Source of the DNA: Winogradskyella sp. PC-19
GTDB lineage: Bacteria; Bacteroidota; Bacteroidia; Flavobacteriales; Flavobacteriaceae
NCBI RefSeq assembly: GCF_002163855.1
Contig: NZ_CP019332.1
Span: 1,901,145 to 1,965,144, forward strand
DNA length: 64,000 nt
Direction of reading: 5' to 3'
Shown: piece after piece, positions 1 through 64,000 of the stretch
Layout of the letters: each line of letters begins with the position of its first letter
How positions within the stretch are numbered: position 1 is the first letter of the stretch
Notes under the pieces: model-generated
Database searches by the model: none
Told to the model about the DNA's origin: nothing
The model's input: only the letters and a program-made list of their open reading frames with translations
Translations under genes and position numbers: made by a program

Positions 1-594
1 TACTTTGGCTCCGCCAAGTACAGCTAAGACAGGTTTTTCGCCATTGTCCATTACTTTTTTAATGCTCTCAATCTCTTTTGCTAAAAGGAAACCAAAACAC
101 TTGTTTTCTGGAAAAAAGTCAGCAACTATAGTAGTTGAAGCGTGTGCACGATGCGCTGTACCAAATGCATCATTAACATATATATCTCCTAATCTTGAAA
201 GTTTTTCTGCAAAATCTCTGTCACCTGATGTTTCTTCAGGATGGAAACGAAGATTTTCTAATAACAAAACGGTTCCTGGCTTTAAATTCTTTGCCAATTC
301 TTCAACTTCTGCACCGACACAATCTTTGGCTATAATCAATTCTACACCAACAATATCTTCTATAGCGTTCTCTAAATGACGAAGTGAATACTTATCCTCA
401 ACACCTTTTGGTCGACCTAAGTGGGACATCAATACGCAACTTCCACCATCTTCTAAAACTTTGATGATTGTAGTTTTTGCAGATTGAATTCTTGTTGCAT
501 CAGTAACATTAAAATTCTCATCTAAGGGCACATTAAAATCCACGCGGATTAAAGCTTTTTTATCTTTAAAATTGAAGTCGTTTATAGTTTTCAT
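1..594 (-). CDS. pgk: Phosphoglycerate kinase, N-terminal 198 residues (cut by window edge)
   Basis: Glycolytic and gluconeogenic kinase that transfers phosphate between 1,3-bisphosphoglycerate and ADP in the cytoplasm. The reverse strand reads from an ATG at 594 into the window edge without a stop, so the C-terminal ATP-binding half lies outside. Family signatures of the N-terminal substrate domain are all visible: RVDFNVPL (17-24), SHLGRP (57-62), ENLRFHPEE (113-121), NDAFGTAHR (141-149) and LGGAKV at the edge. It is transcribed divergently from holB, with a promoter-like sequence between them. Identification is secure; only completeness is unknown. Confidence 0.97.
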   Translation of the reverse strand, partial: MKTINDFNFKDKKALIRVDFNVPLDENFNVTDATRIQSAKTTIIKVLEDGGSCVLMSHLGRPKGVEDKYSLRHLENAIEDIVGVELIIAKDCVGAEVEELAKNLKPGTVLLLENLRFHPEETSGDRDFAEKLSRLGDIYVNDAFGTAHRAHASTTIVADFFPENKCFGFLLAKEIESIKKVMDNGEKPVLAVLGGAKV

Positions 595-613
595 TGGTGT
601 TAAATTTATTAAA

Positions 614-645
614 CAAATATAAGGTCATAAAACGCATTTGACAAG
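614..645 (-). promoter_or_regulatory. Probable pgk promoter (Bacteroidota type)
   Basis: On the minus strand TATATTTG (614-621) matches the Bacteroidota -7 consensus TAnnTTTG. A CTTG lies about 20 nt upstream at the -33 position. It sits 20 nt before the pgk ATG. Only one of the two elements is a perfect match. Confidence 0.5.
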
Positions 646-706
646 ACGCCAACTTTAAGTTATTTCCAAAGTTTTTAAACGCCAAAATAATGCATAGATT
701 TGCTTT

Positions 707-1870
707 ATGTTGTTTTCCGAAATTTTAGGTCAAAATCATATCAAGTCTCACTTAACAAAAAGTGCAGACGCGGGTCGTATTCCGCATGCACAATTGTTTG
801 TTGGCCCAGAAGGTTCGGGTACTTTACCGATGGCAATTGCCTATGCACAGTATATTTTGTGTAGTAATACAAATTCTGAAAACACAGAAGGCAATCAAGC
901 TTGTAACCTTAAGTTTAAAAATCTGTCTCATCCGGATTTACATTTTGCATTTCCAGTAACCACTAATGACAAGGTAAAACGCCATCCTGTATCTAGTCAT
1001 TTTTTAGAAGAGTGGCGACAACTTATTGACCAACAACCTTATGGTAATTTGTTTGATTGGTACAAAATGTTAGGTGTGGATAATAAGCAGGGGCAAATTG
1101 GTGTAGACGAAGCTTTGGATATTGTAAAATCCTTAAGTCTAAAATCGTATGAAGGTGGCTACAAAGTAATGCTTATTTGGATGGCTGAAAAGATGAATAC
1201 TGCATCTGCAAATAAGCTTCTAAAACTCATTGAAGAACCACCTGAAAAAACTGTTTTTATTCTTATTGCTGAAGACGAAGAACAAATTATAAGCACTATT
1301 AGGTCACGCTGTCAAGTTTTACACTTTCCGCGTTTACCGGAAGTTATTATTGCAGAATCATTAGTCAAAAAATATAATATCGACCAGGCTATTGCTAATA
1401 AAATAGCGCAGCAATCCAACGGAAATTTTAATAAAGCTTGTGACCTTATTTATCAAGATAGTGAAGATATTCAGTTTGAAAAATGGTTTATTGCTTGGGT
1501 ACGTTCTGCCTTTAAGGCCAAAGGAAATAAGTCAGCAATTAGAGAGTTAATTGCTTGGTCTGAGGATATCGCAAAAACTGGTCGTGAAACACAAAAGCAG
1601 TTTTTACATTTTTGCATTAATTACTTTAGACAAGCCTTATTACTAAATTATAAAGCAAACGAATTGGTATATCTAGAGCCAAAATCGGAAAGTTTTAAGC
1701 TAGAAAAATTTGCACCTTTTGTGCACGATGCTAATATCATGGATATTACCAAAGAGCTTCAAGATGCTATTTATCATATTGAACGTAACGGAAACTCAAA
1801 GATTATTTTAACGGATTTATCTATAAAACTCACAAGATTATTACACAAAAAAAGTCAGGCAAATGCCTGA
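707..1870 (+). CDS. holB: DNA polymerase III subunit delta prime
   Basis: Clamp-loader subunit of the replicative polymerase, cytoplasmic; 387 residues. The AAA-type N-terminal region shows IPHAQLFVGPEGSGT (about 25-39). The Walker A lysine is replaced by threonine, as expected for delta prime, which does not hydrolyse ATP. HPD (75-77) follows the region where family members carry a zinc module; here it is degenerate, with few cysteines. ANKLLKLIEEPPE and the STIRSRCQ segment match the sensor and SRC regions of clamp loaders. A TAGATTTG box (695-702) lies just before the ATG at 707. It is transcribed alone, divergent from pgk and convergent with the OmpH-like gene. Confidence 0.92.
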   Translation: MLFSEILGQNHIKSHLTKSADAGRIPHAQLFVGPEGSGTLPMAIAYAQYILCSNTNSENTEGNQACNLKFKNLSHPDLHFAFPVTTNDKVKRHPVSSHFLEEWRQLIDQQPYGNLFDWYKMLGVDNKQGQIGVDEALDIVKSLSLKSYEGGYKVMLIWMAEKMNTASANKLLKLIEEPPEKTVFILIAEDEEQIISTIRSRCQVLHFPRLPEVIIAESLVKKYNIDQAIANKIAQQSNGNFNKACDLIYQDSEDIQFEKWFIAWVRSAFKAKGNKSAIRELIAWSEDIAKTGRETQKQFLHFCINYFRQALLLNYKANELVYLEPKSESFKLEKFAPFVHDANIMDITKELQDAIYHIERNGNSKIILTDLSIKLTRLLHKKSQANA

Positions 1871-1901
1871 CTTTTAAATTATTAAGTTAAAATAAATTAT
1901 T

Positions 1902-2441
1902 TTATTTCTCTTCCTCTGTACTTTCTTCTTCGGTATTGTACTCAGCGTTTAAAGCATCTGTAATTGTTTTAGTTAAATCACTCGCTTCTTCTCCATATAT
2001 AACACTTCCTGCTTCATTTTGGCCAAATATATATGCGTAACCATTAGTCTTTCCATAATCTTTTACAAAAGCATTCATCTTTTTTACAACAGAGTCCATT
2101 TCTTTATTGAAGCCAATCTGAAGAACTTGCTGGTCTTTCTGAAATTGTTGAGTTAATATCTGATTTCTTTGACCTAACTCGTTATATTTTTCTTGAGCCT
2201 TTTTTTGTGACATTCTAGACTGCGCTAATTGAAATGCTTTTACCTCTACCTGAAACTCATTCTCGATACTATCCATTCTTCTCTGAAAAACTTCGTTACG
2301 TATTTTATAAGTTGCTTCAATATCTTTTTTCATCTGGAATTCGTTAAGAACATCTCCGTTATTTACGAAGCCTGTTTTTTTCTGCTCTTGGCAAGATGAA
2401 AATAGAATAGCTATGATTAATAATTTGAATACAGATTTCAT
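1902..2441 (-). CDS. OmpH/Skp-like lipoprotein
   Basis: 179-residue lipoprotein: a short hydrophobic signal ends in the lipobox LFSSC with Cys17 as the probable lipidated residue. The centre is helical and charged (about 45-130, rich in E, Q, K and R), which fits the coiled-coil arms of the OmpH/Skp periplasmic chaperone family. The end contains the YIFGQNEAGSVIYG-like segment seen in Bacteroidota OmpH proteins, followed by an acidic tail. Skp-type proteins escort outer-membrane proteins through the periplasm; lipid anchoring is unusual for classical Skp but frequent in Bacteroidota paralogues. It lies last after mnmG and the methyltransferase, separated by a 220-bp gap, so it may have its own promoter. 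Confidence 0.75.
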   Translation of the reverse strand: MKSVFKLLIIAILFSSCQEQKKTGFVNNGDVLNEFQMKKDIEATYKIRNEVFQRRMDSIENEFQVEVKAFQLAQSRMSQKKAQEKYNELGQRNQILTQQFQKDQQVLQIGFNKEMDSVVKKMNAFVKDYGKTNGYAYIFGQNEAGSVIYGEEASDLTKTITDALNAEYNTEEESTEEEK

Positions 2442-2665
2442 ATGTTTTTATTTTTAGTTTAAATTTTGGTAAATGTATAAAAGTTGATTGATAATCAATA
2501 TTAAATATCAATTATTGACCTATTCTATTCCTAATAACTATTTTGATAATTTTTTTCTATCGAAATCGACTTCAAATTATAGGGCTTTCTACTTCTTTTT
2601 TTGTCTAGCATATATAGCTTAAGCTGTATGTGCTAAAACTGCCTTAAATCGCTTCGTTTTGTGTT

Positions 2666-3517
2666 TTAACTCTTTTTAAAGACATAAATTAAAGAAGAAT
2701 ACTCGCTAGAGCGTTTTGCTTTAAGATTAGAACGTAATCCAATCCAAAAAGCTTTAAATGGATTCATAAAACCATTTTTATATTTCTCAGAAAGTAAACT
2801 CACATAGAACGCATCGAACAACATTGGTTTTGTAATAACAAGATTGAAGCTGTGTTTTTGAAATAACATTTTGATTCCTTTTTGAGAAAAATGCCAAAGG
2901 TGTCTTGGAACATCGTAAGCTGCCCAAAATGATTTATAATGTTTAGCGTCATAACTTTTGTGATTTGGTACAGCTATAACTAATCTTCCTTCTGGTTTTA
3001 ATAAATGATTAAATATCTTAATATGATCATCTAAATTTGGAAGATGTTCCAACACATGCCAAAGCGTAATCACATCAAAACTGTTGGCCTTTAAGTTTTT
3101 TAAATGTTCGATTTTGTAAACAACATTATTGTTTTTTTTATTTGCAATGTTTCTTGCTTTTTCATCAGGCTCAATTCCGGTGATTTTCCAATTGCTACGA
3201 CTTGCTGTTTCTAAAAAATCTCCTGTTCCGCAACCAATGTCCAAAAGGTTTTTGTTTTGAGCTTTAAAAGAATTAATTAAACCCACTTTCTTTTTTAAAG
3301 CTCTTTTTCTAACCAGATGATAAACTTGTTCTAATAAATTTCTTTTTGAATCCGTGTGCGAAATATAATCCTCACTTTTATAATATGCGTCTAAATTTTC
3401 AGGAGCCGGTTGAGGAGAAGTTTCTAATATGTCTTCAAACTGATTGTATATCAAATCGAATGTTTCGTTTGAAACAGAGTAATCTTTTACGGTAAGAATT
3501 TGGTTGTTATCTTTCAT
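2666..3517 (-). CDS. Class I SAM-dependent methyltransferase (substrate unknown)
   Basis: About 283 residues. Motif I LLDIGCGTGDFLE and the acidic post-I segment GIEPDE mark an S-adenosylmethionine-binding Rossmann fold, with FDVITLWHVLEHLPN as motif II and LVIAVPNH following. The whole resembles the Methyltransf_23/UbiE-like group common in surface-polysaccharide or lipid modification, but the substrate cannot be read from sequence. The reading frame can be extended to a TTG at 3526; the ATG at 3517 is the better start. It lies directly downstream of mnmG, separated by a parS-like site, and is probably co-transcribed with it. Confidence 0.85.
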   Translation of the reverse strand: MKDNNQILTVKDYSVSNETFDLIYNQFEDILETSPQPAPENLDAYYKSEDYISHTDSKRNLLEQVYHLVRKRALKKKVGLINSFKAQNKNLLDIGCGTGDFLETASRSNWKITGIEPDEKARNIANKKNNNVVYKIEHLKNLKANSFDVITLWHVLEHLPNLDDHIKIFNHLLKPEGRLVIAVPNHKSYDAKHYKSFWAAYDVPRHLWHFSQKGIKMLFQKHSFNLVITKPMLFDAFYVSLLSEKYKNGFMNPFKAFWIGLRSNLKAKRSSEYSSLIYVFKKS

Positions 3518-3573
3518 TTGAAACAAAAATCTATATCCAGTTCAGAACAAGAAGTATTTATGTTTACATGATA

Positions 3574-3589
3574 TGTTCCACGTGGAACA
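3574..3589. promoter_or_regulatory. parS-like palindrome, site 1
   Basis: TGTTCCACGTGGAACA is a perfect 16-bp palindrome (18 bp with the flanking A and T) lying 8 bp beyond the mnmG stop codon. It closely matches the widely conserved ParB-binding site, consensus TGTTNCACGTGAAACA. The same 16-mer recurs at 5485-5500 on the other side of mnmG. Confidence 0.8.
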
Positions 3590-3597
3590 TCATTATA

Positions 3598-5469
3598 TTA
3601 TCGTCCTAAATACACTAACAAAACAGAAATATCCGCAGGTGAAACACCACTAATTCTTGATGCTTGTGAAACAGTTACTGGCTGAATATCGCTTAATTTT
3701 CCTCTTGCCTCTAAACTCATAGATTGTAATTTTGAGTAGTCAAAACCCTTAGGGATTTTTACATTTTCTAATCTCTGAAGTTTATCCGCATTACTCTTTT
3801 CTTTTTCAATATATCCAGCATACTTAACCTGAATCTCTGCTTGTTCTAGGATTTCAGTATCTAAGTTATTTTCTAAAATGTATGAGTTCACAGAGGCAAC
3901 TTTTCGCATATCAGACATGCTGATTTGAGGTCTTGCAAACAACTTAAACATCTTGTCCTTTTGCCTTACTTGAGCTGAGTTCTTGGCCTCTAAAATTGGA
4001 TTTATTTCTTTTGGCTCTACGCTGGTATCTTTAAAGAACTGAACGAAATTATCAGATTTACTCTGCTTTTCTTCCATTCTTCTCAGGCGTTGCTCTGAAG
4101 CTAGACCCAATTCGTAGCCTCTTGGCGTCAATCTAAAATCGGCATTGTCTTGCCTTAAAAGCGTTCGGTATTCTGCTCGAGAAGTAAACATGCGATAAGG
4201 CTCCTCTGTACCTTTGGTAATTAAATCATCTATTAAAACCCCTATATAAGCTTCATCTCTTCTAAGGGTAAAAGCTTCTTTCTCTTGTACTTGTAAACTA
4301 GCATTTATTCCAGCCATTAGCCCTTGAGAAGCTGCTTCTTCGTAACCCGTAGTTCCATTAATTTGTCCAGCGAAAAATAAACCATCGACTAACTTAGTTT
4401 CTAGTGTATGTTTTAATTGGGTTGGTGGAAAATAGTCATACTCAATAGCATAGCCTGGTCTGAAAAATTTCACATTCTCAAAACCGACTACAGAACGTAA
4501 TGCTTTAAACTGAACATCTTCGGGTAGCGATGTAGAGAATCCATTGACATAAACTTCGCAGGTATTCCAGCCTTCAGGTTCTACAAATAATTGGTGTCTG
4601 TCTTTGTCTGCAAATCGGTTAATCTTATCCTCTATTGATGGACAATATCTTGGGCCTACACTTTTAATTCTTCCATTAAACATCGGCGACCTATCAAAAC
4701 CTTCTTTTAATAAATCGTGTACTTCTTGACTGGTATAAGTCATGTGACAAGAACGTTGATTTTTTAAAGGTTGAGTTGTATCCAAATAAGAAAATTTATC
4801 CGGGTTTTCATCTCCTGGTTGCTCTGTCATTTTAGAATAATCTAAAGATCTTCCATCAACACGTGGTGGCGTTCCTGTTTTCATTCTACCTGAATCAAAG
4901 CCGAAATCTAGTAACTGCTCTGTTATTCCTGTTGCTGCTCTTTCTCCTGCTCTTCCTCCTCCAAAGTTCTTTTCTCCAATATGGATTAGCCCATTAAGAA
5001 ATGTTCCGTTAGTAAGTACTACTGATTTTGCTTTTACTTCAATTCCAAGAGATGTTTTTACGCCTTCGACTTTACCGTTATTAACTATCAATCCAGAAAC
5101 CATTTCTTGATAAAAATCTAAATTTCTAGTGTTTTCAAGGAGTATTCTCCAATCCTCAGCAAAACGCATTCTATCGCTCTGAACTCTTGGACTCCACATA
5201 GCAGGTCCTTTAGATTTGTTTAGCATCTTAAACTGTATTGCAGATGTGTCTGAAACGATTCCGCTATAACCACCTAAAGCGTCAATCTCTCTAACGATTT
5301 GTCCTTTTGCAATTCCACCCATAGCAGGGTTACAAGACATCTGCGCAATGTTTTGAAGATTCATCGTAATTAACAATGTTTTGCTGCCCATATTGGCAGC
5401 TGCAGCTGCAGCTTCGCTACCAGCATGACCGGCACCAACAACTATAACATCATAAACCTCGTTAAACAT
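3598..5469 (-). CDS. mnmG: tRNA uridine-5-carboxymethylaminomethyl modification enzyme MnmG (GidA)
   Basis: FAD-dependent subunit that, with the GTPase MnmE, installs the cmnm5 group on the wobble uridine of several tRNAs. At 623 residues it is full length (E. coli about 629). VVGAGHAGSEA gives the FAD-binding GxGxxG at 12-17. SCNPAMGGIAKG and RYCPSIEDK carry the conserved cysteines, and PGYAIEYDYF and GLFFAGQINGTTGYEEAA are family signatures. The C-terminal helical domain ends in ISGVSPADISVLLVYLGR. ybeY lies upstream and a methyltransferase downstream. A TATATTTG box (5527-5534, minus strand) may give it its own promoter, which would put the parS site in its 5' leader. Confidence 0.97.
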   Translation of the reverse strand: MFNEVYDVIVVGAGHAGSEAAAAAANMGSKTLLITMNLQNIAQMSCNPAMGGIAKGQIVREIDALGGYSGIVSDTSAIQFKMLNKSKGPAMWSPRVQSDRMRFAEDWRILLENTRNLDFYQEMVSGLIVNNGKVEGVKTSLGIEVKAKSVVLTNGTFLNGLIHIGEKNFGGGRAGERAATGITEQLLDFGFDSGRMKTGTPPRVDGRSLDYSKMTEQPGDENPDKFSYLDTTQPLKNQRSCHMTYTSQEVHDLLKEGFDRSPMFNGRIKSVGPRYCPSIEDKINRFADKDRHQLFVEPEGWNTCEVYVNGFSTSLPEDVQFKALRSVVGFENVKFFRPGYAIEYDYFPPTQLKHTLETKLVDGLFFAGQINGTTGYEEAASQGLMAGINASLQVQEKEAFTLRRDEAYIGVLIDDLITKGTEEPYRMFTSRAEYRTLLRQDNADFRLTPRGYELGLASEQRLRRMEEKQSKSDNFVQFFKDTSVEPKEINPILEAKNSAQVRQKDKMFKLFARPQISMSDMRKVASVNSYILENNLDTEILEQAEIQVKYAGYIEKEKSNADKLQRLENVKIPKGFDYSKLQSMSLEARGKLSDIQPVTVSQASRISGVSPADISVLLVYLGR

Positions 5470-5484
5470 AATCTATATTCTTAT

Positions 5485-5500
5485 TGTTCCACGTGGAACA
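5485..5500. promoter_or_regulatory. parS-like palindrome, site 2
   Basis: Second exact copy of TGTTCCACGTGGAACA, 15 bp upstream of the mnmG start codon. Two identical 16-bp palindromes flanking one gene are very unlikely by chance in AT-rich DNA. I read them as ParB centromere sites rather than gene-specific operators. Confidence 0.8.
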
Positions 5501-5551
5501 TTATTGTGATTAAAATTTTCAGTTTGCAAATATACGCTGAAAATGTGGATA

Positions 5552-5962
5552 TTATATACGCTTAGATAAGTAGTAATCTTCTTTTGAGCGCATCTCTTTA
5601 GCATCGTCTTCAGACTTATCTTTATAGCCACAATAATGCAAAACACCATGTGCCATAACTCTAGAAAGCTCTTCGGAAAAAACTACTTCAAAATCATTTG
5701 CATTGTCTCTAACTCTATCTACAGAGATATAAATATCTCCATGTAGTTCTTTTCCTACGGAGTAATCAAAACTTATTATATCCGTAAGCGTGTCGTGGTT
5801 TAAAAAATTTACATTGATTTTATGTAAATAGTCATCTGAACAGAAGATATAATTGATTTCGCCTTCCCCACAATTTTCCTCTTTTATTAAATCGGAGATC
5901 CATTGTGAAAAGTTATTTTCGCCTTCAAGTTTAAAGTCAGTTTCGTAATTAAAGCTAATCAT
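5552..5962 (-). CDS. ybeY: Endoribonuclease YbeY (16S rRNA maturation)
   Basis: 136-residue UPF0054 metallo-protein acting in 16S rRNA 3' end maturation and ribosome quality control. DIISFDY and HGDIYIS are the conserved core strands. The metal site reads HGVLHYCGYKD: two histidines are kept and the third ligand position of HxxxHxxxxxH is Asp rather than His, a form I recall from other Bacteroidota YbeY proteins. Its ATG at 5962 overlaps the end of the DUF4175 gene by 8 bp, so translation is probably coupled. mnmG follows 82 bp downstream. Confidence 0.92.
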   Translation of the reverse strand: MISFNYETDFKLEGENNFSQWISDLIKEENCGEGEINYIFCSDDYLHKINVNFLNHDTLTDIISFDYSVGKELHGDIYISVDRVRDNANDFEVVFSEELSRVMAHGVLHYCGYKDKSEDDAKEMRSKEDYYLSKRI

Positions 5963-8900
5963 TTGTACTCTTAAAATAGTCTTGCAGTTTCTTTTTGAAT
6001 TGCGAGCGCAAAGGTAAGGCTTGTCTATTCAATATTTCGGTAGTATTAAAATATTGTTTTGCTGTTGGTATTTGACTGTTTGTTTTGCTATTATATTCTT
6101 TTCTGTTTGTTTTGGATTCACGCTTTTCATCTTCTCCCTGAGTGAATGTAGCATTTTCCATTTTTAACAACTGATGCTGCAAATCCATCATCTTTTGAAG
6201 TGTCTGGTTGGTAAATCCCTTATTGATAAGGTCAAGCTCAACTTCTTCCATTTGCTTTATTAAATCGCCCGCGTTACCTTGACTGCCTTCTTTTCCTATT
6301 TTATCTTGAAGTGCTTGTCTTAACTTTTGTTGTTGCTGATATATTTTATAAAGTTCTCCATTGAACTCTTCGCTACCACCTTCGCCGTAACCATCATTTT
6401 TTTCTCCTTCACCATCTTCATCGCCATTCTTTCCGTTCTTACCATCTTTACCATTTTTCCCTTCTGAACCTTTTCCTTCTTTTCCATTTTCACCTTGGTT
6501 TCCTTCACCCTGTTTTCCTTCTCCTTCTTTACCTCCAGATTCTTGTCCTCCTTTTTCGCCACTCTTTCCTTGTTGACCTTCTTGTCCACTTTCGCCTTCT
6601 TTCTTGCCCTTTTCTCCGTCTTTTCCTTCTTCACCTTCTTTCTCGCCCTTTTCTCCTTTTTCGCCTTCACCAGGCTTTTCTCCCTCTTGCATCTTTTTCA
6701 TGGCTTCTTCCATCTTTTTATTAAGCTCCTCTTGACTCATAATAATATCTGGGAGTTGCATCTCGCCTTCGCCGCCTTGCCCTGGTTGCATATTCATAGA
6801 CATTTCCATATTGTCTAAAATATTACTTAACATGTTTGCTAAAGAGTTTGCTGCTGTGACTGTGTATTGTTGTGAAGACACACCTTGATAAATACGATTT
6901 TCGGTTAATTGACCTAAGCTCTTATCGATGTTGAAATAGACATCGGTTATCTGAGAATTAATCTTTTCTGAAATTTTTGGGTTTCTTAATGAGAGTGCAA
7001 ACAAACTGTCGTCTACATGTTCAAAATGTTCTTTTAGTGTGCTTTGCTTGATAATGAATTTGCCATACTGGTTATGGTTAATATCAATCTCATTAAATCG
7101 TTCCATTAAATCTTCTTGATCAAAAGAGAATAGTACAAGATTATCTAGTATTTGACGTAACATCTCGACATCTTCTTCTATTTTTGGTCCACCGCCACCA
7201 CCAGACATCATAGATTGTTTCATCATCTTGCCAAGTTGCTTCATTTTTTTTGCAGCAGCCTTTTGTTTGTTTTTTGCTTTTTGCATTTCACTTTCTTTTT
7301 GTGGCTCACTTTTCTCGAGACTTTCTTTTGCTTCTTTTTGGTCTTCTTTTATACTTTCTTCCGTAGGTTTATCTCTTTCTATATCTTCAGGTTTTCTGAG
7401 CTTTCTATTTTCACTCATTAACTCATCAATAGCTTTTTGAATTTCTTTAAATTCTTTGTTTAATTTCTCTTGCGCTTCTTTAGTGTTTTCTTTTGGCGAT
7501 TTTTCAGAAAGTTCTTCTTGTTTTTTAGAAATCTCTTCTAATTCTTTTTGAATTTTCTGTTGTTTTTGAGTGACATAAAAACGCTTTGTCAACTCTAAAA
7601 GTTGTTGCATACTGCGTTTCTTGTTTTTATTCTGCTTAGCTAATTCTTCTAGTTTTTGACTGAACTCTTCTTTGTTAATCTTTTCAGTCATTTTTTCTAA
7701 CTCTTCGAGTAATTTCTCATCTTTTTTGAGTTGCTCTTCATTTTCTTTTAAACGTTCTTTAAGATCTTCTTTAAACTCGTCCTTCTCTCCTTTTTCATCT
7801 TTTTCTTTTTGAAATTCTTCTAAATTTTTTTGCAGCTTTTTGTTGAAGTTTTTCATCAACTGCTCTTGCTGTTTTTGACGCTTAAGGAATTCTTCGAATT
7901 TCTTTTTATCATTAAAATTTAAAGCTTCTTTTTCTTTTTGAGTTTTAGAAAGTTCCTCAAGTTTTTTGTCTTGCTCTTCGAGTTTTTCAAACGTTTTACT
8001 TATATTTTTTATAGTCTCGTTTTGCTCGTTAAGTTGCTTTGTTTCTTCTTCGTCTCTAGTGCGTTTGCGATAGCTAAACACGGTACTTTTTACGTTTTTA
8101 AAGTTGTGAATCGCATCGTTATCAAAAACCTCGAAATACAAGTTATAAGCAACGCCGTCTTTGACGTCTAACTGGTCAGGAAATGCACTTACAAATTCAG
8201 AAAAATTAGACTTAGAGATGTTAATTGGAATCACTTTTTTCTGAGTTTCGTTATCTGATGAATAATAGACTAACTGCAACTTACGCAAACCATAATCGTC
8301 ACTTACTTGTCCATAAAAGTAAAGGCTTTGTTGATCTACAGAGTCTTTTTCTACCTTAATATTTAATTCTGGATAGGCGTCTTTTACCACATTAATAGAA
8401 AATGCTAGACTCTCGTAATTGGTAAGATTTTCATTACTTGTATTAATACTATAGCTATAATTTCTGTATAGTCGTTTTGAGGCTTCAAACACTCCTGAGT
8501 CGTTTCTGGTAAATGAAATTGTATCGTTAGAATAAATATTAACGTCAGAGGTTGATTTGGTGTTAATACTCCAGGTAATATTTGTGCCTTCTGGAATGAC
8601 AGCACTGCCTGTACTTTTCAAAATTTCATCACGCTTTTGAGTGTGATTTGGATAGTCCAAAATCATATCAAAACCAACTAATGTTGGCACATTTACAACA
8701 TTTAGCTCATACGCTTTAGACACCACATCGTTAGCTAAGAGAGAAAATGTTATGTCCTCTTTAGGCTGACTGAAGACATATTGAAACTCTCCTGGTATAT
8801 TTTGTTGTAAAAAGTACGTTTGATTCTTGTAATCTATTTGCACTTGGTCAGGAATAATATTACCAACTGTTTTTACGATAAGTGTAAAGTCTTTATTCTC

Positions 8901-9521
8901 AATGGCCCGAAGCTTATCGTTAACTACAAAAAACTGAAATGGAGCTGGTGGCTCGTAAGCTGTTTGGTAATTTACAACACGCTCGTAACTATCACTAAAC
9001 CAATTTATTTTACCTGTTATAAATGATAAAAGCAAAATCACAACAGGAATAGCCGCGTACTTTAAATACTTAAGGCTAGACTTAAAGTTTATTGCCATTT
9101 GAAATGGAATCGGTTTTAATTCTGCTGATTTTTGCTCGATACTTGCTAGTAATAAATCGGATTGTTGGTTGTTTTGATTAAGTTGTAGCACATTGAGCAG
9201 TTTATCATCCACCTCAGGAAAATGATTCCCGATTAACTTACTAGCTGTTTCGTAGTCAATACCTTTTCGAAGGTTAAAAAGTTTTGCTAATGGGATAATT
9301 ATAAATCTTGTAAAGAGTGCTAATTCTACCGCTATAAAAGCCCAAAACAATATAGTTCTAGCTGTAGGGTTTAACCATAATAAATACTCAATCAAGAGTG
9401 TAATCATTAGATAAAGGACGCCAATAGCAAAAAACAAAATAGCACCTTTAAGTAATTCATTTGTGTAGAATTTCTTGATAAACTGCTGTAATTTGACTTG
9501 TATGGTCTTAAAATTGCTCAT
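5955..9521 (-). CDS. Large DUF4175-family membrane protein with coiled-coil and Gly/Lys/Glu repeat region
   Basis: 1188-residue protein of the Bacteroidota DUF4175 family, function not established. Two hydrophobic helices lie near 24-72 and a third near 150-172, followed by a beta-rich, presumably periplasmic region (about 180-480). A long, highly charged coiled coil (about 490-760, dominated by E, K and Q) follows, then a GGGGGP hinge, a Gln/Met-rich helical segment, a roughly 105-residue low-complexity stretch of G-E-K/G-x-x type (from about residue 947) and a short basic C-terminal helix. It is first in an operon-like run with ybeY (8-bp overlap). Compositional bias makes the repeat region prone to spurious open frames on both strands. 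Family call good, role unknown. Confidence 0.8.
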   Translation of the reverse strand: MSNFKTIQVKLQQFIKKFYTNELLKGAILFFAIGVLYLMITLLIEYLLWLNPTARTILFWAFIAVELALFTRFIIIPLAKLFNLRKGIDYETASKLIGNHFPEVDDKLLNVLQLNQNNQQSDLLLASIEQKSAELKPIPFQMAINFKSSLKYLKYAAIPVVILLLSFITGKINWFSDSYERVVNYQTAYEPPAPFQFFVVNDKLRAIENKDFTLIVKTVGNIIPDQVQIDYKNQTYFLQQNIPGEFQYVFSQPKEDITFSLLANDVVSKAYELNVVNVPTLVGFDMILDYPNHTQKRDEILKSTGSAVIPEGTNITWSINTKSTSDVNIYSNDTISFTRNDSGVFEASKRLYRNYSYSINTSNENLTNYESLAFSINVVKDAYPELNIKVEKDSVDQQSLYFYGQVSDDYGLRKLQLVYYSSDNETQKKVIPINISKSNFSEFVSAFPDQLDVKDGVAYNLYFEVFDNDAIHNFKNVKSTVFSYRKRTRDEEETKQLNEQNETIKNISKTFEKLEEQDKKLEELSKTQKEKEALNFNDKKKFEEFLKRQKQQEQLMKNFNKKLQKNLEEFQKEKDEKGEKDEFKEDLKERLKENEEQLKKDEKLLEELEKMTEKINKEEFSQKLEELAKQNKNKKRSMQQLLELTKRFYVTQKQQKIQKELEEISKKQEELSEKSPKENTKEAQEKLNKEFKEIQKAIDELMSENRKLRKPEDIERDKPTEESIKEDQKEAKESLEKSEPQKESEMQKAKNKQKAAAKKMKQLGKMMKQSMMSGGGGGPKIEEDVEMLRQILDNLVLFSFDQEDLMERFNEIDINHNQYGKFIIKQSTLKEHFEHVDDSLFALSLRNPKISEKINSQITDVYFNIDKSLGQLTENRIYQGVSSQQYTVTAANSLANMLSNILDNMEMSMNMQPGQGGEGEMQLPDIIMSQEELNKKMEEAMKKMQEGEKPGEGEKGEKGEKEGEEGKDGEKGKKEGESGQEGQQGKSGEKGGQESGGKEGEGKQGEGNQGENGKEGKGSEGKNGKDGKNGKNGDEDGEGEKNDGYGEGGSEEFNGELYKIYQQQQKLRQALQDKIGKEGSQGNAGDLIKQMEEVELDLINKGFTNQTLQKMMDLQHQLLKMENATFTQGEDEKRESKTNRKEYNSKTNSQIPTAKQYFNTTEILNRQALPLRSQFKKKLQDYFKSTND
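6361..6681 (-). repeat. Collagen-like Gly/Glu/Lys low-complexity tract inside the DUF4175 gene
   Basis: About 105 codons made almost only of Gly, Glu, Lys, Gln, Ser, Asn and Asp, with GEKGEKG, GKDGEKG and GKDGKNGKNG runs. The spacing is partly Gly-x-x but has no proline, so it is not a collagen triple helix; a flexible polyampholyte linker is more likely. The DNA is near-repetitive and could vary in length between strains. Confidence 0.8.
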
Positions 9522-9674
9522 GCTGACTTCAATAACTTACTAATCTACAATTTTATTTTAAGTGACGATTTCATAAATTTGATAAGTTTCTGTTAATTTA
9601 GACTGTTTTGGTGTTAAATTGGGTCAAAATTATTCAATTTCATCATTTTTTAAACAAACACTCTTTAAATACCT

Positions 9675-10718
9675 ATGAAAGACCTCAAATATTTAGCCGC
9701 GTTTTCAATTCCTTTGTTTGCTTTTTTAGGTTTATATCTTCAAGGGTATTGGGTATGGGCAACGCCAATATTTGCATTTGTATGCATTCCTGTTTTGGAA
9801 CTAATATTTCCTGTAGATACAGATAATTTTTCTGAATCAGAAGTTGATAGTCGATTAAAGAAAAGACTTTTTGATTGGCTTTTGTACCTAAATTTACCTA
9901 TCGTTTTTGGTTTAGTGGCTTACGGTTTGTTTGTAGTTACAAGTTTTAGTCTTGAAACCTATGAGTTTGTGGGGCTAATTATTTCGGTCGGAATTGTGTT
10001 AGGAGTTAATGGGATTAATGTTGCTCATGAACTTGGTCATAGACAGACTACAAATGAACGTTTTATAGGCAAAGCACTGCTTATTCCGAGTTTCTATATG
10101 CACTTTTTCATAGAGCATAATTATGGGCATCATTTGCATGCAGCTACTCCTGAAGACCCAGCAACGGCAAGGTATAATCAGTCCGTGTATTCATTTTGGT
10201 TAACCTCAACATTTCGTCAATATTTTAATGCTTGGAATATTCAAATGAAGCTATTGAGAAATAATTCGCGTTCATTTTTTGGCATTAAAAATGACATGCT
10301 TTGGTATAGCTTAATTCAAATTACCTATTTAGTTATGGTTTCGTTTTACTTTGGTTCAACTGGATTAATTTTTGCTTTAGCCTCGGGAGTCGTTGGGTTT
10401 ATTTTATTAGAAACGGTAAACTATATCGAGCATTACGGCTTATTACGTTTACAAACAAAATCGGGTAGGTATGAGCGTGTAAGAGAGATGCACTCATGGA
10501 ATTCAAATCACGTTATTGGGCGCATTGTTTTATATGAATTAACACGTCATAGTGATCACCACTATAAATCTTCAAAAAAATATCAAATATTAGACTGCCA
10601 TGACGAAAGTCCTCAAATGCCCTTCGGCTATCCAACATCAATGGTATTGGCTATGCTACCGCCGCTTTGGTTTAAGATTATGAATAAGCGTGTACCAAAA
10701 AGCATGATACTAAGTTAA
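9675..10718 (+). CDS. AlkB-type membrane alkane 1-monooxygenase
   Basis: 347-residue integral membrane non-haem di-iron hydroxylase. All four AlkB histidine boxes are present: HELGHR (118-123), EHNYGHHLHA (147-156), NYIEHYG (249-255) and RHSDHH (291-296), with the conserved HSWNSNH between the last two. Hydrophobic helices lie near 5-45, 68-112 and 210-248. AlkB enzymes oxidise medium-chain alkanes or other terminal methyl groups using electrons from rubredoxin. No rubredoxin, rubredoxin reductase or alcohol dehydrogenase is encoded nearby, so the partner must lie elsewhere and the physiological substrate is open. It is a single-gene unit, convergent to none and tandem with the following lipoprotein gene. 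Confidence 0.9.
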   Translation: MKDLKYLAAFSIPLFAFLGLYLQGYWVWATPIFAFVCIPVLELIFPVDTDNFSESEVDSRLKKRLFDWLLYLNLPIVFGLVAYGLFVVTSFSLETYEFVGLIISVGIVLGVNGINVAHELGHRQTTNERFIGKALLIPSFYMHFFIEHNYGHHLHAATPEDPATARYNQSVYSFWLTSTFRQYFNAWNIQMKLLRNNSRSFFGIKNDMLWYSLIQITYLVMVSFYFGSTGLIFALASGVVGFILLETVNYIEHYGLLRLQTKSGRYERVREMHSWNSNHVIGRIVLYELTRHSDHHYKSSKKYQILDCHDESPQMPFGYPTSMVLAMLPPLWFKIMNKRVPKSMILS

Positions 10719-10819
10719 CCAAAGTTTAGATTCTAGATATTTATACTTCAAACCATTGGTGAATTAACCATTACGTCTGATTTTCTTACATTTACAAACT
10801 ATTATTCAATCAATCAAAC

Positions 10820-13420
10820 ATGAAAACCTTTACTAAATACCTTTCTTTTTGTTTTTTAATTCTCTTTTTTTCTTGTGTCAACGAACCCGTAGATTTAAGT
10901 ATACCAAATGGTGAAGACCCAACACCAATTCTTGTAAATTTTGAAGAAAATTTTGGTTCGCAAGTTACCGCTGATTTCTTTGGGAGAATTGTTGATGAAG
11001 ACAAAATGCCTCTCGAAGGTGTATCAATCATAATTGGTTCTACAACGACAACCACAGATGCATTTGGTATTTTTTCTATTAAAGACGCTAATGCCTTTGA
11101 AAACTTTGCCTACATCACTGCAAGAAAAGCTGGCTATATAGACGGTTCTAGGAGTTTAGTACCGTCAATTACTGAGGTAAATCAAGTTGAAATAATGTTA
11201 TTGAAAGAAGATATTACTGCAACCATTTCTTCTGGTGTAATAGCTGAGGTTAATTTAGGAAATGGTGCTTCTGTAACTTTTGATGGTAACTTTCAGACAG
11301 AAAACGGCGCTGAATATAATGGCGATGTTAAGGTTGTTCTAAAACATTTAAATCCTGATGATAGTGATATGACTATGATGATGCCTGGAATGCTATTCGC
11401 ACAAAACTCCAACGGTGGTCCGGTTGCTTTAGAAACTTATGGCATGTTGGCTGTCGAATTGTTTTCAATTGGAGATGAATCGCTTCAGCTTGCTGATAAT
11501 AGTACTGCGCAGATTAAAATCCCATTACCAAATAACACTATAAATCCTCCTACAATAATGCCGTTATGGAATTTTGACGATGAAAAAGGCTATTGGATTG
11601 AAGAAGGAGAGGCTACTTTAGAGGGTAATTTCTACATCGGTAGTGTAAGTCACTTTTCGTTTTGGAACTATGATTTTCCTTATCCGTCAATAAATTTATG
11701 TATAACACTTCAGGATACTAATGGCAATCTGTTGCCAAATACAGCTTTGGATTTATATTCAGAATTACTAAATATTACCGGGACGTATGGCTATACAAAC
11801 AATGCCGGTGTAGAATGTGGCTTGGTACCTGCTGACGAAGAGCTTACAGTTAGTGTGTATAGTAGCTTGTGCCAAAACTCACCTTTTACGACTACTATTG
11901 GCCCATTTTCAAGCGATACCAATACAACTATTATTGTTGAATTAGAAAATAATGTCACCTTATCAGGAACGTTTTTAGACTGTGACGGTAATGCTATTGA
12001 GAATGGTTACGTTCAATTTTTTGTTAATGGTCAGTCACAACTTATTCCTGTTTCTAATGGGGCAATCGATTACACCTTTAACAGTTGTGGTGCTTCGGAC
12101 TATTCTTTAACGGGTATTGATTTGGAGAACGACCAATCTACTGAAGTTATTACAGGAACTATTGATGCGAATACAACAACAATAGATTTAGGTGAATTTA
12201 GTGCATGTACGGCTTTTGATGATGCGGATAACGATTCTATCGCTGATGTTTTAGAGGATGTCGATGGTGATGGTAATCTAGATAATGATGACACCGATGG
12301 TGACAGTATTCCTAACTATTTAGATGAGGATGATGACAACGACGGCATAAACACCATAAATGAAGATTACGACGGTGATAACGACCCAACCAATGACGAT
12401 ACTGATGACGATGGTATTGCAAATTATTTGGACGCTAACGATTTAAATCTTTTTGATGCAGAAACTGGAGGTAATGGTTGTGAACCTGTGACTTATGATT
12501 TTGGTGCTTTGTTTGCCAACATTTACAATGTGCCAAACACAGATTATGTGTTTTATGAAACTGAAGCAGACGCAACATCAGAAATCAACTCTATAACATT
12601 GCCTTATACACTTCCATTTGCGGATGCGGTTTTAAATCCAACAATATTTGTAAAAGCAACAAGTAGCATTACTGGTCAAACAAGAATTGCTAGTACATTC
12701 TTGTTCTTAAATTATTTAGACACTGACAACGATGGATTAACTGATTGTGAGGAGATAACAGGTATTGACGACCCTAGCACTAATTTGGTGCCAACTGGAA
12801 TTAGTGATGAAAATGACCCTAACGACCCTAACAATGTGGTTACAAGCCCTAATGATGGTTTGCTAGAGGTTTGCGACGATAACAACGATGGTTTTGCTGA
12901 GTTTAATCTTAGTAGTATGGATGCTTTTTACTTAAATGGTAATGACCCGAGCATTTTTCAAATATCATATCATCTAACTGAAGCTGACGCCTTTAATGAT
13001 GTAAGCCCACTTCCAATTTTATTTACCAATACTACAAACCCGCAGATATTGCATGTTAGAATTTTTGACAACAATACAGGAAACCTAGATATAGCCCTGT
13101 TAACTTTAGAGGTTAACGAATCTCCCATAATTCCGGCAGATTTATCTTTGACTGAATGTGATGTTAATGCGGATGGATTAGCTGCTTTTAATTTAAGTAC
13201 TATAGATACACAAATAGCTGATGAAAACCCCAATAACGATGTTATCATAACGTATTATAACTCACAAGCTGATGCAGAATCTGGAGTCAACCCAATTGAT
13301 TCTGCTGGTTTTTCTAATACTGATGTCAGTTCTCAAACTCTTTTTATTAGAGTTGAAAACATAGCCTCTGGCTGTGTTAGTTTAGGAGACGTAAGTTTAG
13401 TTGTAGATACAGGCTGTTAA
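10820..13420 (+). CDS. Large surface lipoprotein with carboxypeptidase-regulatory and thrombospondin type 3 repeats
   Basis: 866 residues. The signal ends in FLILFFSC, with Cys19 as the probable lipidation site. Residues about 53-112 form a carboxypeptidase regulatory-like (transthyretin-type) domain (GRIVDEDKMPLEGVSIIIG). A beta-rich central region follows, then an Asp-rich calcium-binding block of thrombospondin type 3 repeats (about 467-545, DVDGDGNLDNDDTDGD). The last 200 residues hold two copies of a module seen in flavobacterial surface proteins, running from a CDxNxDG start to a GCVSLGDVSLVV-like end. I see no type IX secretion C-terminal signal, in keeping with lipid anchoring. Probable outer-membrane surface adhesin or structural protein; ligand unknown. 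A strong terminator follows. Confidence 0.75.
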   Translation: MKTFTKYLSFCFLILFFSCVNEPVDLSIPNGEDPTPILVNFEENFGSQVTADFFGRIVDEDKMPLEGVSIIIGSTTTTTDAFGIFSIKDANAFENFAYITARKAGYIDGSRSLVPSITEVNQVEIMLLKEDITATISSGVIAEVNLGNGASVTFDGNFQTENGAEYNGDVKVVLKHLNPDDSDMTMMMPGMLFAQNSNGGPVALETYGMLAVELFSIGDESLQLADNSTAQIKIPLPNNTINPPTIMPLWNFDDEKGYWIEEGEATLEGNFYIGSVSHFSFWNYDFPYPSINLCITLQDTNGNLLPNTALDLYSELLNITGTYGYTNNAGVECGLVPADEELTVSVYSSLCQNSPFTTTIGPFSSDTNTTIIVELENNVTLSGTFLDCDGNAIENGYVQFFVNGQSQLIPVSNGAIDYTFNSCGASDYSLTGIDLENDQSTEVITGTIDANTTTIDLGEFSACTAFDDADNDSIADVLEDVDGDGNLDNDDTDGDSIPNYLDEDDDNDGINTINEDYDGDNDPTNDDTDDDGIANYLDANDLNLFDAETGGNGCEPVTYDFGALFANIYNVPNTDYVFYETEADATSEINSITLPYTLPFADAVLNPTIFVKATSSITGQTRIASTFLFLNYLDTDNDGLTDCEEITGIDDPSTNLVPTGISDENDPNDPNNVVTSPNDGLLEVCDDNNDGFAEFNLSSMDAFYLNGNDPSIFQISYHLTEADAFNDVSPLPILFTNTTNPQILHVRIFDNNTGNLDIALLTLEVNESPIIPADLSLTECDVNADGLAAFNLSTIDTQIADENPNNDVIITYYNSQADAESGVNPIDSAGFSNTDVSSQTLFIRVENIASGCVSLGDVSLVVDTGC

Positions 13421-13441
13421 ATAATAAAAACTAATTATACT

Positions 13442-13473
13442 AAAAGCTCTTTTAATTAAAGGAGCTTTTTTTG
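13442..13473 (+). terminator. Rho-independent terminator of the surface lipoprotein gene
   Basis: A 12-bp stem around AAAAGCTC and GAGCTTTT with an AATT loop, then seven T residues. It lies 22 bp after the lipoprotein stop, and its T-run overlaps the -33 element of the gltX promoter. Confidence 0.85.
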
Positions 13474-13500
13474 TTGGCTTCAATTATCAAACTATCTTTG
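13470..13500 (+). promoter_or_regulatory. gltX promoter, full Bacteroidota consensus
   Basis: TTTG (13470-13473), a 19-nt spacer, then TATCTTTG (13493-13500): an exact match to the -33/-7 promoter form of Bacteroidota. The gltX ATG follows 17 nt later, giving a very short leader. Confidence 0.8.
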
Positions 13501-13517
13501 CGCTTTAATTTATAGCT

Positions 13518-15032
13518 ATGTCTAAAAACGTACGTGTGCGCTTTGCACCAAGTCCAACAGGACCTTTACATATTGGTGGTGTAAGAACTGCGCTTTTCAA
13601 CTATTTATTCGCAAAAAAACATGGTGGCGATTTTGTCTTACGCATTGAAGATACCGACCAAAACCGTTATGTTGAAGGTGCTGAAGATTATATAGTTGAT
13701 GCACTAAATTGGTGTAATATTCCTTTTGATGAAGGGCCAGGAAAAAATGAAAAATTCGGGCCATACAGACAAAGTGAACGAAAGCATTTATATAAACAAT
13801 ATGCCGATAAATTAATTACTGAAGGTAAAGCCTATTATGCTTTTGATACAGCTGAAGCATTAGACGCTGAACGCAAAGGGCATGAAGCTGAAGGAAAGAC
13901 TTTCATTTACAACTGGCACAATCGCGAAAAAGGCCGTTTGGTAAACTCATTAGTTTTAACTGCTGAAGAAACACAGGCTAAAATTGATGCAGGCGAAAAT
14001 TATGTGGTTAGATTTAAGTCACCTCAGGACGAGACGCTTCATCTAAAAGATATTATTCGTGGAGATATTAAAATTGACACCAATGTTTTAGATGATAAAA
14101 TTTTATTTAAAAGTGACGGAATGCCAACCTATCACCTAGCTAACATTGTTGATGACCATTTAATGGATATCACTCATGTTATTCGTGGTGAAGAATGGTT
14201 ACCGTCTTTGGCTTTACATAAATTATTGTATAATGCTTTTGGTTGGGAAGCGCCAGAATTTGCGCATTTACCCTTAATTTTAAAACCAACAGGAAAAGGG
14301 AAATTGAGTAAACGAGATGGCGATAAATTAGGTTTTCCAGTATTTCCTTTGGAATATAAAGCTCCAGACGGAACTGTTTCAAAAGGTTATAAAGAAGATG
14401 GGTACTTCTCTGAAGCTGTCATTAATTTTTTAGCCTTTTTAGGCTGGAATCCAGGAACCGAACAAGAGTTGTTTTCTCTTGAAAACTTGATTTCAGAGTT
14501 TGATTTAGAGCGTGTAAACAAAGCTGGTGCACGTTTTGACCCTGACAAAACGAAATGGTTTAACCACCAATACATGCAACAACAATTAGATTTAAATTTA
14601 GCTGAACAGTTTAAAGCGCTTCATGCTGAATTATCAGAAATTGACGTAAACTATATTGCTTTAGTTGTTGGTTTGATTAAAGAGCGTGCAACGTTTGTTA
14701 ATGAGTTTTGGGGATTAAGTCATTTCTTTTTTACGACACCAACGTCTTATGATGAAAAGGCTTCTAAAAAAGCATTAAAAGAAGGTACGTCTGAAATTAT
14801 GGAAACTGTAAAAGGTCTTGTATTAAAGACTAACGACTTTTCAGTTGAAAATCTTCAAACGAATATTAAAGGTTGGATAACAGATAACGAAATTGGTTTC
14901 GGGAAAGTCATGATGCCATTGCGATTGGCTTTAGTTGGAGCGCTTCAAGGACCAGATGTTTTTGATATCATGTTTATGATTGGTAAAAACGAAACTGTAA
15001 AGCGTATAGACAATTTAATTAAATCGATATAA
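13518..15032 (+). CDS. gltX: Glutamyl-tRNA synthetase
   Basis: Class I aminoacyl-tRNA synthetase charging tRNA-Glu; 504 residues, a usual length. The HIGH signature appears as PSPTGPLHIGG (12-22) and the KMSKS loop as KLSKR (about 263). RIEDTDQNR and the GEEWLPSLALHKLL segment are family features. A glutaminyl-tRNA synthetase gene is also present 2.5 kb away, so this GluRS is probably discriminating and need not mischarge tRNA-Gln. It is monocistronic, between the promoter at 13470 and a short repeat-containing gap. Confidence 0.97.
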   Translation: MSKNVRVRFAPSPTGPLHIGGVRTALFNYLFAKKHGGDFVLRIEDTDQNRYVEGAEDYIVDALNWCNIPFDEGPGKNEKFGPYRQSERKHLYKQYADKLITEGKAYYAFDTAEALDAERKGHEAEGKTFIYNWHNREKGRLVNSLVLTAEETQAKIDAGENYVVRFKSPQDETLHLKDIIRGDIKIDTNVLDDKILFKSDGMPTYHLANIVDDHLMDITHVIRGEEWLPSLALHKLLYNAFGWEAPEFAHLPLILKPTGKGKLSKRDGDKLGFPVFPLEYKAPDGTVSKGYKEDGYFSEAVINFLAFLGWNPGTEQELFSLENLISEFDLERVNKAGARFDPDKTKWFNHQYMQQQLDLNLAEQFKALHAELSEIDVNYIALVVGLIKERATFVNEFWGLSHFFFTTPTSYDEKASKKALKEGTSEIMETVKGLVLKTNDFSVENLQTNIKGWITDNEIGFGKVMMPLRLALVGALQGPDVFDIMFMIGKNETVKRIDNLIKSI

Positions 15033-15038
15033 ATTATT

Positions 15039-15066
15039 CAGATTCTTCGCTTGGCTCAGAATGACA
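15039..15066 (+). repeat. Dispersed short repeat remnant
   Basis: The sequence around TTCTTCGCTTGGCTCAGAAT followed by GACA resembles a dispersed palindromic repeat family I recall from many flavobacterial intergenic regions. It lies 7 bp after gltX. A related copy sits inside rnr (26471-26499), sharing the core (T)TCG-CT-GCTC-GA-TGACA pattern. Confidence 0.5.
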
Positions 15067-15101
15067 TTCAGATGAAGAAATGAATGCTGAGTATTTACAA
15101 A

Positions 15102-15767
15102 TCAAAACACAAACATAGCAGAGAAAACAAACATGTTCTGATTGCCTTTAAAATCAACATCTTCAGAGAATGTTTTATCATTTAGTTTTCCTAAAATGTT
15201 TGTAAAGCCATAAATATACTGTCCTCTTATCTTGAAACTGTCAAAACCAGCGGTCAAACCAACTGTTGCATTAACATTAAAATTAGAGATTTCTAATATG
15301 TCATTTGCTCTTATGGTATTAAAACCGTCAATGATATAAGTTTCTTTTGTTTCGTCTTCAAGGTCTAAATCACTGTTGTATTGTAGCATTGGTCCAGCAT
15401 CTAAAGTCAAGTATTTTTTTATGAGTTTGAGATGGCCAACTAAAGCTATCTGCGCTGTAAATATTTTATAATCAACAAATTCTGCCTGAGTACCGCCAAG
15501 AGGTAAAGCGGCTATACCCAATTTGTTTTCCCCTAACTGAATGTTGTAACTCACATTATACCAACGGTGCGGTATATCAACAGTTGCAGCCAAACCAACT
15601 ATCCAACCATTTCCTTTTTCTGTAGCAAAATTGTCTGTATCAATATCGAACTGTGTTAAACCTCCATAAACTCCTATACCGTTTTGGATACGGTAATTTT
15701 GAGCCGAGCTAATTGTAACAAAAAGTAGGCTTAAGACGACAAATGTTTGTAATGATTTTATTTTCAT
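15102..15767 (-). CDS. Secreted outer-membrane beta-barrel protein, function unknown
   Basis: 221 residues with a classical signal peptide that probably cleaves after VTISSA, giving a mature N-terminus QNYRIQNGIG. The body alternates hydrophobic and polar residues with aromatic caps (ALVGHLKLIKKYLTLDAGP, FKIRGQYIYGFTNIL) and ends in a terminal Phe (FSAMFVF), typical of small outer-membrane barrels of about 8-10 strands. I do not recognise a specific family or ligand. It lies alone between gltX (convergent) and the SPFH gene (divergent). Confidence 0.7.
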   Translation of the reverse strand: MKIKSLQTFVVLSLLFVTISSAQNYRIQNGIGVYGGLTQFDIDTDNFATEKGNGWIVGLAATVDIPHRWYNVSYNIQLGENKLGIAALPLGGTQAEFVDYKIFTAQIALVGHLKLIKKYLTLDAGPMLQYNSDLDLEDETKETYIIDGFNTIRANDILEISNFNVNATVGLTAGFDSFKIRGQYIYGFTNILGKLNDKTFSEDVDFKGNQNMFVFSAMFVF

Positions 15768-15908
15768 AGTAGTTGGGGTTTATTTAAAAGCAAACCTAAG
15801 AAAAACTTTAGTCAATCAATTTTATTTTTCAATTAAGTCGACAAGTCTAAAAATATAACTTAAATTTAGTTTCATTTCGTATCTCATTAACCATTAAAAA
15901 TATAAATT

Positions 15909-16838
15909 ATGCAACCTTACTATTACATTCCTTTTGCCTTTTTTGGAGTCGTTATTTTACTCGGAGCAGTGTTTACCGTAAAACAACAAACAGCTGCTAT
16001 AGTTGAACGATTTGGAAAATTTTCTAGAATAAGTCATGCGGGTCTAAGATTTAAAATTCCATTGATTGAACGAATTGCAGGTAGGCTTAGCTTGAAAATT
16101 CAACAATTAGATGTTATTATCGAAACCAAAACTTTAGATGACGTATTTGTTCGTCTTAAAGTATCCGTTCAATACAAGGTTATTAAAGAAAAGGTTTATG
16201 AGGCGTTCTATAAACTAGATTATCCACACGATCAAATCACATCTTACGTTTTTGATGTGGTCCGTGCTGAAGTTCCAAAGATGAAACTTGATGATGTCTT
16301 TGTTCGTAAAGACGATATTGCTATTGCGGTTAAAGCAGAGCTAAATGAAGCTATGATGACCTACGGTTATGATATTATTAAAACGCTTGTAACAGATATT
16401 GACCCAGACGCTCAAGTAAAAGAAGCCATGAATAGAATTAACGCTTCTGAACGCGAAAAGATTGCTGCACAGTTTGAAGGTGATGCTGCGCGTATTTTAA
16501 TTGTCGAAAAAGCAAAAGCTGAAGCCGAAAGTAAACGTTTACAAGGTCAAGGTATTGCTGATCAGCGTCGTGAGATTGCTCGCGGATTAGAAGAGTCTGT
16601 AGAGGTGCTAAATAAAGTGGGTATTAACTCCCAAGAGGCTTCTGCGCTTATTGTTGTAACACAGCACTACGATACACTTCAGTCAATTGGTCAAGAAACT
16701 AACAGTAATCTTATTTTGTTACCAAACTCTCCGCAAGCAGGTAGTAATATGCTTAACGATATGGTCGCTAGTTTTACGGCTAGTAACCAGATTGGTGAGG
16801 CTATGAAAAACGCTAAAAACAACAAAAAAGAAGAATAG
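15909..16838 (+). CDS. SPFH/band 7 (stomatin-like) membrane protein
   Basis: 309 residues: one N-terminal membrane helix (about 5-23), then the SPFH domain (TAAIVERFGKFSRISHAGLRFKIPL and LDDVFVRLKVSVQYKV), then an Ala/Glu-rich helix that oligomerises in this family (INASEREKIAAQFEGDAARI, KAKAEAESKRLQGQGIADQR). Stomatin-like proteins form membrane rings that organise proteins or proteases; no NfeD-type or protease partner is adjacent here, so its client is unknown. The gene is monocistronic and ends at a strong bidirectional terminator. Confidence 0.9.
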   Translation: MQPYYYIPFAFFGVVILLGAVFTVKQQTAAIVERFGKFSRISHAGLRFKIPLIERIAGRLSLKIQQLDVIIETKTLDDVFVRLKVSVQYKVIKEKVYEAFYKLDYPHDQITSYVFDVVRAEVPKMKLDDVFVRKDDIAIAVKAELNEAMMTYGYDIIKTLVTDIDPDAQVKEAMNRINASEREKIAAQFEGDAARILIVEKAKAEAESKRLQGQGIADQRREIARGLEESVEVLNKVGINSQEASALIVVTQHYDTLQSIGQETNSNLILLPNSPQAGSNMLNDMVASFTASNQIGEAMKNAKNNKKEE

Positions 16839-16862
16839 TGTTCATTAACTTTTTTAAAATAA

Positions 16863-16898
16863 AAAACCCTCGAAGTACAACTTCGAGGGTTTTATTTT
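16863..16898. terminator. Bidirectional terminator between SPFH and DUF1761 genes
   Basis: A 13-bp perfect stem (AAAACCCTCGAAG / CTTCGAGGGTTTT) with a 5-nt loop, A-run before and T-run after. It can end both convergent transcripts. Confidence 0.88.
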
Positions 16899-16911
16899 TA
16901 TTATAAGTAAT

Positions 16912-17400
16912 CTAAACCCATCCACATAAGATTGCTCCCATAATTGTAAGTACAAGTGTCCAGTAACCAACGTTTATAAAAATATGTTTCCATGATTTTC
17001 TTTCAAACAAGCCGTTGGTACCCATAATTGGTAATACAATGAATATTCCAGCTAATAAACCATGTAATGCGCCGTGTTTATAAGTTCTAAAATTAGTACC
17101 ATAGTCGTCCATAAACGCTTGAAAAGATGGTAAGATACCTTCAACAGTTGGGTCGCCACCAATCATTTGTACAGCACCAGTTTGGTGAATGGTTAAAAAC
17201 TGTAGAAAAAAGGATAATAAAACCGAAAAAATGAGTGATACACCAAAGATAACAGCCATGTTTCCGCTTTTCATCTTTTCTTCAGTCATGCCAGATTCTC
17301 GCATCCAAACGTTCCCAAAAAGAGCTGGATTATACCATAAGAATCCTAAAACTAGAGGTACAACAGCAGCAACCGCTATTGCTAAATAATTAAATTCCAT
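16912..17400 (-). CDS. DUF1761 membrane protein
   Basis: 162 residues with four hydrophobic helices (about 3-22, 48-68, 108-125, 142-160). The FLWYNPALFGNVWMRESGM segment after the first helix is the hallmark of the DUF1761 family, whose function is not established. It is convergent with the SPFH gene and downstream of the glnS terminator, so it is probably transcribed separately from glnS. Confidence 0.82.
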   Translation of the reverse strand: MEFNYLAIAVAAVVPLVLGFLWYNPALFGNVWMRESGMTEEKMKSGNMAVIFGVSLIFSVLLSFFLQFLTIHQTGAVQMIGGDPTVEGILPSFQAFMDDYGTNFRTYKHGALHGLLAGIFIVLPIMGTNGLFERKSWKHIFINVGYWTLVLTIMGAILCGWV

Positions 17401-17438
17401 TTGATTTGATTTTTAGTTAGTATGATTTAAAAGTACAA

Positions 17439-17470
17439 AAAAACCTCTAAGAGTATTCCTAGAGGTTTTT
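17439..17470 (-). terminator. Terminator of glnS
   Basis: An 11-bp stem (AAAAACCTCTA / TAGAGGTTTTT) with a 10-nt loop. It lies 27 bp after the glnS stop and before the DUF1761 start, with T-runs in both directions. Confidence 0.75.
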
Positions 17471-17496
17471 TAATCTTATCATTTTAAGAGAATATC

Positions 17497-19500
17497 TTAC
17501 GCTATTTCATTTGCCTCAGCAACTAATATTTCGTTTTTATCATCTTTTGCTTTTGCTATAAAATCGTCAATATTAGCATTGCGTTCTAAGCCGTTTTTAA
17601 GCTGTTCTTTTAACGCAATCAAAACTGCGACACGTGTGCCTGCTTTTTTTACTGCAGTGCCAAATAATGCCTCTAACTCTTCGTAAGCAACATCTTTGGC
17701 TAAGGTTTGTATTTCAGCTTTTGCTTTTTGTTGTTTTTCCTCAGGCAAATTAGTGTACTTTTTTCCTAATTGTTGGATAACACTGATAGCCTTGCGCTTT
17801 TGCTGAGGTTGTTTTTGTTGTTGATTTTGGTTTTGTTGTGGTTTTTGCTTTGCCCAACTATCTCTTAAACCAACAGTTTTATTAAACACCAAAGCGCCTG
17901 ACTTAGAATCGTTATCGACATTGAAATATCCTAAACGCTGAAACTGAAACCGCTCTCCTATTTCTACTTCTGCTAAGCTTGGTTCTAAATATCCTGTTTT
18001 TACTTTCAGAGAATTTGGGTTTATGAACTCCATAAAATCCTTGTCCTTATGACTATCAGGAGCTTCATCCATAAATAAACGGTCATATTCCCTGATCTCT
18101 GCTGTAATTGCATGTTTTACAGAAACCCAGTGAAGTGTTCCTTTAACACGTTTTTCTGTATCTGTAGAGTACGTACAGTGAATTTCTGTGACATTACCTT
18201 CTTTGTCTTTTACAACATCGTTAGCTTGTATGATATAAGCGTTCTTCAAACGTACTTCGCCTCCTATTTTTAATCTAAAGAATTTATTCCCAGCTTGTTC
18301 TTTAAAATCTGCTTTTTCAATATAGATTTCTCTTGAAAAAGGAACTTGACGCGAACCTGTATTCTCATCTTCAGGATTATTTTCTGCATCTAACCACTCT
18401 TCTTTTCCATCAGGATAATTGGTAATTATAACTTTTACTGGGTCTAAAACCGCCATAACGCGGTTTGTAGATTTATTTAAATCTTCGCGAATACAAAACT
18501 CTAAAAGCGAAACATCAATCACGTTTTCACGCTTTGCAACACCTACTTTTTCTATAAACTGTCGTATAGAGTTTGGTGTATATCCACGACGACGTAGGCC
18601 AGAAATAGTTGGCATACGCGGATCATCCCAACCTGTTACAATACCTTCTTCTACCAAGCGTAATAATTTACGCTTACTCATGATTGTATAACTAAGATTT
18701 AGCCTCGCAAATTCTCTTTGCTTTGGAGGCATTGGCAACTGATTTTTTGAGTAGTCGTATACATTCTCTTTAAACCAGTCGTATAATTTTCTGTGTGGCT
18801 TGAATTCTAAAGAACAAAGTGAATGAGAAATCTGCTCGATGTAATCACTCTCGCCATGTGTCCAGTCGTACATTGGGTAAATACACCAATCATCTCCTGT
18901 TCTGTGGTGATGTGCATACATAACACGATACATTAATGGGTCACGCATTAACATGTTTGGATCAGACATATCAATTTTTGCACGTAAAACGTGTTCGCCA
19001 GCTTCAAATTTCCCATCTTTCATGCCTTGAAAAAGTTCAAGATTTTCTTCAACAGTTCTGTCTCTGTATGGACTGTTAGTACCTACTTGTTTTGGCGTCC
19101 CTTTTTGCGCTCTCATAGCTTCAGAAGATTGAGAGTCTACATAGGCTTTGCCGTCTTTAATCATTAAAACAGCCCAATCGTAAAGCTTCTGAAAATAATC
19201 TGAGCTGTACAATTCGTTCTCCCACTTATAACCCAACCATGCGATATCTCTTTTGATTGCATCAACATATTCTTGCTCTTCTTTTGCAGGATTGGTATCA
19301 TCAAAACGAAGATTAACAGGTGCGTTATATTTTTCACCTAGACCAAAACTAATACCTATAGCCTTTGTGTGGCCAATGTGTAGATAACCGTTTGGCTCTG
19401 GAGGAAAACGAAAACGAAGATTTTCTTTTGGTAAACCATTAGCTAAATCTTCTTCTATGATGTGCTCAATAAAATTGAGTGATTTTGTTTCTTCTGACAT
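17497..19500 (-). CDS. glnS: Glutaminyl-tRNA synthetase with C-terminal appended helical domain
   Basis: Charges tRNA-Gln; 667 residues against about 550 for E. coli. The class I signatures are PEPNGYLHIGH (about 32-42) and IMSKRKL (KMSKS), with the anticodon-binding beta-barrels following. After the normal end (about 548) there is a Gln-rich linker (QQNQNQQQKQPQQK) and then about 100 helical residues (QLGKKYTNLPEEKQQKAKA to the end). This corresponds in position to the YqeY/GatB-like tail annotated on many Bacteroidota GlnRS proteins, although here it is short. Such tails aid tRNA binding in related enzymes. The start is the first ATG; no start ambiguity was seen. Confidence 0.95.
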   Translation of the reverse strand: MSEETKSLNFIEHIIEEDLANGLPKENLRFRFPPEPNGYLHIGHTKAIGISFGLGEKYNAPVNLRFDDTNPAKEEQEYVDAIKRDIAWLGYKWENELYSSDYFQKLYDWAVLMIKDGKAYVDSQSSEAMRAQKGTPKQVGTNSPYRDRTVEENLELFQGMKDGKFEAGEHVLRAKIDMSDPNMLMRDPLMYRVMYAHHHRTGDDWCIYPMYDWTHGESDYIEQISHSLCSLEFKPHRKLYDWFKENVYDYSKNQLPMPPKQREFARLNLSYTIMSKRKLLRLVEEGIVTGWDDPRMPTISGLRRRGYTPNSIRQFIEKVGVAKRENVIDVSLLEFCIREDLNKSTNRVMAVLDPVKVIITNYPDGKEEWLDAENNPEDENTGSRQVPFSREIYIEKADFKEQAGNKFFRLKIGGEVRLKNAYIIQANDVVKDKEGNVTEIHCTYSTDTEKRVKGTLHWVSVKHAITAEIREYDRLFMDEAPDSHKDKDFMEFINPNSLKVKTGYLEPSLAEVEIGERFQFQRLGYFNVDNDSKSGALVFNKTVGLRDSWAKQKPQQNQNQQQKQPQQKRKAISVIQQLGKKYTNLPEEKQQKAKAEIQTLAKDVAYEELEALFGTAVKKAGTRVAVLIALKEQLKNGLERNANIDDFIAKAKDDKNEILVAEANEIA

Positions 19501-19589
19501 TACAAAAATTTAAAGTGTAAAATTACATAAAAATGTAACAAAAGCCTTTGTTTTTCTACTTATAGCTCGAACCAAAACAACCTAATGTT

Positions 19590-19790
19590 ATGAGTTATAT
19601 CTGTCCAAAATGTGATAATACCAGCTACGAAGTTGGAGAAATGCGTGCAACTGGTGGCACATTATCTAAAATATTTGATGTCCAGAATAAAAAATTTACT
19701 TCCGTAACATGCAAAAAATGTTCTTACACTGAGTTTTTTAAAGCAAAAACCAGTGCATTAAGTAACATTTTTGATTTGTTTACCAATTAA
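19590..19790 (+). CDS. Small zinc-ribbon protein
   Basis: 66 residues with paired CPKC (5-8) and CKKC knuckles about 50 residues apart, the arrangement of a single zinc ribbon, separated by GEMRATGGTLSKIFDVQ. It matches a widespread family of short zinc-ribbon (nucleic-acid-binding-like) proteins of unknown role. It is followed after 61 bp by folB in the same direction; the gap has a TAnnTTTG box, so folB may be separately transcribed. Confidence 0.75.
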   Translation: MSYICPKCDNTSYEVGEMRATGGTLSKIFDVQNKKFTSVTCKKCSYTEFFKAKTSALSNIFDLFTN

Positions 19791-19834
19791 ACGCTAGAGA
19801 TTTTTATAGATAGTTAGACGCTATAGATTTTATA
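19791..19834. repeat. Imperfect direct repeat between the zinc-ribbon gene and folB
   Basis: ACGCTAGAGATTTTTATA (19791-19808) and ACGCTATAGATTTTATA (19818-19834) are near-identical and spaced 27 nt start to start. They lie just upstream of a TATTTTTG box (19840-19847). This could be a regulator site or a chance duplication. Confidence 0.4.
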
Positions 19835-19851
19835 AGTTTTATTTTTGCTTT

Positions 19852-20223
19852 ATGGGAATAATAAAAGTTGAAAACATACGCATTTTTGCTCATCATGGCT
19901 GCCTAGCAGAAGAAACTAAAATCGGTAGTGATTACCGCGTAGATTTAGAGGTTAAAGTTAATTTAAAAAAATCTGCGGAATCTGATGAACTCAAGGATAC
20001 TGTTGACTATGTGTTTTTAAATAAGGTTGTTAGAGAGGAAATGGCAATGCCATCTAAGCTTTTAGAAACTGTAGCTCAACGTGTATTAAATCGTATTTTT
20101 TCTGAAGACAAAATGGTTTCAAAAGCAACTATTTGTGTAAGTAAGATAAACCCACCAATTGGCGGTGACGTTGAGATGGTCACTATTAAAATGAACCAAA
20201 AACGAAAAAAGCATAGTAAATAG
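19852..20223 (+). CDS. folB: Dihydroneopterin aldolase
   Basis: Folate pathway enzyme converting 7,8-dihydroneopterin to 6-hydroxymethyl-dihydropterin and glycolaldehyde; 123 residues, the usual length. Visible signatures are HHGCLAEETKIGSDYRVDLEV near the N-terminus (with the conserved Glu/Tyr of the pterin pocket), DTVDYVFLNKVV, KLLETVAQRV and the C-terminal SKINPPIGGDVEMVTI containing the catalytic lysine. The ATG at 19852 is only 4 nt after a TATTTTTG motif, so that box may not be the promoter for this start. tRNA-Cys follows downstream. Confidence 0.92.
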   Translation: MGIIKVENIRIFAHHGCLAEETKIGSDYRVDLEVKVNLKKSAESDELKDTVDYVFLNKVVREEMAMPSKLLETVAQRVLNRIFSEDKMVSKATICVSKINPPIGGDVEMVTIKMNQKRKKHSK

Positions 20224-20243
20224 GGTAAAACAGTAAATATTTT

Positions 20244-20251
20244 TATATTTG
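20244..20251 (+). promoter_or_regulatory. Possible -7 element for tRNA-Cys
   Basis: TATATTTG lies 13 nt before the first tRNA base, matching the Bacteroidota -7 consensus. No clear TTTG was found at the -33 position. Confidence 0.4.
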
Positions 20252-20264
20252 CTGTCCTAATTAG

Positions 20265-20335
20265 GGTGTCGTGGCCGAGTGGCTAGGCAGTGGTCTGCAA
20301 CACCATCTACAGCGGTTCGAATCCGCTCGACACCT
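20265..20335 (+). tRNA. tRNA-Cys (anticodon GCA)
   Basis: 71-nt cloverleaf: acceptor GGTGTCG pairs with CGACACC, the anticodon loop is CTGCAAC with GCA at 20297-20299, and the T arm is AGCGG-TTCGAAT-CCGCT. The discriminator is T, as required for cysteine identity. CCA is not encoded. Confidence 0.96.
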
Positions 20336-20337
20336 CT

Positions 20338-20370
20338 AAAAATCCTCAACGATTGTTGGGGATTTTTTTA
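20338..20370 (+). terminator. Terminator of tRNA-Cys
   Basis: A 10-bp stem (AATCCTCAAC / GTTGGGGATT, one G-T wobble), GATT loop, followed by seven T residues, starting 6 bp after the tRNA. Confidence 0.85.
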
Positions 20371-20405
20371 TTTTAAAATTTTAAGAAAATTTAGGTGGGT
20401 GATTT

Positions 20406-20867
20406 TTAGTCTTTAATTTTTAACCATTCGTCGTAGGTGACTATTCTGTTTTCTTCGTTTGATTTTGTTTTGCCTTCTAAAACGCCTATAAATTCTAATT
20501 CGTGACCATCTGGATCACTAAAATAAATTGCTATCGCTGGCATCCAAACGAAAACCATTGGACCTTCACTTCCATCATTAAGAAAATTCCAGGATTTGAT
20601 GTTTTGTGATTTAAGGAAATCTAAAGATTCATTCTGTACCCAAAGTGGGTCACATTCAAATGCAAAATGCCTAATATCAATTTCTTCTTTTGGCTTTTCC
20701 CATAAGCCTAACATAAATTGTTTCTCTTCTCCTATCCAAAAGAAAGCAATTTTTCGTTCTTTACTAAAACGACAAAGCTTTAGACCAAGTGTATCTTTAT
20801 AAAAATCAACTGAACGCTGAAGGTTTTCTACAAATAAATGAGTTTCATAAAGTCCTTTTATCTTCAA
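20406..20867 (-). CDS. VOC-family (glyoxalase/bleomycin-resistance fold) protein
   Basis: 153 residues. ETHLFVENLQRSVDFYKDTLGLKL is the opening beta-alpha unit of the vicinal oxygen chelate fold, and AIAIYFSDPDGHELEFIGVLEG is its typical metal-binding end with the final Glu. HFAFECDP supplies the other histidine. The substrate is not predictable: family members include glyoxalases, dioxygenases and antibiotic-binding proteins. The best start is a TTG at 20867, since no ATG lies nearby in frame. Its start faces the cassette boundary at 20886, so the cassette sits immediately upstream and may have replaced its promoter region. Confidence 0.8.
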   Translation of the reverse strand: MKIKGLYETHLFVENLQRSVDFYKDTLGLKLCRFSKERKIAFFWIGEEKQFMLGLWEKPKEEIDIRHFAFECDPLWVQNESLDFLKSQNIKSWNFLNDGSEGPMVFVWMPAIAIYFSDPDGHELEFIGVLEGKTKSNEENRIVTYDEWLKIKD

Positions 20868-20885
20868 ATTTATCGGTTTTCTTTA

Positions 20886-21016
20886 ATTGAACGGTCTCGG
20901 CTATGAGTAGTTGCGTGGTTTAGCGATTAACTTTGCAAGTACACACCAAGTTGGAAATTCCGCATGAATTTCCAAAGTAGGCGAGAACAAGCAATTACTT
21001 ATAGCCATTGTTATGT
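20886..21016 (-). repeat. attC-like structured recombination site at the 3' end of the 744-residue gene
   Basis: On the coding (minus) strand a 7-base ACATAAC box overlaps the gene stop and a GTT core lies at 20892-20890. Between them, arms at 20991-21006 and 20899-20914 pair over 16 bp with two G-T wobbles. An inner perfect 10-bp hairpin (TTGGAAATTC / GAATTTCCAA, loop CGCAT, 20951-20975) lies inside. Size, strand position and nested foldback resemble integron attC sites. ACATAAC is the exact complement of GTTATGT at the far gene boundary (23268-23274), which is how R'' and R' match in a circular cassette. The fit to RYYYAAC/GTTRRRY is imperfect. Confidence 0.6.
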
Positions 21017-23245
21017 TGCGTTTATTTCGTTTTTAATTTCATTATAGTATTCTGAACAAGCGAAAATGTAAACTATAAAACAACTAGTGATTATATTGAC
21101 AATTTCTAATTCAGTCCAGTCATTTGCTGAATGTGTGTCATTGTTTCTATAGTAGTAAGAAGTTTGTATGTGTTTACCGAATCTATATTTTCTTGCGTTT
21201 CTAAAATCCTTATACCTTTCTTCTGTTGGGTCAATTCTATCGAGTTTATCAATCACAGCTCCCAATCCCTTTTTGTTTGATGTAATAAAGTTATAATCAG
21301 GATTGTTTATTAAAAAAAGAATTTTCTTTAATAAAGGGTCTAGACAAGTTAGAAACTGTTTTAAATAGTTTAGTTTATCTACTCTATCAGATGCAGAAAG
21401 GTAAAATTTGTTTAAGTTGCCTAATAACCTTTGGTCAAGTCCATCGAACTCGCTAATACCGGTATTGTAAGCAATTAACTCGTTAAACAATTCAATACCT
21501 TGCTTCAAATCAAATGAATAACTTGGCGAAGTTTGGTCAGCAAAAGAATCTCTTAAATCACGATAAAGTTTTTCTTTAATTGACTGCCAGTTAAATTCAT
21601 CTATTGCTAAATTTTCTGAGCCTTGTTGTTTTAACGAGATTACAATTCTATTACCATTTTTGGATTTTATAAAATATTCAGTTTGTTCAAATAATTTATA
21701 AAAAGAAACTCTTGTAAAATGCTTATCTAAAGGTTGTAAAGCTTTGATGATTTCAGATGCTAATGCTTGCTTAGACTGTTTTTGATTTAAGTACTCAATA
21801 ACTTTTAATCTTTGCTCAATTCTATATTCTGGCTCGTGGGTAACCTCACGTTTTTTTCTTTTCGCAAATGCTAGACTAGAATACTTTTGTTTCCACTCAG
21901 GCAGTATCCATTTTTCAGATTCAACTTTCAGGCAATCTCTTCCTATTAGAGAGCGTACAGAACTTTCTTTTAATTTAGGTCTCTCTTTGATTACCTCTTG
22001 ATAAATTTCATCGTAACTACTTGGTTTATCTAATTTGTACAATGCCTTTTTTATGAGTAGCTCAATTTTGACAGAATTTTTTCCCCAAATTTTCAGTCCC
22101 CAATATCCAGTCTTACCAAGAGAAGTAAATCTATTGTCTGAGGCAATTGCCAAACTATGCCTATCATATATTTTTGAAGTATTAGAATGAATTAATCTGC
22201 GATTTATTTCTGATACAATATTGTCAATATACATTGTATCTCCATTTTCAATTAATACACGGTAAGCTCTATCACTTGCACTCGATAAAAACTCAAATTT
22301 CACTTGATATAAATTTATATCTCCATTTTGTATCATTTCTATTTCTGGCAGAATCTCGATGGCTTTGATAATATCTTTATTAGCAATAGTTTTAGCTTTT
22401 CTCTTGCAGTTGATAATTACTTGCATCTCATTTAGTGGTGAAATTGATTTTTTTAGTGTTCGTAGAACCAAATCAGCTGTTTTGAGAAATTTTTTCTTTT
22501 CTGATTTATCTATAATCAGGATATCAGCAGTTGTAAAATAAGTTTCCACTTTACCACATATGTGTAACGAAAACAAGTCTATAATTAAATTAATTACTTC
22601 ACCATTTTTATTGTTGTAAGAATAATTTTCTATTAAAAACTCTATTAAGGTCTCTCTACTAAGTATTTTTTGCTCAAAAACCTCTTTCTTTAATTTCACA
22701 TAGTTATTGCATAGTTCATTAACGCAATTACATCTTAATTCTTCATCTGTTCCTTTTGAGAGAAAAGAGTCGATTTTTTCTAAGGTTAATACCTTGAGTT
22801 GTCTAATTCGCTCACTCGTTTTTTGATAATAATCAGAAAGTTCCTCGAGAGTATATTTATCAGAACTATTAAGACCATAATAATGATTAATAATTCCTTT
22901 TAGCAAATCACTATTTCCTAAATTTAAGTAGTCACTGACAGTTTCATTAATTAAATCAATAAACGAGTCTGGGTTTAAATTTGGGTAATCTAAAGGGATA
23001 GAATATTGTTTGGTCTTCGATTCTTGTAATTCAATCAAGTCAATTAAATTGTGTTCAATATAATCTTGATAACTTTTAAGTTTGGAAACCACTGAGGCAC
23101 CAATTCCTTTTATTTCAGAAAATTCCAGAATAGCGATATTTGAAACTTCTTGTAAATTAGTAATTCCAAGCAAATCAAATTTTTTCAATAGGATTGATGG
23201 AATTGTTTCAAAAACATATTGAATTTTTATATCTGATTTATTCAT
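21011..23245 (-). CDS. Cassette-borne multidomain nucleic-acid-binding protein with HEPN-like C-terminus
   Basis: 744 residues; I do not recognise a named family. Residues 26-60 look like an HhH segment (LGITNLQEVSN...IKGIGASVVSKL), similar to the RNA polymerase alpha C-terminal domain. Residues 112-165 resemble sigma-70 region 4 (YGLNSSDKYTLEELSDYYQKT, then ERIRQLKVLTLEKI). Residues 322-388 and 392-449 look like winged-helix/HARE-HTH repeats, with a possible third at 473-540. The helical C-terminus (about 580-744) carries RNNDTH (700-705), fitting the HEPN RNase motif R-polar-x3-H near the start of the final helix. The gene sits inside an apparent integron-type cassette with no integrase nearby. 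A defence, toxin or regulatory role is inference only. Confidence 0.75.
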   Translation of the reverse strand: MNKSDIKIQYVFETIPSILLKKFDLLGITNLQEVSNIAILEFSEIKGIGASVVSKLKSYQDYIEHNLIDLIELQESKTKQYSIPLDYPNLNPDSFIDLINETVSDYLNLGNSDLLKGIINHYYGLNSSDKYTLEELSDYYQKTSERIRQLKVLTLEKIDSFLSKGTDEELRCNCVNELCNNYVKLKKEVFEQKILSRETLIEFLIENYSYNNKNGEVINLIIDLFSLHICGKVETYFTTADILIIDKSEKKKFLKTADLVLRTLKKSISPLNEMQVIINCKRKAKTIANKDIIKAIEILPEIEMIQNGDINLYQVKFEFLSSASDRAYRVLIENGDTMYIDNIVSEINRRLIHSNTSKIYDRHSLAIASDNRFTSLGKTGYWGLKIWGKNSVKIELLIKKALYKLDKPSSYDEIYQEVIKERPKLKESSVRSLIGRDCLKVESEKWILPEWKQKYSSLAFAKRKKREVTHEPEYRIEQRLKVIEYLNQKQSKQALASEIIKALQPLDKHFTRVSFYKLFEQTEYFIKSKNGNRIVISLKQQGSENLAIDEFNWQSIKEKLYRDLRDSFADQTSPSYSFDLKQGIELFNELIAYNTGISEFDGLDQRLLGNLNKFYLSASDRVDKLNYLKQFLTCLDPLLKKILFLINNPDYNFITSNKKGLGAVIDKLDRIDPTEERYKDFRNARKYRFGKHIQTSYYYRNNDTHSANDWTELEIVNIITSCFIVYIFACSEYYNEIKNEINAT

Positions 23246-23264
23246 TTCGTTTGTTTATCCAAAT

Positions 23265-23274
23265 GCAACATAAC
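23265..23274. repeat. 5' boundary of the cassette (inverted copy of GTTATGTTGC)
   Basis: GCAACATAAC here is the reverse complement of GTTATGTTGC at 21010-21019, so the 744-residue gene is framed by a perfect 10-bp inverted repeat. On the coding strand this is GTTATGT, the expected upstream cassette junction. It overlaps a palindrome TAACTAGTTA (23271-23280). Confidence 0.6.
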
Positions 23275-23347
23275 TAGTTATATCATAACTAATATATACT
23301 TTTATCAGTAAATATTAACGGGATAAAACAAGCTTTTAATTGCCTTA

Positions 23348-24031
23348 TTAGTTCTTTACAGGATTAATCTTCTCAATCTGTTCTTTGCTTTTCTCGTACA
23401 TATCTGGGAAAAGTCCTTGAGACAATAATAAAACTCCAAAACCCAAAATCACTAAAGCAACGATTTTTTTGGTTTTGAAAATACGACGAGGTGTGAGTTT
23501 TGTTCGTAAGCGTTTTGCTGCTGCTATTTTTATTAAATCAGTAACAAAATATGTGGTTAGCATGGTTGCAACAAAAACAATGGTACCATTTTCTGAAGTT
23601 GTCAAAGAGGTACCAATAACAATAAAACCTAACCAACCTAAAAGCACACCAATATTAATAAAGTTTAGTAAAAACCCTTTGATAAAGAGTTTTCCGTAGC
23701 CTTTTTTAATCTCTACTTTATGATATTCTCTTACAATAGACCGAAAAGATTTTGATGTTTTTACGAATGAAATAACGCCATAGACAATCAATAAAACGCC
23801 ACCAAATATTAAAAAACTTGGGTCGTCTTTTACTTTTTCGACCAATTTATTAGTACTAAAAAAAGCAACTAAGATAAATACAATGTCTGCTAATATTACG
23901 CCTAAATCAAATATTAATGCACTTTTAAATCCTTTTGTAGCACTAGTTTCTAGCAGTACAAAAAATACTGGACCTATCGTAAATGCAAGGATTATCCCAA
24001 ACGGTATGGCTGTTAATATATCATCAAACAT
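23348..24031 (-). CDS. LysE/RhtB-family exporter
   Basis: 227 residues with about six membrane helices. IPFGIILAFTIGPVFFVLLETSATKGFKSAL matches the start of the LysE family of amino-acid exporters, with the conserved Gly-Pro in helix 1. The loop between helices 3 and 4 is long and basic (KTSKSFRSIVREYHKVEIKKG), and the end is a short charged tail. Substrate unknown; family members export lysine, threonine, homoserine or cysteine. A TACATTTG box (24052-24059, minus strand) lies 20 nt upstream of the start and may be its own -7 element, separating it from the GIN-domain gene. Confidence 0.82.
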   Translation of the reverse strand: MFDDILTAIPFGIILAFTIGPVFFVLLETSATKGFKSALIFDLGVILADIVFILVAFFSTNKLVEKVKDDPSFLIFGGVLLIVYGVISFVKTSKSFRSIVREYHKVEIKKGYGKLFIKGFLLNFINIGVLLGWLGFIVIGTSLTTSENGTIVFVATMLTTYFVTDLIKIAAAKRLRTKLTPRRIFKTKKIVALVILGFGVLLLSQGLFPDMYEKSKEQIEKINPVKN

Positions 24032-24087
24032 GTAAACATCACTAGTTTACACAAATGTAGTAAAGAAAATAAGAATAAGGAAAATGC

Positions 24088-24759
24088 TTACATGCGTTTT
24101 ACACGACCTCCAAGTACAGTTTTTTCGTCTATTTCTTTTGGATCACCGTAAATGTAAACATCGCCTCCAGCTCTGACTCTAACCTCGACAAATTCGGTAG
24201 CATTAACTCTAGCTTCTCCTGCAGCATTAATAGAAACTTCTGTACTTTCTGTTATAAGCTCTTCTCCATTATATTCTCCACCAGTATAGATAGTTACATC
24301 CTGATTTTTTGAAGTTCCTGTAAGATTTATAATTCCTCCTGTAACGGCTCTAACATCCGTATAAGTCGTTTTTACATTAGCAGTAATTTCGCCACCTTCT
24401 TGGGCTTTGAATTTGATATCGAATTGGTCTAATGTTCCTTTTACGGTAATCTCCGCACCTTCATTAGCATCTATGATATCTACAGATGTGTAGTATAAAA
24501 TCACAGTTGTATCGTTTCCGTCATACGATTCTTCAAATTCCATACGGATTTTAAGTTTTCCGTTTTTGTTTAAAACTTGAACATTTCTTCTATTAGCGCC
24601 ATCTATAACAACTTCATTTTTATCTGACTTTATCATAGTAACGTTAATTAAGTCAAAGGCTTTAATTTCTGTAAACTCTCCTATTTGCTTTACGATTGGA
24701 CTTTGAGCAAATAGTGTTGTAGTTATTACAACTAAAAGGATGGTGATTATTTTTTTCAT
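24088..24759 (-). CDS. Secreted head-GIN-domain (DUF2807) protein
   Basis: 223 residues, signal peptide ending near TTLFAQ. The mature part IKAFDLINVTMIKSDKNEVVIDG is the start of the DUF2807 right-handed beta-helix, followed by regular short repeats such as TVKGTLDQFDIKFKAQEGGEITANV and VSINAAGEARVNATEF. The family is abundant in Bacteroidota and thought to be periplasmic or surface-adhesive; no specific role is known. It ends in a basic GGRVKRM. Confidence 0.82.
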   Translation of the reverse strand: MKKIITILLVVITTTLFAQSPIVKQIGEFTEIKAFDLINVTMIKSDKNEVVIDGANRRNVQVLNKNGKLKIRMEFEESYDGNDTTVILYYTSVDIIDANEGAEITVKGTLDQFDIKFKAQEGGEITANVKTTYTDVRAVTGGIINLTGTSKNQDVTIYTGGEYNGEELITESTEVSINAAGEARVNATEFVEVRVRAGGDVYIYGDPKEIDEKTVLGGRVKRM

Positions 24760-24821
24760 AAAAATTGTTGTTTATAGTTATACAGATAGTATAATAAACG
24801 AGTTGTTACAGTTTTAATTAT

Positions 24822-25121
24822 TTATACCAACACTTTTACAGCTGTACCTGTTACAGAAACAACAGGATAATTAGTCGTCGTTAACTCAATCTCTACCTTA
24901 ATGCCAACAATAGCATTTGCTCCTAATTTTTTAGCGTTTTCTTGAATATTTTGAAACGCTTTTTCCTTAACAGTATCAATACTTTCTTGAATTTTTTTAT
25001 AATACTTTGATGTACTGAAACCAGAAGCTAATGTTTGGTCATTGATGGCAACACCAGTAACTATTCCTAAATAATCCGCTATTTTGAAACCTTCTATAGA
25101 GTTTGTTGTTGTTAATATCAT
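24822..25121 (-). CDS. YbjQ/UPF0145 family protein
   Basis: 99 residues, a complete YbjQ-type beta-alpha domain: MILTTTNSIEGFKIADYLGIVTGVAI at the start and AKKLGANAIVGIKVEIE before the end, with SVTGTAVKV at the C-terminus. The family (heavy-metal-binding-like fold) forms pentamers, and its biochemical role is unclear. The 83-codon zinc-ribbon gene ends 8 bp upstream, so the two form an operon. Confidence 0.85.
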   Translation of the reverse strand: MILTTTNSIEGFKIADYLGIVTGVAINDQTLASGFSTSKYYKKIQESIDTVKEKAFQNIQENAKKLGANAIVGIKVEIELTTTNYPVVSVTGTAVKVLV

Positions 25122-25129
25122 GGTATAAA

Positions 25130-25381
25130 TTATAAGTTTTTAGTTTTTTGATAAGCATTCCATAAATCTTGTGGGTTATTTATAGATAAATCTACTTTAC
25201 CACAAGACCCACAAATCTGTGCTTTTAATGCACCTTTTTCAAATTTATTAAAAAGAATTCTATCTGTTGTTTTGATTTCTATTGATAAATCGTTTTTAGC
25301 ATTGCCATGACCAAAGTCTACAATCTTCATATCATGCATAATTTTTGACGAACCACAAGCTGAACACATTTCTGATTTCAT
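25130..25381 (-). CDS. Small zinc-ribbon protein paired with YbjQ
   Basis: 83 residues. CSAC (6-9) and CGSC (57-60) form a single four-cysteine zinc ribbon separated by about 47 residues. Between them is a hydrophilic beta-rich stretch (VDFGHGNAKNDLSIEIKTTD). It is first in a two-gene unit with YbjQ. I do not recognise a named family; a regulatory or chaperone-like partner of YbjQ is possible from the linkage alone. Confidence 0.7.
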   Translation of the reverse strand: MKSEMCSACGSSKIMHDMKIVDFGHGNAKNDLSIEIKTTDRILFNKFEKGALKAQICGSCGKVDLSINNPQDLWNAYQKTKNL

Positions 25382-25445
25382 AATTTACTAAGTTTTATAG
25401 TTACAATATATGTCAGAATTGCTAGTATTTTGTTACAACGGCATA

Positions 25446-27686
25446 CTATTCTTCTGGTTTACCAACTAAGAAGAAATCAAGGTGTTTTTTTACTAAATCA
25501 GTGTTCTTAACCTTTACAACTACCTCATCTCCTAATTGATATGTTTTATCAGTGTTTTTACCAACCATAGCATATTGGTCTTGATCAAAGTAGTAGTGGT
25601 CATCTTTCATGTCACGAACACTTACCATACCTTCACATTTATTTGAAATAATCTCTACATAAATACCCCAATCGGTAACTCCAGAAATTACACCTAAAAA
25701 CTCTTCGTCCTGGTGATCTTGCATAAAACGAATTTGCATGTATTTGATTGAATCACGCTCTGCTTTAGTAGCTAAATTTTCCATATCACTACTATGTCTA
25801 CATTTTTCTTCGTAGATATCTTCGTTAGCAGATTTATTTCCATCTAAATAGTGCTGTAATAAGCGATGCGCCATAACATCTGGATAACGACGAATTGGAG
25901 ATGTAAAGTGACTGTAATATTCAAAAGATAAACCATAATGTCCAATGTTTTGCGTCGTATACTCTGCTTTAGACATTGTGCGAATGGTTAATGTATCGAC
26001 TAAATTTTGCTCTTTTTTACCAACAACATCCTTTAGTAAATTATTTAAAGATGATGATACACTTGCTTTGTCTTTAAAATTAAGCTTATGACCAAAGCGA
26101 CTTACCACAGTTTGTAATTGTGCTAATTTAGATTCGTCTGGCTCGTCATGAACACGATATACAAATGTCTTTTTTGGTTTTTGCTTTCCAATAAATTCTG
26201 AAACTTTTCTGTTAGCTAACAACATAAATTCTTCAATTAATTTATTAGCATCTCGACTAGTTTTGAAAAATACACCTACTGGATTTGCCTCTTTGTCTAG
26301 ATTAAATTTTACTTCAACCTTATCAAAAGAAATAGCACCTTCTCGCATGCGTTGCGAACGCATTTTTTTTGCTAATCTATCTAGAACCAGAATAGCTTCA
26401 GCAATTTCATTTTCTGTATTATATTCCTTATTTGTTAAAGAAATTTCTTGCGGTATAGTTGTATTTATTTGAGACTTCTCGACTGCGCTCGAAGTGACAG
26501 AAAATTGTGAATTTTGTTCAATAATAGCTTGAGCTTCTTCGTAAGCAAAACGTGCATCTGAATATGTGACTGTACGACCGAACCATTCGTCTTTTATTTC
26601 GCATTTATCATTCATTGTAAACACAGCAGAAAATGTATATTTTTCTTCATGTGGTCTTAATGAACATGCGCCATTTGATAAACGTTCTGGCAACATTGGT
26701 ACAACACGATCCACTAAGTATATAGACGTTGCTCTCTCATAAGCTTCGTCATCTAAAATAGTGTCTGGTTTAACGTAATGTGATACGTCTGCAATGTGAA
26801 TTCCTATTTCAAACAAACCATTATCTAAAACTTTAAAAGATAAAGCATCATCAAAGTCTTTTGCATCCTTTGGATCAATGGTAAAGGTTAAATCTTTACG
26901 CATATCTCGACGCTTTTTTATTTCTTCTGGTGTTATAGAAATATCAAGATTATTAGCATATTCTTCAACGTCATGAGGAAATTCTAATGGTAAACCATAC
27001 TCAGCTAAAATGGCATGAATTTCTGTACTGTGTTCTCCTGGTTTCCCAAGAACTTTAATAACTTTTCCGTAAGGTGAATCGGCTTTTTCTGGCCAATCGG
27101 CTAGTTTTACTAATACCTTATCACCATCTTCTGCTTTATTTATTTTGTTAATTGGTACAAAAATGTCTTTATACATCTTGTTGCTATCACAAACTACAAA
27201 AGCGAAATTCTTTTTTTCTTGTATCTGAATCGTGCCTACATACTCGCTTTTAGCACGGTTAAGTATGTTTGTAATTTCTCCTTCTTGCTTCCCACGATGT
27301 TTACGTTTGTATGCATAAAATTCCACTTCATCTCCATGTAAAGCTTTGTTGGTATTATTTGAAGCTATAAAAATATCTTCCTCGAAATCATCACTAATTA
27401 TATAGCCATTTCCTCTTGATGAGGCATCAAAAATACCAGTGTGATATTCAGCTGTAACAATAGCTTTAAACTTACCCCTATCTACTTGTTCAATCTCTTG
27501 TTTTGAAGTGAGTTTAGCTAAAGTTTTTATAATTTGATTACGGCTACTAGCGTCGTTAACACCAAGTATAGCGGCTATTTGTTTGTAGTTAAAGGATTTG
27601 TTTCTTTCTTTTTTAAGTATACTAAGAATTGTATTTGTAAGGTTTGAAATCCCTTTTTTGGATTTCTTTTTTCTTCTTTTTGTCAT
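25446..27686 (-). CDS. rnr: Ribonuclease R
   Basis: 3'-5' exoribonuclease degrading structured RNA; 746 residues. The order is an N-terminal winged-helix segment (about 12-70, KQIAAILGVNDASSRNQIIKTL), two cold-shock domains, the RNB catalytic domain (TIDPKDAKDFDDALSF with the metal-binding aspartates, then RLSNGACSLRPHEEKYTFSAVF and HFTSPIRRYPDVMAHRLLQ), and a C-terminal S1 domain (EFLGVISGVTDWGIYVEI). A 30-40 residue block around 390-425 (SVTSSAVEKSQINTTIPQEI) appears inserted in the RNB domain and coincides with a dispersed DNA repeat. It starts beside the candidate origin and diverges from rpiB. Confidence 0.95.
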   Translation of the reverse strand: MTKRRKKKSKKGISNLTNTILSILKKERNKSFNYKQIAAILGVNDASSRNQIIKTLAKLTSKQEIEQVDRGKFKAIVTAEYHTGIFDASSRGNGYIISDDFEEDIFIASNNTNKALHGDEVEFYAYKRKHRGKQEGEITNILNRAKSEYVGTIQIQEKKNFAFVVCDSNKMYKDIFVPINKINKAEDGDKVLVKLADWPEKADSPYGKVIKVLGKPGEHSTEIHAILAEYGLPLEFPHDVEEYANNLDISITPEEIKKRRDMRKDLTFTIDPKDAKDFDDALSFKVLDNGLFEIGIHIADVSHYVKPDTILDDEAYERATSIYLVDRVVPMLPERLSNGACSLRPHEEKYTFSAVFTMNDKCEIKDEWFGRTVTYSDARFAYEEAQAIIEQNSQFSVTSSAVEKSQINTTIPQEISLTNKEYNTENEIAEAILVLDRLAKKMRSQRMREGAISFDKVEVKFNLDKEANPVGVFFKTSRDANKLIEEFMLLANRKVSEFIGKQKPKKTFVYRVHDEPDESKLAQLQTVVSRFGHKLNFKDKASVSSSLNNLLKDVVGKKEQNLVDTLTIRTMSKAEYTTQNIGHYGLSFEYYSHFTSPIRRYPDVMAHRLLQHYLDGNKSANEDIYEEKCRHSSDMENLATKAERDSIKYMQIRFMQDHQDEEFLGVISGVTDWGIYVEIISNKCEGMVSVRDMKDDHYYFDQDQYAMVGKNTDKTYQLGDEVVVKVKNTDLVKKHLDFFLVGKPEE
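26471..26499 (-). repeat. Dispersed repeat inserted in frame in rnr
   Basis: The plus-strand sequence from GAGACTTCTCGACTGCGCTC to GAAGTGACA matches a dispersed flavobacterial repeat type I recall from intergenic regions. Here it lies inside rnr and encodes residues about 396-405 (SVTSSAVEKS) in frame. Confidence 0.6.
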
Positions 27687-28661
27687 TTAATTATTTGTCA
27701 TTTTCATTTTCCTGAAAGTGTCAGGAATTCTTTGTAAATCAACTTAATATCAAGCGAAGTAATTATATTAAGTTTGGTACAAAACTAAGCTATTAATATT
27801 TAATGGTATTTCTTTAAGGTTAAATCAACTAAAAATTTCAGTTATCCACAATTATAATATATATATCATTTTTCTTTTAAAATTTAAAAAATAAAATGAT
27901 GGTTATTATAGGGTGTTAATAACAGGTATAACTTTTTAAAGTTTTTGTAGTAAAAATGACTTACAGTTTTCTATTAACAAGTTATTATAGCATTAAAGAC
28001 TTATAAATCAAAGATTTTGTAAATACTATTCACAGTTGTTAATAACTGTATTTTACATAAAATTTTTAATAACTAAACTTTTTTTTTAGTTAGTATCTCT
28101 AAATTTTAGTCTGATAACTCACCTAAAAAAATAAGCTAACTTTTTTGGTGGTTACGTTATAATTCTGGTTTGTAAAAATTAAATTAGAAACCTAATTATT
28201 GTTTTAAATACTTGTGAACAGTTATTAACATGTAATGAATGTTTTTATCATCAGTATTTTAAAAATTTCATAAAAATTATAAAAAGATAGTTATTAGTAG
28301 AATTTACGCATTTTAACCTATATATATGTTTTTTATCGGTTAATGATATGTTAGTATAATTTATTATTATCACCTTATTCTTTATTCACCGTTTCTTTGT
28401 AGAGGATTTTTTAATAGATTAAAATTACAATGATTCAAAAAGAAGGTTAGAGGTTTTTGTTGATGTAATTGTAATTAAGGTAATTTTAGATAACTTATAC
28501 AAGTAATCCCCAAAAATAAATTACCCCCATCAAACCCTGAGATTTTATCTTAGGGTTTTTTTAGTTTAATAGGTTATATGTTTTGTATAAGTTACTAAAC
28601 TATTAGTATAAATAATTACTAGCAATTGTTAACTTTGAGGATATAAATCACTAGTAATATT
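27687..28661. other. Gene-free AT-rich region, candidate chromosomal replication origin (oriC)
   Basis: 975 bp between divergent rnr and rpiB with no supportable reading frame. It has a perfect DnaA box TTATCCACA (27842-27850) followed at once by an ATATAT-rich run, and one-mismatch boxes CTATTCACA (28026-28034) and TTATTCACC (28382-28390). A repeated TGTTAATAAC occurs at 27914-27923, 28037-28046 and inverted at 28221-28230, the last beside TTGTGAACA. Nearby origin-linked features are the two parS sites around mnmG (23 kb away) and rnpA (5 kb). A promoter region or small RNA locus is the alternative; a plus-strand terminator sits at 28532. Confidence 0.5.
28532..28562 (+). terminator. Orphan plus-strand terminator in the rnr-rpiB gap
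   Basis: A 12-bp stem (AAACCCTGAGAT / ATCTTAGGGTTT, one G-T wobble), 3-nt loop and seven-T run. No plus-strand gene lies upstream of it in the gap, so it may end a small RNA or protect rpiB from read-through. It is preceded by two C-rich clusters (CCCC and CCCCC). Confidence 0.8.
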
Positions 28662-29096
28662 ATGAAAATCGCAATAGGAAACGATCACGCAGGGCCAGAT
28701 TATAAAGAAGCAATTGTAAAACACCTTATATCTAGAGGTATAGCTGTAAATAATTATGGAACAGATACTTTTGATAGTGTAGATTATCCAGATTTTGTTC
28801 ATCCAGTTGCAAAAGATGTAAATGAAAATCAAGTAGATTTCGGAATATTAATTTGTGGTAGTGCTAATGGTGTTGCTATGACTGCAAACAAATATCCTAA
28901 TGTTCGAGCAGGTATCTGTTGGATTAACGAAATTACAGAATTGACTCGTCAGCATAATAACGCTAATATTATTTGTATTCCAGCAAGATATACTGCAATT
29001 CCACAAGCTATAAAAATGGTAGATACATTTTTAGATACTGCATTTGAGGGTGGTCGACACCAAAACCGCGTTAGCAAAATTCCTATATCTTGCTAA
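28662..29096 (+). CDS. rpiB: Ribose 5-phosphate isomerase B
   Basis: Interconverts ribose 5-phosphate and ribulose 5-phosphate in the pentose phosphate pathway; 144 residues, normal for RpiB. IAIGNDHAGPDYK at the start carries the catalytic-site DH (8-9). GILICGSANGVAMTANK contains the catalytic Cys65, and RQHNNANIICIPAR matches the family's HNxAN motif. It is followed after 3 bp by the cation transporter, so the two are co-transcribed. Confidence 0.94.
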   Translation: MKIAIGNDHAGPDYKEAIVKHLISRGIAVNNYGTDTFDSVDYPDFVHPVAKDVNENQVDFGILICGSANGVAMTANKYPNVRAGICWINEITELTRQHNNANIICIPARYTAIPQAIKMVDTFLDTAFEGGRHQNRVSKIPISC

Positions 29097-29099
29097 ACC

Positions 29100-30020
29100 A
29101 TGGGTCACGGTCATTCTCATAATCATTCACATTCTCATCACGGAGATTTTAATGGCCGGAATCTTTTAATCTCAATAGTTTTAAATATTGCAATAACCGT
29201 AGCTCAGATAATTGGAGGTATTGTGTCTGGAAGTTTAGCTTTATTAAGTGATGCGCTTCATAATTTTAGTGACGTTATTTCTTTAGTTATAAGTTATATA
29301 GCTAATAAATTAGTTAAAAGAAAAGCGTCTTTAAAAAGAACTTTTGGTTATAAACGAGCAGAAATCTTAGCAGCTTTTATTAATGCATCAACATTAGTTA
29401 TTGTTGCAATATTACTCATTTTTGAAGCTATTGAACGATTTCAAAATCCTCAAAATATAGAATCTAATTTGGTAATTTGGTTATCGATAATTGCGATTTT
29501 AGGAAATGGTTTCAGTGTACTTTTATTAAAAAATAGTGCTGATGGTAATATGAATATGAAGAGTGCCTATTTACATCTTTTAACAGATATGATGGCTAGT
29601 GTAGCTGTATTGATTGGTGGTATTTTGATGAAATATTATGAAATATTCTGGGTAGATAGTTTATTGACTTTAGCAATAGCTGTTTATCTAATAATTATGG
29701 GCTGGGATTTACTAAAAAATTCTACCAAAGTATTAATGTTATTTACCCCAGAAGATATACCTGTAGATGATATTGTTAAGGATATACAAAGCATTAATAA
29801 AATAAAGAATGTTCATCATGTTCATGTTTGGCAACTTAATGAGGATGAAACCCATTTAGAAGCACACATAGACTTTACTGAAGATATTTCTTTATCAAAG
29901 TTTGATACGATTTTGCAACAAATAGAAGAAAAACTCTATCATAACTATAATATAAATCACGTTAATATTCAACCAGAGTATGGAAAATGTGATAGTAAGT
30001 CAGTAATTGTACAGGATTAA
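29100..30020 (+). CDS. Cation diffusion facilitator (zinc-type) transporter
   Basis: 306 residues. The N-terminus is His-rich (MGHGHSHNHSHSHHG), followed by six membrane helices. The metal site in helix II reads SDALHNFSDV and in helix V HLLTDMMAS, the paired D/H ligands of ZitB/CzcD-type exporters. The C-terminal cytoplasmic ferredoxin-like domain is present (NVHHVHVWQLNEDETHLEAHIDF). It probably exports Zn2+ (also Cd2+/Co2+) in exchange for protons. It is 3 bp downstream of rpiB. Confidence 0.92.
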   Translation: MGHGHSHNHSHSHHGDFNGRNLLISIVLNIAITVAQIIGGIVSGSLALLSDALHNFSDVISLVISYIANKLVKRKASLKRTFGYKRAEILAAFINASTLVIVAILLIFEAIERFQNPQNIESNLVIWLSIIAILGNGFSVLLLKNSADGNMNMKSAYLHLLTDMMASVAVLIGGILMKYYEIFWVDSLLTLAIAVYLIIMGWDLLKNSTKVLMLFTPEDIPVDDIVKDIQSINKIKNVHHVHVWQLNEDETHLEAHIDFTEDISLSKFDTILQQIEEKLYHNYNINHVNIQPEYGKCDSKSVIVQD

Positions 30021-30041
30021 TTTAATTCATAGATGATAATG

Positions 30042-30062
30042 GTATTTGATACCTTTTTTTTT
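30042..30062 (+). terminator. Weak terminator after the CDF gene
   Basis: A 5-bp stem (GGTAT / ATACC), 3-nt loop and eight-T run, 21 bp after the transporter stop. Confidence 0.5.
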
Positions 30063-30163
30063 GTAAATGTAGATTCATTTTATAGATTTACGATATATAA
30101 ATAGTTAATTTTTATATAGTTATATACAATTGTATAATTTATTGGGGGATTAATTATACATAT

Positions 30164-30194
30164 AAAACCTAGAGAATTTTCTCTAGGTTTTTTA
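30164..30194 (+). terminator. Strong terminator upstream of the GNAT gene
   Basis: A 12-bp perfect stem (AAAACCTAGAGA / TCTCTAGGTTTT) with a 4-nt loop and T-run. It is the second terminator after the transporter, 144 bp beyond its stop codon, with a GGGGG cluster just upstream. Confidence 0.85.
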
Positions 30195-30258
30195 ATTCTA
30201 CTAACTTGTAATTCTATATTTTATATTTGGTTTATGTTTATAATAACTTTGATAGTAG

Positions 30259-30705
30259 ATGAGTTTAAAAATTAAAGCAAAAGAGTTTACAGAACTCTCA
30301 ACTCAAGAACTTTACGACATACTTCAATTACGTAGCGAAGTTTTTGTTGTAGAGCAAGATTGTGTTTATCAAGATATTGATGGTAAAGACCAAAAAGCTT
30401 TACATATTATAGGCTACAAAGACCAAAAGTTAGTTGCTTACACAAGGGTTTTTAAACCTGGTGATTATTTTGAAGCATCTAGTATTGGTAGAGTAGTAGT
30501 TTTAGAAAAAGAAAGAAAGTATAAATATGGTTATGATATAATGAAGGCATCTATTACAGCTATAAAAAAATATTATAAAAAAGACACCATTCTAATATCT
30601 GCACAAACTTATCTGAAGAGATTTTATAACAACTTAGGTTTTTTAGAGATAGGTGAGGAGTATCTTGAAGATGGGATACCGCACATAAAAATGAAAAAAA
30701 ATTAG
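30259..30705 (+). CDS. ElaA-like GNAT N-acetyltransferase
   Basis: 148 residues. LRSEVFVVEQDCVYQDIDGKDQ is the N-terminal signature of the ElaA branch of GNAT acetyltransferases, and SIGRVVVLEKERKYKYGYDIM is the acetyl-CoA-binding R/Q-x-x-G-x-G/A region. The C-terminal strand pair FYNNLGFLEIGEEYLEDGIPHIKM completes the fold. The substrate is unknown. A TATATTTG box lies at 30222-30229. The end is 5 bp from the convergent OmpA gene. Confidence 0.85.
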   Translation: MSLKIKAKEFTELSTQELYDILQLRSEVFVVEQDCVYQDIDGKDQKALHIIGYKDQKLVAYTRVFKPGDYFEASSIGRVVVLEKERKYKYGYDIMKASITAIKKYYKKDTILISAQTYLKRFYNNLGFLEIGEEYLEDGIPHIKMKKN

Positions 30706-30710
30706 TCTTC

Positions 30711-31535
30711 TTAGTTACCAACTTTAGTAACCAATAGTTCGACTCTTCTGTCCAAACGCTGAGGTCCACCAAGCGGATATTTACGTTTCATACCCACATA
30801 TTTCATACGTCTACTATTAACACCTTTTCTAAGTAAGTATTCATAAATATATCTGGCTCGCGCTTGAGATAAATTGCGTTTTTTTGTTCTTCCATCAATA
30901 GCATCTCGTTCTCCGTTTGTACAGCAGACATGCCCTTGAATTGTAAAAAAGATATCAGTGCGTTTAGTTAATATGGTAGCTACTTTACTTAGTACGTCTT
31001 TTGACTCTGGAATAAGATAGCTGTAACCTCGCTCAAATAACAAGTTTTCTAATAATACCTTATCTCCAACTTTTAAATCTCCACTTAAAATTTCTTCAAG
31101 TTTTTTAGAGTTAAAATTATTTTTTCGCGCTGGAAAAACAGGAGAAACAATAATTTCTACTTTTCTATTAAGACCTCTTACTTTATCAACATCACTTTCT
31201 TTGATAATTTTTAGTAATAACTCTCCTTTTCCGTCTGTATTAGTAATTAAAGATTCGTCAAATTCGTTATTTGTTAGAACCTCTTTGATAACATTTGCTC
31301 GATTTTGAGACAGTTTCATATTATAAGAATGACTTCCTCTGTCGTCACAAAAACCATAGATAGAAATTTTTTGAATATCAATAGATTCTATATCATCCAA
31401 AAATAGAAGCAAACGGTGCATCTCTGTTTCAGGAATTGAGTACATATCTGTTTCAAAATAAACAATATGCTTTATTTCTTTTTGAGCAATTACTGCTTGA
31501 AAACAAAAATAAATAAGAAAACAGAGCCTTTTCAT
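30711..31535 (-). CDS. Secreted protein with two OmpA-like domains
   Basis: About 274 residues from the ATG at 31535, chosen because a clean signal peptide (MKRLCFLIYFCFQAVIA) starts there; the frame extends 7 codons further to 31556. Two OmpA/MotB-type peptidoglycan-binding modules follow: one with YGFCDDRGSHSYNMKLSQNRA and one with IQGHVCCTNGERD, LSQARARYIYEYL and RRVELLV. The second module's loop has an unusual vicinal CC. Probably periplasmic, linking the envelope to peptidoglycan. Confidence 0.82.
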   Translation of the reverse strand: MKRLCFLIYFCFQAVIAQKEIKHIVYFETDMYSIPETEMHRLLLFLDDIESIDIQKISIYGFCDDRGSHSYNMKLSQNRANVIKEVLTNNEFDESLITNTDGKGELLLKIIKESDVDKVRGLNRKVEIIVSPVFPARKNNFNSKKLEEILSGDLKVGDKVLLENLLFERGYSYLIPESKDVLSKVATILTKRTDIFFTIQGHVCCTNGERDAIDGRTKKRNLSQARARYIYEYLLRKGVNSRRMKYVGMKRKYPLGGPQRLDRRVELLVTKVGN

Positions 31536-31618
31536 AAAAGGGATTTTATTAAACATCTAGTTTTTTAAAAACAGGATGTTTAGCTATTTCGCCTTATAAA
31601 TATATGAAAATAAGATTT

Positions 31619-33253
31619 TTAGTTTAAAATCTTATTGTATTTAGCAGGATTTGAAAGGATCTCTAAGGCCTTTTTGATTTCAGGATTATTTGCTTTGTAG
31701 TACTCATAAAGACCTTCTGAATAGAAATAGCGCTTTATAATTTCATCTCTAAGTAAAGCGACTAATTTTTCCTTGTCGTCATTAACTGCTGAGGTTTTAT
31801 ATTGCTCTAAAGCTGAAATTAATTGACTGTATTCTGAAGAAATACTTGAATCTAAATCTTCATTTTTAGCAATATTAATAGCTTTTTCGAAAGCTTTTTG
31901 AGTTTTGGTTTCAAAACTAAAATTATTAGAACTTAAGAAGTTTTTAAATTCCTTAAAGTCATTTTCTGAGAACTCAAATTCTTTCAAATTTGCTATTTGA
32001 TTTTTATAATAATAGTCTGTAGCAAAATCAAAAATTAGATTTTCGTCTTCAATAGCTTTTGTAATAGGAGTTTGTTTAGACGCTACAATTTCTAAATCTG
32101 GCTGTACACCACCACCATCAAAAACTGAACGTCCTTTTTTGGTTTTAAAAGCTTTATAGTTTTCTTTTTTAGTTCGTGTAGCATTGCCTTTCTCATCTCT
32201 ATTCCAATAATCTAGTGCTTGTATACAGCGACCAGAAGGTGTATAATATCTTGAGATTGTAATTTTCATTTGCGTGCCGTAAGTCAATGGTTTTGGACGC
32301 TGAACAAGACCTTTACCAAAGCTTCTAGCACCAATAACAACGCCACGGTCTAAATCTTGTAAAGCCCCAGACACAATTTCGCTTGCCGAAGCTGACCTTC
32401 CGTCTATTAAAACCACCACAGGAATATCTAAATCAATTGGTTCGCGCTGCGTGTAATATGTTTTATTGTACTTTTTAACTTTAGATTTTGTAGTCACCAC
32501 AAGCTGGTCTTTTGGCACAAAGATATTGACGATATTTACTGCTTCATTTAATAGTCCTCCTGGATTACCTCTTAGGTCCAAGACAATATTTTTTGCACCT
32601 AAGTTCTTTAGAGAATTAAGTGCTTTAATTGTTTGTGAAGATGCTTTTTTATTGAATTTTCGAAGAACAATATAACCTGTATCGTCGTTAATCATTGAGT
32701 AGTGTGTTACAGCATTAATTTCTAATGACTCTCGCGTAACCTTAACAGTATTTTCTTTTCCTTGACGCATGAAGGTTAAAGAAACTTCTGTTCCTGCTGC
32801 ACCTTGTAGCAAATTGCCCGCATCGTCTTTAAAATCCCTAATATCTACATTGTCTATTTTTATAATCTCATCACCAGCTTTTAAACCAGCTTTATCAGCA
32901 GCGTAATCTTTATAAGGTTCAACGATGACTAATTTATCTTTTAGTGTTCTTACGTTTGCACCAATACCTGTATAATCTCCAGCATTATTTATTCTTGACG
33001 ATTGGACGTCTTGTTCGTTATAAAAACGGGTGTATGGATCTAGTTCATCGAGCATGCTTTTAATAGCAACATCCATTAAATCTCCAGGATTGGTATCGTC
33101 GACATAGTTCATGTTTAGTTCTTTAAACATGGTGGTAAATATTTCTATTTGCTTAGCTATTTCAAAGAAGTTAGAATTAAAAGCAGTTGTGCTTAAAAAG
33201 ACCAATAAAATGGCTACAGGTAAGACTATTTTTTTATTTAGAAATCGTTTCAT
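31619..33253 (-). CDS. S41-family C-terminal processing protease
   Basis: 544 residues: an N-terminal signal/anchor (MKRFLNKKIVLPVAILLVFL), a PDZ domain (about 85-165, VEPYKDYAADKAGLKAGDEII), and the S41 catalytic core with the Ser-Lys dyad in SASASEIVSGAL and ARSFGKGLVQ. The C-terminal helical extension is about 150 residues and is typical of CTPs. Substrates in the family include periplasmic proteins with exposed C-termini. Its start overlaps the last 20 bp of rnpA, so translation is probably coupled. Confidence 0.92.
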   Translation of the reverse strand: MKRFLNKKIVLPVAILLVFLSTTAFNSNFFEIAKQIEIFTTMFKELNMNYVDDTNPGDLMDVAIKSMLDELDPYTRFYNEQDVQSSRINNAGDYTGIGANVRTLKDKLVIVEPYKDYAADKAGLKAGDEIIKIDNVDIRDFKDDAGNLLQGAAGTEVSLTFMRQGKENTVKVTRESLEINAVTHYSMINDDTGYIVLRKFNKKASSQTIKALNSLKNLGAKNIVLDLRGNPGGLLNEAVNIVNIFVPKDQLVVTTKSKVKKYNKTYYTQREPIDLDIPVVVLIDGRSASASEIVSGALQDLDRGVVIGARSFGKGLVQRPKPLTYGTQMKITISRYYTPSGRCIQALDYWNRDEKGNATRTKKENYKAFKTKKGRSVFDGGGVQPDLEIVASKQTPITKAIEDENLIFDFATDYYYKNQIANLKEFEFSENDFKEFKNFLSSNNFSFETKTQKAFEKAINIAKNEDLDSSISSEYSQLISALEQYKTSAVNDDKEKLVALLRDEIIKRYFYSEGLYEYYKANNPEIKKALEILSNPAKYNKILN

Positions 33254-33626
33254 CTTTAGATGTCTTTTTTAAAAATTTTTGAAAAAGAAGTTCTGTTTTG
33301 GTACTCAAACTATCAAACGTCGGTTTTTCTTTACCAATGTACAAAATCATAAACGCGAAGGGTGTTGAACTATTGTTAAAGTATTTAGGTCTATTAAAGC
33401 GATAAGCTTCACGCATTAGACGTTTTATTTTGTTTCTATCAACAGCATTTTTATGAAGTCGCTTACTAACAGAAACACCAGTTTTTAAAACTGAACCATC
33501 TTCAAACTCTGTTTTGAGATAAACTAAACGCAAAGGAAAAACTGTAATTGCTTTTCCTTCTGAGAAAAGTACTTCAATTACCTTTTTACTTTTAAGCTTG
33601 TCTTTTTTAGAGTATTTAAAATCCAT
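33234..33626 (-). CDS. rnpA: Ribonuclease P protein component
   Basis: 130-residue basic subunit that supports RNase P RNA in tRNA 5' maturation. The diagnostic motif NAVDRNKIKRLMREAYR is present, preceded by TGVSVSKRLHK. Its end overlaps the S41 protease by 20 bp. rnpA is often near the replication origin (with rpmH and dnaA in many bacteria), although neither neighbour is here. It has its own well-placed promoter at 33646-33676. Confidence 0.94.
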   Translation of the reverse strand: MDFKYSKKDKLKSKKVIEVLFSEGKAITVFPLRLVYLKTEFEDGSVLKTGVSVSKRLHKNAVDRNKIKRLMREAYRFNRPKYFNNSSTPFAFMILYIGKEKPTFDSLSTKTELLFQKFLKKTSKDETISK

Positions 33627-33645
33627 AAGCTGGTTTTCCTATTTA

Positions 33646-33676
33646 CAAATGTAGCTATATCCTTTTCATAGTCAAG
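33646..33676 (-). promoter_or_regulatory. Promoter of the rnpA-protease operon
   Basis: On the minus strand CTTG (33673-33676), a 19-nt spacer and TACATTTG (33646-33653) fit the Bacteroidota promoter with one mismatch in the -33 box. It lies 20 nt before the rnpA ATG. Confidence 0.65.
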
Positions 33677-33765
33677 TACATTCAAAAAATTGACATGACA
33701 AAAATCATATTAATACCAAGTATTTCAGCATAACTTACATTATTCTAATTAATTAGAGTTAACGT

Positions 33766-35616
33766 ATGGGACAATTAAAAGTAAAACAATTAGAGACTCC
33801 AGAGGAAAAAGCGATATATACGCATTACTTAATCAAGGATTTAAAAGCCCTGGATACAATGCTAAAAGAAGGTTTAATTGAAAAAGAACCCATGCGAATA
33901 GGAGCAGAGCAAGAATTTTGTTTAGTTACAGAAGACTATTTTCCGAGTAAAAAATGTTTGGACGTCCTTCAAGCTATAGATGACGACCATTTTACTACCG
34001 AAATAGGAAAATATGATTTAGAAATTAATTCAGATCCGTTATTACTTAAAAACAAATGTTTCACTGAGCTCCACAATCAACTACAGGCGCTTCTACACAA
34101 AGCACAAGAAAAGGCAAAGGCATTAGGTGTAAAAGTACTTTTGACAGGTATATTACCAACACTTAGATACAAACATATTTCTGAAAAATACATGACGCCA
34201 AAACCGCGTTATCATGTTTTAAATGAGGCATTAAAAGATTCACGAAGCCAACATTTTAATATTCATATTAAAGGTGTTGATGAGTTAAGTTTGTTTCATA
34301 ATAGCGTAATGTTAGAGGCTTGTAACACAAGCTTTCAAACACATTTACAAATTAATCCAGATGAGTTTGTAGAAAAATACAATTGGGCACAAACCATCTC
34401 TGGACCTATTTTAGCAGTATGTGCCAATTCTCCATTATTATTTGGAAGAGAACTTTGGGCTGAAACCAGAATAGCTTTATTTACCCAAAGTATTGACACA
34501 AGAACTAATTCACTAGTTTTTGACGAAAAACAATCTAGAGTTAGTTTTGGAGGTGCTTGGGAAAAAGGTTCGGTGACCGATATCTTTAAGGACCACATTT
34601 CTCGTTTTAGAAGCTTATTAACTTCCAACGAGCAAGAAGATAGCTTAGAGCTATTAGAAGGTGGAGAAATCCCAAAACTCAAAGCACTTCAACTTCATAA
34701 TGGTACCGTATACAAATGGAATCGTGTTTGTTACGGTGTTGGTGGAGGAAAACCACATCTCAGAATAGAATGCCGATACATACCAAGTGGGCCGACATTA
34801 AAAGACGAAATAGCAAATATGGTATTTTGGGTTGGCTTAATGTTGGGTCAGTCGGAAGAATATAAGGATATGCCATCCAAAATGGAGTTTAGAGCCGTGA
34901 AAAATAATTTTTTTAAAGCTGCTCGCTATGGAATGGAAACAAAATTTAAGTGGATGGGCAAGCTTATTTCGGCAGGAGATTTAATTTCAAAAATCTTATT
35001 ACCAATGGCTAGAAAAGGGCTATTAAAATCAGACATTAACCAAGCTGATATTGATTTGTATTTAGGTATTATTGAAAATAGAATAAAATCTAAAAACGGT
35101 GCGCAATGGATGATAAAAAGTTATAGGAATTTACAAAACACAAAGACTAGATTTGAATCAAGACAGCAATTAACAGCTTTTATGCACAAGCATCAATTTG
35201 GAGACAAAACAGTTGATGAGTGGTCTGAATTAAATAGTATTGAACTTAACTATATTAAGCAGAAAAAGATAGTTAAGCATAGAATGAAAACAAATTTATT
35301 TATGGTATATGAAAGTGATAGTTTAGAGCTTGTGAGTCATATAATGCAATGGAAAAACATACACCACCTTCCAGTAATTAACAACCAAAAAGAGCTTACG
35401 GGACTTATTACTTGGACAGATTTAATAAAACTTGGAAATTTAGATTTGAAATTTACTGTTAAAGAAGCTATGCAAACAGAGCTTATTACAATTAGTCAAG
35501 AAAAACCGCTCGATAAAGCAAAGCAAATAATGAAAGACCATCATATAAATTGTCTTCCTGTAGTCCATAAAAAGAAACTATTAGGGATATTGACCACTAA
35601 TGACTTTAAGGATTAA
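33766..35616 (+). CDS. Glutamate-cysteine-ligase-like (GCS2-type) protein with C-terminal CBS pair
   Basis: 616 residues. The first about 480 resemble carboxylate-amine/gamma-glutamyl ligases: MRIGAEQEFCLVTED and EIGKYDLEINSDPLLL are the Glu-rich ATP/Mg-binding strands, and RYIPSGPTLKDEIANMVFW follows later. The end (about 504-616) is a tandem CBS pair (HHLPVINNQKELTGLITWTDL; HHINCLPVVHKKKLLGILTTNDF), which usually senses adenine nucleotides. The fusion suggests an energy-regulated ligase. It lies 3 bp before an aspartoacylase-like gene; together they could make and break an N-acyl or gamma-glutamyl amide bond, but the substrate is unknown. Confidence 0.75.
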   Translation: MGQLKVKQLETPEEKAIYTHYLIKDLKALDTMLKEGLIEKEPMRIGAEQEFCLVTEDYFPSKKCLDVLQAIDDDHFTTEIGKYDLEINSDPLLLKNKCFTELHNQLQALLHKAQEKAKALGVKVLLTGILPTLRYKHISEKYMTPKPRYHVLNEALKDSRSQHFNIHIKGVDELSLFHNSVMLEACNTSFQTHLQINPDEFVEKYNWAQTISGPILAVCANSPLLFGRELWAETRIALFTQSIDTRTNSLVFDEKQSRVSFGGAWEKGSVTDIFKDHISRFRSLLTSNEQEDSLELLEGGEIPKLKALQLHNGTVYKWNRVCYGVGGGKPHLRIECRYIPSGPTLKDEIANMVFWVGLMLGQSEEYKDMPSKMEFRAVKNNFFKAARYGMETKFKWMGKLISAGDLISKILLPMARKGLLKSDINQADIDLYLGIIENRIKSKNGAQWMIKSYRNLQNTKTRFESRQQLTAFMHKHQFGDKTVDEWSELNSIELNYIKQKKIVKHRMKTNLFMVYESDSLELVSHIMQWKNIHHLPVINNQKELTGLITWTDLIKLGNLDLKFTVKEAMQTELITISQEKPLDKAKQIMKDHHINCLPVVHKKKLLGILTTNDFKD

Positions 35617-35619
35617 TTA

Positions 35620-36834
35620 ATGATTATATTAAAGGAAAACCCCACTATCGAAAAGCGAATAATTGATCACAAAAAAGGAAAGTTTCGCGGACCAACACTT
35701 GTTTTTTTTGCTGGCATACACGGTAATGAACAAGCGGGTGTCAAGGCTTTAAAAAATGTCTTACCTCAGCTTAACGAGCATAATATCTATGGCGAAGTTT
35801 ATGGTATTTATGGAAACATTAATGCGATTCAACAAAATAAAAGATACATTGACAACGATTTAAATCGTATTTGGACCACAAACCTTTTAAATCAATTAAA
35901 AGACAAAGAAAATTATACCAACGAAGAAAAAGAGCAGATTGCTATTTACGAACTCATTTCAGATATTTTATCAAATACCACAGAACCAACCTATTTCATA
36001 GATTTTCATACGACATCAAGTAAGACACTTCCTTTTATAACCATTAATGACGCTTTAATTAATAGGAAGTTTTCAAGGCATTTTCCTGTACCTATAGTCC
36101 TAGGAGTTGAAGAATATCTTGAAGGTCCACTCTTAAGTTATTTAAACAAAAGAGGTTTTGTTTCCTTAGGTTTCGAAGCAGGTCAACATATAGATAAACA
36201 AGCAATATATAATTGCGAAGCTTTTATTCGCTTAACTTTTTATTTATCAGGATTATTAAAAGAAGAAGCTCAAGACTATAATAAGTACTATAAGCAACTC
36301 CAATCTGCATCAAAAAAGAGAACAGATATTTATGAAGTAGTTTATAAGTACGATATAAAAGAAGAGGAGGACTTTAAAATGAAATCTGGGTTTGAAAGTT
36401 TTCAACCCATTAAGAAAGGCATATTATTAGCAACTTCCAATGATATTCCTATACACGCACCATCAAGTCATGAGTTGTTTATGCCACTATATCAAGAAAG
36501 AGGTAACGATGGATTTTTTATTATAAAAAAAACACCTCGCTTTTTTCTTTTACTCTCTTCAATTTTAAGAAAGTTTAGGGCAGATCGTTTATTAACATTA
36601 CTCCCAGGTATAAAATGGCACGATAAATCTAAAGGTGTTTTGAGGGCAAACCTTAAGATTACTCGTTTTTTAGCTAAATCTATTTTCCACCTTTTAGGAT
36701 ACAGAAACAAACAAGAAGACAAAACACACCTCTTATTATATAACAGAGAGCGCGTATCTAGAAATGATATGTATAAAGACTTAGATTGGTACAAATCAAA
36801 AAAAAGACGCCTATTAGACGTCTTCTTTTTATAA
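35620..36834 (+). CDS. Succinylglutamate desuccinylase/aspartoacylase-family zinc hydrolase
   Basis: 404 residues. FAGIHGNEQAGVKAL holds zinc ligands His34 and Glu37, DNDLNRIW is the family's R-containing substrate loop, and DFHTTSS supplies the third ligand His130. The last about 130 residues, including KKTPRFFLLLSSILRKFRADRLL, lie outside the M14-type core and are hydrophobic and basic, suggesting membrane contact. Co-transcribed with the ligase-like gene. Hydrolyses an amide in the family; real substrate unknown. Confidence 0.8.
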   Translation: MIILKENPTIEKRIIDHKKGKFRGPTLVFFAGIHGNEQAGVKALKNVLPQLNEHNIYGEVYGIYGNINAIQQNKRYIDNDLNRIWTTNLLNQLKDKENYTNEEKEQIAIYELISDILSNTTEPTYFIDFHTTSSKTLPFITINDALINRKFSRHFPVPIVLGVEEYLEGPLLSYLNKRGFVSLGFEAGQHIDKQAIYNCEAFIRLTFYLSGLLKEEAQDYNKYYKQLQSASKKRTDIYEVVYKYDIKEEEDFKMKSGFESFQPIKKGILLATSNDIPIHAPSSHELFMPLYQERGNDGFFIIKKTPRFFLLLSSILRKFRADRLLTLLPGIKWHDKSKGVLRANLKITRFLAKSIFHLLGYRNKQEDKTHLLLYNRERVSRNDMYKDLDWYKSKKRRLLDVFFL

Positions 36835-36851
36835 TTTAAGTAATTGGTTAA

Positions 36852-38654
36852 TTACTTCTTATTATTGTCTCGGTTGATATCAGCCATCATTTGTGATGAA
36901 TCGATTTCCACAGAAGCTACTTCTTTTGAAGCTTTTAAGGTATAAGTGGGATAAGCCCAAGCCCAATCACCTACGATGGTTGCTTCGGTTGGTTTTTCGC
37001 CACGCATCATTTGTAATGGTATATAAAAATCTTCTTTTGAACCGTCTGTGTAGGTAACGGAAAGGTCAATAGGCATAGGCATTTGACCAATGCGCTCTAG
37101 AGTTACATTTTTTCCTTCAATCGATTTAACACCATAATCTATTGTATTTGTAGTTTGACCAAAATCGATAAGATACCAGTCCAATTCAAAGTCTGTAATT
37201 CGTTCTGCTGTACGGATAATATCCATTGGCTTTGGATGTTTAAATGCAAAATCATTAAAGTATTTTTTTAATGTTTTCTTTAAATTATCTTCACCAATAA
37301 CATATCCTAATTGAGCTATAAAGACAGCACCTTTTGAATATGCTGCAGAACTATAAGCCCTATTGTATGCATAACGGTCTGCATGCGTTGTCAATGGTTG
37401 TTCTCTTCCTGATTTAGCTAAACCAATATAACCACGGTAAGACCCAGATGTTGGGTTGTCTCTAGGCTCATCTCTTAGCGAGTTCATAGCTAAAGCAGAA
37501 ATATAACTTGTAAAACCCTCATCCATCCACTCGTGTTTAGCCTCATTAGTAGCTAATAAAAATTGAAACCAAGTGTGCGCTAATTCGTGTGCCGTAACGC
37601 CAAGTAGACCACCATAGCTTCTTTTTCCTGTGATTAATGTACACATTGCATACTCCATTCCGCCATCACCACCTTGAATCACTGAATATTGTTCATAAGG
37701 GTAATTCCCAACATTTTCTGAGAAAAATTTCATCAGCTTTGCAGTATCTGCTTGTAAATCTTTCCAATTTTTTAAGTTTTCAGCAGGTAAATCTTTTTTA
37801 TAATAGAAGTTTAAAAGTGGCCCGTTTGTAACTTGGTATGTGTCATGAATATAATCTTTATCTGCAGCCCAAGTAAAATCATGAACATTTGGTGCTAAAA
37901 AGCGCATCGTTTTTCTTGAACCATTTATTAATGGCTCACCTTGTAAATATCCTGTTCCGCCAACTACATAATCCTTATCAATAGTCAAGGAGACATCAAA
38001 ATCACCCCAAACACCATGAAACTCTCGCCCGATATACGGGTCTGCATGCCAGCCTTCGTCATCATACTCTGCTAACTTTGGATACCATTGTGTCATAGAT
38101 AGTGCAACGCCTTCAGCATTATTTCGACCAGATCGACGAATTTGTACTGGAACTTGAGCGTCAAAGTTCATTTTAAAAGTTACTTTTTCACCTGGTTGAA
38201 TAGGTTTGTCAAGTTTTACTTCTAAAACAGTTCCAACTGTTTCATAATCCAAGGCGGCTCCGTTTTGAGATAAAGAATTAACTTTTATAAAGCCTATTTC
38301 GTTTGGTTTGAGCTTACTGATTCTGTCTCCAACACGTCTATCGGGATCTGCAATCGTTCGAGAGCGAACATCCATTTCGCTACCAGGTTGGAACGCATTA
38401 AAATACAAGTGATAATACACACGACTCAAAACATCTGGGGAGTTATTTGTATATACCAAAGTCTGGTCACCTTTATATTGATAATTATTTGTATTCATAT
38501 CAATATTCATCTTGTAATCGACATGTTGCTGCCAATAAGAGCTAGTTGAATTGTTTACTGCTGTTGCTGCTGATTTGGTTGACGTTACCTGTTTTGTTGT
38601 ATTACACGAAACAAGCAAACACGCTATGATTAGTATCGAAAATATTTTTTTCAT
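36852..38654 (-). CDS. M1-family metallopeptidase lipoprotein
   Basis: About 600 residues from the ATG at 38654 (a TTG one codon earlier is also possible). The lipobox LLVSC places a lipidated Cys near residue 17. The gluzincin site reads HELAHTWFQFLLATNEAKHE, with the zinc ligands in HExxH and the distant Glu of the following HEWMDEG. GGMEYAM is the M1 aminopeptidase exopeptidase motif. Probable periplasmic or surface aminopeptidase digesting peptides. Adjacent on the same strand to an S8 protease (24 bp away), so the two may share a transcript. Confidence 0.9.
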   Translation of the reverse strand: MKKIFSILIIACLLVSCNTTKQVTSTKSAATAVNNSTSSYWQQHVDYKMNIDMNTNNYQYKGDQTLVYTNNSPDVLSRVYYHLYFNAFQPGSEMDVRSRTIADPDRRVGDRISKLKPNEIGFIKVNSLSQNGAALDYETVGTVLEVKLDKPIQPGEKVTFKMNFDAQVPVQIRRSGRNNAEGVALSMTQWYPKLAEYDDEGWHADPYIGREFHGVWGDFDVSLTIDKDYVVGGTGYLQGEPLINGSRKTMRFLAPNVHDFTWAADKDYIHDTYQVTNGPLLNFYYKKDLPAENLKNWKDLQADTAKLMKFFSENVGNYPYEQYSVIQGGDGGMEYAMCTLITGKRSYGGLLGVTAHELAHTWFQFLLATNEAKHEWMDEGFTSYISALAMNSLRDEPRDNPTSGSYRGYIGLAKSGREQPLTTHADRYAYNRAYSSAAYSKGAVFIAQLGYVIGEDNLKKTLKKYFNDFAFKHPKPMDIIRTAERITDFELDWYLIDFGQTTNTIDYGVKSIEGKNVTLERIGQMPMPIDLSVTYTDGSKEDFYIPLQMMRGEKPTEATIVGDWAWAYPTYTLKASKEVASVEIDSSQMMADINRDNNKK

Positions 38655-38680
38655 CAATCTGAATTTTAATTAATTTAAGA

Positions 38681-40270
38681 TTATAATTTTGAAGCCATTA
38701 TTAAGGCATTGTATACATTAGCAATACGACCGGTTTTAGATAAGTTTGAAAACGGCTGCACGTCGTTAGAGTCACCACCAACAACCACCTTAGTTGTTAA
38801 CTGTAGACCAGAACTTAATATCACATCTTTGACTTGTACAGCAGATAAGTTAGGATATTGAGAACGTAATAAAGCAGCTAAACCAGCAATTGCAGGCGCA
38901 GCCATAGAAGTACCTCCTTTTGTATCATATTCATTTTCAGGAGTTGTGGAATATACTTGTGCTCCCGGAGCAAATATATCTACATTTTTGTCACCGTAGT
39001 TAGAAAAACCAGCAACCAATCCGCTACCATATTTTGGCGCTAAAGCACCAACAGAAATATAATTGTCAGCAACTTCGGTTCCGTTGATATTATCTGAAGG
39101 AAAGTTAGGCTCAACATCTATATCCTTACTGTCATTACCAGCAGCATGAACAATTAATACGTCTTTTTCGGCAGCATATTTTATAGCATCTCTTACCCAG
39201 TCACTATGTGGAGAGTACGATTTACCGAAGCTTCCATTAATAATTGTAGCGCCATTATCTACCGCATAACGTATTGCCTTAGCAATGTCTTTGTCATATT
39301 CGTCACCATTTGGCACTGCTCTTATTGACATGATTTCAACATTATTAGCAACACCATTTGCACCTTTACCATTGTTACGTTCTGCAGCGATTATACCAGC
39401 AACGTGAGTACCGTGGCTCTCAGATTTTTTTACAGGTTTAACATTCCCATTTCCATAACCTGGTTTGTCATTAAAATCATCTGGATTATCACCAGTTTTG
39501 CGACCCCTGAAATCTGTGTTGTAATTATAATTAAGTTGTTCATTTAAAGATACTGCGTATTCTTTAACTGCTTTAAGAGTTAAGTTGTTACTATATAAAA
39601 ACATCTGTATCCCTTTGGCTTGACCCATTGCTTGGTCTTTAGGTTGAATTTTTTGTACATCTTCTTCTGTATAATTGTCTTTACCTAAGTGTTTTTTTAA
39701 CGCCTCTTGAGCTGGTGGAATTTGTTGTAATAAGGCATCAACATTTTGTTTTGTTTGTAGCGCTTCACTTTTACTTTTTTCAATTTCAGCTTTAGCTTCT
39801 TCAAATCTAGGATTGCTTTTTTCTCCACTTGCCACCAAACGCGTCATTTCTAATTGCTCATTATAGGTGTCTCCTAAAAAGTTCCAACCATGAATATCGT
39901 CTACATAGCCATTGTTATCATCGTCTTTTCCATTATTTGGAACTTCATCTTTATTAGTCCATATAACGCCATCAAGGTCTTCGTGGTCTATATCAATTCC
40001 TGAATCGATAACAGCAACGATTACTTTTTTACCTTTTTTACTTTTAATAATTTCGGCATATGCTCTATCAACACCCATTCCTGGAATGGTATCTTTTTCA
40101 AGATCTAGGTGACCCCAATTTTCTTTTTCAGCTTTAGTTAATTCTGAAACTTTTAGGGGTGAGGTATCAATATTTTCAATAGGTGTCGAAATTAGTTTTG
40201 AAGGCCCACAGCCTACTAAAAATAAAGTTGTTAGGACATAAAAAAATAGTGACTTACTTATATATTTCAT
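38681..40270 (-). CDS. S8 (subtilisin-type) serine peptidase lipoprotein
   Basis: 529 residues. The lipobox FLVGC puts the lipid at Cys21. The catalytic triad is visible: Asp89 in VIAVIDSGIDIDHEDL, His286 in SHGTHVAGIIA and Ser455 in GGTSMAAPAIAG. The Asp-to-His spacing is nearly 200 residues instead of about 30, because of a helical, charged insertion (about 135-255). That may act as a lid or chaperone segment. Surface-anchored degradation of proteins is likely. It lies 12 bp from the MBL gene, consistent with a three-gene peptidase unit. Confidence 0.9.
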   Translation of the reverse strand: MKYISKSLFFYVLTTLFLVGCGPSKLISTPIENIDTSPLKVSELTKAEKENWGHLDLEKDTIPGMGVDRAYAEIIKSKKGKKVIVAVIDSGIDIDHEDLDGVIWTNKDEVPNNGKDDDNNGYVDDIHGWNFLGDTYNEQLEMTRLVASGEKSNPRFEEAKAEIEKSKSEALQTKQNVDALLQQIPPAQEALKKHLGKDNYTEEDVQKIQPKDQAMGQAKGIQMFLYSNNLTLKAVKEYAVSLNEQLNYNYNTDFRGRKTGDNPDDFNDKPGYGNGNVKPVKKSESHGTHVAGIIAAERNNGKGANGVANNVEIMSIRAVPNGDEYDKDIAKAIRYAVDNGATIINGSFGKSYSPHSDWVRDAIKYAAEKDVLIVHAAGNDSKDIDVEPNFPSDNINGTEVADNYISVGALAPKYGSGLVAGFSNYGDKNVDIFAPGAQVYSTTPENEYDTKGGTSMAAPAIAGLAALLRSQYPNLSAVQVKDVILSSGLQLTTKVVVGGDSNDVQPFSNLSKTGRIANVYNALIMASKL

Positions 40271-40282
40271 TATAATAGGGTT

Positions 40283-41140
40283 TTAAAAAATATCTTCACA
40301 ACTATAAACATCATCAAGGCGCACACCTTTTTCTGTGTTTTTAACTGTTATTATAGGATTATGAGCATCATGCTCCAAAAATAAATAGTAATTGTTATCT
40401 GCAGCTAAATTTAAGAACAATTCTTTTTCATCGAGGGTTAGTAGAGGTCTAGTATCATATCCCATTACAAAAGGGATAGGCAAGTGTCCAGCAGTTGGTA
40501 ATAAATCAGCCATAAAACAAATGGTTTTCCCTTTATAATTAATCATCGGAATCATTTGTTTGTCAGTGTGGCCATTTGCAAAAAATATGTCAAAACCTAG
40601 TTCAGAATTTTTTAATATTGAATCATCAGGAAGCGATGTGAATTTCAGATGCCCACTTTCTTCCATTGGCAGAATATTTTCTTTTAAAAAAGATGCTTTT
40701 TCGCGTCTATTTGGTTCTGTCGCCCATCGCCAATGGTCTTCATTACTCCAAAAGTTAGCGTTTTTAAAAGCGGGCTCTAAAACAGTCTTGTCTTTATTAT
40801 ATTGAATGCTTCCACCACAATGGTCAAAATGTAAATGTGTCATAAACACATCAGTGATATCATTACGATGAAACCCATTTGCAGCTAAAGATTTATCAAT
40901 AGAATCATTACCCCATAAATGATAGTAGCCATAAAACTTATCACTTTGTTTGTCACCCATTCCTGTATCGATTAAAATCAATCTATCGCCATTCTCGATT
41001 AATAGACATCGAGCTGCGATATCTATCATGTTATTAGCATCCGCAGGATTGGTTCGTTGCCATAAAGATTTTGGTACAACACCAAACATAGCGCCGCCAT
41101 CTAACTTAAAATTTCCTGCCTCTATTGGGTAAAGGTTCAT
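40283..41140 (-). CDS. MBL-fold metallo-hydrolase
   Basis: About 285 residues; the start is placed at the internal ATG at 41140 because NLYPIEAGNFKLDGGAMFG is the usual family N-terminus, while the frame extends to 41167. The zinc-binding HLHFDH (HxHxDH) is clear, with the later ligand in FANGHTDKQM. Family members range from lactonases to thiol or phosphodiester hydrolases; this subgroup resembles Bacteroidota lactonase-like proteins, substrate undetermined. Confidence 0.82.
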   Translation of the reverse strand: MNLYPIEAGNFKLDGGAMFGVVPKSLWQRTNPADANNMIDIAARCLLIENGDRLILIDTGMGDKQSDKFYGYYHLWGNDSIDKSLAANGFHRNDITDVFMTHLHFDHCGGSIQYNKDKTVLEPAFKNANFWSNEDHWRWATEPNRREKASFLKENILPMEESGHLKFTSLPDDSILKNSELGFDIFFANGHTDKQMIPMINYKGKTICFMADLLPTAGHLPIPFVMGYDTRPLLTLDEKELFLNLAADNNYYLFLEHDAHNPIITVKNTEKGVRLDDVYSCEDIF

Positions 41141-41238
41141 AAGAACGCAAATTAAGAAAAACCGCATAAATTCTAGGAAGGCTTTTAGAATTTATTAGTA
41201 TTTAAAAAAAGAGTATTTTCGAATAAAAATAGACCAGC

Positions 41239-43443
41239 TTGAAAAAACTAAATCGAAGCGTAAACTTAACATCGGCAATAGCCATTAGTATTGGTGGAAT
41301 GCTTGGAAGTGGCATTTTTGTTTTACCTGGAATTGCAGCTGCAAAAACAGGTTCGTCTATTTGGATTGCATATTTATTAGCTGCTATTTGTATTCTCCCT
41401 GCAGCATTATCTAAAAGCGAATTAGCGACTTCAATGCCTTCTTCTGGAGGAACATATGTTTACATAGAGCGAACGTTTGGGCCTGTTTTTGGCACAATTG
41501 CAGGCATTGGCTTATGGTTGTCTTTGCTTCTAAAAAGTTCATTTGCATTAGTTGGTTTTGGAGCTTACCTTACAGTTTTAGTGAGTATTGACGAAGGTTT
41601 TACAAAATATGCAGCACTCTTTTTTCTACTGGTTATTTTATTCCTTAACATATTTGGCATTAAAAAAGTTGGGAAGGTTCAAATAGTTATTGTGACCATA
41701 AGCCTTATAAGTTTAGCGGCGCTTTTAATTTTTGGTTTACCAAACGTAAAGCAAGAGTATTTACAACCCGTGTTTTCTAATGGTAATATCGGTTTAGCTT
41801 CAACAGTAGCATTTGTCTATATTTCTTATGCGGGTGTGACTAAAATTGCTGCTATTGCTGGCGAAATTAAACAACCAAATGTTAATTTGCCTCGCGCCAT
41901 GATTTTATCGCTGGTTATCATGTCATTGATTTATGTTTCTGTTGCTTTTACTTTAGTTGGAAACATTCCTATGGATATTTTAGGAACAGATATCAAACCT
42001 ATTTACACCATTTCCGAAATTTTAGGCGGCACTTATGTTGGTTACGTGGCAGCTGTAGTTGGTGTCATCACTCTCGTGTCTATGGCAAATTCAGGCGTTC
42101 TGGCGGCATCTCGTTTTCCGTTTGCGATGGCAATAGATAAATTGCTACCAGAGTTTATGAGTAAAATTCATTCAAAATACTTAACACCAGTCGTTACTAT
42201 AGTTATGACCTGTATGGTTATGGCTTTAGTTATTTTGTTTTTAGATGTAGAAAAAATTGCAAAACTAGCCAGTGCTTTTATGGTGATGATGTTTATATCT
42301 GTTAACGCTTGTGTAATTGTTTTAAGAGAAACAGCAACACAGTGGTATAATCCTCCATATAAATCCCCTTTTTATCCTTACGTTCAATTATTTGGAATAA
42401 TAAGTGGTATTATTTTATTGATTTTACTAGGTTTTGTGCCATTATTAGCGATTCTTTTTATTAGTGTTTTAGGTTTTTTAATTTATTTAAAATATGGAAA
42501 AAAAACAGCAAGAGTTGGTGTTTTACGTAAATACGGTCGTCGTGCAGCATTGTTTTTGTTATACAAAAGAAAGCATAGAAAAAAACTCACTCAAAGTAAT
42601 GAGGTTACTATTAAAAAAGAGTTTCTTGATGGCAAATTCTTAGATGATGCTGGTGTTGTTGTTCCGCTTTTGGGAGACGAAACATCTCCTGAAATGTTGG
42701 TAGAAATAGGAGCCGCTTTAAATACTAAGGAAAAATTACAAGTAGCTAATATCATCGAAGTACCAAACCAGACATTTTTGGAAGCTGTTGTAGATGAAAA
42801 CCCAAAGGTAAATGCCTTGGCGCGTCGTTTTTCTAGACTAGCACAAAACAATGAAATCAATATCGATTTTGAATCAGTTGTAACACATAATGTTTCAGAT
42901 ACCATATATGAGTTGAGTGACCAAACCCATTGCGATTGGCTTGTTTTTGGCTGGAATGGTCGTGCTAGAACAGGAATTTTAATCAATAACCCAATTGGTT
43001 GGTTAATGACGCATATCAACTCAAATTTCGCCCTATTTAAAGACAACGGTGTTCGCTATATTGGTAAAGTTCTTATTGCGTTGAGACCAGGACGAAATGA
43101 TGAAAAATTTATAGAAGTTGCTGATAGAATTAGCGAATTTTATGGTGCTTCATTTTCTTTTCTTCGTGTTGTTCATGAAGATATCTCGGATGAAGAATTA
43201 GAAGAAATAGAAAATGCTTCAACTAAACTTATTGAAAAGTCAAGTGCAGAATCTAAATTAGTTGTTGTAAAGTCCAACAATTCTATTGATACCATTTCAA
43301 AAATGTCAGCATCTTATGATTTATTAATTTTAGGTACTCCACAAAAGGAAAGCTGGACAAGTATGCTTTTTGGAACAGGAAAAGATAAGTTTACAGAAAA
43401 ATCGGCATGCTCCGTATTGCGACTTACAATTAAAGCAAATTAG
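41239..43443 (+). CDS. APC-family amino acid permease fused to universal-stress-like domains
   Basis: 734 residues. The start codon is TTG at 41239, since there is no suitable ATG. The first about 440 residues form about 12 helices of the amino acid-polyamine-organocation family: ISIGGMLGSGIFVLPGIAA is the helix I unwound GSGIF motif. The C-terminal about 270 residues carry two UspA-like repeats (LVFGWNGRARTG, LLILGTPQKESW), soluble and cytoplasmic, often used to regulate such transporters. The substrate is probably an amino acid. A CPA-type antiporter follows 49 bp downstream. Confidence 0.85.
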   Translation: MKKLNRSVNLTSAIAISIGGMLGSGIFVLPGIAAAKTGSSIWIAYLLAAICILPAALSKSELATSMPSSGGTYVYIERTFGPVFGTIAGIGLWLSLLLKSSFALVGFGAYLTVLVSIDEGFTKYAALFFLLVILFLNIFGIKKVGKVQIVIVTISLISLAALLIFGLPNVKQEYLQPVFSNGNIGLASTVAFVYISYAGVTKIAAIAGEIKQPNVNLPRAMILSLVIMSLIYVSVAFTLVGNIPMDILGTDIKPIYTISEILGGTYVGYVAAVVGVITLVSMANSGVLAASRFPFAMAIDKLLPEFMSKIHSKYLTPVVTIVMTCMVMALVILFLDVEKIAKLASAFMVMMFISVNACVIVLRETATQWYNPPYKSPFYPYVQLFGIISGIILLILLGFVPLLAILFISVLGFLIYLKYGKKTARVGVLRKYGRRAALFLLYKRKHRKKLTQSNEVTIKKEFLDGKFLDDAGVVVPLLGDETSPEMLVEIGAALNTKEKLQVANIIEVPNQTFLEAVVDENPKVNALARRFSRLAQNNEINIDFESVVTHNVSDTIYELSDQTHCDWLVFGWNGRARTGILINNPIGWLMTHINSNFALFKDNGVRYIGKVLIALRPGRNDEKFIEVADRISEFYGASFSFLRVVHEDISDEELEEIENASTKLIEKSSAESKLVVVKSNNSIDTISKMSASYDLLILGTPQKESWTSMLFGTGKDKFTEKSACSVLRLTIKAN

Positions 43444-43492
43444 CGCTCAATTTGTGGTTTCTTTACTAACTTTACTTCTTTAAAACACACAT

Positions 43493-45331
43493 ATGTTAGA
43501 ATTAGCAGGAATTATCATTTTAGGAATCTTGGCGCAATGGGTTGCGTGGCGTTTTAAGATTCCAGCAATTTTACCTTTAATTTTAATTGGACTTTTAGTC
43601 GGACCAATCGCACAAGAGTTTTTATCAGAAGATGGAAATAAATGGATTGAGCCTTTATGGGACGGAGAACGCGGGCTTTTTCCCGGAGAAAGTCTTTATT
43701 ATTTTGTGTCGCTAGCCATAAGCATCATTCTGTTTGAAGGTGGATTGACCTTAAAACGAAACGAAGTAAAAAACGTTGGCCCAGTAATTACAAAACTAAT
43801 AACTGTTGGCGCTGTGATTACTTTTTTTGGTGCAGGTATTTGTGCTCACTTATTATTTGGATTGAGTTGGGAATTATCCTTCTTATTTGCTGGGTTAATT
43901 ATAGTTACTGGCCCAACAGTAATTACACCTATTTTACGAAACATTCCGCTGAAAAAGGATGTTTCAGCAGTTTTAAAATGGGAAGGTATTCTAATTGATC
44001 CAATTGGAGCTTTGGTTGCAGTTTTAGTGTTTGAATTTATAAGTGTCGAAGGCGATAGTGGTTTTACAAAAACAGCCTTTATGGAGTTTGGTAAAATAGT
44101 GCTCTTTGGTACTACTTTTGGATTTACTTTTGCTCATGGACTAGCCTTTGCAATAAATAAAAAATTAATACCGCATTACTTACTAAATGTGGTTTCTTTG
44201 TCCGTAGTACTTCTTGTTTTTGTAGAATCTGAGATTTTTGCTCATGAATCAGGTCTTTTGGCAGTAGTTGTTATGGGAATGGTGTTGGGCAACGGTAAAC
44301 TTGAAAACCTTAAAGAACTGCTTTATTTTAAAGAATCTTTAAGTGTATTATTAATCTCCATACTCTTTATTTTATTATCCGCTAATATAAATATGGAAGA
44401 TTTGTATCTACTGTACAATTGGAAAACAGCAGCCTTGTTTTTAGTAGTCGTTCTTATAATAAGGCCATTAGCTGTATTTGTTAGTACACAAGGATCTAAT
44501 TTAAAACTTAACGAACGCCTATTTATAAGTTGGGTTGGCCCTAGAGGTATCGTTGCTGCAGGTATTGCTTCGTTATTTGGAAGCAAACTTTTAAAGCAAG
44601 GTGTAGAAGGCGCCGAATATATTACACCTTTGGTGTTTATGATTGTTTTAGGAACAGTATTGTTAAATGCAACCACAGCACGTTTTTTTGCTAAGATTGT
44701 GGGTGTTTTTTTAACAAAATCCGATGGAATTTTAATTGTTGGCGCTTCTAAAGTTTCACGTTTATTAGCTCATTACCTTAATGAAAATGATAGAAACGTG
44801 GTTCTTATAGACAGTAATCAAACCAATATAGAGAAAGCAAAAGAAATGGGATTAGAGGCTATATCTACAGACATTTACTCAAACACACTTTCTGACAATA
44901 TAGAGCTTAATGATGTTGGTTATTTAATGGCCTTAACAGGAAGTCCAGATATAAACAAGTATGCTATAAATAAGTTTAGTAAACAGTTTGGTGAAAATGG
45001 AGCATTTAGATTGGTTTCTAAAGAAGAGATGAGGGACAATAATAACAACCCAAAAGAAGGCTTGTTTTCTCACACAGACGATTATGAATCACTAATGAAT
45101 GTTAGTAAAAAATACCCAAGTATTCAAGAAATAGAAATTGAAAATAAAGAACATTATCAAAACATAATAGAATTAACAAAAGCAGACAAGGAGATTATTC
45201 CTATTTTCCTAAAAGACGATAATGACGAATTAATAATTATTTCATCTGAAAATAATCAAACAGAAATTGGAGAAAACTGGAAGCTTGTGTATTTAGGAAA
45301 GCCTATTGATGTAGAAGAGATTACTGCATAA
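43493..45331 (+). CDS. CPA1-type cation:proton antiporter with C-terminal TrkA-N domain
   Basis: 612 residues: about 12-13 membrane helices (LAGIIILGILAQWVAWRF onward; TGPTVITPILRNIP is the re-entrant TGP ion-binding region and SWVGPRGIVAAGIASL a conserved helix), then a cytoplasmic RCK/TrkA-N nucleotide-binding domain (GILIVGASKVSRLLAHYLNENDRNVVLID) and a short C-terminal tail. It exchanges Na+ or K+ for H+, likely gated by NAD(H). It ends at a bidirectional terminator shared with accC. Confidence 0.88.
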   Translation: MLELAGIIILGILAQWVAWRFKIPAILPLILIGLLVGPIAQEFLSEDGNKWIEPLWDGERGLFPGESLYYFVSLAISIILFEGGLTLKRNEVKNVGPVITKLITVGAVITFFGAGICAHLLFGLSWELSFLFAGLIIVTGPTVITPILRNIPLKKDVSAVLKWEGILIDPIGALVAVLVFEFISVEGDSGFTKTAFMEFGKIVLFGTTFGFTFAHGLAFAINKKLIPHYLLNVVSLSVVLLVFVESEIFAHESGLLAVVVMGMVLGNGKLENLKELLYFKESLSVLLISILFILLSANINMEDLYLLYNWKTAALFLVVVLIIRPLAVFVSTQGSNLKLNERLFISWVGPRGIVAAGIASLFGSKLLKQGVEGAEYITPLVFMIVLGTVLLNATTARFFAKIVGVFLTKSDGILIVGASKVSRLLAHYLNENDRNVVLIDSNQTNIEKAKEMGLEAISTDIYSNTLSDNIELNDVGYLMALTGSPDINKYAINKFSKQFGENGAFRLVSKEEMRDNNNNPKEGLFSHTDDYESLMNVSKKYPSIQEIEIENKEHYQNIIELTKADKEIIPIFLKDDNDELIIISSENNQTEIGENWKLVYLGKPIDVEEITA

Positions 45332-45333
45332 AA

Positions 45334-45360
45334 AAAGACCTCTATTGAGGTCTTTCTTGT
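45334..45360. terminator. Bidirectional terminator between antiporter and accC
   Basis: A 9-bp stem (AAAGACCTC / GAGGTCTTT) with a TATT loop and flanking A and T runs. It lies between convergent genes and overlaps the accC stop. Confidence 0.85.
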
Positions 45361-46709
45361 TATTTGATTTCTTTTGGCATTTCAAAATCTTCCATGAATT
45401 TAGTGGTATAGTTACCAGCCAAATAATCTGGATGATCCATCAGTTCTCTATGAAAAGGAATTGTAGTTTTTATTCCTTCAATTACAAACTCATCTAATGC
45501 ACGTTTCATTTTATTGATAGCTTCTTCACGTGTTTGCGCAGTTGTTATCAATTTTGCAATCATAGAATCATAATTTGGCGGAATGCTATATCCTGCGTAC
45601 ACATGAGTGTCAAGACGAACACCATGGCCACCGGGCGCATGTAAAACTGTAATTTTACCAGGTGACGGTCTAAAGTCATTATATGGATCTTCAGCATTAA
45701 TTCTACATTCAATAGAGTGTAAATTAGGCGTGTAATGCTTACCAGAAATAGGAACTCCAGCCGCTACCTTTATTTGTTCTCGAATTAAATCAAAATCGAT
45801 AACCTGCTCTGTAATTGGATGCTCTACTTGGATACGAGTATTCATTTCCATAAAGTAGAAATTACGATGCTTATCAACCAAAAATTCTACAGTTCCAGCA
45901 CCTTCGTATTTAATGTACTCCGCAGCTTTTACAGCAGCTTCCCCCATTTTTTTACGAAGAGCGTCAGTCATAAACGGAGAAGGAACTTCTTCTGTTAATT
46001 TTTGGTGACGTCTTTGTACAGAACAATCTCGCTCTGATAAATGACAAGCTTTTCCTGTTGAGTCTCCAACAATTTGTATTTCGATATGGCGAGGCTCTTC
46101 AATAAGCTTTTCCATATACATATCATCATTTCCAAAAGCCGCCTTAGATTCTTGCCTAGCAGAGTCCCAAGCATCTTTTAAATCCTCTTGCTTCCAAACA
46201 GCACGCATACCTTTTCCACCACCACCAGCAGAGGCTTTAAGCATTACTGGATAACCAGTTTCTTTGGCTAGTTTTTCACACTCCTTATAATCCTCGATAA
46301 CACCTTCGCTACCGGGAACACAAGGCACACCAGCAGCTTTCATTGTAGCCTTTGCGTTAGCCTTATCTCCCATGCGGTCAATCATTTCTGGAGAAGCACC
46401 AATAAACTTAATATCGTGTTCTTCACAAATTTTTGAAAACTTAGCGTTTTCAGAGAGAAATCCATATCCTGGGTGAATAGCGTCTGCATTTGTTATCTCT
46501 GCAGCAGCTATAACGTTAGCCATTTTTAAATAAGATTCATTACTTGGGGCAGGACCTATACAAACGGCTTCATCAGCGAATTTTACAGGTAAACTATCTG
46601 CATCTGCTGTTGAGTAAACAGCTACTGTTTTAATACCCATTTCCTTACAGGTTCTAATAACACGTAGCGCTATTTCGCCTCGATTGGCAACTAATATTTT
46701 TTTGAACAT
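45360..46709 (-). CDS. accC: Biotin carboxylase subunit of acetyl-CoA carboxylase
   Basis: Carboxylates biotin on AccB with ATP and bicarbonate, the first step of fatty-acid synthesis; 449 residues, standard. [29 protein letters not shown] is the biotin-carboxylase N-terminus. [12 protein letters not shown] is the ATP-grasp glycine loop, and [14 protein letters not shown] is the carboxylase catalytic signature. It is last of the accB-accC unit in transcription order. Confidence 0.97.
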
Positions 46710-46790
46710 AACTTTTTGTTTAAAAATTCAACTTCCAAACACCAAATTCCAAGAATTGATTTTGGGTTAGTGAATTGGAATTTTCAATTG

Positions 46791-47276
46791 TTATGAAGGG
46801 TCAACCAAAAACAATGGCTGATCAAATTCTACAGGAGATGAATCATCTACCAATACTTTTACAATCTTACCTGATACTTCAGATTCGATTTCATTAAAAA
46901 GTTTCATAGCCTCAATCACACATAACACATCACCTTCTTTGATGTCTGTTCCTACTTCAACAAAAACAGGCTTGTCAGGTGATGGTTTACGGTAAAATGT
47001 ACCGATTATTGGCGATTTTATAGTAACGTATTTAGAATCGTCAGTTGCTGCAGTTGCAGGAGCAGGCGTTTCTGCTGTTGGAGCAGGAGCCGCTACTACA
47101 GGAGCTGGTTGTTGCATCATAGGGGCAGCTGCAACTGGCATTTGTTGAACGATGGTTGTCTCATTTTCTGAGCCAGTTTTAATAGTAATCTTAACATCAT
47201 CCATTTCTAACTTAACTTCACTCGCGCCAGACTTTGCCACAAATTTGATTAAGTTTTGAATTTCCTTTAAATCCAT
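46791..47276 (-). CDS. accB: Biotin carboxyl carrier protein
   Basis: 161 residues. The C-terminal biotinyl domain has the modification motif VIEAMKLFNEI (biotin on Lys125), preceded by an Ala/Pro-rich linker (PVVAAPAPTAETPAPA) that lets the arm swing between AccC and the carboxyltransferase. Lies between fabH and accC, 28 bp from fabH and about 80 bp from accC, co-transcribed with both. Confidence 0.95.
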   Translation of the reverse strand: MDLKEIQNLIKFVAKSGASEVKLEMDDVKITIKTGSENETTIVQQMPVAAAPMMQQPAPVVAAPAPTAETPAPATAATDDSKYVTIKSPIIGTFYRKPSPDKPVFVEVGTDIKEGDVLCVIEAMKLFNEIESEVSGKIVKVLVDDSSPVEFDQPLFLVDPS

Positions 47277-47304
47277 AGTATTCAGTTATTATAATTAGTT
47301 AGTT

Positions 47305-48300
47305 TTAAGAATTATAGGCCCACTTGAAATAAATGGAACCCCAAGTAAATCCGCCACCAAAAGCAGCGAATATTATAGTATCACCTTTTTTTAGTTGTGA
47401 TTCGAAATCATGTAGTAATAGAGGTAAAGTCGCTGACGTAGTATTTCCGTACTTCTGAATATTCATCAGAACTTTATCTTCTTCTAGTTTTATTCTGTTT
47501 GCCGTAGCATCAATAATACGCTTATTAGCTTGATGTGCCGCTAACCAATTAACATCATCATTGGTTAGATTATTTCTCTTTAATATGCGTTCCGCAACAT
47601 CTGCCATATTAAATACAGCGTTTTTAAACACTGTTTTTCCGTCTTGGAAAACATAGTGTGAGCCCTCATCAAAAGTATCTTTATTTATTGGATAAGATGA
47701 CCCACCAAATTGAGCTCTTAAAAACTCTCTACCTTTTCCGTCGCTCCTTAATAATTCATCTTGAAGACCTAAACCTTCATTATTAGGCTCAAATAGTACA
47801 GCGCCACCGCCGTCACCAAAAATGATACAAGTTGCTCGGTCTTTGTAATTAATAAAAGATGAATTTTTGTCAGCACCTATCAGTAGTATTTTTTTGTAAC
47901 GACCAGATTCAATGTAAGCCGCTGCTGTAGACATACCAAACAAAAAACTCGAGCATGCTGCCTCCAAGTCATAAGAAAAAGCATTTGTTGCTCCAATTTG
48001 TGTCGCTGTATAAGCAGCAGTTGAAGCTGCTTTCATGTCCGGAGTTGCTGTAGCAACTATGACTAAGTCTATTTCCTTAGGGTTTAGACCACTTTTTTCT
48101 AATAGATTTTCTGCTGCTTTGATAGCTAGAAAAGAAGTGCCTTTGCCTTCTTCTTTAAGTATACGTCTCTCTTTGATTCCCGTACGTGTAGTAATCCATT
48201 CATCATTAGTATCTACCATTGTTTCTAAAACTTTGTTAGATAAAACGAAATCGGGAACATAGCCTCCGACAGCTGTTATAGCCGCTGTGATTTTACTCAT
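47305..48300 (-). CDS. fabH: Beta-ketoacyl-ACP synthase III
   Basis: Starts fatty-acid elongation by condensing acetyl-CoA (or branched acyl-CoA) with malonyl-ACP; 331 residues. The catalytic triad is Cys116 in EAACSSFLFG, His256 in AHQANKRI and Asn286 in YGNTTSAT. Followed by accB then accC. A terminator at 48432 separates it from the upstream rpmF unit, so it probably has its own promoter in the 178-bp gap. Confidence 0.96.
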   Translation of the reverse strand: MSKITAAITAVGGYVPDFVLSNKVLETMVDTNDEWITTRTGIKERRILKEEGKGTSFLAIKAAENLLEKSGLNPKEIDLVIVATATPDMKAASTAAYTATQIGATNAFSYDLEAACSSFLFGMSTAAAYIESGRYKKILLIGADKNSSFINYKDRATCIIFGDGGGAVLFEPNNEGLGLQDELLRSDGKGREFLRAQFGGSSYPINKDTFDEGSHYVFQDGKTVFKNAVFNMADVAERILKRNNLTNDDVNWLAAHQANKRIIDATANRIKLEEDKVLMNIQKYGNTTSATLPLLLHDFESQLKKGDTIIFAAFGGGFTWGSIYFKWAYNS

Positions 48301-48431
48301 TATTAGCTTTTAGATTAATTAAAAGTATCGAAAAATGATTAAAATGAGCCATTTTTAGGGCATTTTCACCATTTTTAGGCAAATAATTATGCAAATTAAG
48401 TGGTTTTTGAGTGATTTGTGGCATTAAAACA

Positions 48432-48458
48432 AAAAAAACGCCCAAATGTGGGCGTTTT
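48432..48458 (-). terminator. Terminator of the pdxA-DUF177-rpmF unit
   Basis: A 10-bp stem (AAAACGCCCA / TGGGCGTTTT) with a 4-nt loop; the minus strand carries a T-run (A-run on the plus strand). It lies 20 bp after the rpmF stop and before fabH. Confidence 0.85.
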
Positions 48459-48478
48459 ATTGTATGCACGCATAATAC

Positions 48479-48682
48479 TTATGCTAAATTCTCTTCTTCT
48501 GTAGAGTTATCTATAAGAACTTGGCCTCTGTAATAAAGCTTACCTTCATGCCAGTGTGCTCTATGGTAAAGGTGAGGCTCACCAGTAGTAGGGCAAGTTG
48601 CAATTTGAGGAACAGATGCTTTATAATGTGTTCTTCTTTTGTCTCTTCTTGTTCTAGATATTTTACGTTTTGGATGCGCCAT
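48479..48682 (-). CDS. rpmF: 50S ribosomal protein L32
   Basis: 67 residues. [20 protein letters not shown] is the invariant L32 start, with [15 protein letters not shown] following. Only one Cys of the usual zinc-type CxxC remains, so this is the non-zinc or partly degenerate form. Located 8 bp after DUF177, the classic yceD-rpmF pairing. Confidence 0.95.
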
Positions 48683-48690
48683 TTTAAATG

Positions 48691-49224
48691 TTATTTATCC
48701 GTTAATAGTTTTTTTAATGTATCCCAACGAGGATCTGTATCCTCAGTGTTATTTTCTTCTGTTTTCCCTTCTTCAGGGCTTAATTCTTCTAATTTATTTA
48801 ATATATCAGATTGTAATGTGCCGTCTTCAATACCTGGATGAACTTTTTTTGCTGGTACAGCTAAAACTACAAGTTCGTAAATATATTGAGCAACATTGAT
48901 TTGATATTCTCCATGAGGTACAATTAATATTTCTTCATTGTCATTATTGTAGTCTTCACCAAACTTAACTACAAGCTTAAAAGAATCTTTAATATCTAAA
49001 TTAAAAGGTTCATTTGTAACATCACAGTTAACATTGATGGTGCCATTGACGGTGAAGGTGAGCTCTAAAAGTGTTGTTTTCTTTTCAAAAAGAAGGTCAA
49101 CTTTTAGGTCTGCCTCATTAAATTCATCATAATCAAATTCTAAAAAGAACGCATTATCAACTTGATAATCAAAATGGTGCTCTCCTACTTTTAGCCCTAC
49201 AAATTGTATTGTATACGCTTTCAT
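48691..49224 (-). CDS. DUF177/YceD-family protein
   Basis: About 178 residues from the ATG at 49224, chosen because [20 protein letters not shown] is the family N-terminus; the open frame extends upstream to 49299 with non-homologous-looking residues. [26 protein letters not shown] is the conserved DUF177 core, which carries one Cys here. Family members (YceD) are linked to 23S rRNA and ribosome assembly in plants and bacteria; it sits between pdxA and rpmF. Confidence 0.85.
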
Positions 49225-49312
49225 TGCTTTCATTATCACATTCATTTTGAGCGTGCAAATATAAAACTTTTTTCTATATAGAGGTCTAGATATCAACAAA
49301 AAATGTTAATAT

Positions 49313-50353
49313 CTATCGCGACATTTTCTTTAAAGGGTTTTTAGAGTAAAAATTATAATCCTTACGTCGCCTAAAAATCTCAATTGCTGTAAACATTGCA
49401 CGTTTAAAAGAACTTTCATCAGCTTGGCCTTTACCTGCAATTTCGTAAGCTGTGCCATGGTCTGGAGATGTTCGAACTTTATCTAAACCAGCTGTAAAAT
49501 TAACACCATTACCAAAGGTTATTGTCTTAAATGGAATTAATCCTTGGTCATGATAAGAAGCGATAACAGCATCAAATTTTTGATAATTATCGGAGCCGAA
49601 AAAACTATCTGCAGAATATGGTCCATAAACTAAACTGCCTTCTTTTCTTAATTTTTCTAAAGAAGGTTTTAAAACTGTATCGTCTTCATTACCAATGACT
49701 CCATTATCACCCGCATGAGGATTAATGGCTAATACTGCAATTTTTGGTTTTGTTATCGCAAAATCTTGTTTTAGAGAATTCGAAACAGTTGTTATCTTTT
49801 TGCGAATTAAGTCTTCGGTAATATGACTAGGAACATCTTTTACTGGGACATGATCTGTCAAGAGTCCAACTTTAAGGTTTTCTGAAACCATAAACATTAG
49901 ACTATCACCGTCCAATTGTTGATTAAGATAATCGGTATGACCAGGAAATTTAAATTTGTCTGATTGTATATTGTGCTTGTTTATGGGTGCTGTAATTAAA
50001 ACATCGATAGCGTCTTCTTTTAAAGCTGAAACAGCAGCTTCTAAAGATTTAATAGCATATTCGCCAACTTTTTTATTCTCTTGCCCAAATTGGATATTAA
50101 CGCCTTCTTTCCAAACGTTTAATACATTGACTTTTCCGTGGGTAAGTTGGTTAATAGAGTTTATTTCATTAAAATGAATTTTACTCGAAAAGTGACGTTT
50201 GAAGAAATTCATAACTTTTGAAGAAGCAAAAATAACAGGCGTGCATAAGTCTAATGAGCGACTATCTTCGAATGTTTTTAGGATAATTTCGGGACCAATA
50301 CCGTTGAGGTCACCTATGGATATACCAACTTTTATAGTGTTTTCTTTTTTCAC
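49313..50353 (-). CDS. pdxA: 4-hydroxythreonine-4-phosphate dehydrogenase
   Basis: Pyridoxal-phosphate pathway enzyme; 346 residues. Signatures are VGISIGDLNGIGPE at the N-terminus, TAPINKHNIQ, LAINPHAGDNGVIGNED (metal-ligand His), SYHDQGLIPFK (metal-ligand His) and RTSPDHGTAYEIAGKG near the end. The start is GTG at 50353; no in-frame ATG lies close. First gene of the unit with DUF177 and rpmF, and divergent from ribE. Confidence 0.95.
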   Translation of the reverse strand: MKKENTIKVGISIGDLNGIGPEIILKTFEDSRSLDLCTPVIFASSKVMNFFKRHFSSKIHFNEINSINQLTHGKVNVLNVWKEGVNIQFGQENKKVGEYAIKSLEAAVSALKEDAIDVLITAPINKHNIQSDKFKFPGHTDYLNQQLDGDSLMFMVSENLKVGLLTDHVPVKDVPSHITEDLIRKKITTVSNSLKQDFAITKPKIAVLAINPHAGDNGVIGNEDDTVLKPSLEKLRKEGSLVYGPYSADSFFGSDNYQKFDAVIASYHDQGLIPFKTITFGNGVNFTAGLDKVRTSPDHGTAYEIAGKGQADESSFKRAMFTAIEIFRRRKDYNFYSKNPLKKMSR

Positions 50354-50446
50354 AAAAGGGATTTTAATATTAACGTGGCTTTATAAGCTTAGTACTTTTT
50401 TGTCCTTAACTTTGTAGTACAAATTTAACCATTATAAAATAGAATT

Positions 50447-51037
50447 ATGTTTACTGGGATTATTGAAGATTTAGGAAATGTAAAGGCACTAAATAAGGAC
50501 AAGGATAATTTACATATTACTGTAAGAAGTAATATTACTGAAGAATTAAAAATAGACCAGAGTGTAGCTCACAATGGTGTTTGCTTGACTGTGGTTTCTA
50601 TTGATAAAGACGAATACGTTGTAACAGCCATCAAAGAAACTTTAGATAAAACCAATCTTGGTCAATTAGAAGTCGATACTACCGTAAACTTAGAGCGCGC
50701 CATGAAATTAGGAGATAGATTAGATGGTCACATTGTTCAAGGGCACGTCGACCAAACAGCAGTTTGTGAAAATGTAAGCGAACAAAATGGGAGTTGGTCC
50801 TACACATTTAAATATGATGCATCTTTGAATAATGTAACAATAGAAAAAGGTTCGGTTACTGTAAATGGAGTTAGTTTAACTGTAGTTAACTCTAAAGTTA
50901 ATGAGTTTTCTGTAGCAATAATACCATATACCTATGAGCATACTACTTTCAAAAATCTTAAAAAAGGAAGTTTGGTTAACTTAGAGTTTGATGTAATTGG
51001 AAAATATGTAAAGCGCTTAAATGATTTAAGAGCTTAA
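50447..51037 (+). CDS. ribE: Riboflavin synthase alpha chain
   Basis: Dismutates two 6,7-dimethyl-8-ribityllumazine molecules to riboflavin; 196 residues. MFTGIIEDLGNV is the standard start, and the two tandem lumazine-binding repeats are visible (VAHNGVCLTVVSID; SVTVNGVSLTVVNS), with GDRLDGHIVQGHVDQ between. The plus-strand box TAACTTTG (50407-50414) lies upstream. I see no FMN riboswitch in the 90-bp intergenic space. Confidence 0.95.
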   Translation: MFTGIIEDLGNVKALNKDKDNLHITVRSNITEELKIDQSVAHNGVCLTVVSIDKDEYVVTAIKETLDKTNLGQLEVDTTVNLERAMKLGDRLDGHIVQGHVDQTAVCENVSEQNGSWSYTFKYDASLNNVTIEKGSVTVNGVSLTVVNSKVNEFSVAIIPYTYEHTTFKNLKKGSLVNLEFDVIGKYVKRLNDLRA

Positions 51038-51041
51038 TTAC

Positions 51042-51272
51042 TTAGTTGAACTCTGATTGTCTATTATTTATAATATATACTCCATAAATAAGAGCAGCTA
51101 CAAACAAGAAAATGATATAATTGTCTATAGGAAAGCCTGGTCCTGGAGGTGGTCCACCACCACAAGGCATTGGGTCTGAACAACATGGCGCACATGGGCT
51201 ACCACTAGGACAGCCTGCACAAGGCCCTTGTATAAAGAGTATTAAATTGTAGATTAACGGGGGAATCTTCAT
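51042..51272 (-). CDS. Small Cys/Pro/Gly-rich single-pass membrane protein
   Basis: 76 residues. The N-terminus is hydrophobic (KIPPLIYNLILFIQ, a possible signal), followed by a Cys/Pro/Gly segment (CAGCPSGSPCAPCCSDPMPCGGG) with seven cysteines. PGFPIDNYIIFLFVAALIYGVYII is a C-terminal membrane helix led by a P-x-x-P-I-D motif, then a short polar end. Similar short proteins with a PID-type motif before a single helix occur in Bacteroidota; function unknown. Many cysteines suggest metal binding or disulfide bridges in the periplasm. Convergent with ribE. Confidence 0.6.
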   Translation of the reverse strand: MKIPPLIYNLILFIQGPCAGCPSGSPCAPCCSDPMPCGGGPPPGPGFPIDNYIIFLFVAALIYGVYIINNRQSEFN

Positions 51273-51529
51273 TTTTAATTATAAAAGACTAACGCAAATG
51301 TAAAAAAAAAAGTGTGCTGCCAAAGTTTTATTTCAAAAAAAACGCCACAAAACGCAAAAAATATCGATAAAAAACATTTTTTTGAAGAAAAACAATGAAA
51401 AAGTAGTCTTTTCCTTACAATAGAATTATTAAATTAATAGCTACTGCTAAAATATTATAATTGTTAGATATTATATTAAAGAAAAAGAAAAGCTATCAAC
51501 ATTAATAATTCTCAAATTGTTAATAGCAT

Positions 51530-51562
51530 AAAAAAACTGCTTCAAATGAATGAAGCAGTTTT
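51530..51562 (-). terminator. Terminator of tRNA-CAT
   Basis: A 12-bp stem on AACTGCTTCA / TGAAGCAGTT with a 6-nt loop; on the minus strand a T-run follows (A-run from 51530 on the plus strand). It starts 9 bp downstream of the tRNA end. Confidence 0.85.
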
Positions 51563-51571
51563 ATTTGTCTG

Positions 51572-51645
51572 TGGTCCCACATGGACTCGAACCATGGACC
51601 ACCTGATTATGAGTCAGGTGCTCTAACCAACTGAGCTATAGGACC
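51572..51645 (-). tRNA. tRNA with anticodon CAT, probably tRNA-Ile2 (lysidine type)
   Basis: 74-nt cloverleaf on the minus strand; acceptor GGTCCTA pairs with TGGGACC, anticodon CAT at 51611-51609 in loop CTCATAA, discriminator A, CCA not encoded. Three bacterial tRNAs carry CAT: initiator Met, elongator Met and Ile2. The C4-G69 and C5-G68 pairs are the determinants TilS uses to select Ile2 in E. coli, and the arms resemble B. subtilis Ile2, so Ile2 is favoured over elongator Met; automated tools would print Met. Confidence 0.85.
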
Positions 51646-51730
51646 TGATGGCTTAGCCAACACTCTTCACAAGTAAAGAGTGTGCAATATTACTATATAT
51701 TTATAAACTCTACAAGAAAATTGTTTCAAT

Positions 51731-52135
51731 TTAATCGTCAATATCTTGGCACAACTCAATAAGAACGCCGTTTGTTGATTTTGGATGCAAAAAAGCAATC
51801 AGTTTATTATCGGCACCCTTTTTTGGTTTTTCGTGTATCATCTTAAAACCTTCGTTCTTTAACCTTTCTATTTCTTCTTCGATATTACTAACAGCAAAAG
51901 CAATATGGTGAATGCCTTCCCCCTTTTTTTCTATAAATTTTGCAATTGGACTATCTTCTGAGGTAGCTTGTAGCAATTCAATTTTATTTGGCCCGCATTT
52001 AAAAAAGGAAGTCATTACACCTTCGCTTTCAACAGCTTCAATTTTATAATGAGGTTTTCCAAATAGTGCTTTGAATAAGTCATTTGAGCTTTCAATATCC
52101 TTTACAGCAATACCAATATGTTCTATTTTTTTCAT
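51731..52135 (-). CDS. mce: Methylmalonyl-CoA epimerase
   Basis: Interconverts (S)- and (R)-methylmalonyl-CoA in propionyl-CoA metabolism; 134 residues from the ATG at 52135, which gives the family start MKKIEHIGIAVKDIESSNDLF. The open frame continues 46 codons upstream without family similarity and overlaps rbfA. VOC-fold signatures: EGIHHIAFAVSNIEEEIERL and HPKSTNGVLIELCQ, with the metal-binding His and Glu. Divergent from rbfA. Confidence 0.92.
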   Translation of the reverse strand: MKKIEHIGIAVKDIESSNDLFKALFGKPHYKIEAVESEGVMTSFFKCGPNKIELLQATSEDSPIAKFIEKKGEGIHHIAFAVSNIEEEIERLKNEGFKMIHEKPKKGADNKLIAFLHPKSTNGVLIELCQDIDD

Positions 52136-52197
52136 TGTGACTTCAATTTTGTACTGTAAAAATACTATAATACTTAAATAACATCTACTTTTGCAAA

Positions 52198-52590
52198 ATG
52201 GAAAGTAATAGACAAAAAAAGATAGCAGGAATTCTTCAACAAGATTTAGTTGACGTTTTACAACGTGCCGCATCTGAAGGCGGAATGAAAGGCATAATTA
52301 TCTCGGTATCTAAAGTTAATGTTACTGTAGATTTGTCAATCGCAAAAGTATACCTAAGTATTTTTCCGAATAAAGAAGCTGAAGAATTATTAAAGGGAAT
52401 CCGTTCTAACACACCATTAATACGTCATGAATTAGCGCAACGCACACGCCATCAATTAAGACGTATGCCAACATTAGAGTTTTTTATTGACGATTCTTTG
52501 GAATATATAGATAATATAGAGCGTTCATTAAAAGGTGAAGAAGACCCAATTAAAGACGAAGATTTATTAGGTCGAAGAAAAAAATCATAA
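52198..52590 (+). CDS. rbfA: Ribosome-binding factor A
   Basis: 30S assembly factor binding the 16S rRNA 5' helix; 130 residues. The KH-like fold appears in RQKKIAGILQQDLVDVLQR, IISVSKVNVTVDLSIAKVYLSIFPN and IRHELAQRTRHQLRRMPTLEFFIDDS, all family signatures. A TACTTTTG box (52186-52193) lies just before the ATG. A LolC/E-like permease gene follows 63 bp downstream. Confidence 0.95.
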   Translation: MESNRQKKIAGILQQDLVDVLQRAASEGGMKGIIISVSKVNVTVDLSIAKVYLSIFPNKEAEELLKGIRSNTPLIRHELAQRTRHQLRRMPTLEFFIDDSLEYIDNIERSLKGEEDPIKDEDLLGRRKKS

Positions 52591-52653
52591 CTCTTTTCTA
52601 AAAGCATTGCCTCACCGTCTATTTATATTAATTTTATGCGTAGACATTAGGTA

Positions 52654-53859
52654 ATGAACACATCATTTTACATAGCAAAGCGGTATTTGTTTTCCAAAAG
52701 CAGTAATAATGCCATAAATATTATGAGCTTTATTGCTTCTGGTGGCGTTATCGTGGCTTCGGCGGCACTGTTGATTGTTCTTTCGATTTTTGCTGGATTA
52801 AAAGAATTCAGTTTAGATTTTTCGAATTTTACTGATCCTGATTTAAAAATTTTACCAATAGAAGGCAAGTCCTTTATCCTTTCTGAAAATGATTTAAAAA
52901 TCATAAACTCTATTGAAGGTATCTCTGCTACTTCAAAAATAATTGAAGAACGTATTGTTATTAAATCTGAGAACAAGAACCTATTAGCTACCTTAAAAGG
53001 AGTTGATGAGCACTACCAATCCGTTACTCAAATAGACAGTATGGTCTCACAAGGCAGCTGGTTTTCTCCCGGGAACAACGATGTCGTTTCAGGTATGGGA
53101 ATTTCAAATAATCTGTCTTTTGGGTTATTTAATTTTATGAAACCGCTGACAATATATGTGCCCAAACCAGGAAAGGGTCAAAGCAGTAGTTTATCAGGTT
53201 ACTTTAATTCTGAAAGGGTTACTAATGTTGGGTTATTTAGTGTTAATGAAAATTTAGATAATGAATACATATTTGCTGATATAGGCATGGCACGTTCGTT
53301 ATTAAACTACGAGGCTAATCAAATTTCTGCAATCGAATTTAAACTAAACCCAGAAGTCGACCAAGATGAAGTGAGAGCAGCTATAGAAGCGCAATTTCCT
53401 AATAAGTTTCTTATAAAAAATAGAGAACAACTAAATGATGCCCTATTTAAAATGTTGAATACTGAAAATCTAGCTGTTTATTTAATTTTCACTTTAGTTA
53501 TAATTATCGCTTTATTCAATGTCATAGGCGCAATAATCATGATGATTTTGGACCGAAAAAAGTCATTAAACACCCTTTTTAATATGGGTGCAGAACCAAA
53601 AATGATTAAATCTATTTTCTTTTTGCAAGGCACATTAATGACTGTTCTAAGTGGTATTGTAGGTATTATAATTGGTCTTATAGTTATAGTATCTCAACAG
53701 CAATTTGAATGGATTATGCTCACATCAGATTTTCCTTATCCAGTAAATCTTCAACTATCAGATGTGATTATTGTTATTGTAACGATTTTTGGTTTAGGTA
53801 TAATTGCCTCAAAATTAGCATCACAACGCATCACAAAGGATTTGATAAAAATGGCTTAG
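52654..53859 (+). CDS. FtsX/LolC-E-type ABC transporter permease
   Basis: 401 residues: an N-terminal helix (ASGGVIVASAALLIVLSIFAG), a large periplasmic MacB-like core (about 50-265), then three helices of the FtsX domain (VYLIFTLVIIIALFNVIGAIIMMI; LQGTLMTVLSGIVGIIIGLIVI; VIIVIVTIFGLGIIASKLAS). This is the layout of LolC/LolE, which extract lipoproteins from the inner membrane; the partner ATPase is not adjacent. The rbfA-permease pairing is usual in Bacteroidota. Confidence 0.85.
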   Translation: MNTSFYIAKRYLFSKSSNNAINIMSFIASGGVIVASAALLIVLSIFAGLKEFSLDFSNFTDPDLKILPIEGKSFILSENDLKIINSIEGISATSKIIEERIVIKSENKNLLATLKGVDEHYQSVTQIDSMVSQGSWFSPGNNDVVSGMGISNNLSFGLFNFMKPLTIYVPKPGKGQSSSLSGYFNSERVTNVGLFSVNENLDNEYIFADIGMARSLLNYEANQISAIEFKLNPEVDQDEVRAAIEAQFPNKFLIKNREQLNDALFKMLNTENLAVYLIFTLVIIIALFNVIGAIIMMILDRKKSLNTLFNMGAEPKMIKSIFFLQGTLMTVLSGIVGIIIGLIVIVSQQQFEWIMLTSDFPYPVNLQLSDVIIVIVTIFGLGIIASKLASQRITKDLIKMA

Positions 53860-53864
53860 ATTTT

Positions 53865-54854
53865 TTAAGCAAATTGATGGTCACCAAATTTCTCTAGAGC
53901 CTCATCAAAAGCAGCAAAAACATCTTCTGATGCATCGCTAGTAACCATTTTCATACGGTAAGGTTTAAAATCTGGTATGCCTTTAAAGTAATTGGTATAA
54001 TGACGACGTGTTTCAAAAACCCCAAGAACTTCGCCTTTCCAATCAATCGACATTTGTAGATGTCGACGTGCAGCTTCCACACGTTCCTGCATAGTGATTG
54101 GCCTGTAATGCTCACCAGTTTCAAAAAAGTGTTTGACTTGTTTAAAAAACCATGGATTACCAATCGTAGCACGTCCAATCATGGCGCCATCAAGCCCATA
54201 ACTGTCTCGCATTTCGGCAGCACGTTCAGGTGTATTTACATCACCATTTCCAAAAATAGGAATGTGCATCCGAGGATTATTTTTAACTTCAGCAATAGGT
54301 TTCCAATCGGCATCGCCTTTGTACATCTGTGCGCGAGTTCGTCCGTGGATTGCAATAGATTTGCATCCAACATCTTGCAGTCTTTCGGCAACTTCCACTA
54401 TTTTAATAGAATCGTGATCCCATCCTAAACGTGTTTTTACCGTAACTGGTAAGTTAGTGCGTTTTACCATTTCGGCAGTGAGTTTTTCCATTAAGCAGAT
54501 ATCTTTTAAAATACCTGCGCCCGCACCTTTACTCACTACTTTTTTTACAGGACAGCCAAAGTTAATATCAATGATATCTGGCTTCGATTTCTCTACAATA
54601 TCAATGGTTTGCAGCATACTTTCCATGTTAGCACCAAAAATTTGAATACCAACAGGACGTTCTTTTTCATAAATATCCAGCTTCATAACGCTTTTTGCTG
54701 CGTTGCGGATTAATCCTTCGCTGCTTACAAATTCGGTATATACAACGTCTGCACCTTGTTCCTTACATAATGCACGAAATGGTGGGTCACTTACATCTTC
54801 CATTGGTGCTAAAAGCAATGGAAATTCGTCTAATTCTATGTCGCCTATTTTCAC
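53865..54854 (-). CDS. dusB: tRNA-dihydrouridine synthase
   Basis: Flavoenzyme reducing specific uridines in tRNA; about 329 residues from GTG at 54854, chosen because VKIGDIELDEFPLLLAPMED is the family start (the frame extends to TTG 54878). The TIM-barrel signatures are DVVYTEFVSSEGLIRNAA, DINFGCPVKKVVSKGAG (catalytic Cys), IAIHGRTRAQMYKGDADW and GNGDVNTPERAAEM with the FMN-binding glycines. Ends in KFGDHQFA. Confidence 0.92.
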   Translation of the reverse strand: MKIGDIELDEFPLLLAPMEDVSDPPFRALCKEQGADVVYTEFVSSEGLIRNAAKSVMKLDIYEKERPVGIQIFGANMESMLQTIDIVEKSKPDIIDINFGCPVKKVVSKGAGAGILKDICLMEKLTAEMVKRTNLPVTVKTRLGWDHDSIKIVEVAERLQDVGCKSIAIHGRTRAQMYKGDADWKPIAEVKNNPRMHIPIFGNGDVNTPERAAEMRDSYGLDGAMIGRATIGNPWFFKQVKHFFETGEHYRPITMQERVEAARRHLQMSIDWKGEVLGVFETRRHYTNYFKGIPDFKPYRMKMVTSDASEDVFAAFDEALEKFGDHQFA

Positions 54855-54927
54855 CAAATGTTTAATAATTTGGTGCAAAATTAGGGTTTTTTAGGTAATT
54901 CTTTAAGATTGATATAAATTAGGAGCT

Positions 54928-55449
54928 ATGAAATACTTTTTTTCCATTTTTTTAGTAATTGTGTTTGTTGGTTTTGGAGAATCGCAAAGCGAAAAAGAAA
55001 CTAAAAAACTGCGTTTTTCTGACTATAAATTAGAGTATCCGAGGACTTGGAAAAAGAAAGACTTTTATGGTTACATTCTGTTAAACCGAGAAGAAAATGG
55101 TAAATCCTTAAAAAGAGATGTTCAGGTCACAGTTTTTCCGAATCAATTAAAACAAGTTTTTGATAGAAGAAAAATTAAAGATTATTTAATTGAACATGCA
55201 AACACGTTGTTTCCACATGAAATGAATAAAACCTTTCTTATTTCGTCGGTAGCCACAGGAAGTAAGTACATGTGTAAAATAGAGTATGAGCTATCACTTG
55301 ATTATTCTGAAAACACATATAAAAAAGTAGAATATATTAGGCTAGAAAATTCAAATTTAAAATTCTATAGATACATGGCTAAAAGTGAATTATACGACAA
55401 ATACTATAACGAGGCGATGTCAATAATCAATTCTATTGAGAAGCGATAG
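54928..55449 (+). CDS. Secreted protein with possible PsbP/Mog1-like fold
   Basis: 173 residues; a short signal peptide (MKYFFSIFLVIVFVGFGESQS). The mature part opens with YKLEYPRTWKKK, a phrase frequent in the PsbP/Mog1-like superfamily, and continues with alternating strands to a helical end (YYNEAMSIINSIEKR). I do not recognise a closer family. The gene overlaps the end of the convergent DUF4345 gene by 17 bp. Confidence 0.55.
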   Translation: MKYFFSIFLVIVFVGFGESQSEKETKKLRFSDYKLEYPRTWKKKDFYGYILLNREENGKSLKRDVQVTVFPNQLKQVFDRRKIKDYLIEHANTLFPHEMNKTFLISSVATGSKYMCKIEYELSLDYSENTYKKVEYIRLENSNLKFYRYMAKSELYDKYYNEAMSIINSIEKR

Positions 55450-55810
55450 ACTTTAATACCCAAATACCATAAACCCCAAGTGCCAACTCTCCTATGGTTC
55501 CATAAATATATAAGTCTGAAGGAACACCATCTAAAATTATACTTAGTAATCTTCCTAAAGCCATTGGCAGCATAAAACAGACATGACTAATTAACGCTGG
55601 TTTATAAAACGATTTCATAAAAACCCCGAAAGTCCACAACGTAACAAACCCAAAATACAAACCCATTATGGCTTTGTTAAAATTGCTTTCGTCTAAAGTT
55701 TCGGGTTGGATTTCTAAAAAAGAATTAGGATAAAATCCATAGCTCAAACCAGCACTGAAGACAATAGGTATCGATATCCAAAGGTGTATGTTGTACTTTG
55801 TGATTTTCAA
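55433..55810 (-). CDS. DUF4345-type small membrane protein
   Basis: 125 residues, four membrane helices (about 8-25, 48-65, 72-90, 100-118). The pattern GLSYGFYPNSFLEIQPETLDESNFNKAIMGLYFGFVTLW matches DUF4345 proteins, function unknown. The start is a TTG (55810), since no ATG is near, and it lies 2 bp from the M28 peptidase stop, implying co-transcription. Confidence 0.65.
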   Translation of the reverse strand: MKITKYNIHLWISIPIVFSAGLSYGFYPNSFLEIQPETLDESNFNKAIMGLYFGFVTLWTFGVFMKSFYKPALISHVCFMLPMALGRLLSIILDGVPSDLYIYGTIGELALGVYGIWVLKSIASQ

Positions 55811-55811
55811 A

Positions 55812-57035
55812 TTAAAATTTCACTGTCGTATCTATAACTTCTTCGTCACGCTTTACAGTGATTTTGGCTTCTTGGCCTTTGTCAAAAACAGATAGAGCGC
55901 GCATATAGCTCATCATGTCAGTAACAGTATTATCGCCTAGTTTAATAACGACATCACCTTTTTGTAGACCTGCTGCAAAAGCAGGTGTATCTTCACGCGT
56001 ACCATCAATACGCATTCCTTTCCCATCAAATAAATAATCTGGGACAACACCTAAGCCAACTTTAAAACGAGGTGTTTCTTCGCTTTCGTTTTTAGTTTTT
56101 CTGAAAGCCATTTTCCCATTATCGTTAAGATCGTCGATGATTTCAAAAATGTAATCTGAAATTAAATTCATACCATCATAATTCAGCTTTTCAGAATCAT
56201 CGCCAGGCTTATGGTAATCTTCATGCTGCCCTGTAAAAAAGTGTAATACTGGGATGTCAATTAAATAAAACGATGTGTGATCACTTGGACCAACTCCACT
56301 TTCGTTTTCAATCAATTTAAATTTATCATTATTGGCTTTTAATGTCTGATTAAACATAGGCGAAGTTCCTGTACCGTAAACGGCTAAAGTACTGTCTTGT
56401 TTCATGCGACCAACCATGTCCATGTTAATCATGTAGTTAATGGATTTGGCTTCAATCGTAGGGTTTTTAGAAAAATAATTAGACCCTAATAATCCCATTT
56501 CTTCTCCTGAAAATGCCATAAACAAATAGTTATTTGCATCTTTAGTTTCGGCGTGGTTATTTTTTACATTTAATCTGCTAGCTAAATTTAGCATAACAGC
56601 AACACCACTAGCGTTGTCATCAGCACCATTATGCACAGCTTTATCTTTCTCACGATAAAGTGAGCCTTCGCCACCATAACCTAAATGGTCGTAATGCGCA
56701 CCTATTATAATAGTATTTTCAGCATTATTATTTATAAAACCAAGAACGTTTCTGCCAGTAATTGTACTATCCGCATTGGTTGTAAATTCAACTTCTTTAT
56801 GTGGGTCTGTCTTTGGTTTAAAGCTGAAATTTTGTAAAAAACCTTCAGTGCCTTTTGGAGATAATCCAATTTCTTTAAAACGGTCTACAATGTAATCCGC
56901 TGCTAATTTTTCGCCTTGTGTACCAGTTTGCCTTCCTTCAAATTTATCATCTGCTAAAATATATACATCTTGTCGGATTTTATTTCTACAAGAAAAACAG
57001 AGAAATACAAGTATTAAAATCGTTATTCTTTTCAT
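55812..57035 (-). CDS. M28-family zinc aminopeptidase lipoprotein with PDZ domain
   Basis: 407 residues; lipobox FLCFSC gives Cys16. The M28 metal ligands are visible: GAHYDHLG, NGADDNASGVA, FSGEEMGLLGS (catalytic Glu), NMDMVGR and SDHTSF. Residues about 330-407 form a PDZ domain (GTREDTPAFAAGLQKGDVVIKLGDNTV), unusual for classic leucyl aminopeptidases but common in Bacteroidota homologues. Periplasmic or surface peptide degradation. The DUF4345 gene follows it; it diverges from the PD40 gene. Confidence 0.92.
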   Translation of the reverse strand: MKRITILILVFLCFSCRNKIRQDVYILADDKFEGRQTGTQGEKLAADYIVDRFKEIGLSPKGTEGFLQNFSFKPKTDPHKEVEFTTNADSTITGRNVLGFINNNAENTIIIGAHYDHLGYGGEGSLYREKDKAVHNGADDNASGVAVMLNLASRLNVKNNHAETKDANNYLFMAFSGEEMGLLGSNYFSKNPTIEAKSINYMINMDMVGRMKQDSTLAVYGTGTSPMFNQTLKANNDKFKLIENESGVGPSDHTSFYLIDIPVLHFFTGQHEDYHKPGDDSEKLNYDGMNLISDYIFEIIDDLNDNGKMAFRKTKNESEETPRFKVGLGVVPDYLFDGKGMRIDGTREDTPAFAAGLQKGDVVIKLGDNTVTDMMSYMRALSVFDKGQEAKITVKRDEEVIDTTVKF

Positions 57036-57080
57036 GGCTTATCTTATTTTTGTGCAAAATTAGGCATTAAATATTACAGT

Positions 57081-58196
57081 ATGAAAAAGCTTTTCTTGAG
57101 TCTTTTAATAGGAATTTCAATTGTTTCGTGTAAAAATGAAAGCGAAAAATCAGATAAGGTAGCGGTTCAACCTGAAGAAAAACAGTTAGTTGCAGGAAAT
57201 GATTCTTTAATTTATCCTGAAGAAGTTCATTTTAAATCTATAAGACAAGTCACGTTTGGTGGCGATAATGCCGAAGCGTATTGGAGTTTTGATGATAAGC
57301 AATTGGTTTTTCAATCAAATAATGCTGCTTGGAATGTTGGTTGCGATCAAATGTTTTTGATGGATGCTAATGAAACATTTAAGGATAAAACACCACCAAT
57401 GATAAGTACAGGAAAAGGCCGAACAACATGCGCTTATTTCCTACCAGACAACAAGCATATTATCTATGCATCTACGCATTTGGAGCAAGATGAATGTCCT
57501 GACACACCATTGCGTAAGAACGGAAAATACATCTGGCCAATTTACGACAGCTATGATATTTTTGTGGCTGATTTAGAAGGCAATATTGTAAAGCAATTAA
57601 CTAACGAAATTGGTTACGATGCCGAGCCTACTGTATCTCCAAAAGGTGACAAAATTGTTTTTACATCAACCAGAAGTGGTGACTTGGAATTGTACACAAT
57701 GAATATTGACGGTAGTGATGTAAAACAAATCACAAATGAATTAGGTTATGATGGTGGCGCATTCTTTTCGCCAGATGGAAGTCAGTTAATTTTCCGCTCG
57801 TCAAGACCAAAAACGGAAAAAGAGATTAAAGAATACAAAGATTTATTGGCAGAAGGACTAGTAGAACCAACCGAAATGGAATTATATATCTGTAATGCTG
57901 ATGGAAGTAATTTACGACAACTTACAGATTTAGGAAACGCTAATTGGAGCCCATTCTTCCTACCATCAGGAGACAAGGTATTATTCTCATCAAACTTTGA
58001 GGCAGAGCGAGGTTTCCCTTTCAACTTATACATGATTGATACTGACGGTAAAAATTTAAAAAGAATCACTCATGGTGAAACGTTTGATGCTTTCCCTGTG
58101 TTTTCTAATGATGGAAAATATTTAGCGTTTTCAAGTAACCGTAATAATGGTGGTGGACGCGATACAAACTTATTTATTGCTGAGTGGCAAGATTAA
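57081..58196 (+). CDS. PD40/TolB-like beta-propeller lipoprotein
   Basis: 371 residues; lipobox SIVSC gives a lipid at Cys17. The body is a series of PD40 blades (AYWSFDDKQLVFQSNNA; DAEPTVSPKGDKIVFTSTR; GGAFFSPDGSQLIFRSSR; WSPFFLPSGDKVLFSSNF; FPVFSNDGKYLAFSSNR), similar to TolB propellers. Such proteins bind or sense surface ligands; no catalytic domain is fused. Divergent from the M28 peptidase, with overlapping upstream boxes (57045-57062). Confidence 0.85.
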   Translation: MKKLFLSLLIGISIVSCKNESEKSDKVAVQPEEKQLVAGNDSLIYPEEVHFKSIRQVTFGGDNAEAYWSFDDKQLVFQSNNAAWNVGCDQMFLMDANETFKDKTPPMISTGKGRTTCAYFLPDNKHIIYASTHLEQDECPDTPLRKNGKYIWPIYDSYDIFVADLEGNIVKQLTNEIGYDAEPTVSPKGDKIVFTSTRSGDLELYTMNIDGSDVKQITNELGYDGGAFFSPDGSQLIFRSSRPKTEKEIKEYKDLLAEGLVEPTEMELYICNADGSNLRQLTDLGNANWSPFFLPSGDKVLFSSNFEAERGFPFNLYMIDTDGKNLKRITHGETFDAFPVFSNDGKYLAFSSNRNNGGGRDTNLFIAEWQD

Positions 58197-58197
58197 T

Positions 58198-60597
58198 TTA
58201 TTGTAAATCTTTGATTCTATCACGCTCTTCAGCATCTGTAGCACGCTCATTAGTGCTTAGTTTCGTGTTTCCAAATTTGTAGCGGAAGCCAAGTTTTACA
58301 AAGCGGTTGTCAATATCTACAAATTGCCTATTAGACTGGTTGAAATAATTTGTTGAAGATTCAGCATCTTGATAGTTAAAAATATCTTCAACACTTAACG
58401 AAATAACACCCTTATTTTTTAAGACACTTTTAGTTAAGCTAAACTCTGAAAATAAGCGATCTTCTACTGTAGATAATTGCTGTACATTTTTACCAACCCA
58501 AGTTAATGTCAGGGATAAGTTTAAACTATTATCTTCTAATAGAGATAGTGTGTTTTGTAGAATACTATAATTAGACCACTGACTTAAATCTGTAAAGCCT
58601 TCGCTAAGGTTTGCTTCTTCAGTAATATTAAAAAATGACGTTACAAAATATATACTCCATCTGTTTTTGGGATAATAAAATGAGAAATCAAAACCGTAGT
58701 CAACAGTTTTATCAAGATTTGTAGGTGTATAAGCAAGGATATTTGTGTTATTATTTTGTCTAGGCAATTCATTAATTGCACCGTCATAATTAATGTAATA
58801 GGCTTCAACAGTAAAGTATTCTAAAAAACTAGATCCTACAACAAAATGGTCCTGAAAAGTTGGTTGTAAGTCAGGTTTTCCGACAACAATTGTATTTTCA
58901 TTTATGAAAAACGTAAAAGGATTTAACGACGTGTAACTCGGTCTAGTAATACTACGTTTATAATTTCCGTATAAGCTAAAATTATCTGAAAAGTTATGAG
59001 AAATACTTGCATTAGGAAACCATTTAAAATAGTCCTGAGTATTGGTTTGATTTAATGTGGGCGAAAAACCATCAACATTGGTTTGTTCGGCTCTTAAACC
59101 GACAACTATATCCCATTTTTCCCAGGATTTACTATAGTTGGCGTATGCAGCAAATACATTCTCGTCATAATTAAATATGTTACTATTGGCAGTATTTATA
59201 ACTTCAGAACCGTTAATAACATCAACTCTTGTAATGTCACTTTCTGTGTTAATGTTGCTAAACTTTAAACCAGTTTCAAAAGAAGATGAATCATTTATAG
59301 GTAAACTATAATCGATTTTTGCTGTGTAAATATCCGTATTCTGATTGGCAACGGTATTAAATTCAGAATCGGGTTGATTTGAGTTGTTTTGGAAAACTGC
59401 CTGATTACGGCTGTAATTGTAAATTGTGTAGTGTCCATTAAAAGAAAGACGACTTCCGTTATCAAATTCTGTGCTTAGGTTTAAATCAGAGCCAATATTA
59501 AATTTATCATCACGTGATAAATTATTTGCAGTAAAATTTTCTAAAAAATTAGAGTTTGCATCATTTATATCAGTAAGATTTAAAATACGGTATTTGAAAT
59601 AGGGAGTAAACAAAGCAGTACTTGTGAGGCTTAGCGTTGTTTTATCACTCACGTAATAATCAAAATTAATATTAGCATTATGAGTTTCTGTTTTGGTGTT
59701 GCGATCAATATCAGAATTCCAAATTTGATTTATATTTCCATTTGAGTCAAAATAATCAATACCATTTTCTTCTTCTCGATTAATTTTCTGGTTAGTGTAA
59801 CTGTAATTTAGATTCAGATTTATTTTATCATTTTTAAAATAATGACTTGTAGCCGCATTATATCTCGGAAAAGCACCTTGTGTGTAGTTTGTAGCAACAC
59901 TTCCACGATAACCAGTTACTAAGTTTTTGCTCATTATAATATTAATTACAGAGCCACTATCTGCATCATAACTTGCAGGTGGATTTGTAATCACATCGAC
60001 AGATTTAACACTATTAGCTGGTGCACTCTCTAGGAGCTGAATCAGTTCATCCGAAGTCAATTGCACACGACGATTATTTATAAATACCGTGGCAGGAGAA
60101 CTTTTAATATTAATACTTCCTTCTGAAACAATAATTCCCGGTGTGCTTTTTAAAACCTGAAGCGTAGAGCCTTCCGTTAATGCAGTATTTTCAATATTAA
60201 AAGTTAATCGGTCTGGTTTCCTTATAATAGTAGGGCGTTTTGCGTTAACTGTTACTGCTTCTAAAGTTTCAGAATCTTCAACTAAGACTATGTTTTTTAG
60301 CCGCACATCACCTTTTATTTCCACAGTTTTTTCTATAGTTTTAAAACCAATAAAACTTATTTTTAAAGTATAGGTTCCATCAGAAAGTGAGGTGAGTTCA
60401 AAAACACCATCATCGTTAGAACTAGTGCCTTTTATAAATATTTCAGTATCTAAAGAGAATAGAGTAATATTAGCAAAAGATATAGGTTTTTGTTGTTCAT
60501 CCACAACTTTACCTGTTAAGGTAAGCTCTTGCGAGAACGCAAAAATGCTGAACATAAAAAGGACAGCAGAAATTAGGGGCTTTAATCTGATTGACAT
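58198..60597 (-). CDS. TonB-type outer-membrane beta-barrel protein with CarboxypepD-reg domain
   Basis: 799 residues. A signal peptide (ending IFAFSQ) precedes a CarboxypepD-reg-like domain (LTGKVVDEQQKPISFANITL), then a plug-like segment (VFINNRRVQLTSDELIQLLESAPANSVKSVDVI) and a long beta-barrel of alternating strands ending in KLGFRYKFG before a polar C-terminal tail. It belongs to the OMP_b-brl_3 group of TonB-dependent-like proteins, whose substrates are often unknown. Convergent with the PD40 gene; divergent from lepA. Confidence 0.88.
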   Translation of the reverse strand: MSIRLKPLISAVLFMFSIFAFSQELTLTGKVVDEQQKPISFANITLFSLDTEIFIKGTSSNDDGVFELTSLSDGTYTLKISFIGFKTIEKTVEIKGDVRLKNIVLVEDSETLEAVTVNAKRPTIIRKPDRLTFNIENTALTEGSTLQVLKSTPGIIVSEGSINIKSSPATVFINNRRVQLTSDELIQLLESAPANSVKSVDVITNPPASYDADSGSVINIIMSKNLVTGYRGSVATNYTQGAFPRYNAATSHYFKNDKINLNLNYSYTNQKINREEENGIDYFDSNGNINQIWNSDIDRNTKTETHNANINFDYYVSDKTTLSLTSTALFTPYFKYRILNLTDINDANSNFLENFTANNLSRDDKFNIGSDLNLSTEFDNGSRLSFNGHYTIYNYSRNQAVFQNNSNQPDSEFNTVANQNTDIYTAKIDYSLPINDSSSFETGLKFSNINTESDITRVDVINGSEVINTANSNIFNYDENVFAAYANYSKSWEKWDIVVGLRAEQTNVDGFSPTLNQTNTQDYFKWFPNASISHNFSDNFSLYGNYKRSITRPSYTSLNPFTFFINENTIVVGKPDLQPTFQDHFVVGSSFLEYFTVEAYYINYDGAINELPRQNNNTNILAYTPTNLDKTVDYGFDFSFYYPKNRWSIYFVTSFFNITEEANLSEGFTDLSQWSNYSILQNTLSLLEDNSLNLSLTLTWVGKNVQQLSTVEDRLFSEFSLTKSVLKNKGVISLSVEDIFNYQDAESSTNYFNQSNRQFVDIDNRFVKLGFRYKFGNTKLSTNERATDAEERDRIKDLQ

Positions 60598-60753
60598 TTT
60601 AATTAGTTGAAGTCTGCAAGATATAAATAGTTTTTTACTTTAAAACGAAGAAAATCGGCAGTTAACAGTGATTTTCTTATAACTTTTGATAGGCGAGAGG
60701 ATTATAAAAGAATTATATTTGCAAATCAAAATTGCATTTAGAAAGAGAGTTAC

Positions 60754-62550
60754 ATGAAGAACATCAGGAATTTTTGCATCATTGCGCATATTGACCATGG
60801 TAAAAGTACACTTGCCGATAGGTTACTCGATTATACAGGTTCGGTTACAGCACGCGAAAAACAAGACCAATTACTAGATAGTATGGACTTGGAGCGCGAA
60901 CGTGGGATTACAATTAAGTCCCACGCCATACAAATGGATTATGAATTTGAGGGAGAACAATATGTTTTAAACCTAATAGACACTCCTGGCCACGTTGATT
61001 TCTCCTACGAAGTATCACGTTCTATTGCTGCTTGTGAAGGCGCTTTACTTATTGTAGATGCGGCTCAAAGCATACAAGCTCAGACGATTTCTAATTTGTA
61101 TTTGGCTCTGGAAAATGACTTAGAAATTATCCCTGTTTTAAACAAAGTTGATTTACCAAGTGCCAATCCAGAAGAGGTTACGGATGATATTGTAGATTTA
61201 TTAGGTTGTGATCCCGAAGAAGTAATCCACGCAAGTGGAAAAACAGGATTTGGAGTTGATGACATCTTAAAGGCTATCATCGAACGTGTTCCTGCGCCAG
61301 AGGGTGATCCAGAAGCACCTTTACAAGCCTTGATTTTTGATTCGGTTTACAATACATTTAGAGGTATTGAAACCTATTTTAGAGTTTTTAATGGTGAAAT
61401 AAAAAAAGGACAAAAAATAAAATTTGTCGCTACAGATAAAGAATATTTTGCAGATGAAGTAGGTACTTTAAAGCTTAATCAAATTCCAAAGCAAAGCGTC
61501 AAAGCGGGTGATGTAGGCTATTTAATTACAGGAATTAAAACAGCAAAGGAAGTAAAAGTAGGAGATACCATTACCGATTTTGCAAACCCGACCACAAATA
61601 TTGTTGAAGGTTTTGAAGACGTAAAACCAATGGTATTTGCAGGTATTTACCCTGTTGATACAGAAGATTATGAAGAGCTTCGCAACTCTATGGAGAAATT
61701 ACAACTTAATGATGCGTCTTTGGTATTTCAGCCAGAAAGTTCTGCAGCTTTAGGTTTTGGTTTCCGATGTGGATTTTTAGGCATGTTACACATGGAAATT
61801 ATCCAAGAGCGTTTAGAGCGCGAGTTTGATATGACGGTAATTACAACCGTACCTAACGTAAGTTATCATGCTTATACCAATAAAAATCCTGACGAAGCAT
61901 TTATTGTCAACAATCCAAGTGATTTACCTGAGGTTACAACTGTAAATCGTGTTGAAGAACCTTACATAAAGGCGACTATAATAACAAAATCTGATTTTGT
62001 AGGTAATGTGATGAGCTTGTGTATCGAAAAGCGAGGCATGATTATAAATCAGACCTATTTAACGACCGAACGTGTTGAGCTTATTTTTGAAATGCCACTA
62101 GCGGAAATTGTATTTGATTTTTACGATAGGTTAAAAACGGTTTCTAAAGGTTATGCGTCTTTTGATTATTCTCCGATTGGGATGAAGGTCTCAAAATTAG
62201 TGCGTCTAGATGTACTATTAAATGCTCAGCCAGTTGATGCGCTTTCTGCATTAATCCACGCTGATAACGCACATAACATTGGTAAAAAAATGTGTGAGAA
62301 GCTGAAAGAATTAATTCCGAGACAACAATTTGATATTCCGATTCAAGCAGCAATTGGTGCTAAGATTATCGCTCGCGAAACAGTAAAAGCACTTCGTAAA
62401 GATGTAACTGCAAAATGTTATGGTGGAGATATTTCTCGTAAACGTAAGCTTTTAGAAAAGCAGAAAAAAGGGAAGAAACGTATGCGTCAAGTAGGAAATG
62501 TAGAAATTCCACAGCAAGCATTTATGGCGGTTTTAAAGTTGAATGATTAA
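60754..62550 (+). CDS. lepA: Elongation factor 4 (LepA)
   Basis: Ribosome-associated translational GTPase; 598 residues, full length. G1 is [15 protein letters not shown]3 DTPGHVDF and G4 NKVDL; the LepA-specific C-terminal domain ends with [29 protein letters not shown] box (60714-60721) lies 32 nt before the ATG. Ends at a terminator. Confidence 0.97.
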
Positions 62551-62583
62551 AATCACTATTCTAAAAATATATTTTATAATTTG

Positions 62584-62609
62584 AAGCCTCTATTTTAGAG
62601 GCTTTTTTT
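62584..62609 (+). terminator. Terminator of lepA
   Basis: A 9-bp stem (AAGCCTCTA / TAGAGGCTT) with a 3-nt loop and T-run. The next start codon follows 5 bp later, so the downstream oxidoreductase needs read-through or a promoter inside this stretch. Confidence 0.85.
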
Positions 62610-62614
62610 GTTCT

Positions 62615-63745
62615 ATGAACTTATCCTATTGGGAAATAAAATCTTGGTTAACCGATGTCGACTTTACAATCGTTGGCAGCGGTATTGTTGGTCTCAACTG
62701 TGCTTTGCAACTTAAAAATCGTTTTCCAAAAGCTAAAGTTTTAATCTTAGAAAAAGGCATACTGCCACAAGGCGCGAGTACAAAGAATGCTGGGTTTGCT
62801 TGTTTTGGAAGTTTAAGCGAGCTTATTGAAGATTTAAAAACACATTCAGAAGCTGAGGTCTTTAATTTAGTTAACCAACGCGTTGAAGGCTTACATTTGT
62901 TAAGACAAACACTTGGAGATGACAATATCGATTATCAAGAACTCGGCGGCTACGAGTTGTTTACCAAAGCAGATGAAGTACTTTATGAAGAATGTTTGCA
63001 GCGAAAAGACGCTATAAATAAGTTACTCAAACCAATTTTTAACACATGTGTTTTTAGTTTTAAAGAAGACAGTTTTGGATTTCAAAACATCCAATCAAAA
63101 CAAGGCTTTAATCAATTTGAAGGTCAGATTGACACAGGTAAAATGATGAGCGCTTTATTACAATTAGTATATCAAAAAGGTATTAAAATATTAAACGCAA
63201 CTACGGTAGAATCATTTTCAGAAGACTCAAATTCCGTAAAAGTAAAAACCAATCACTTTGAGTTTACAACAAGTAAATTATTGATTGCAACAAATGGTTT
63301 TGCTTCTAAATTATTGGACGAAAATTTAAATCTCGATTATCGAGTAAAACCAGCAAGAGCTCAAGTGTTGATTACAGAACCCATAAAAAACTTAAAAATT
63401 AAAGGCACATTTCATTTAGAAAAAGGCTATTACTATTTCCGAAATATTGATAATCGCATTCTTTTTGGAGGCGGGCGACACCTTGATTTCAAAGCGGAAG
63501 AAACAACAGAGTTAGCGCAAACAGAACTTGTAAAAAACAAGCTCAAAGAACTTTTAGAAACGACAATTTTACCCAATCAAAATGTAAATATTGACCAATA
63601 TTGGTCTGGGATTATGGGAGTTGGTTCTCAGAAAAAACCAATAGTTAAACAATTAAGTAATAATGTGTTTTGTGGTGTTAGACTTGGTGGAATGGGTGTT
63701 GCTATTGGTAGCTTAGTTGGTAAAGAATTAGCAGATTTAGTGTAG
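62615..63745 (+). CDS. FAD-dependent (DAO-family) oxidoreductase
   Basis: 376 residues. DFTIVGSGIVGLNCALQLKNRFPKAKVLILEKG is the FAD-binding GxGxxG Rossmann start, and STKNAGFACFGS is typical of the DAO (D-amino-acid/glycine oxidase-like) family; the end RLGGMGVAIGSLVGKELADL closes the FAD site. Substrate probably an amino acid or amine; the exact one cannot be read. The ATG is just after the lepA terminator. Confidence 0.85.
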   Translation: MNLSYWEIKSWLTDVDFTIVGSGIVGLNCALQLKNRFPKAKVLILEKGILPQGASTKNAGFACFGSLSELIEDLKTHSEAEVFNLVNQRVEGLHLLRQTLGDDNIDYQELGGYELFTKADEVLYEECLQRKDAINKLLKPIFNTCVFSFKEDSFGFQNIQSKQGFNQFEGQIDTGKMMSALLQLVYQKGIKILNATTVESFSEDSNSVKVKTNHFEFTTSKLLIATNGFASKLLDENLNLDYRVKPARAQVLITEPIKNLKIKGTFHLEKGYYYFRNIDNRILFGGGRHLDFKAEETTELAQTELVKNKLKELLETTILPNQNVNIDQYWSGIMGVGSQKKPIVKQLSNNVFCGVRLGGMGVAIGSLVGKELADLV

Positions 63746-63781
63746 AAGTAATAATGATTATTTTTAGTTCATATTAAGATA

Positions 63782-64000
63782 ATGAATATCAAAAAACAAT
63801 TATATAAAGAATCTGAAACAATTCTCTACAAACGTTTAGAAGTCATTCAGCATACTATTTCTGATATTCAAAAAGCATTACAATCCGAAACTAAAAGTTC
63901 TGCAGGAGACAAGCACGAAACTGGTCGAGCGATGCTACAATTAGAACGCGAAAAAGCAGGTAATCAATTAGCAGAATTACAAAAACAAATAGAACTACTT
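63782..64000 (+). CDS. Start of a small coiled-coil protein (cut by window edge)
   Basis: 73 codons before the edge, starting at ATG 63782. The helical sequence contains SETKSSAGDKHETGRAML, a conserved phrase in a Bacteroidota family often labelled 3-oxoacyl-ACP synthase in error and more likely related to GreA/GreB-type coiled-coil proteins. Downstream remainder not visible; function uncertain. It follows the DAO gene by 36 bp and may be co-transcribed. Confidence 0.6.
   Translation, partial: MNIKKQLYKESETILYKRLEVIQHTISDIQKALQSETKSSAGDKHETGRAMLQLEREKAGNQLAELQKQIELL

Follow-up and report, generated by a model that had tools for sequence, protein, structure and literature searches.

Between a LysE-type translocator gene and a VOC/glyoxalase-like gene, the genome of Winogradskyella sp. 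PC-19 carries a single gene followed by a long foldback. The question raised by this locus is whether gene and foldback form a gene cassette and, if so, what kind of recombinase moves it. In the window analyzed here, a stretch of 64,000 nucleotides, this is the single cassette; a recombinase of the type associated with cassette arrays elsewhere is absent from the 64 kb, and an Rfam scan of the window returned two tRNAs and nothing else. The interval 20892-23273 is very probably a mobile gene cassette belonging to an integron-like system in Bacteroidota, and functionally it is assigned to the integron-like cassettes with high confidence.

The cassette lies on the minus strand and comprises the 2382 bp between two G/TT cut points (the slash marks the cut), containing one gene and its own recombination site. 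The cargo gene (21011-23245, minus) encodes 744 amino acids, and its stop codon overlaps the motif ACATAAC. The attC-like site (20890-21019, minus) extends from the R'' box at 21010-21019 to the R' core GTT at 20890-20892, where the downstream cut point ACCG/TT is located. R'' reads GCAACATAAC on the gene strand and complements the cassette's own 5' end, GTTATGTTGC (23265-23274, minus), which holds the upstream cut point G/TT. In the sequence as read, the two form an exact 10-bp inverted repeat with GTTATGTTGC at 21010-21019 and GCAACATAAC at 23265-23274. Between R'' and R', pattern scan and covariation delimit the two arms of a 16-bp L stem, GGCTATAAGTAATTGC (20991-21006) and GCAACTACTCATAGCC (20899-20914) on the gene strand, and DNA folding places an inner terminal hairpin at 20951-20975. 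The initial annotation had described a 744-codon gene with a stop overlapping ACATAAC, a 10-bp perfect inverted repeat, a foldback with a 16-bp outer stem containing two G-T wobbles and an inner hairpin, and a cassette of about 2382 bp; all of these were recovered at the same coordinates, the cassette boundaries through DNA homology that runs from GTT to GTT and the repeat as one case of a general complementarity between R'' and cassette 5' ends (see below).

Homologs of the cargo were found in 3 of 249 genomes of a Flavobacteriaceae sample. Two of these are full-length with 79-80% protein identity and the third is a partial match (25% over the last 190 residues), and a tblastn search with the cargo against plasmids gave no match. 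At one locus (L235), the homologous cassette is found among six detected sites, and a blastn search with the window cassette and 300 bp on either side aligned query positions 301-2685 at 77%, homology starting and ending at GTT. At another locus (L236), in which only one further site was detected by HMM, the homologous cassette is located 3.2 kb downstream of an integrase gene (64% identical to the one of locus L151). Homology to the window begins exactly at GTT, and the start GTTATGTTGC, identical also in L235, and R'' are conserved in L236, the body of the site being different. This points to exchange or rapid divergence of site bodies. From position 9293 onward, L236 shows the same R'' with another attC body on a homologous cassette. 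Judged from homologous cassettes that stand at unrelated places and whose homology to the window begins at GTT, the cassette is very probably mobile. Compared with the cargo of L235, the window gene has a dN of 0.12 and a dS of 2.6, the latter near saturation, and the protein therefore looks selected. Its domain matches are weak, those to Sigma70_r4 (E 0.0026) and to DUF7669 (E 0.0047) both falling below the Pfam cut-offs, and PADLOC returned only MzaA (E 0.005). Its C-terminal RNNDTH resembles the RNxxxH motif of HEPN RNases. The cargo may be a defence gene, because the weak DNA-binding signatures are paired with this motif.

The flanks of the insertion interval are formed by the LysE-type gene upstream (23348-24031, minus) and by the VOC gene (20406-20867, minus) and a tRNA-Cys gene (20265-20335, plus; detected with Rfam) downstream. 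In 28 of 30 relatives tRNA-Cys follows LysE within 1.5 kb, and in 21 of them within 330 bp. None of the 30 has the cargo, the element, or the VOC gene at a distance of up to 1.5 kb from LysE, and cassette and VOC gene therefore look like additions in the lineage of the window. A precise empty site, with 23274 joined directly to 20891, was not seen among these relatives, 0 of 30 having the VOC gene; the genus sample consisted of one genome, in which the VOC gene was not found either. The possibility that the VOC gene is a second cassette was rejected, as no site was seen after it (20336-20405, read by eye). The tRNA-Cys gene beside the VOC gene may be an insertion hotspot. Directly upstream of the cassette GTT stands TATAACTA (23275-23282, minus), a candidate attI-like insertion site, and its junction with GTT resembles the attI junctions of related platforms. 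Of 235 located junctions, 11 carry the motif, which was defined after seeing the window; two of these (L135 and L056) are one site. The motif precedes 32 of 32674 background GTT, and in the window it stands at 3 of the 2610 GTT. The cassette would have been inserted alone, without an integrase, at this attI-like site between LysE and the VOC gene.

The observations by which, according to the initial annotation, its reading could fail include the lack of this element behind any other gene and a gene that is always in place. An HMM search located 289 elements in 149 sequences, at least one of them counted twice owing to overlapping loci, and the gene is missing next to LysE in all 30 relatives and has homologous cassettes elsewhere. 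A close copy of the site (E up to 1e-10) is present in 253 of 397 genomes of the Flavobacteriaceae family sample. Many genomes carry several copies, and at least 120 stretches of public genomes contain the site pattern, most of them from Flavobacteriaceae according to the record titles. The matches listed also include Echinicola, Marivirga, Marinifilum, a Saprospirales MAG, and one Neomarinimicrobiota MAG. A phage collection gave no match, and Polaribacter phage P12002L holds no copy of the site (best nhmmer E 0.77). With blastn, the site was found in three plasmid records (Persicobacter twice, Flagellimonas; 87.0, 88.7, and 83.5% identity); such cassettes therefore reach mobile plasmids, as indicated by the element on the Flagellimonas plasmid. 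On that plasmid (L002, 5448-6123) the element stands behind a DHFR-family gene, with an annotated erm(F) on one side and a Tn3 transposase on the other.

Most aligned copies end with ACCGTT followed by unrelated sequence. The complementarity between R'' and the cassette 5' end is a general property of the elements. In 147 consecutive pairs, drawn from the 289 elements after leaving out those without recognizable R'' or R', the cassette 5' end (GTTRNNNNN) matched the complement of its own R'' at a mean of 5.05 of 8 positions versus 2.64 in permuted pairs, the largest of 2000 permutations reaching 3.03. Positions 4-9 were all matched in 83 of the 147 pairs, in 57 of these together with position 10. 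In 73 of the 83 pairs, position 11 is A in the cassette start and G in the R'' complement, which corresponds to a G.T wobble on the bottom strand. In a wider search covering 274 elements, again those with recognizable R'' and R', a 5' start matching at 6 or 7 of 7 positions was found upstream of 235. Furthermore, mixed orientation occurred in 0 of 64 multi-element loci, and tandem co-oriented single-gene cassettes were found. The Persicobacter plasmid pPP2 carries an array of about 100 kb with small genes that are almost entirely co-oriented. In P. psychrovividus pPP2 (L001, L004, L006, and L007; about 302-404 kb) the genes of this array are mostly hypothetical and the sites of several types, and some cassette genes, e.g., WP_338398677.1 and WP_338398688.1, occur more than once. 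The stretches 1-40 kb and 262-404.6 kb of pPP2 have annotated transposases and no annotated tyrosine recombinase in a gene table that is incomplete.

The hairpin itself is unlikely to have arisen by chance. Its two-arm pattern has a single match in the window and none in 100 shuffles, and the foldback has a DNA folding z score of -2.40, with 2 of 200 shuffles folding as well. In 67 diverse elements (66 of 74 listed elements plus the window, whose row begins one base early), the 16-bp L stem is 97.0% paired versus 80.7% in shuffles and 27-48% when slid, and 145 double-change cells were counted versus 49.9 in shuffles. Most rows of this alignment are without extra bases in the L stem, a one-base insertion being present in some rows. 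The two G-T wobbles of the window stem are on the plus strand, which is the bottom strand relative to the gene, and the same two pairs are A.C mismatches on the gene strand. One of these pairs is G.U in 62 and the other in 66 of the 67 elements, while their neighbors covary. When 89 reconstituted sites were modeled as excised circles (88 pairs matching at 6 or more of 7 positions, and the window), the bottom strand was the more stable one in 87, with a mean advantage of -4.3 kcal/mol versus 0.09 (sd 1.69) for 200 random 145-mers. In classical attC sites, strand choice is given by extrahelical bases. In the elements described here, the conserved G.T wobbles would set it.

The enzyme that moves the cassettes is probably a tyrosine recombinase encoded just upstream of the arrays, which would be the integrase of the system. 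Among 20 regions with this gene, which were chosen by hand, some after an element had been seen on the same contig, 11 have a co-oriented element of more than 20 bits downstream and eight have no element above 15 bits, four of the latter meeting a contig end. In 4 of 11 loci examined for its position (L149, L155, L160, and L163) the first cassette begins 28-45 bp after the integrase stop codon, and the evidence for an attI beside the integrase with the first cassette attached to it comes from these four. The cassette start is located 0.3-2.9 kb away in L150, L152, L153, and L164, and none was found in L151, L162, and L161. Integrase and elements have opposite orientations in L168 and G415; on contig C24 of G415, integrase and array are apparently divergent, unlike the co-orientation elsewhere. 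In a reconstructed sample of 195 of 199 genomes, the element is present in 77 of 99 genomes with the N-terminal domain of the integrase versus 50 of 96 without it, leaving 22 integrase-positive genomes without a close element and 50 element genomes without a detected integrase N-terminus. This enzyme would move the cassettes by recombination.

This recombinase differs from IntI. It scores best against XerA, and four of four sequences reached 196-210 bits with the IntI model TIGR02249, for which the cut-off is 265. The IntI-specific insert is absent from all 19 new integrases, which have 58-59 residues between the flanking motifs; the spacing is 100 residues in the 16 IntI rows measured, two of which are the same gene and beside which one more remained unmatched, and 60-62 in XerA segments. 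In a structural alignment with a PDB entry, residues 189-243 of IntI4 are without counterpart in the new integrase. An N-terminal extension of about 95 amino acids is predicted to form a small alpha/beta domain. The AlphaFold prediction, made for six sequences, has a mean pLDDT of 77.5 and a pTM of 0.53, and the structure comparison covered residues 97-365, thus barely including this extension. In a tree of 60 proteins, which omitted one IntI frame repeating the gene of another row, IntI forms a clade with support 100/100 that contains no new integrase; 10 of the 17 IntI rows are from loci of the best-scoring matches in the phylum sample, at least one gene being present twice among these rows. 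The new integrases are on the IntI side of a split (98/99) from XerC/D and XerA. Support for them as one lineage is weak (29/62). An exclusive clade made up of the 19 rows is rejected (AU p 7e-10), in part at least owing to similar recombinases from outside the group list (L016, L041) that are placed among them. The system works like an integron but, judged by the integrase, is not an IntI integron.

It could be argued that canonical IntI integrons of Bacteroidota move this element as an ordinary attC cassette and that the recombinase beside the arrays is incidental. The logic of R'' and R' and the G/TT cut are those of attC, and 84 of the 296 genomes in the phylum sample have an IntI above the TIGR02249 cut-off, a count that is not directly comparable with published ones because this sample (that of G022) seemingly includes Chlorobium-like genomes. 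In addition, a passage in PMC9892861 reports recombination of a Polaribacter phage attC by IntI1, in a phage that has no copy of this element. However, 0 of 39 element-bearing genomes encode an IntI above the cut-off, six IntI regions have no element (E up to 10), ten other IntI loci yielded one weak element match (E 0.018), and the gene at the attI end of the arrays, with the first cassette 28-45 bp away in 4 of the 11 loci, is a non-IntI gene. This explanation is therefore regarded as unlikely.

A role of the host enzymes XerC/XerD, in the manner of dif modules or IMEX, or of a Y1 single-strand transposase is very improbable. Xer-type genes are present in these genomes, and a passage in PMC4792948 on CTXphi describes a folded single strand as usable by host Xer enzymes. 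Against this, the recombinase at the array start with its attI is separated from XerC/D in the tree, and no transposase ORF was seen inside the cassette in the ORF list. A non-mobile repeat that owes its spread to ordinary homologous events, such as a REP-like hairpin or a transcription terminator, is hardly credible. A stable hairpin immediately 3' of a stop codon and the many genomes with several copies would fit such a repeat, but the complementarity of R'' to the 5' end is specific for each cassette, homology ends at GTT with unrelated sequence after ACCGTT, and orientation is uniform in 64 of 64 multi-element loci. The integron-type reading of the initial annotation is thus upheld by the GTT-bounded homology, by the elements behind other genes, and by the attI-like junction of TATAACTA with GTT.

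For the integron-like cassette preferred here, the following sequence of steps is proposed. An excised circle would expose its bottom strand, which would fold into a long hairpin consisting of an R stem of about 10-12 bp, an asymmetric unpaired spacer, the 16-bp L stem, and a variable tip. The wobbles, being A.C mismatches on the other strand, would take over part of the strand choice from extrahelical bases. The integrase without the IntI insert would bind this hairpin and join it to attI just after its own stop codon or, alternatively, to an attI-like chromosomal site. With somewhat better than even confidence, these observations are attributed to a second integron lineage in Bacteroidota, in which I2-less tyrosine recombinases capture cassettes via single-stranded attC-like hairpins with a polarity laid down in fixed G.T wobbles instead of extrahelical bases. 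Such enzymes would either have been recruited independently or have diverged before the insert was acquired by IntI. The lineage would be present in most genomes of the Flavobacteriaceae sample and would have been overlooked because current models of integrases and sites are derived from IntI systems. Bacteria could then have a second kind of platform for collecting genes, and one with the same cassette logic minus the IntI domain would reveal an alternative way to achieve the same chemistry. If this is true, the origin of integrons becomes testable, and a large gene-exchange pool would be revealed, as one site subtype alone is present in 253 of the 397 family-sample genomes.

No description of this system was found in open-access papers, a scope outside which preprints and most subscription papers fall. 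Bacteroidota are listed among the phyla with integrons in a passage of PMC8618304, and the part of PMC9024848 reporting a 2022 survey of complete genomes gives one complete integron, that of Salinibacter ruber M1, for Bacteroidetes proper, beside ones from Chlorobi and Ignavibacteriae. According to an excerpt of PMC4792948, the IntI-specific domain is an adaptation to folded single strands, and XerCD are without I2-like domains. PMC8138268 describes the insert as incompletely conserved within the integron-like subgroup of that study, and insert-less relatives may for this reason already sit unnoticed in this subgroup.

Among the known systems, CTXphi with XerCD is similar in that a recombinase without an I2-like domain uses a folded single-stranded site (described in part of PMC4792948), but it combines a phage-borne site with host Xer and has neither a cassette array nor an attI beside a dedicated integrase. 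Archaeal XerA and the family NF040815 of NCBIfam ("site-specific tyrosine recombinase/integron integrase") lack the N-terminal extension of about 95 amino acids and the array association of the new integrases, and the two XerA segments group with XerC/D in the tree, away from the latter. CALIN or solitary integron cassettes resemble the window in having no integrase near the site, but relatives of the window cassette accompany a non-IntI integrase; according to PMC9024848, IntegronFinder 2 requires two or more attC sites before it reports a CALIN. The IntI integrons (class 1, Vibrio superintegrons, and Salinibacter ruber M1) share the co-oriented single-gene cassette arrays, the G/TT core, the complementarity of R'' to the cassette 5' end, the bottom-strand-favored hairpin, and the attI beside the integrase. 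In contrast to these, the recombinase described here is without the IntI insert (58-59 versus 100 residues) and outside the IntI clade, R complementarity extends over about 9-10 bp with a wobble at position 11 versus a 7-bp G/TTRRRY core, and the L stem carries near-fixed G.T wobbles.
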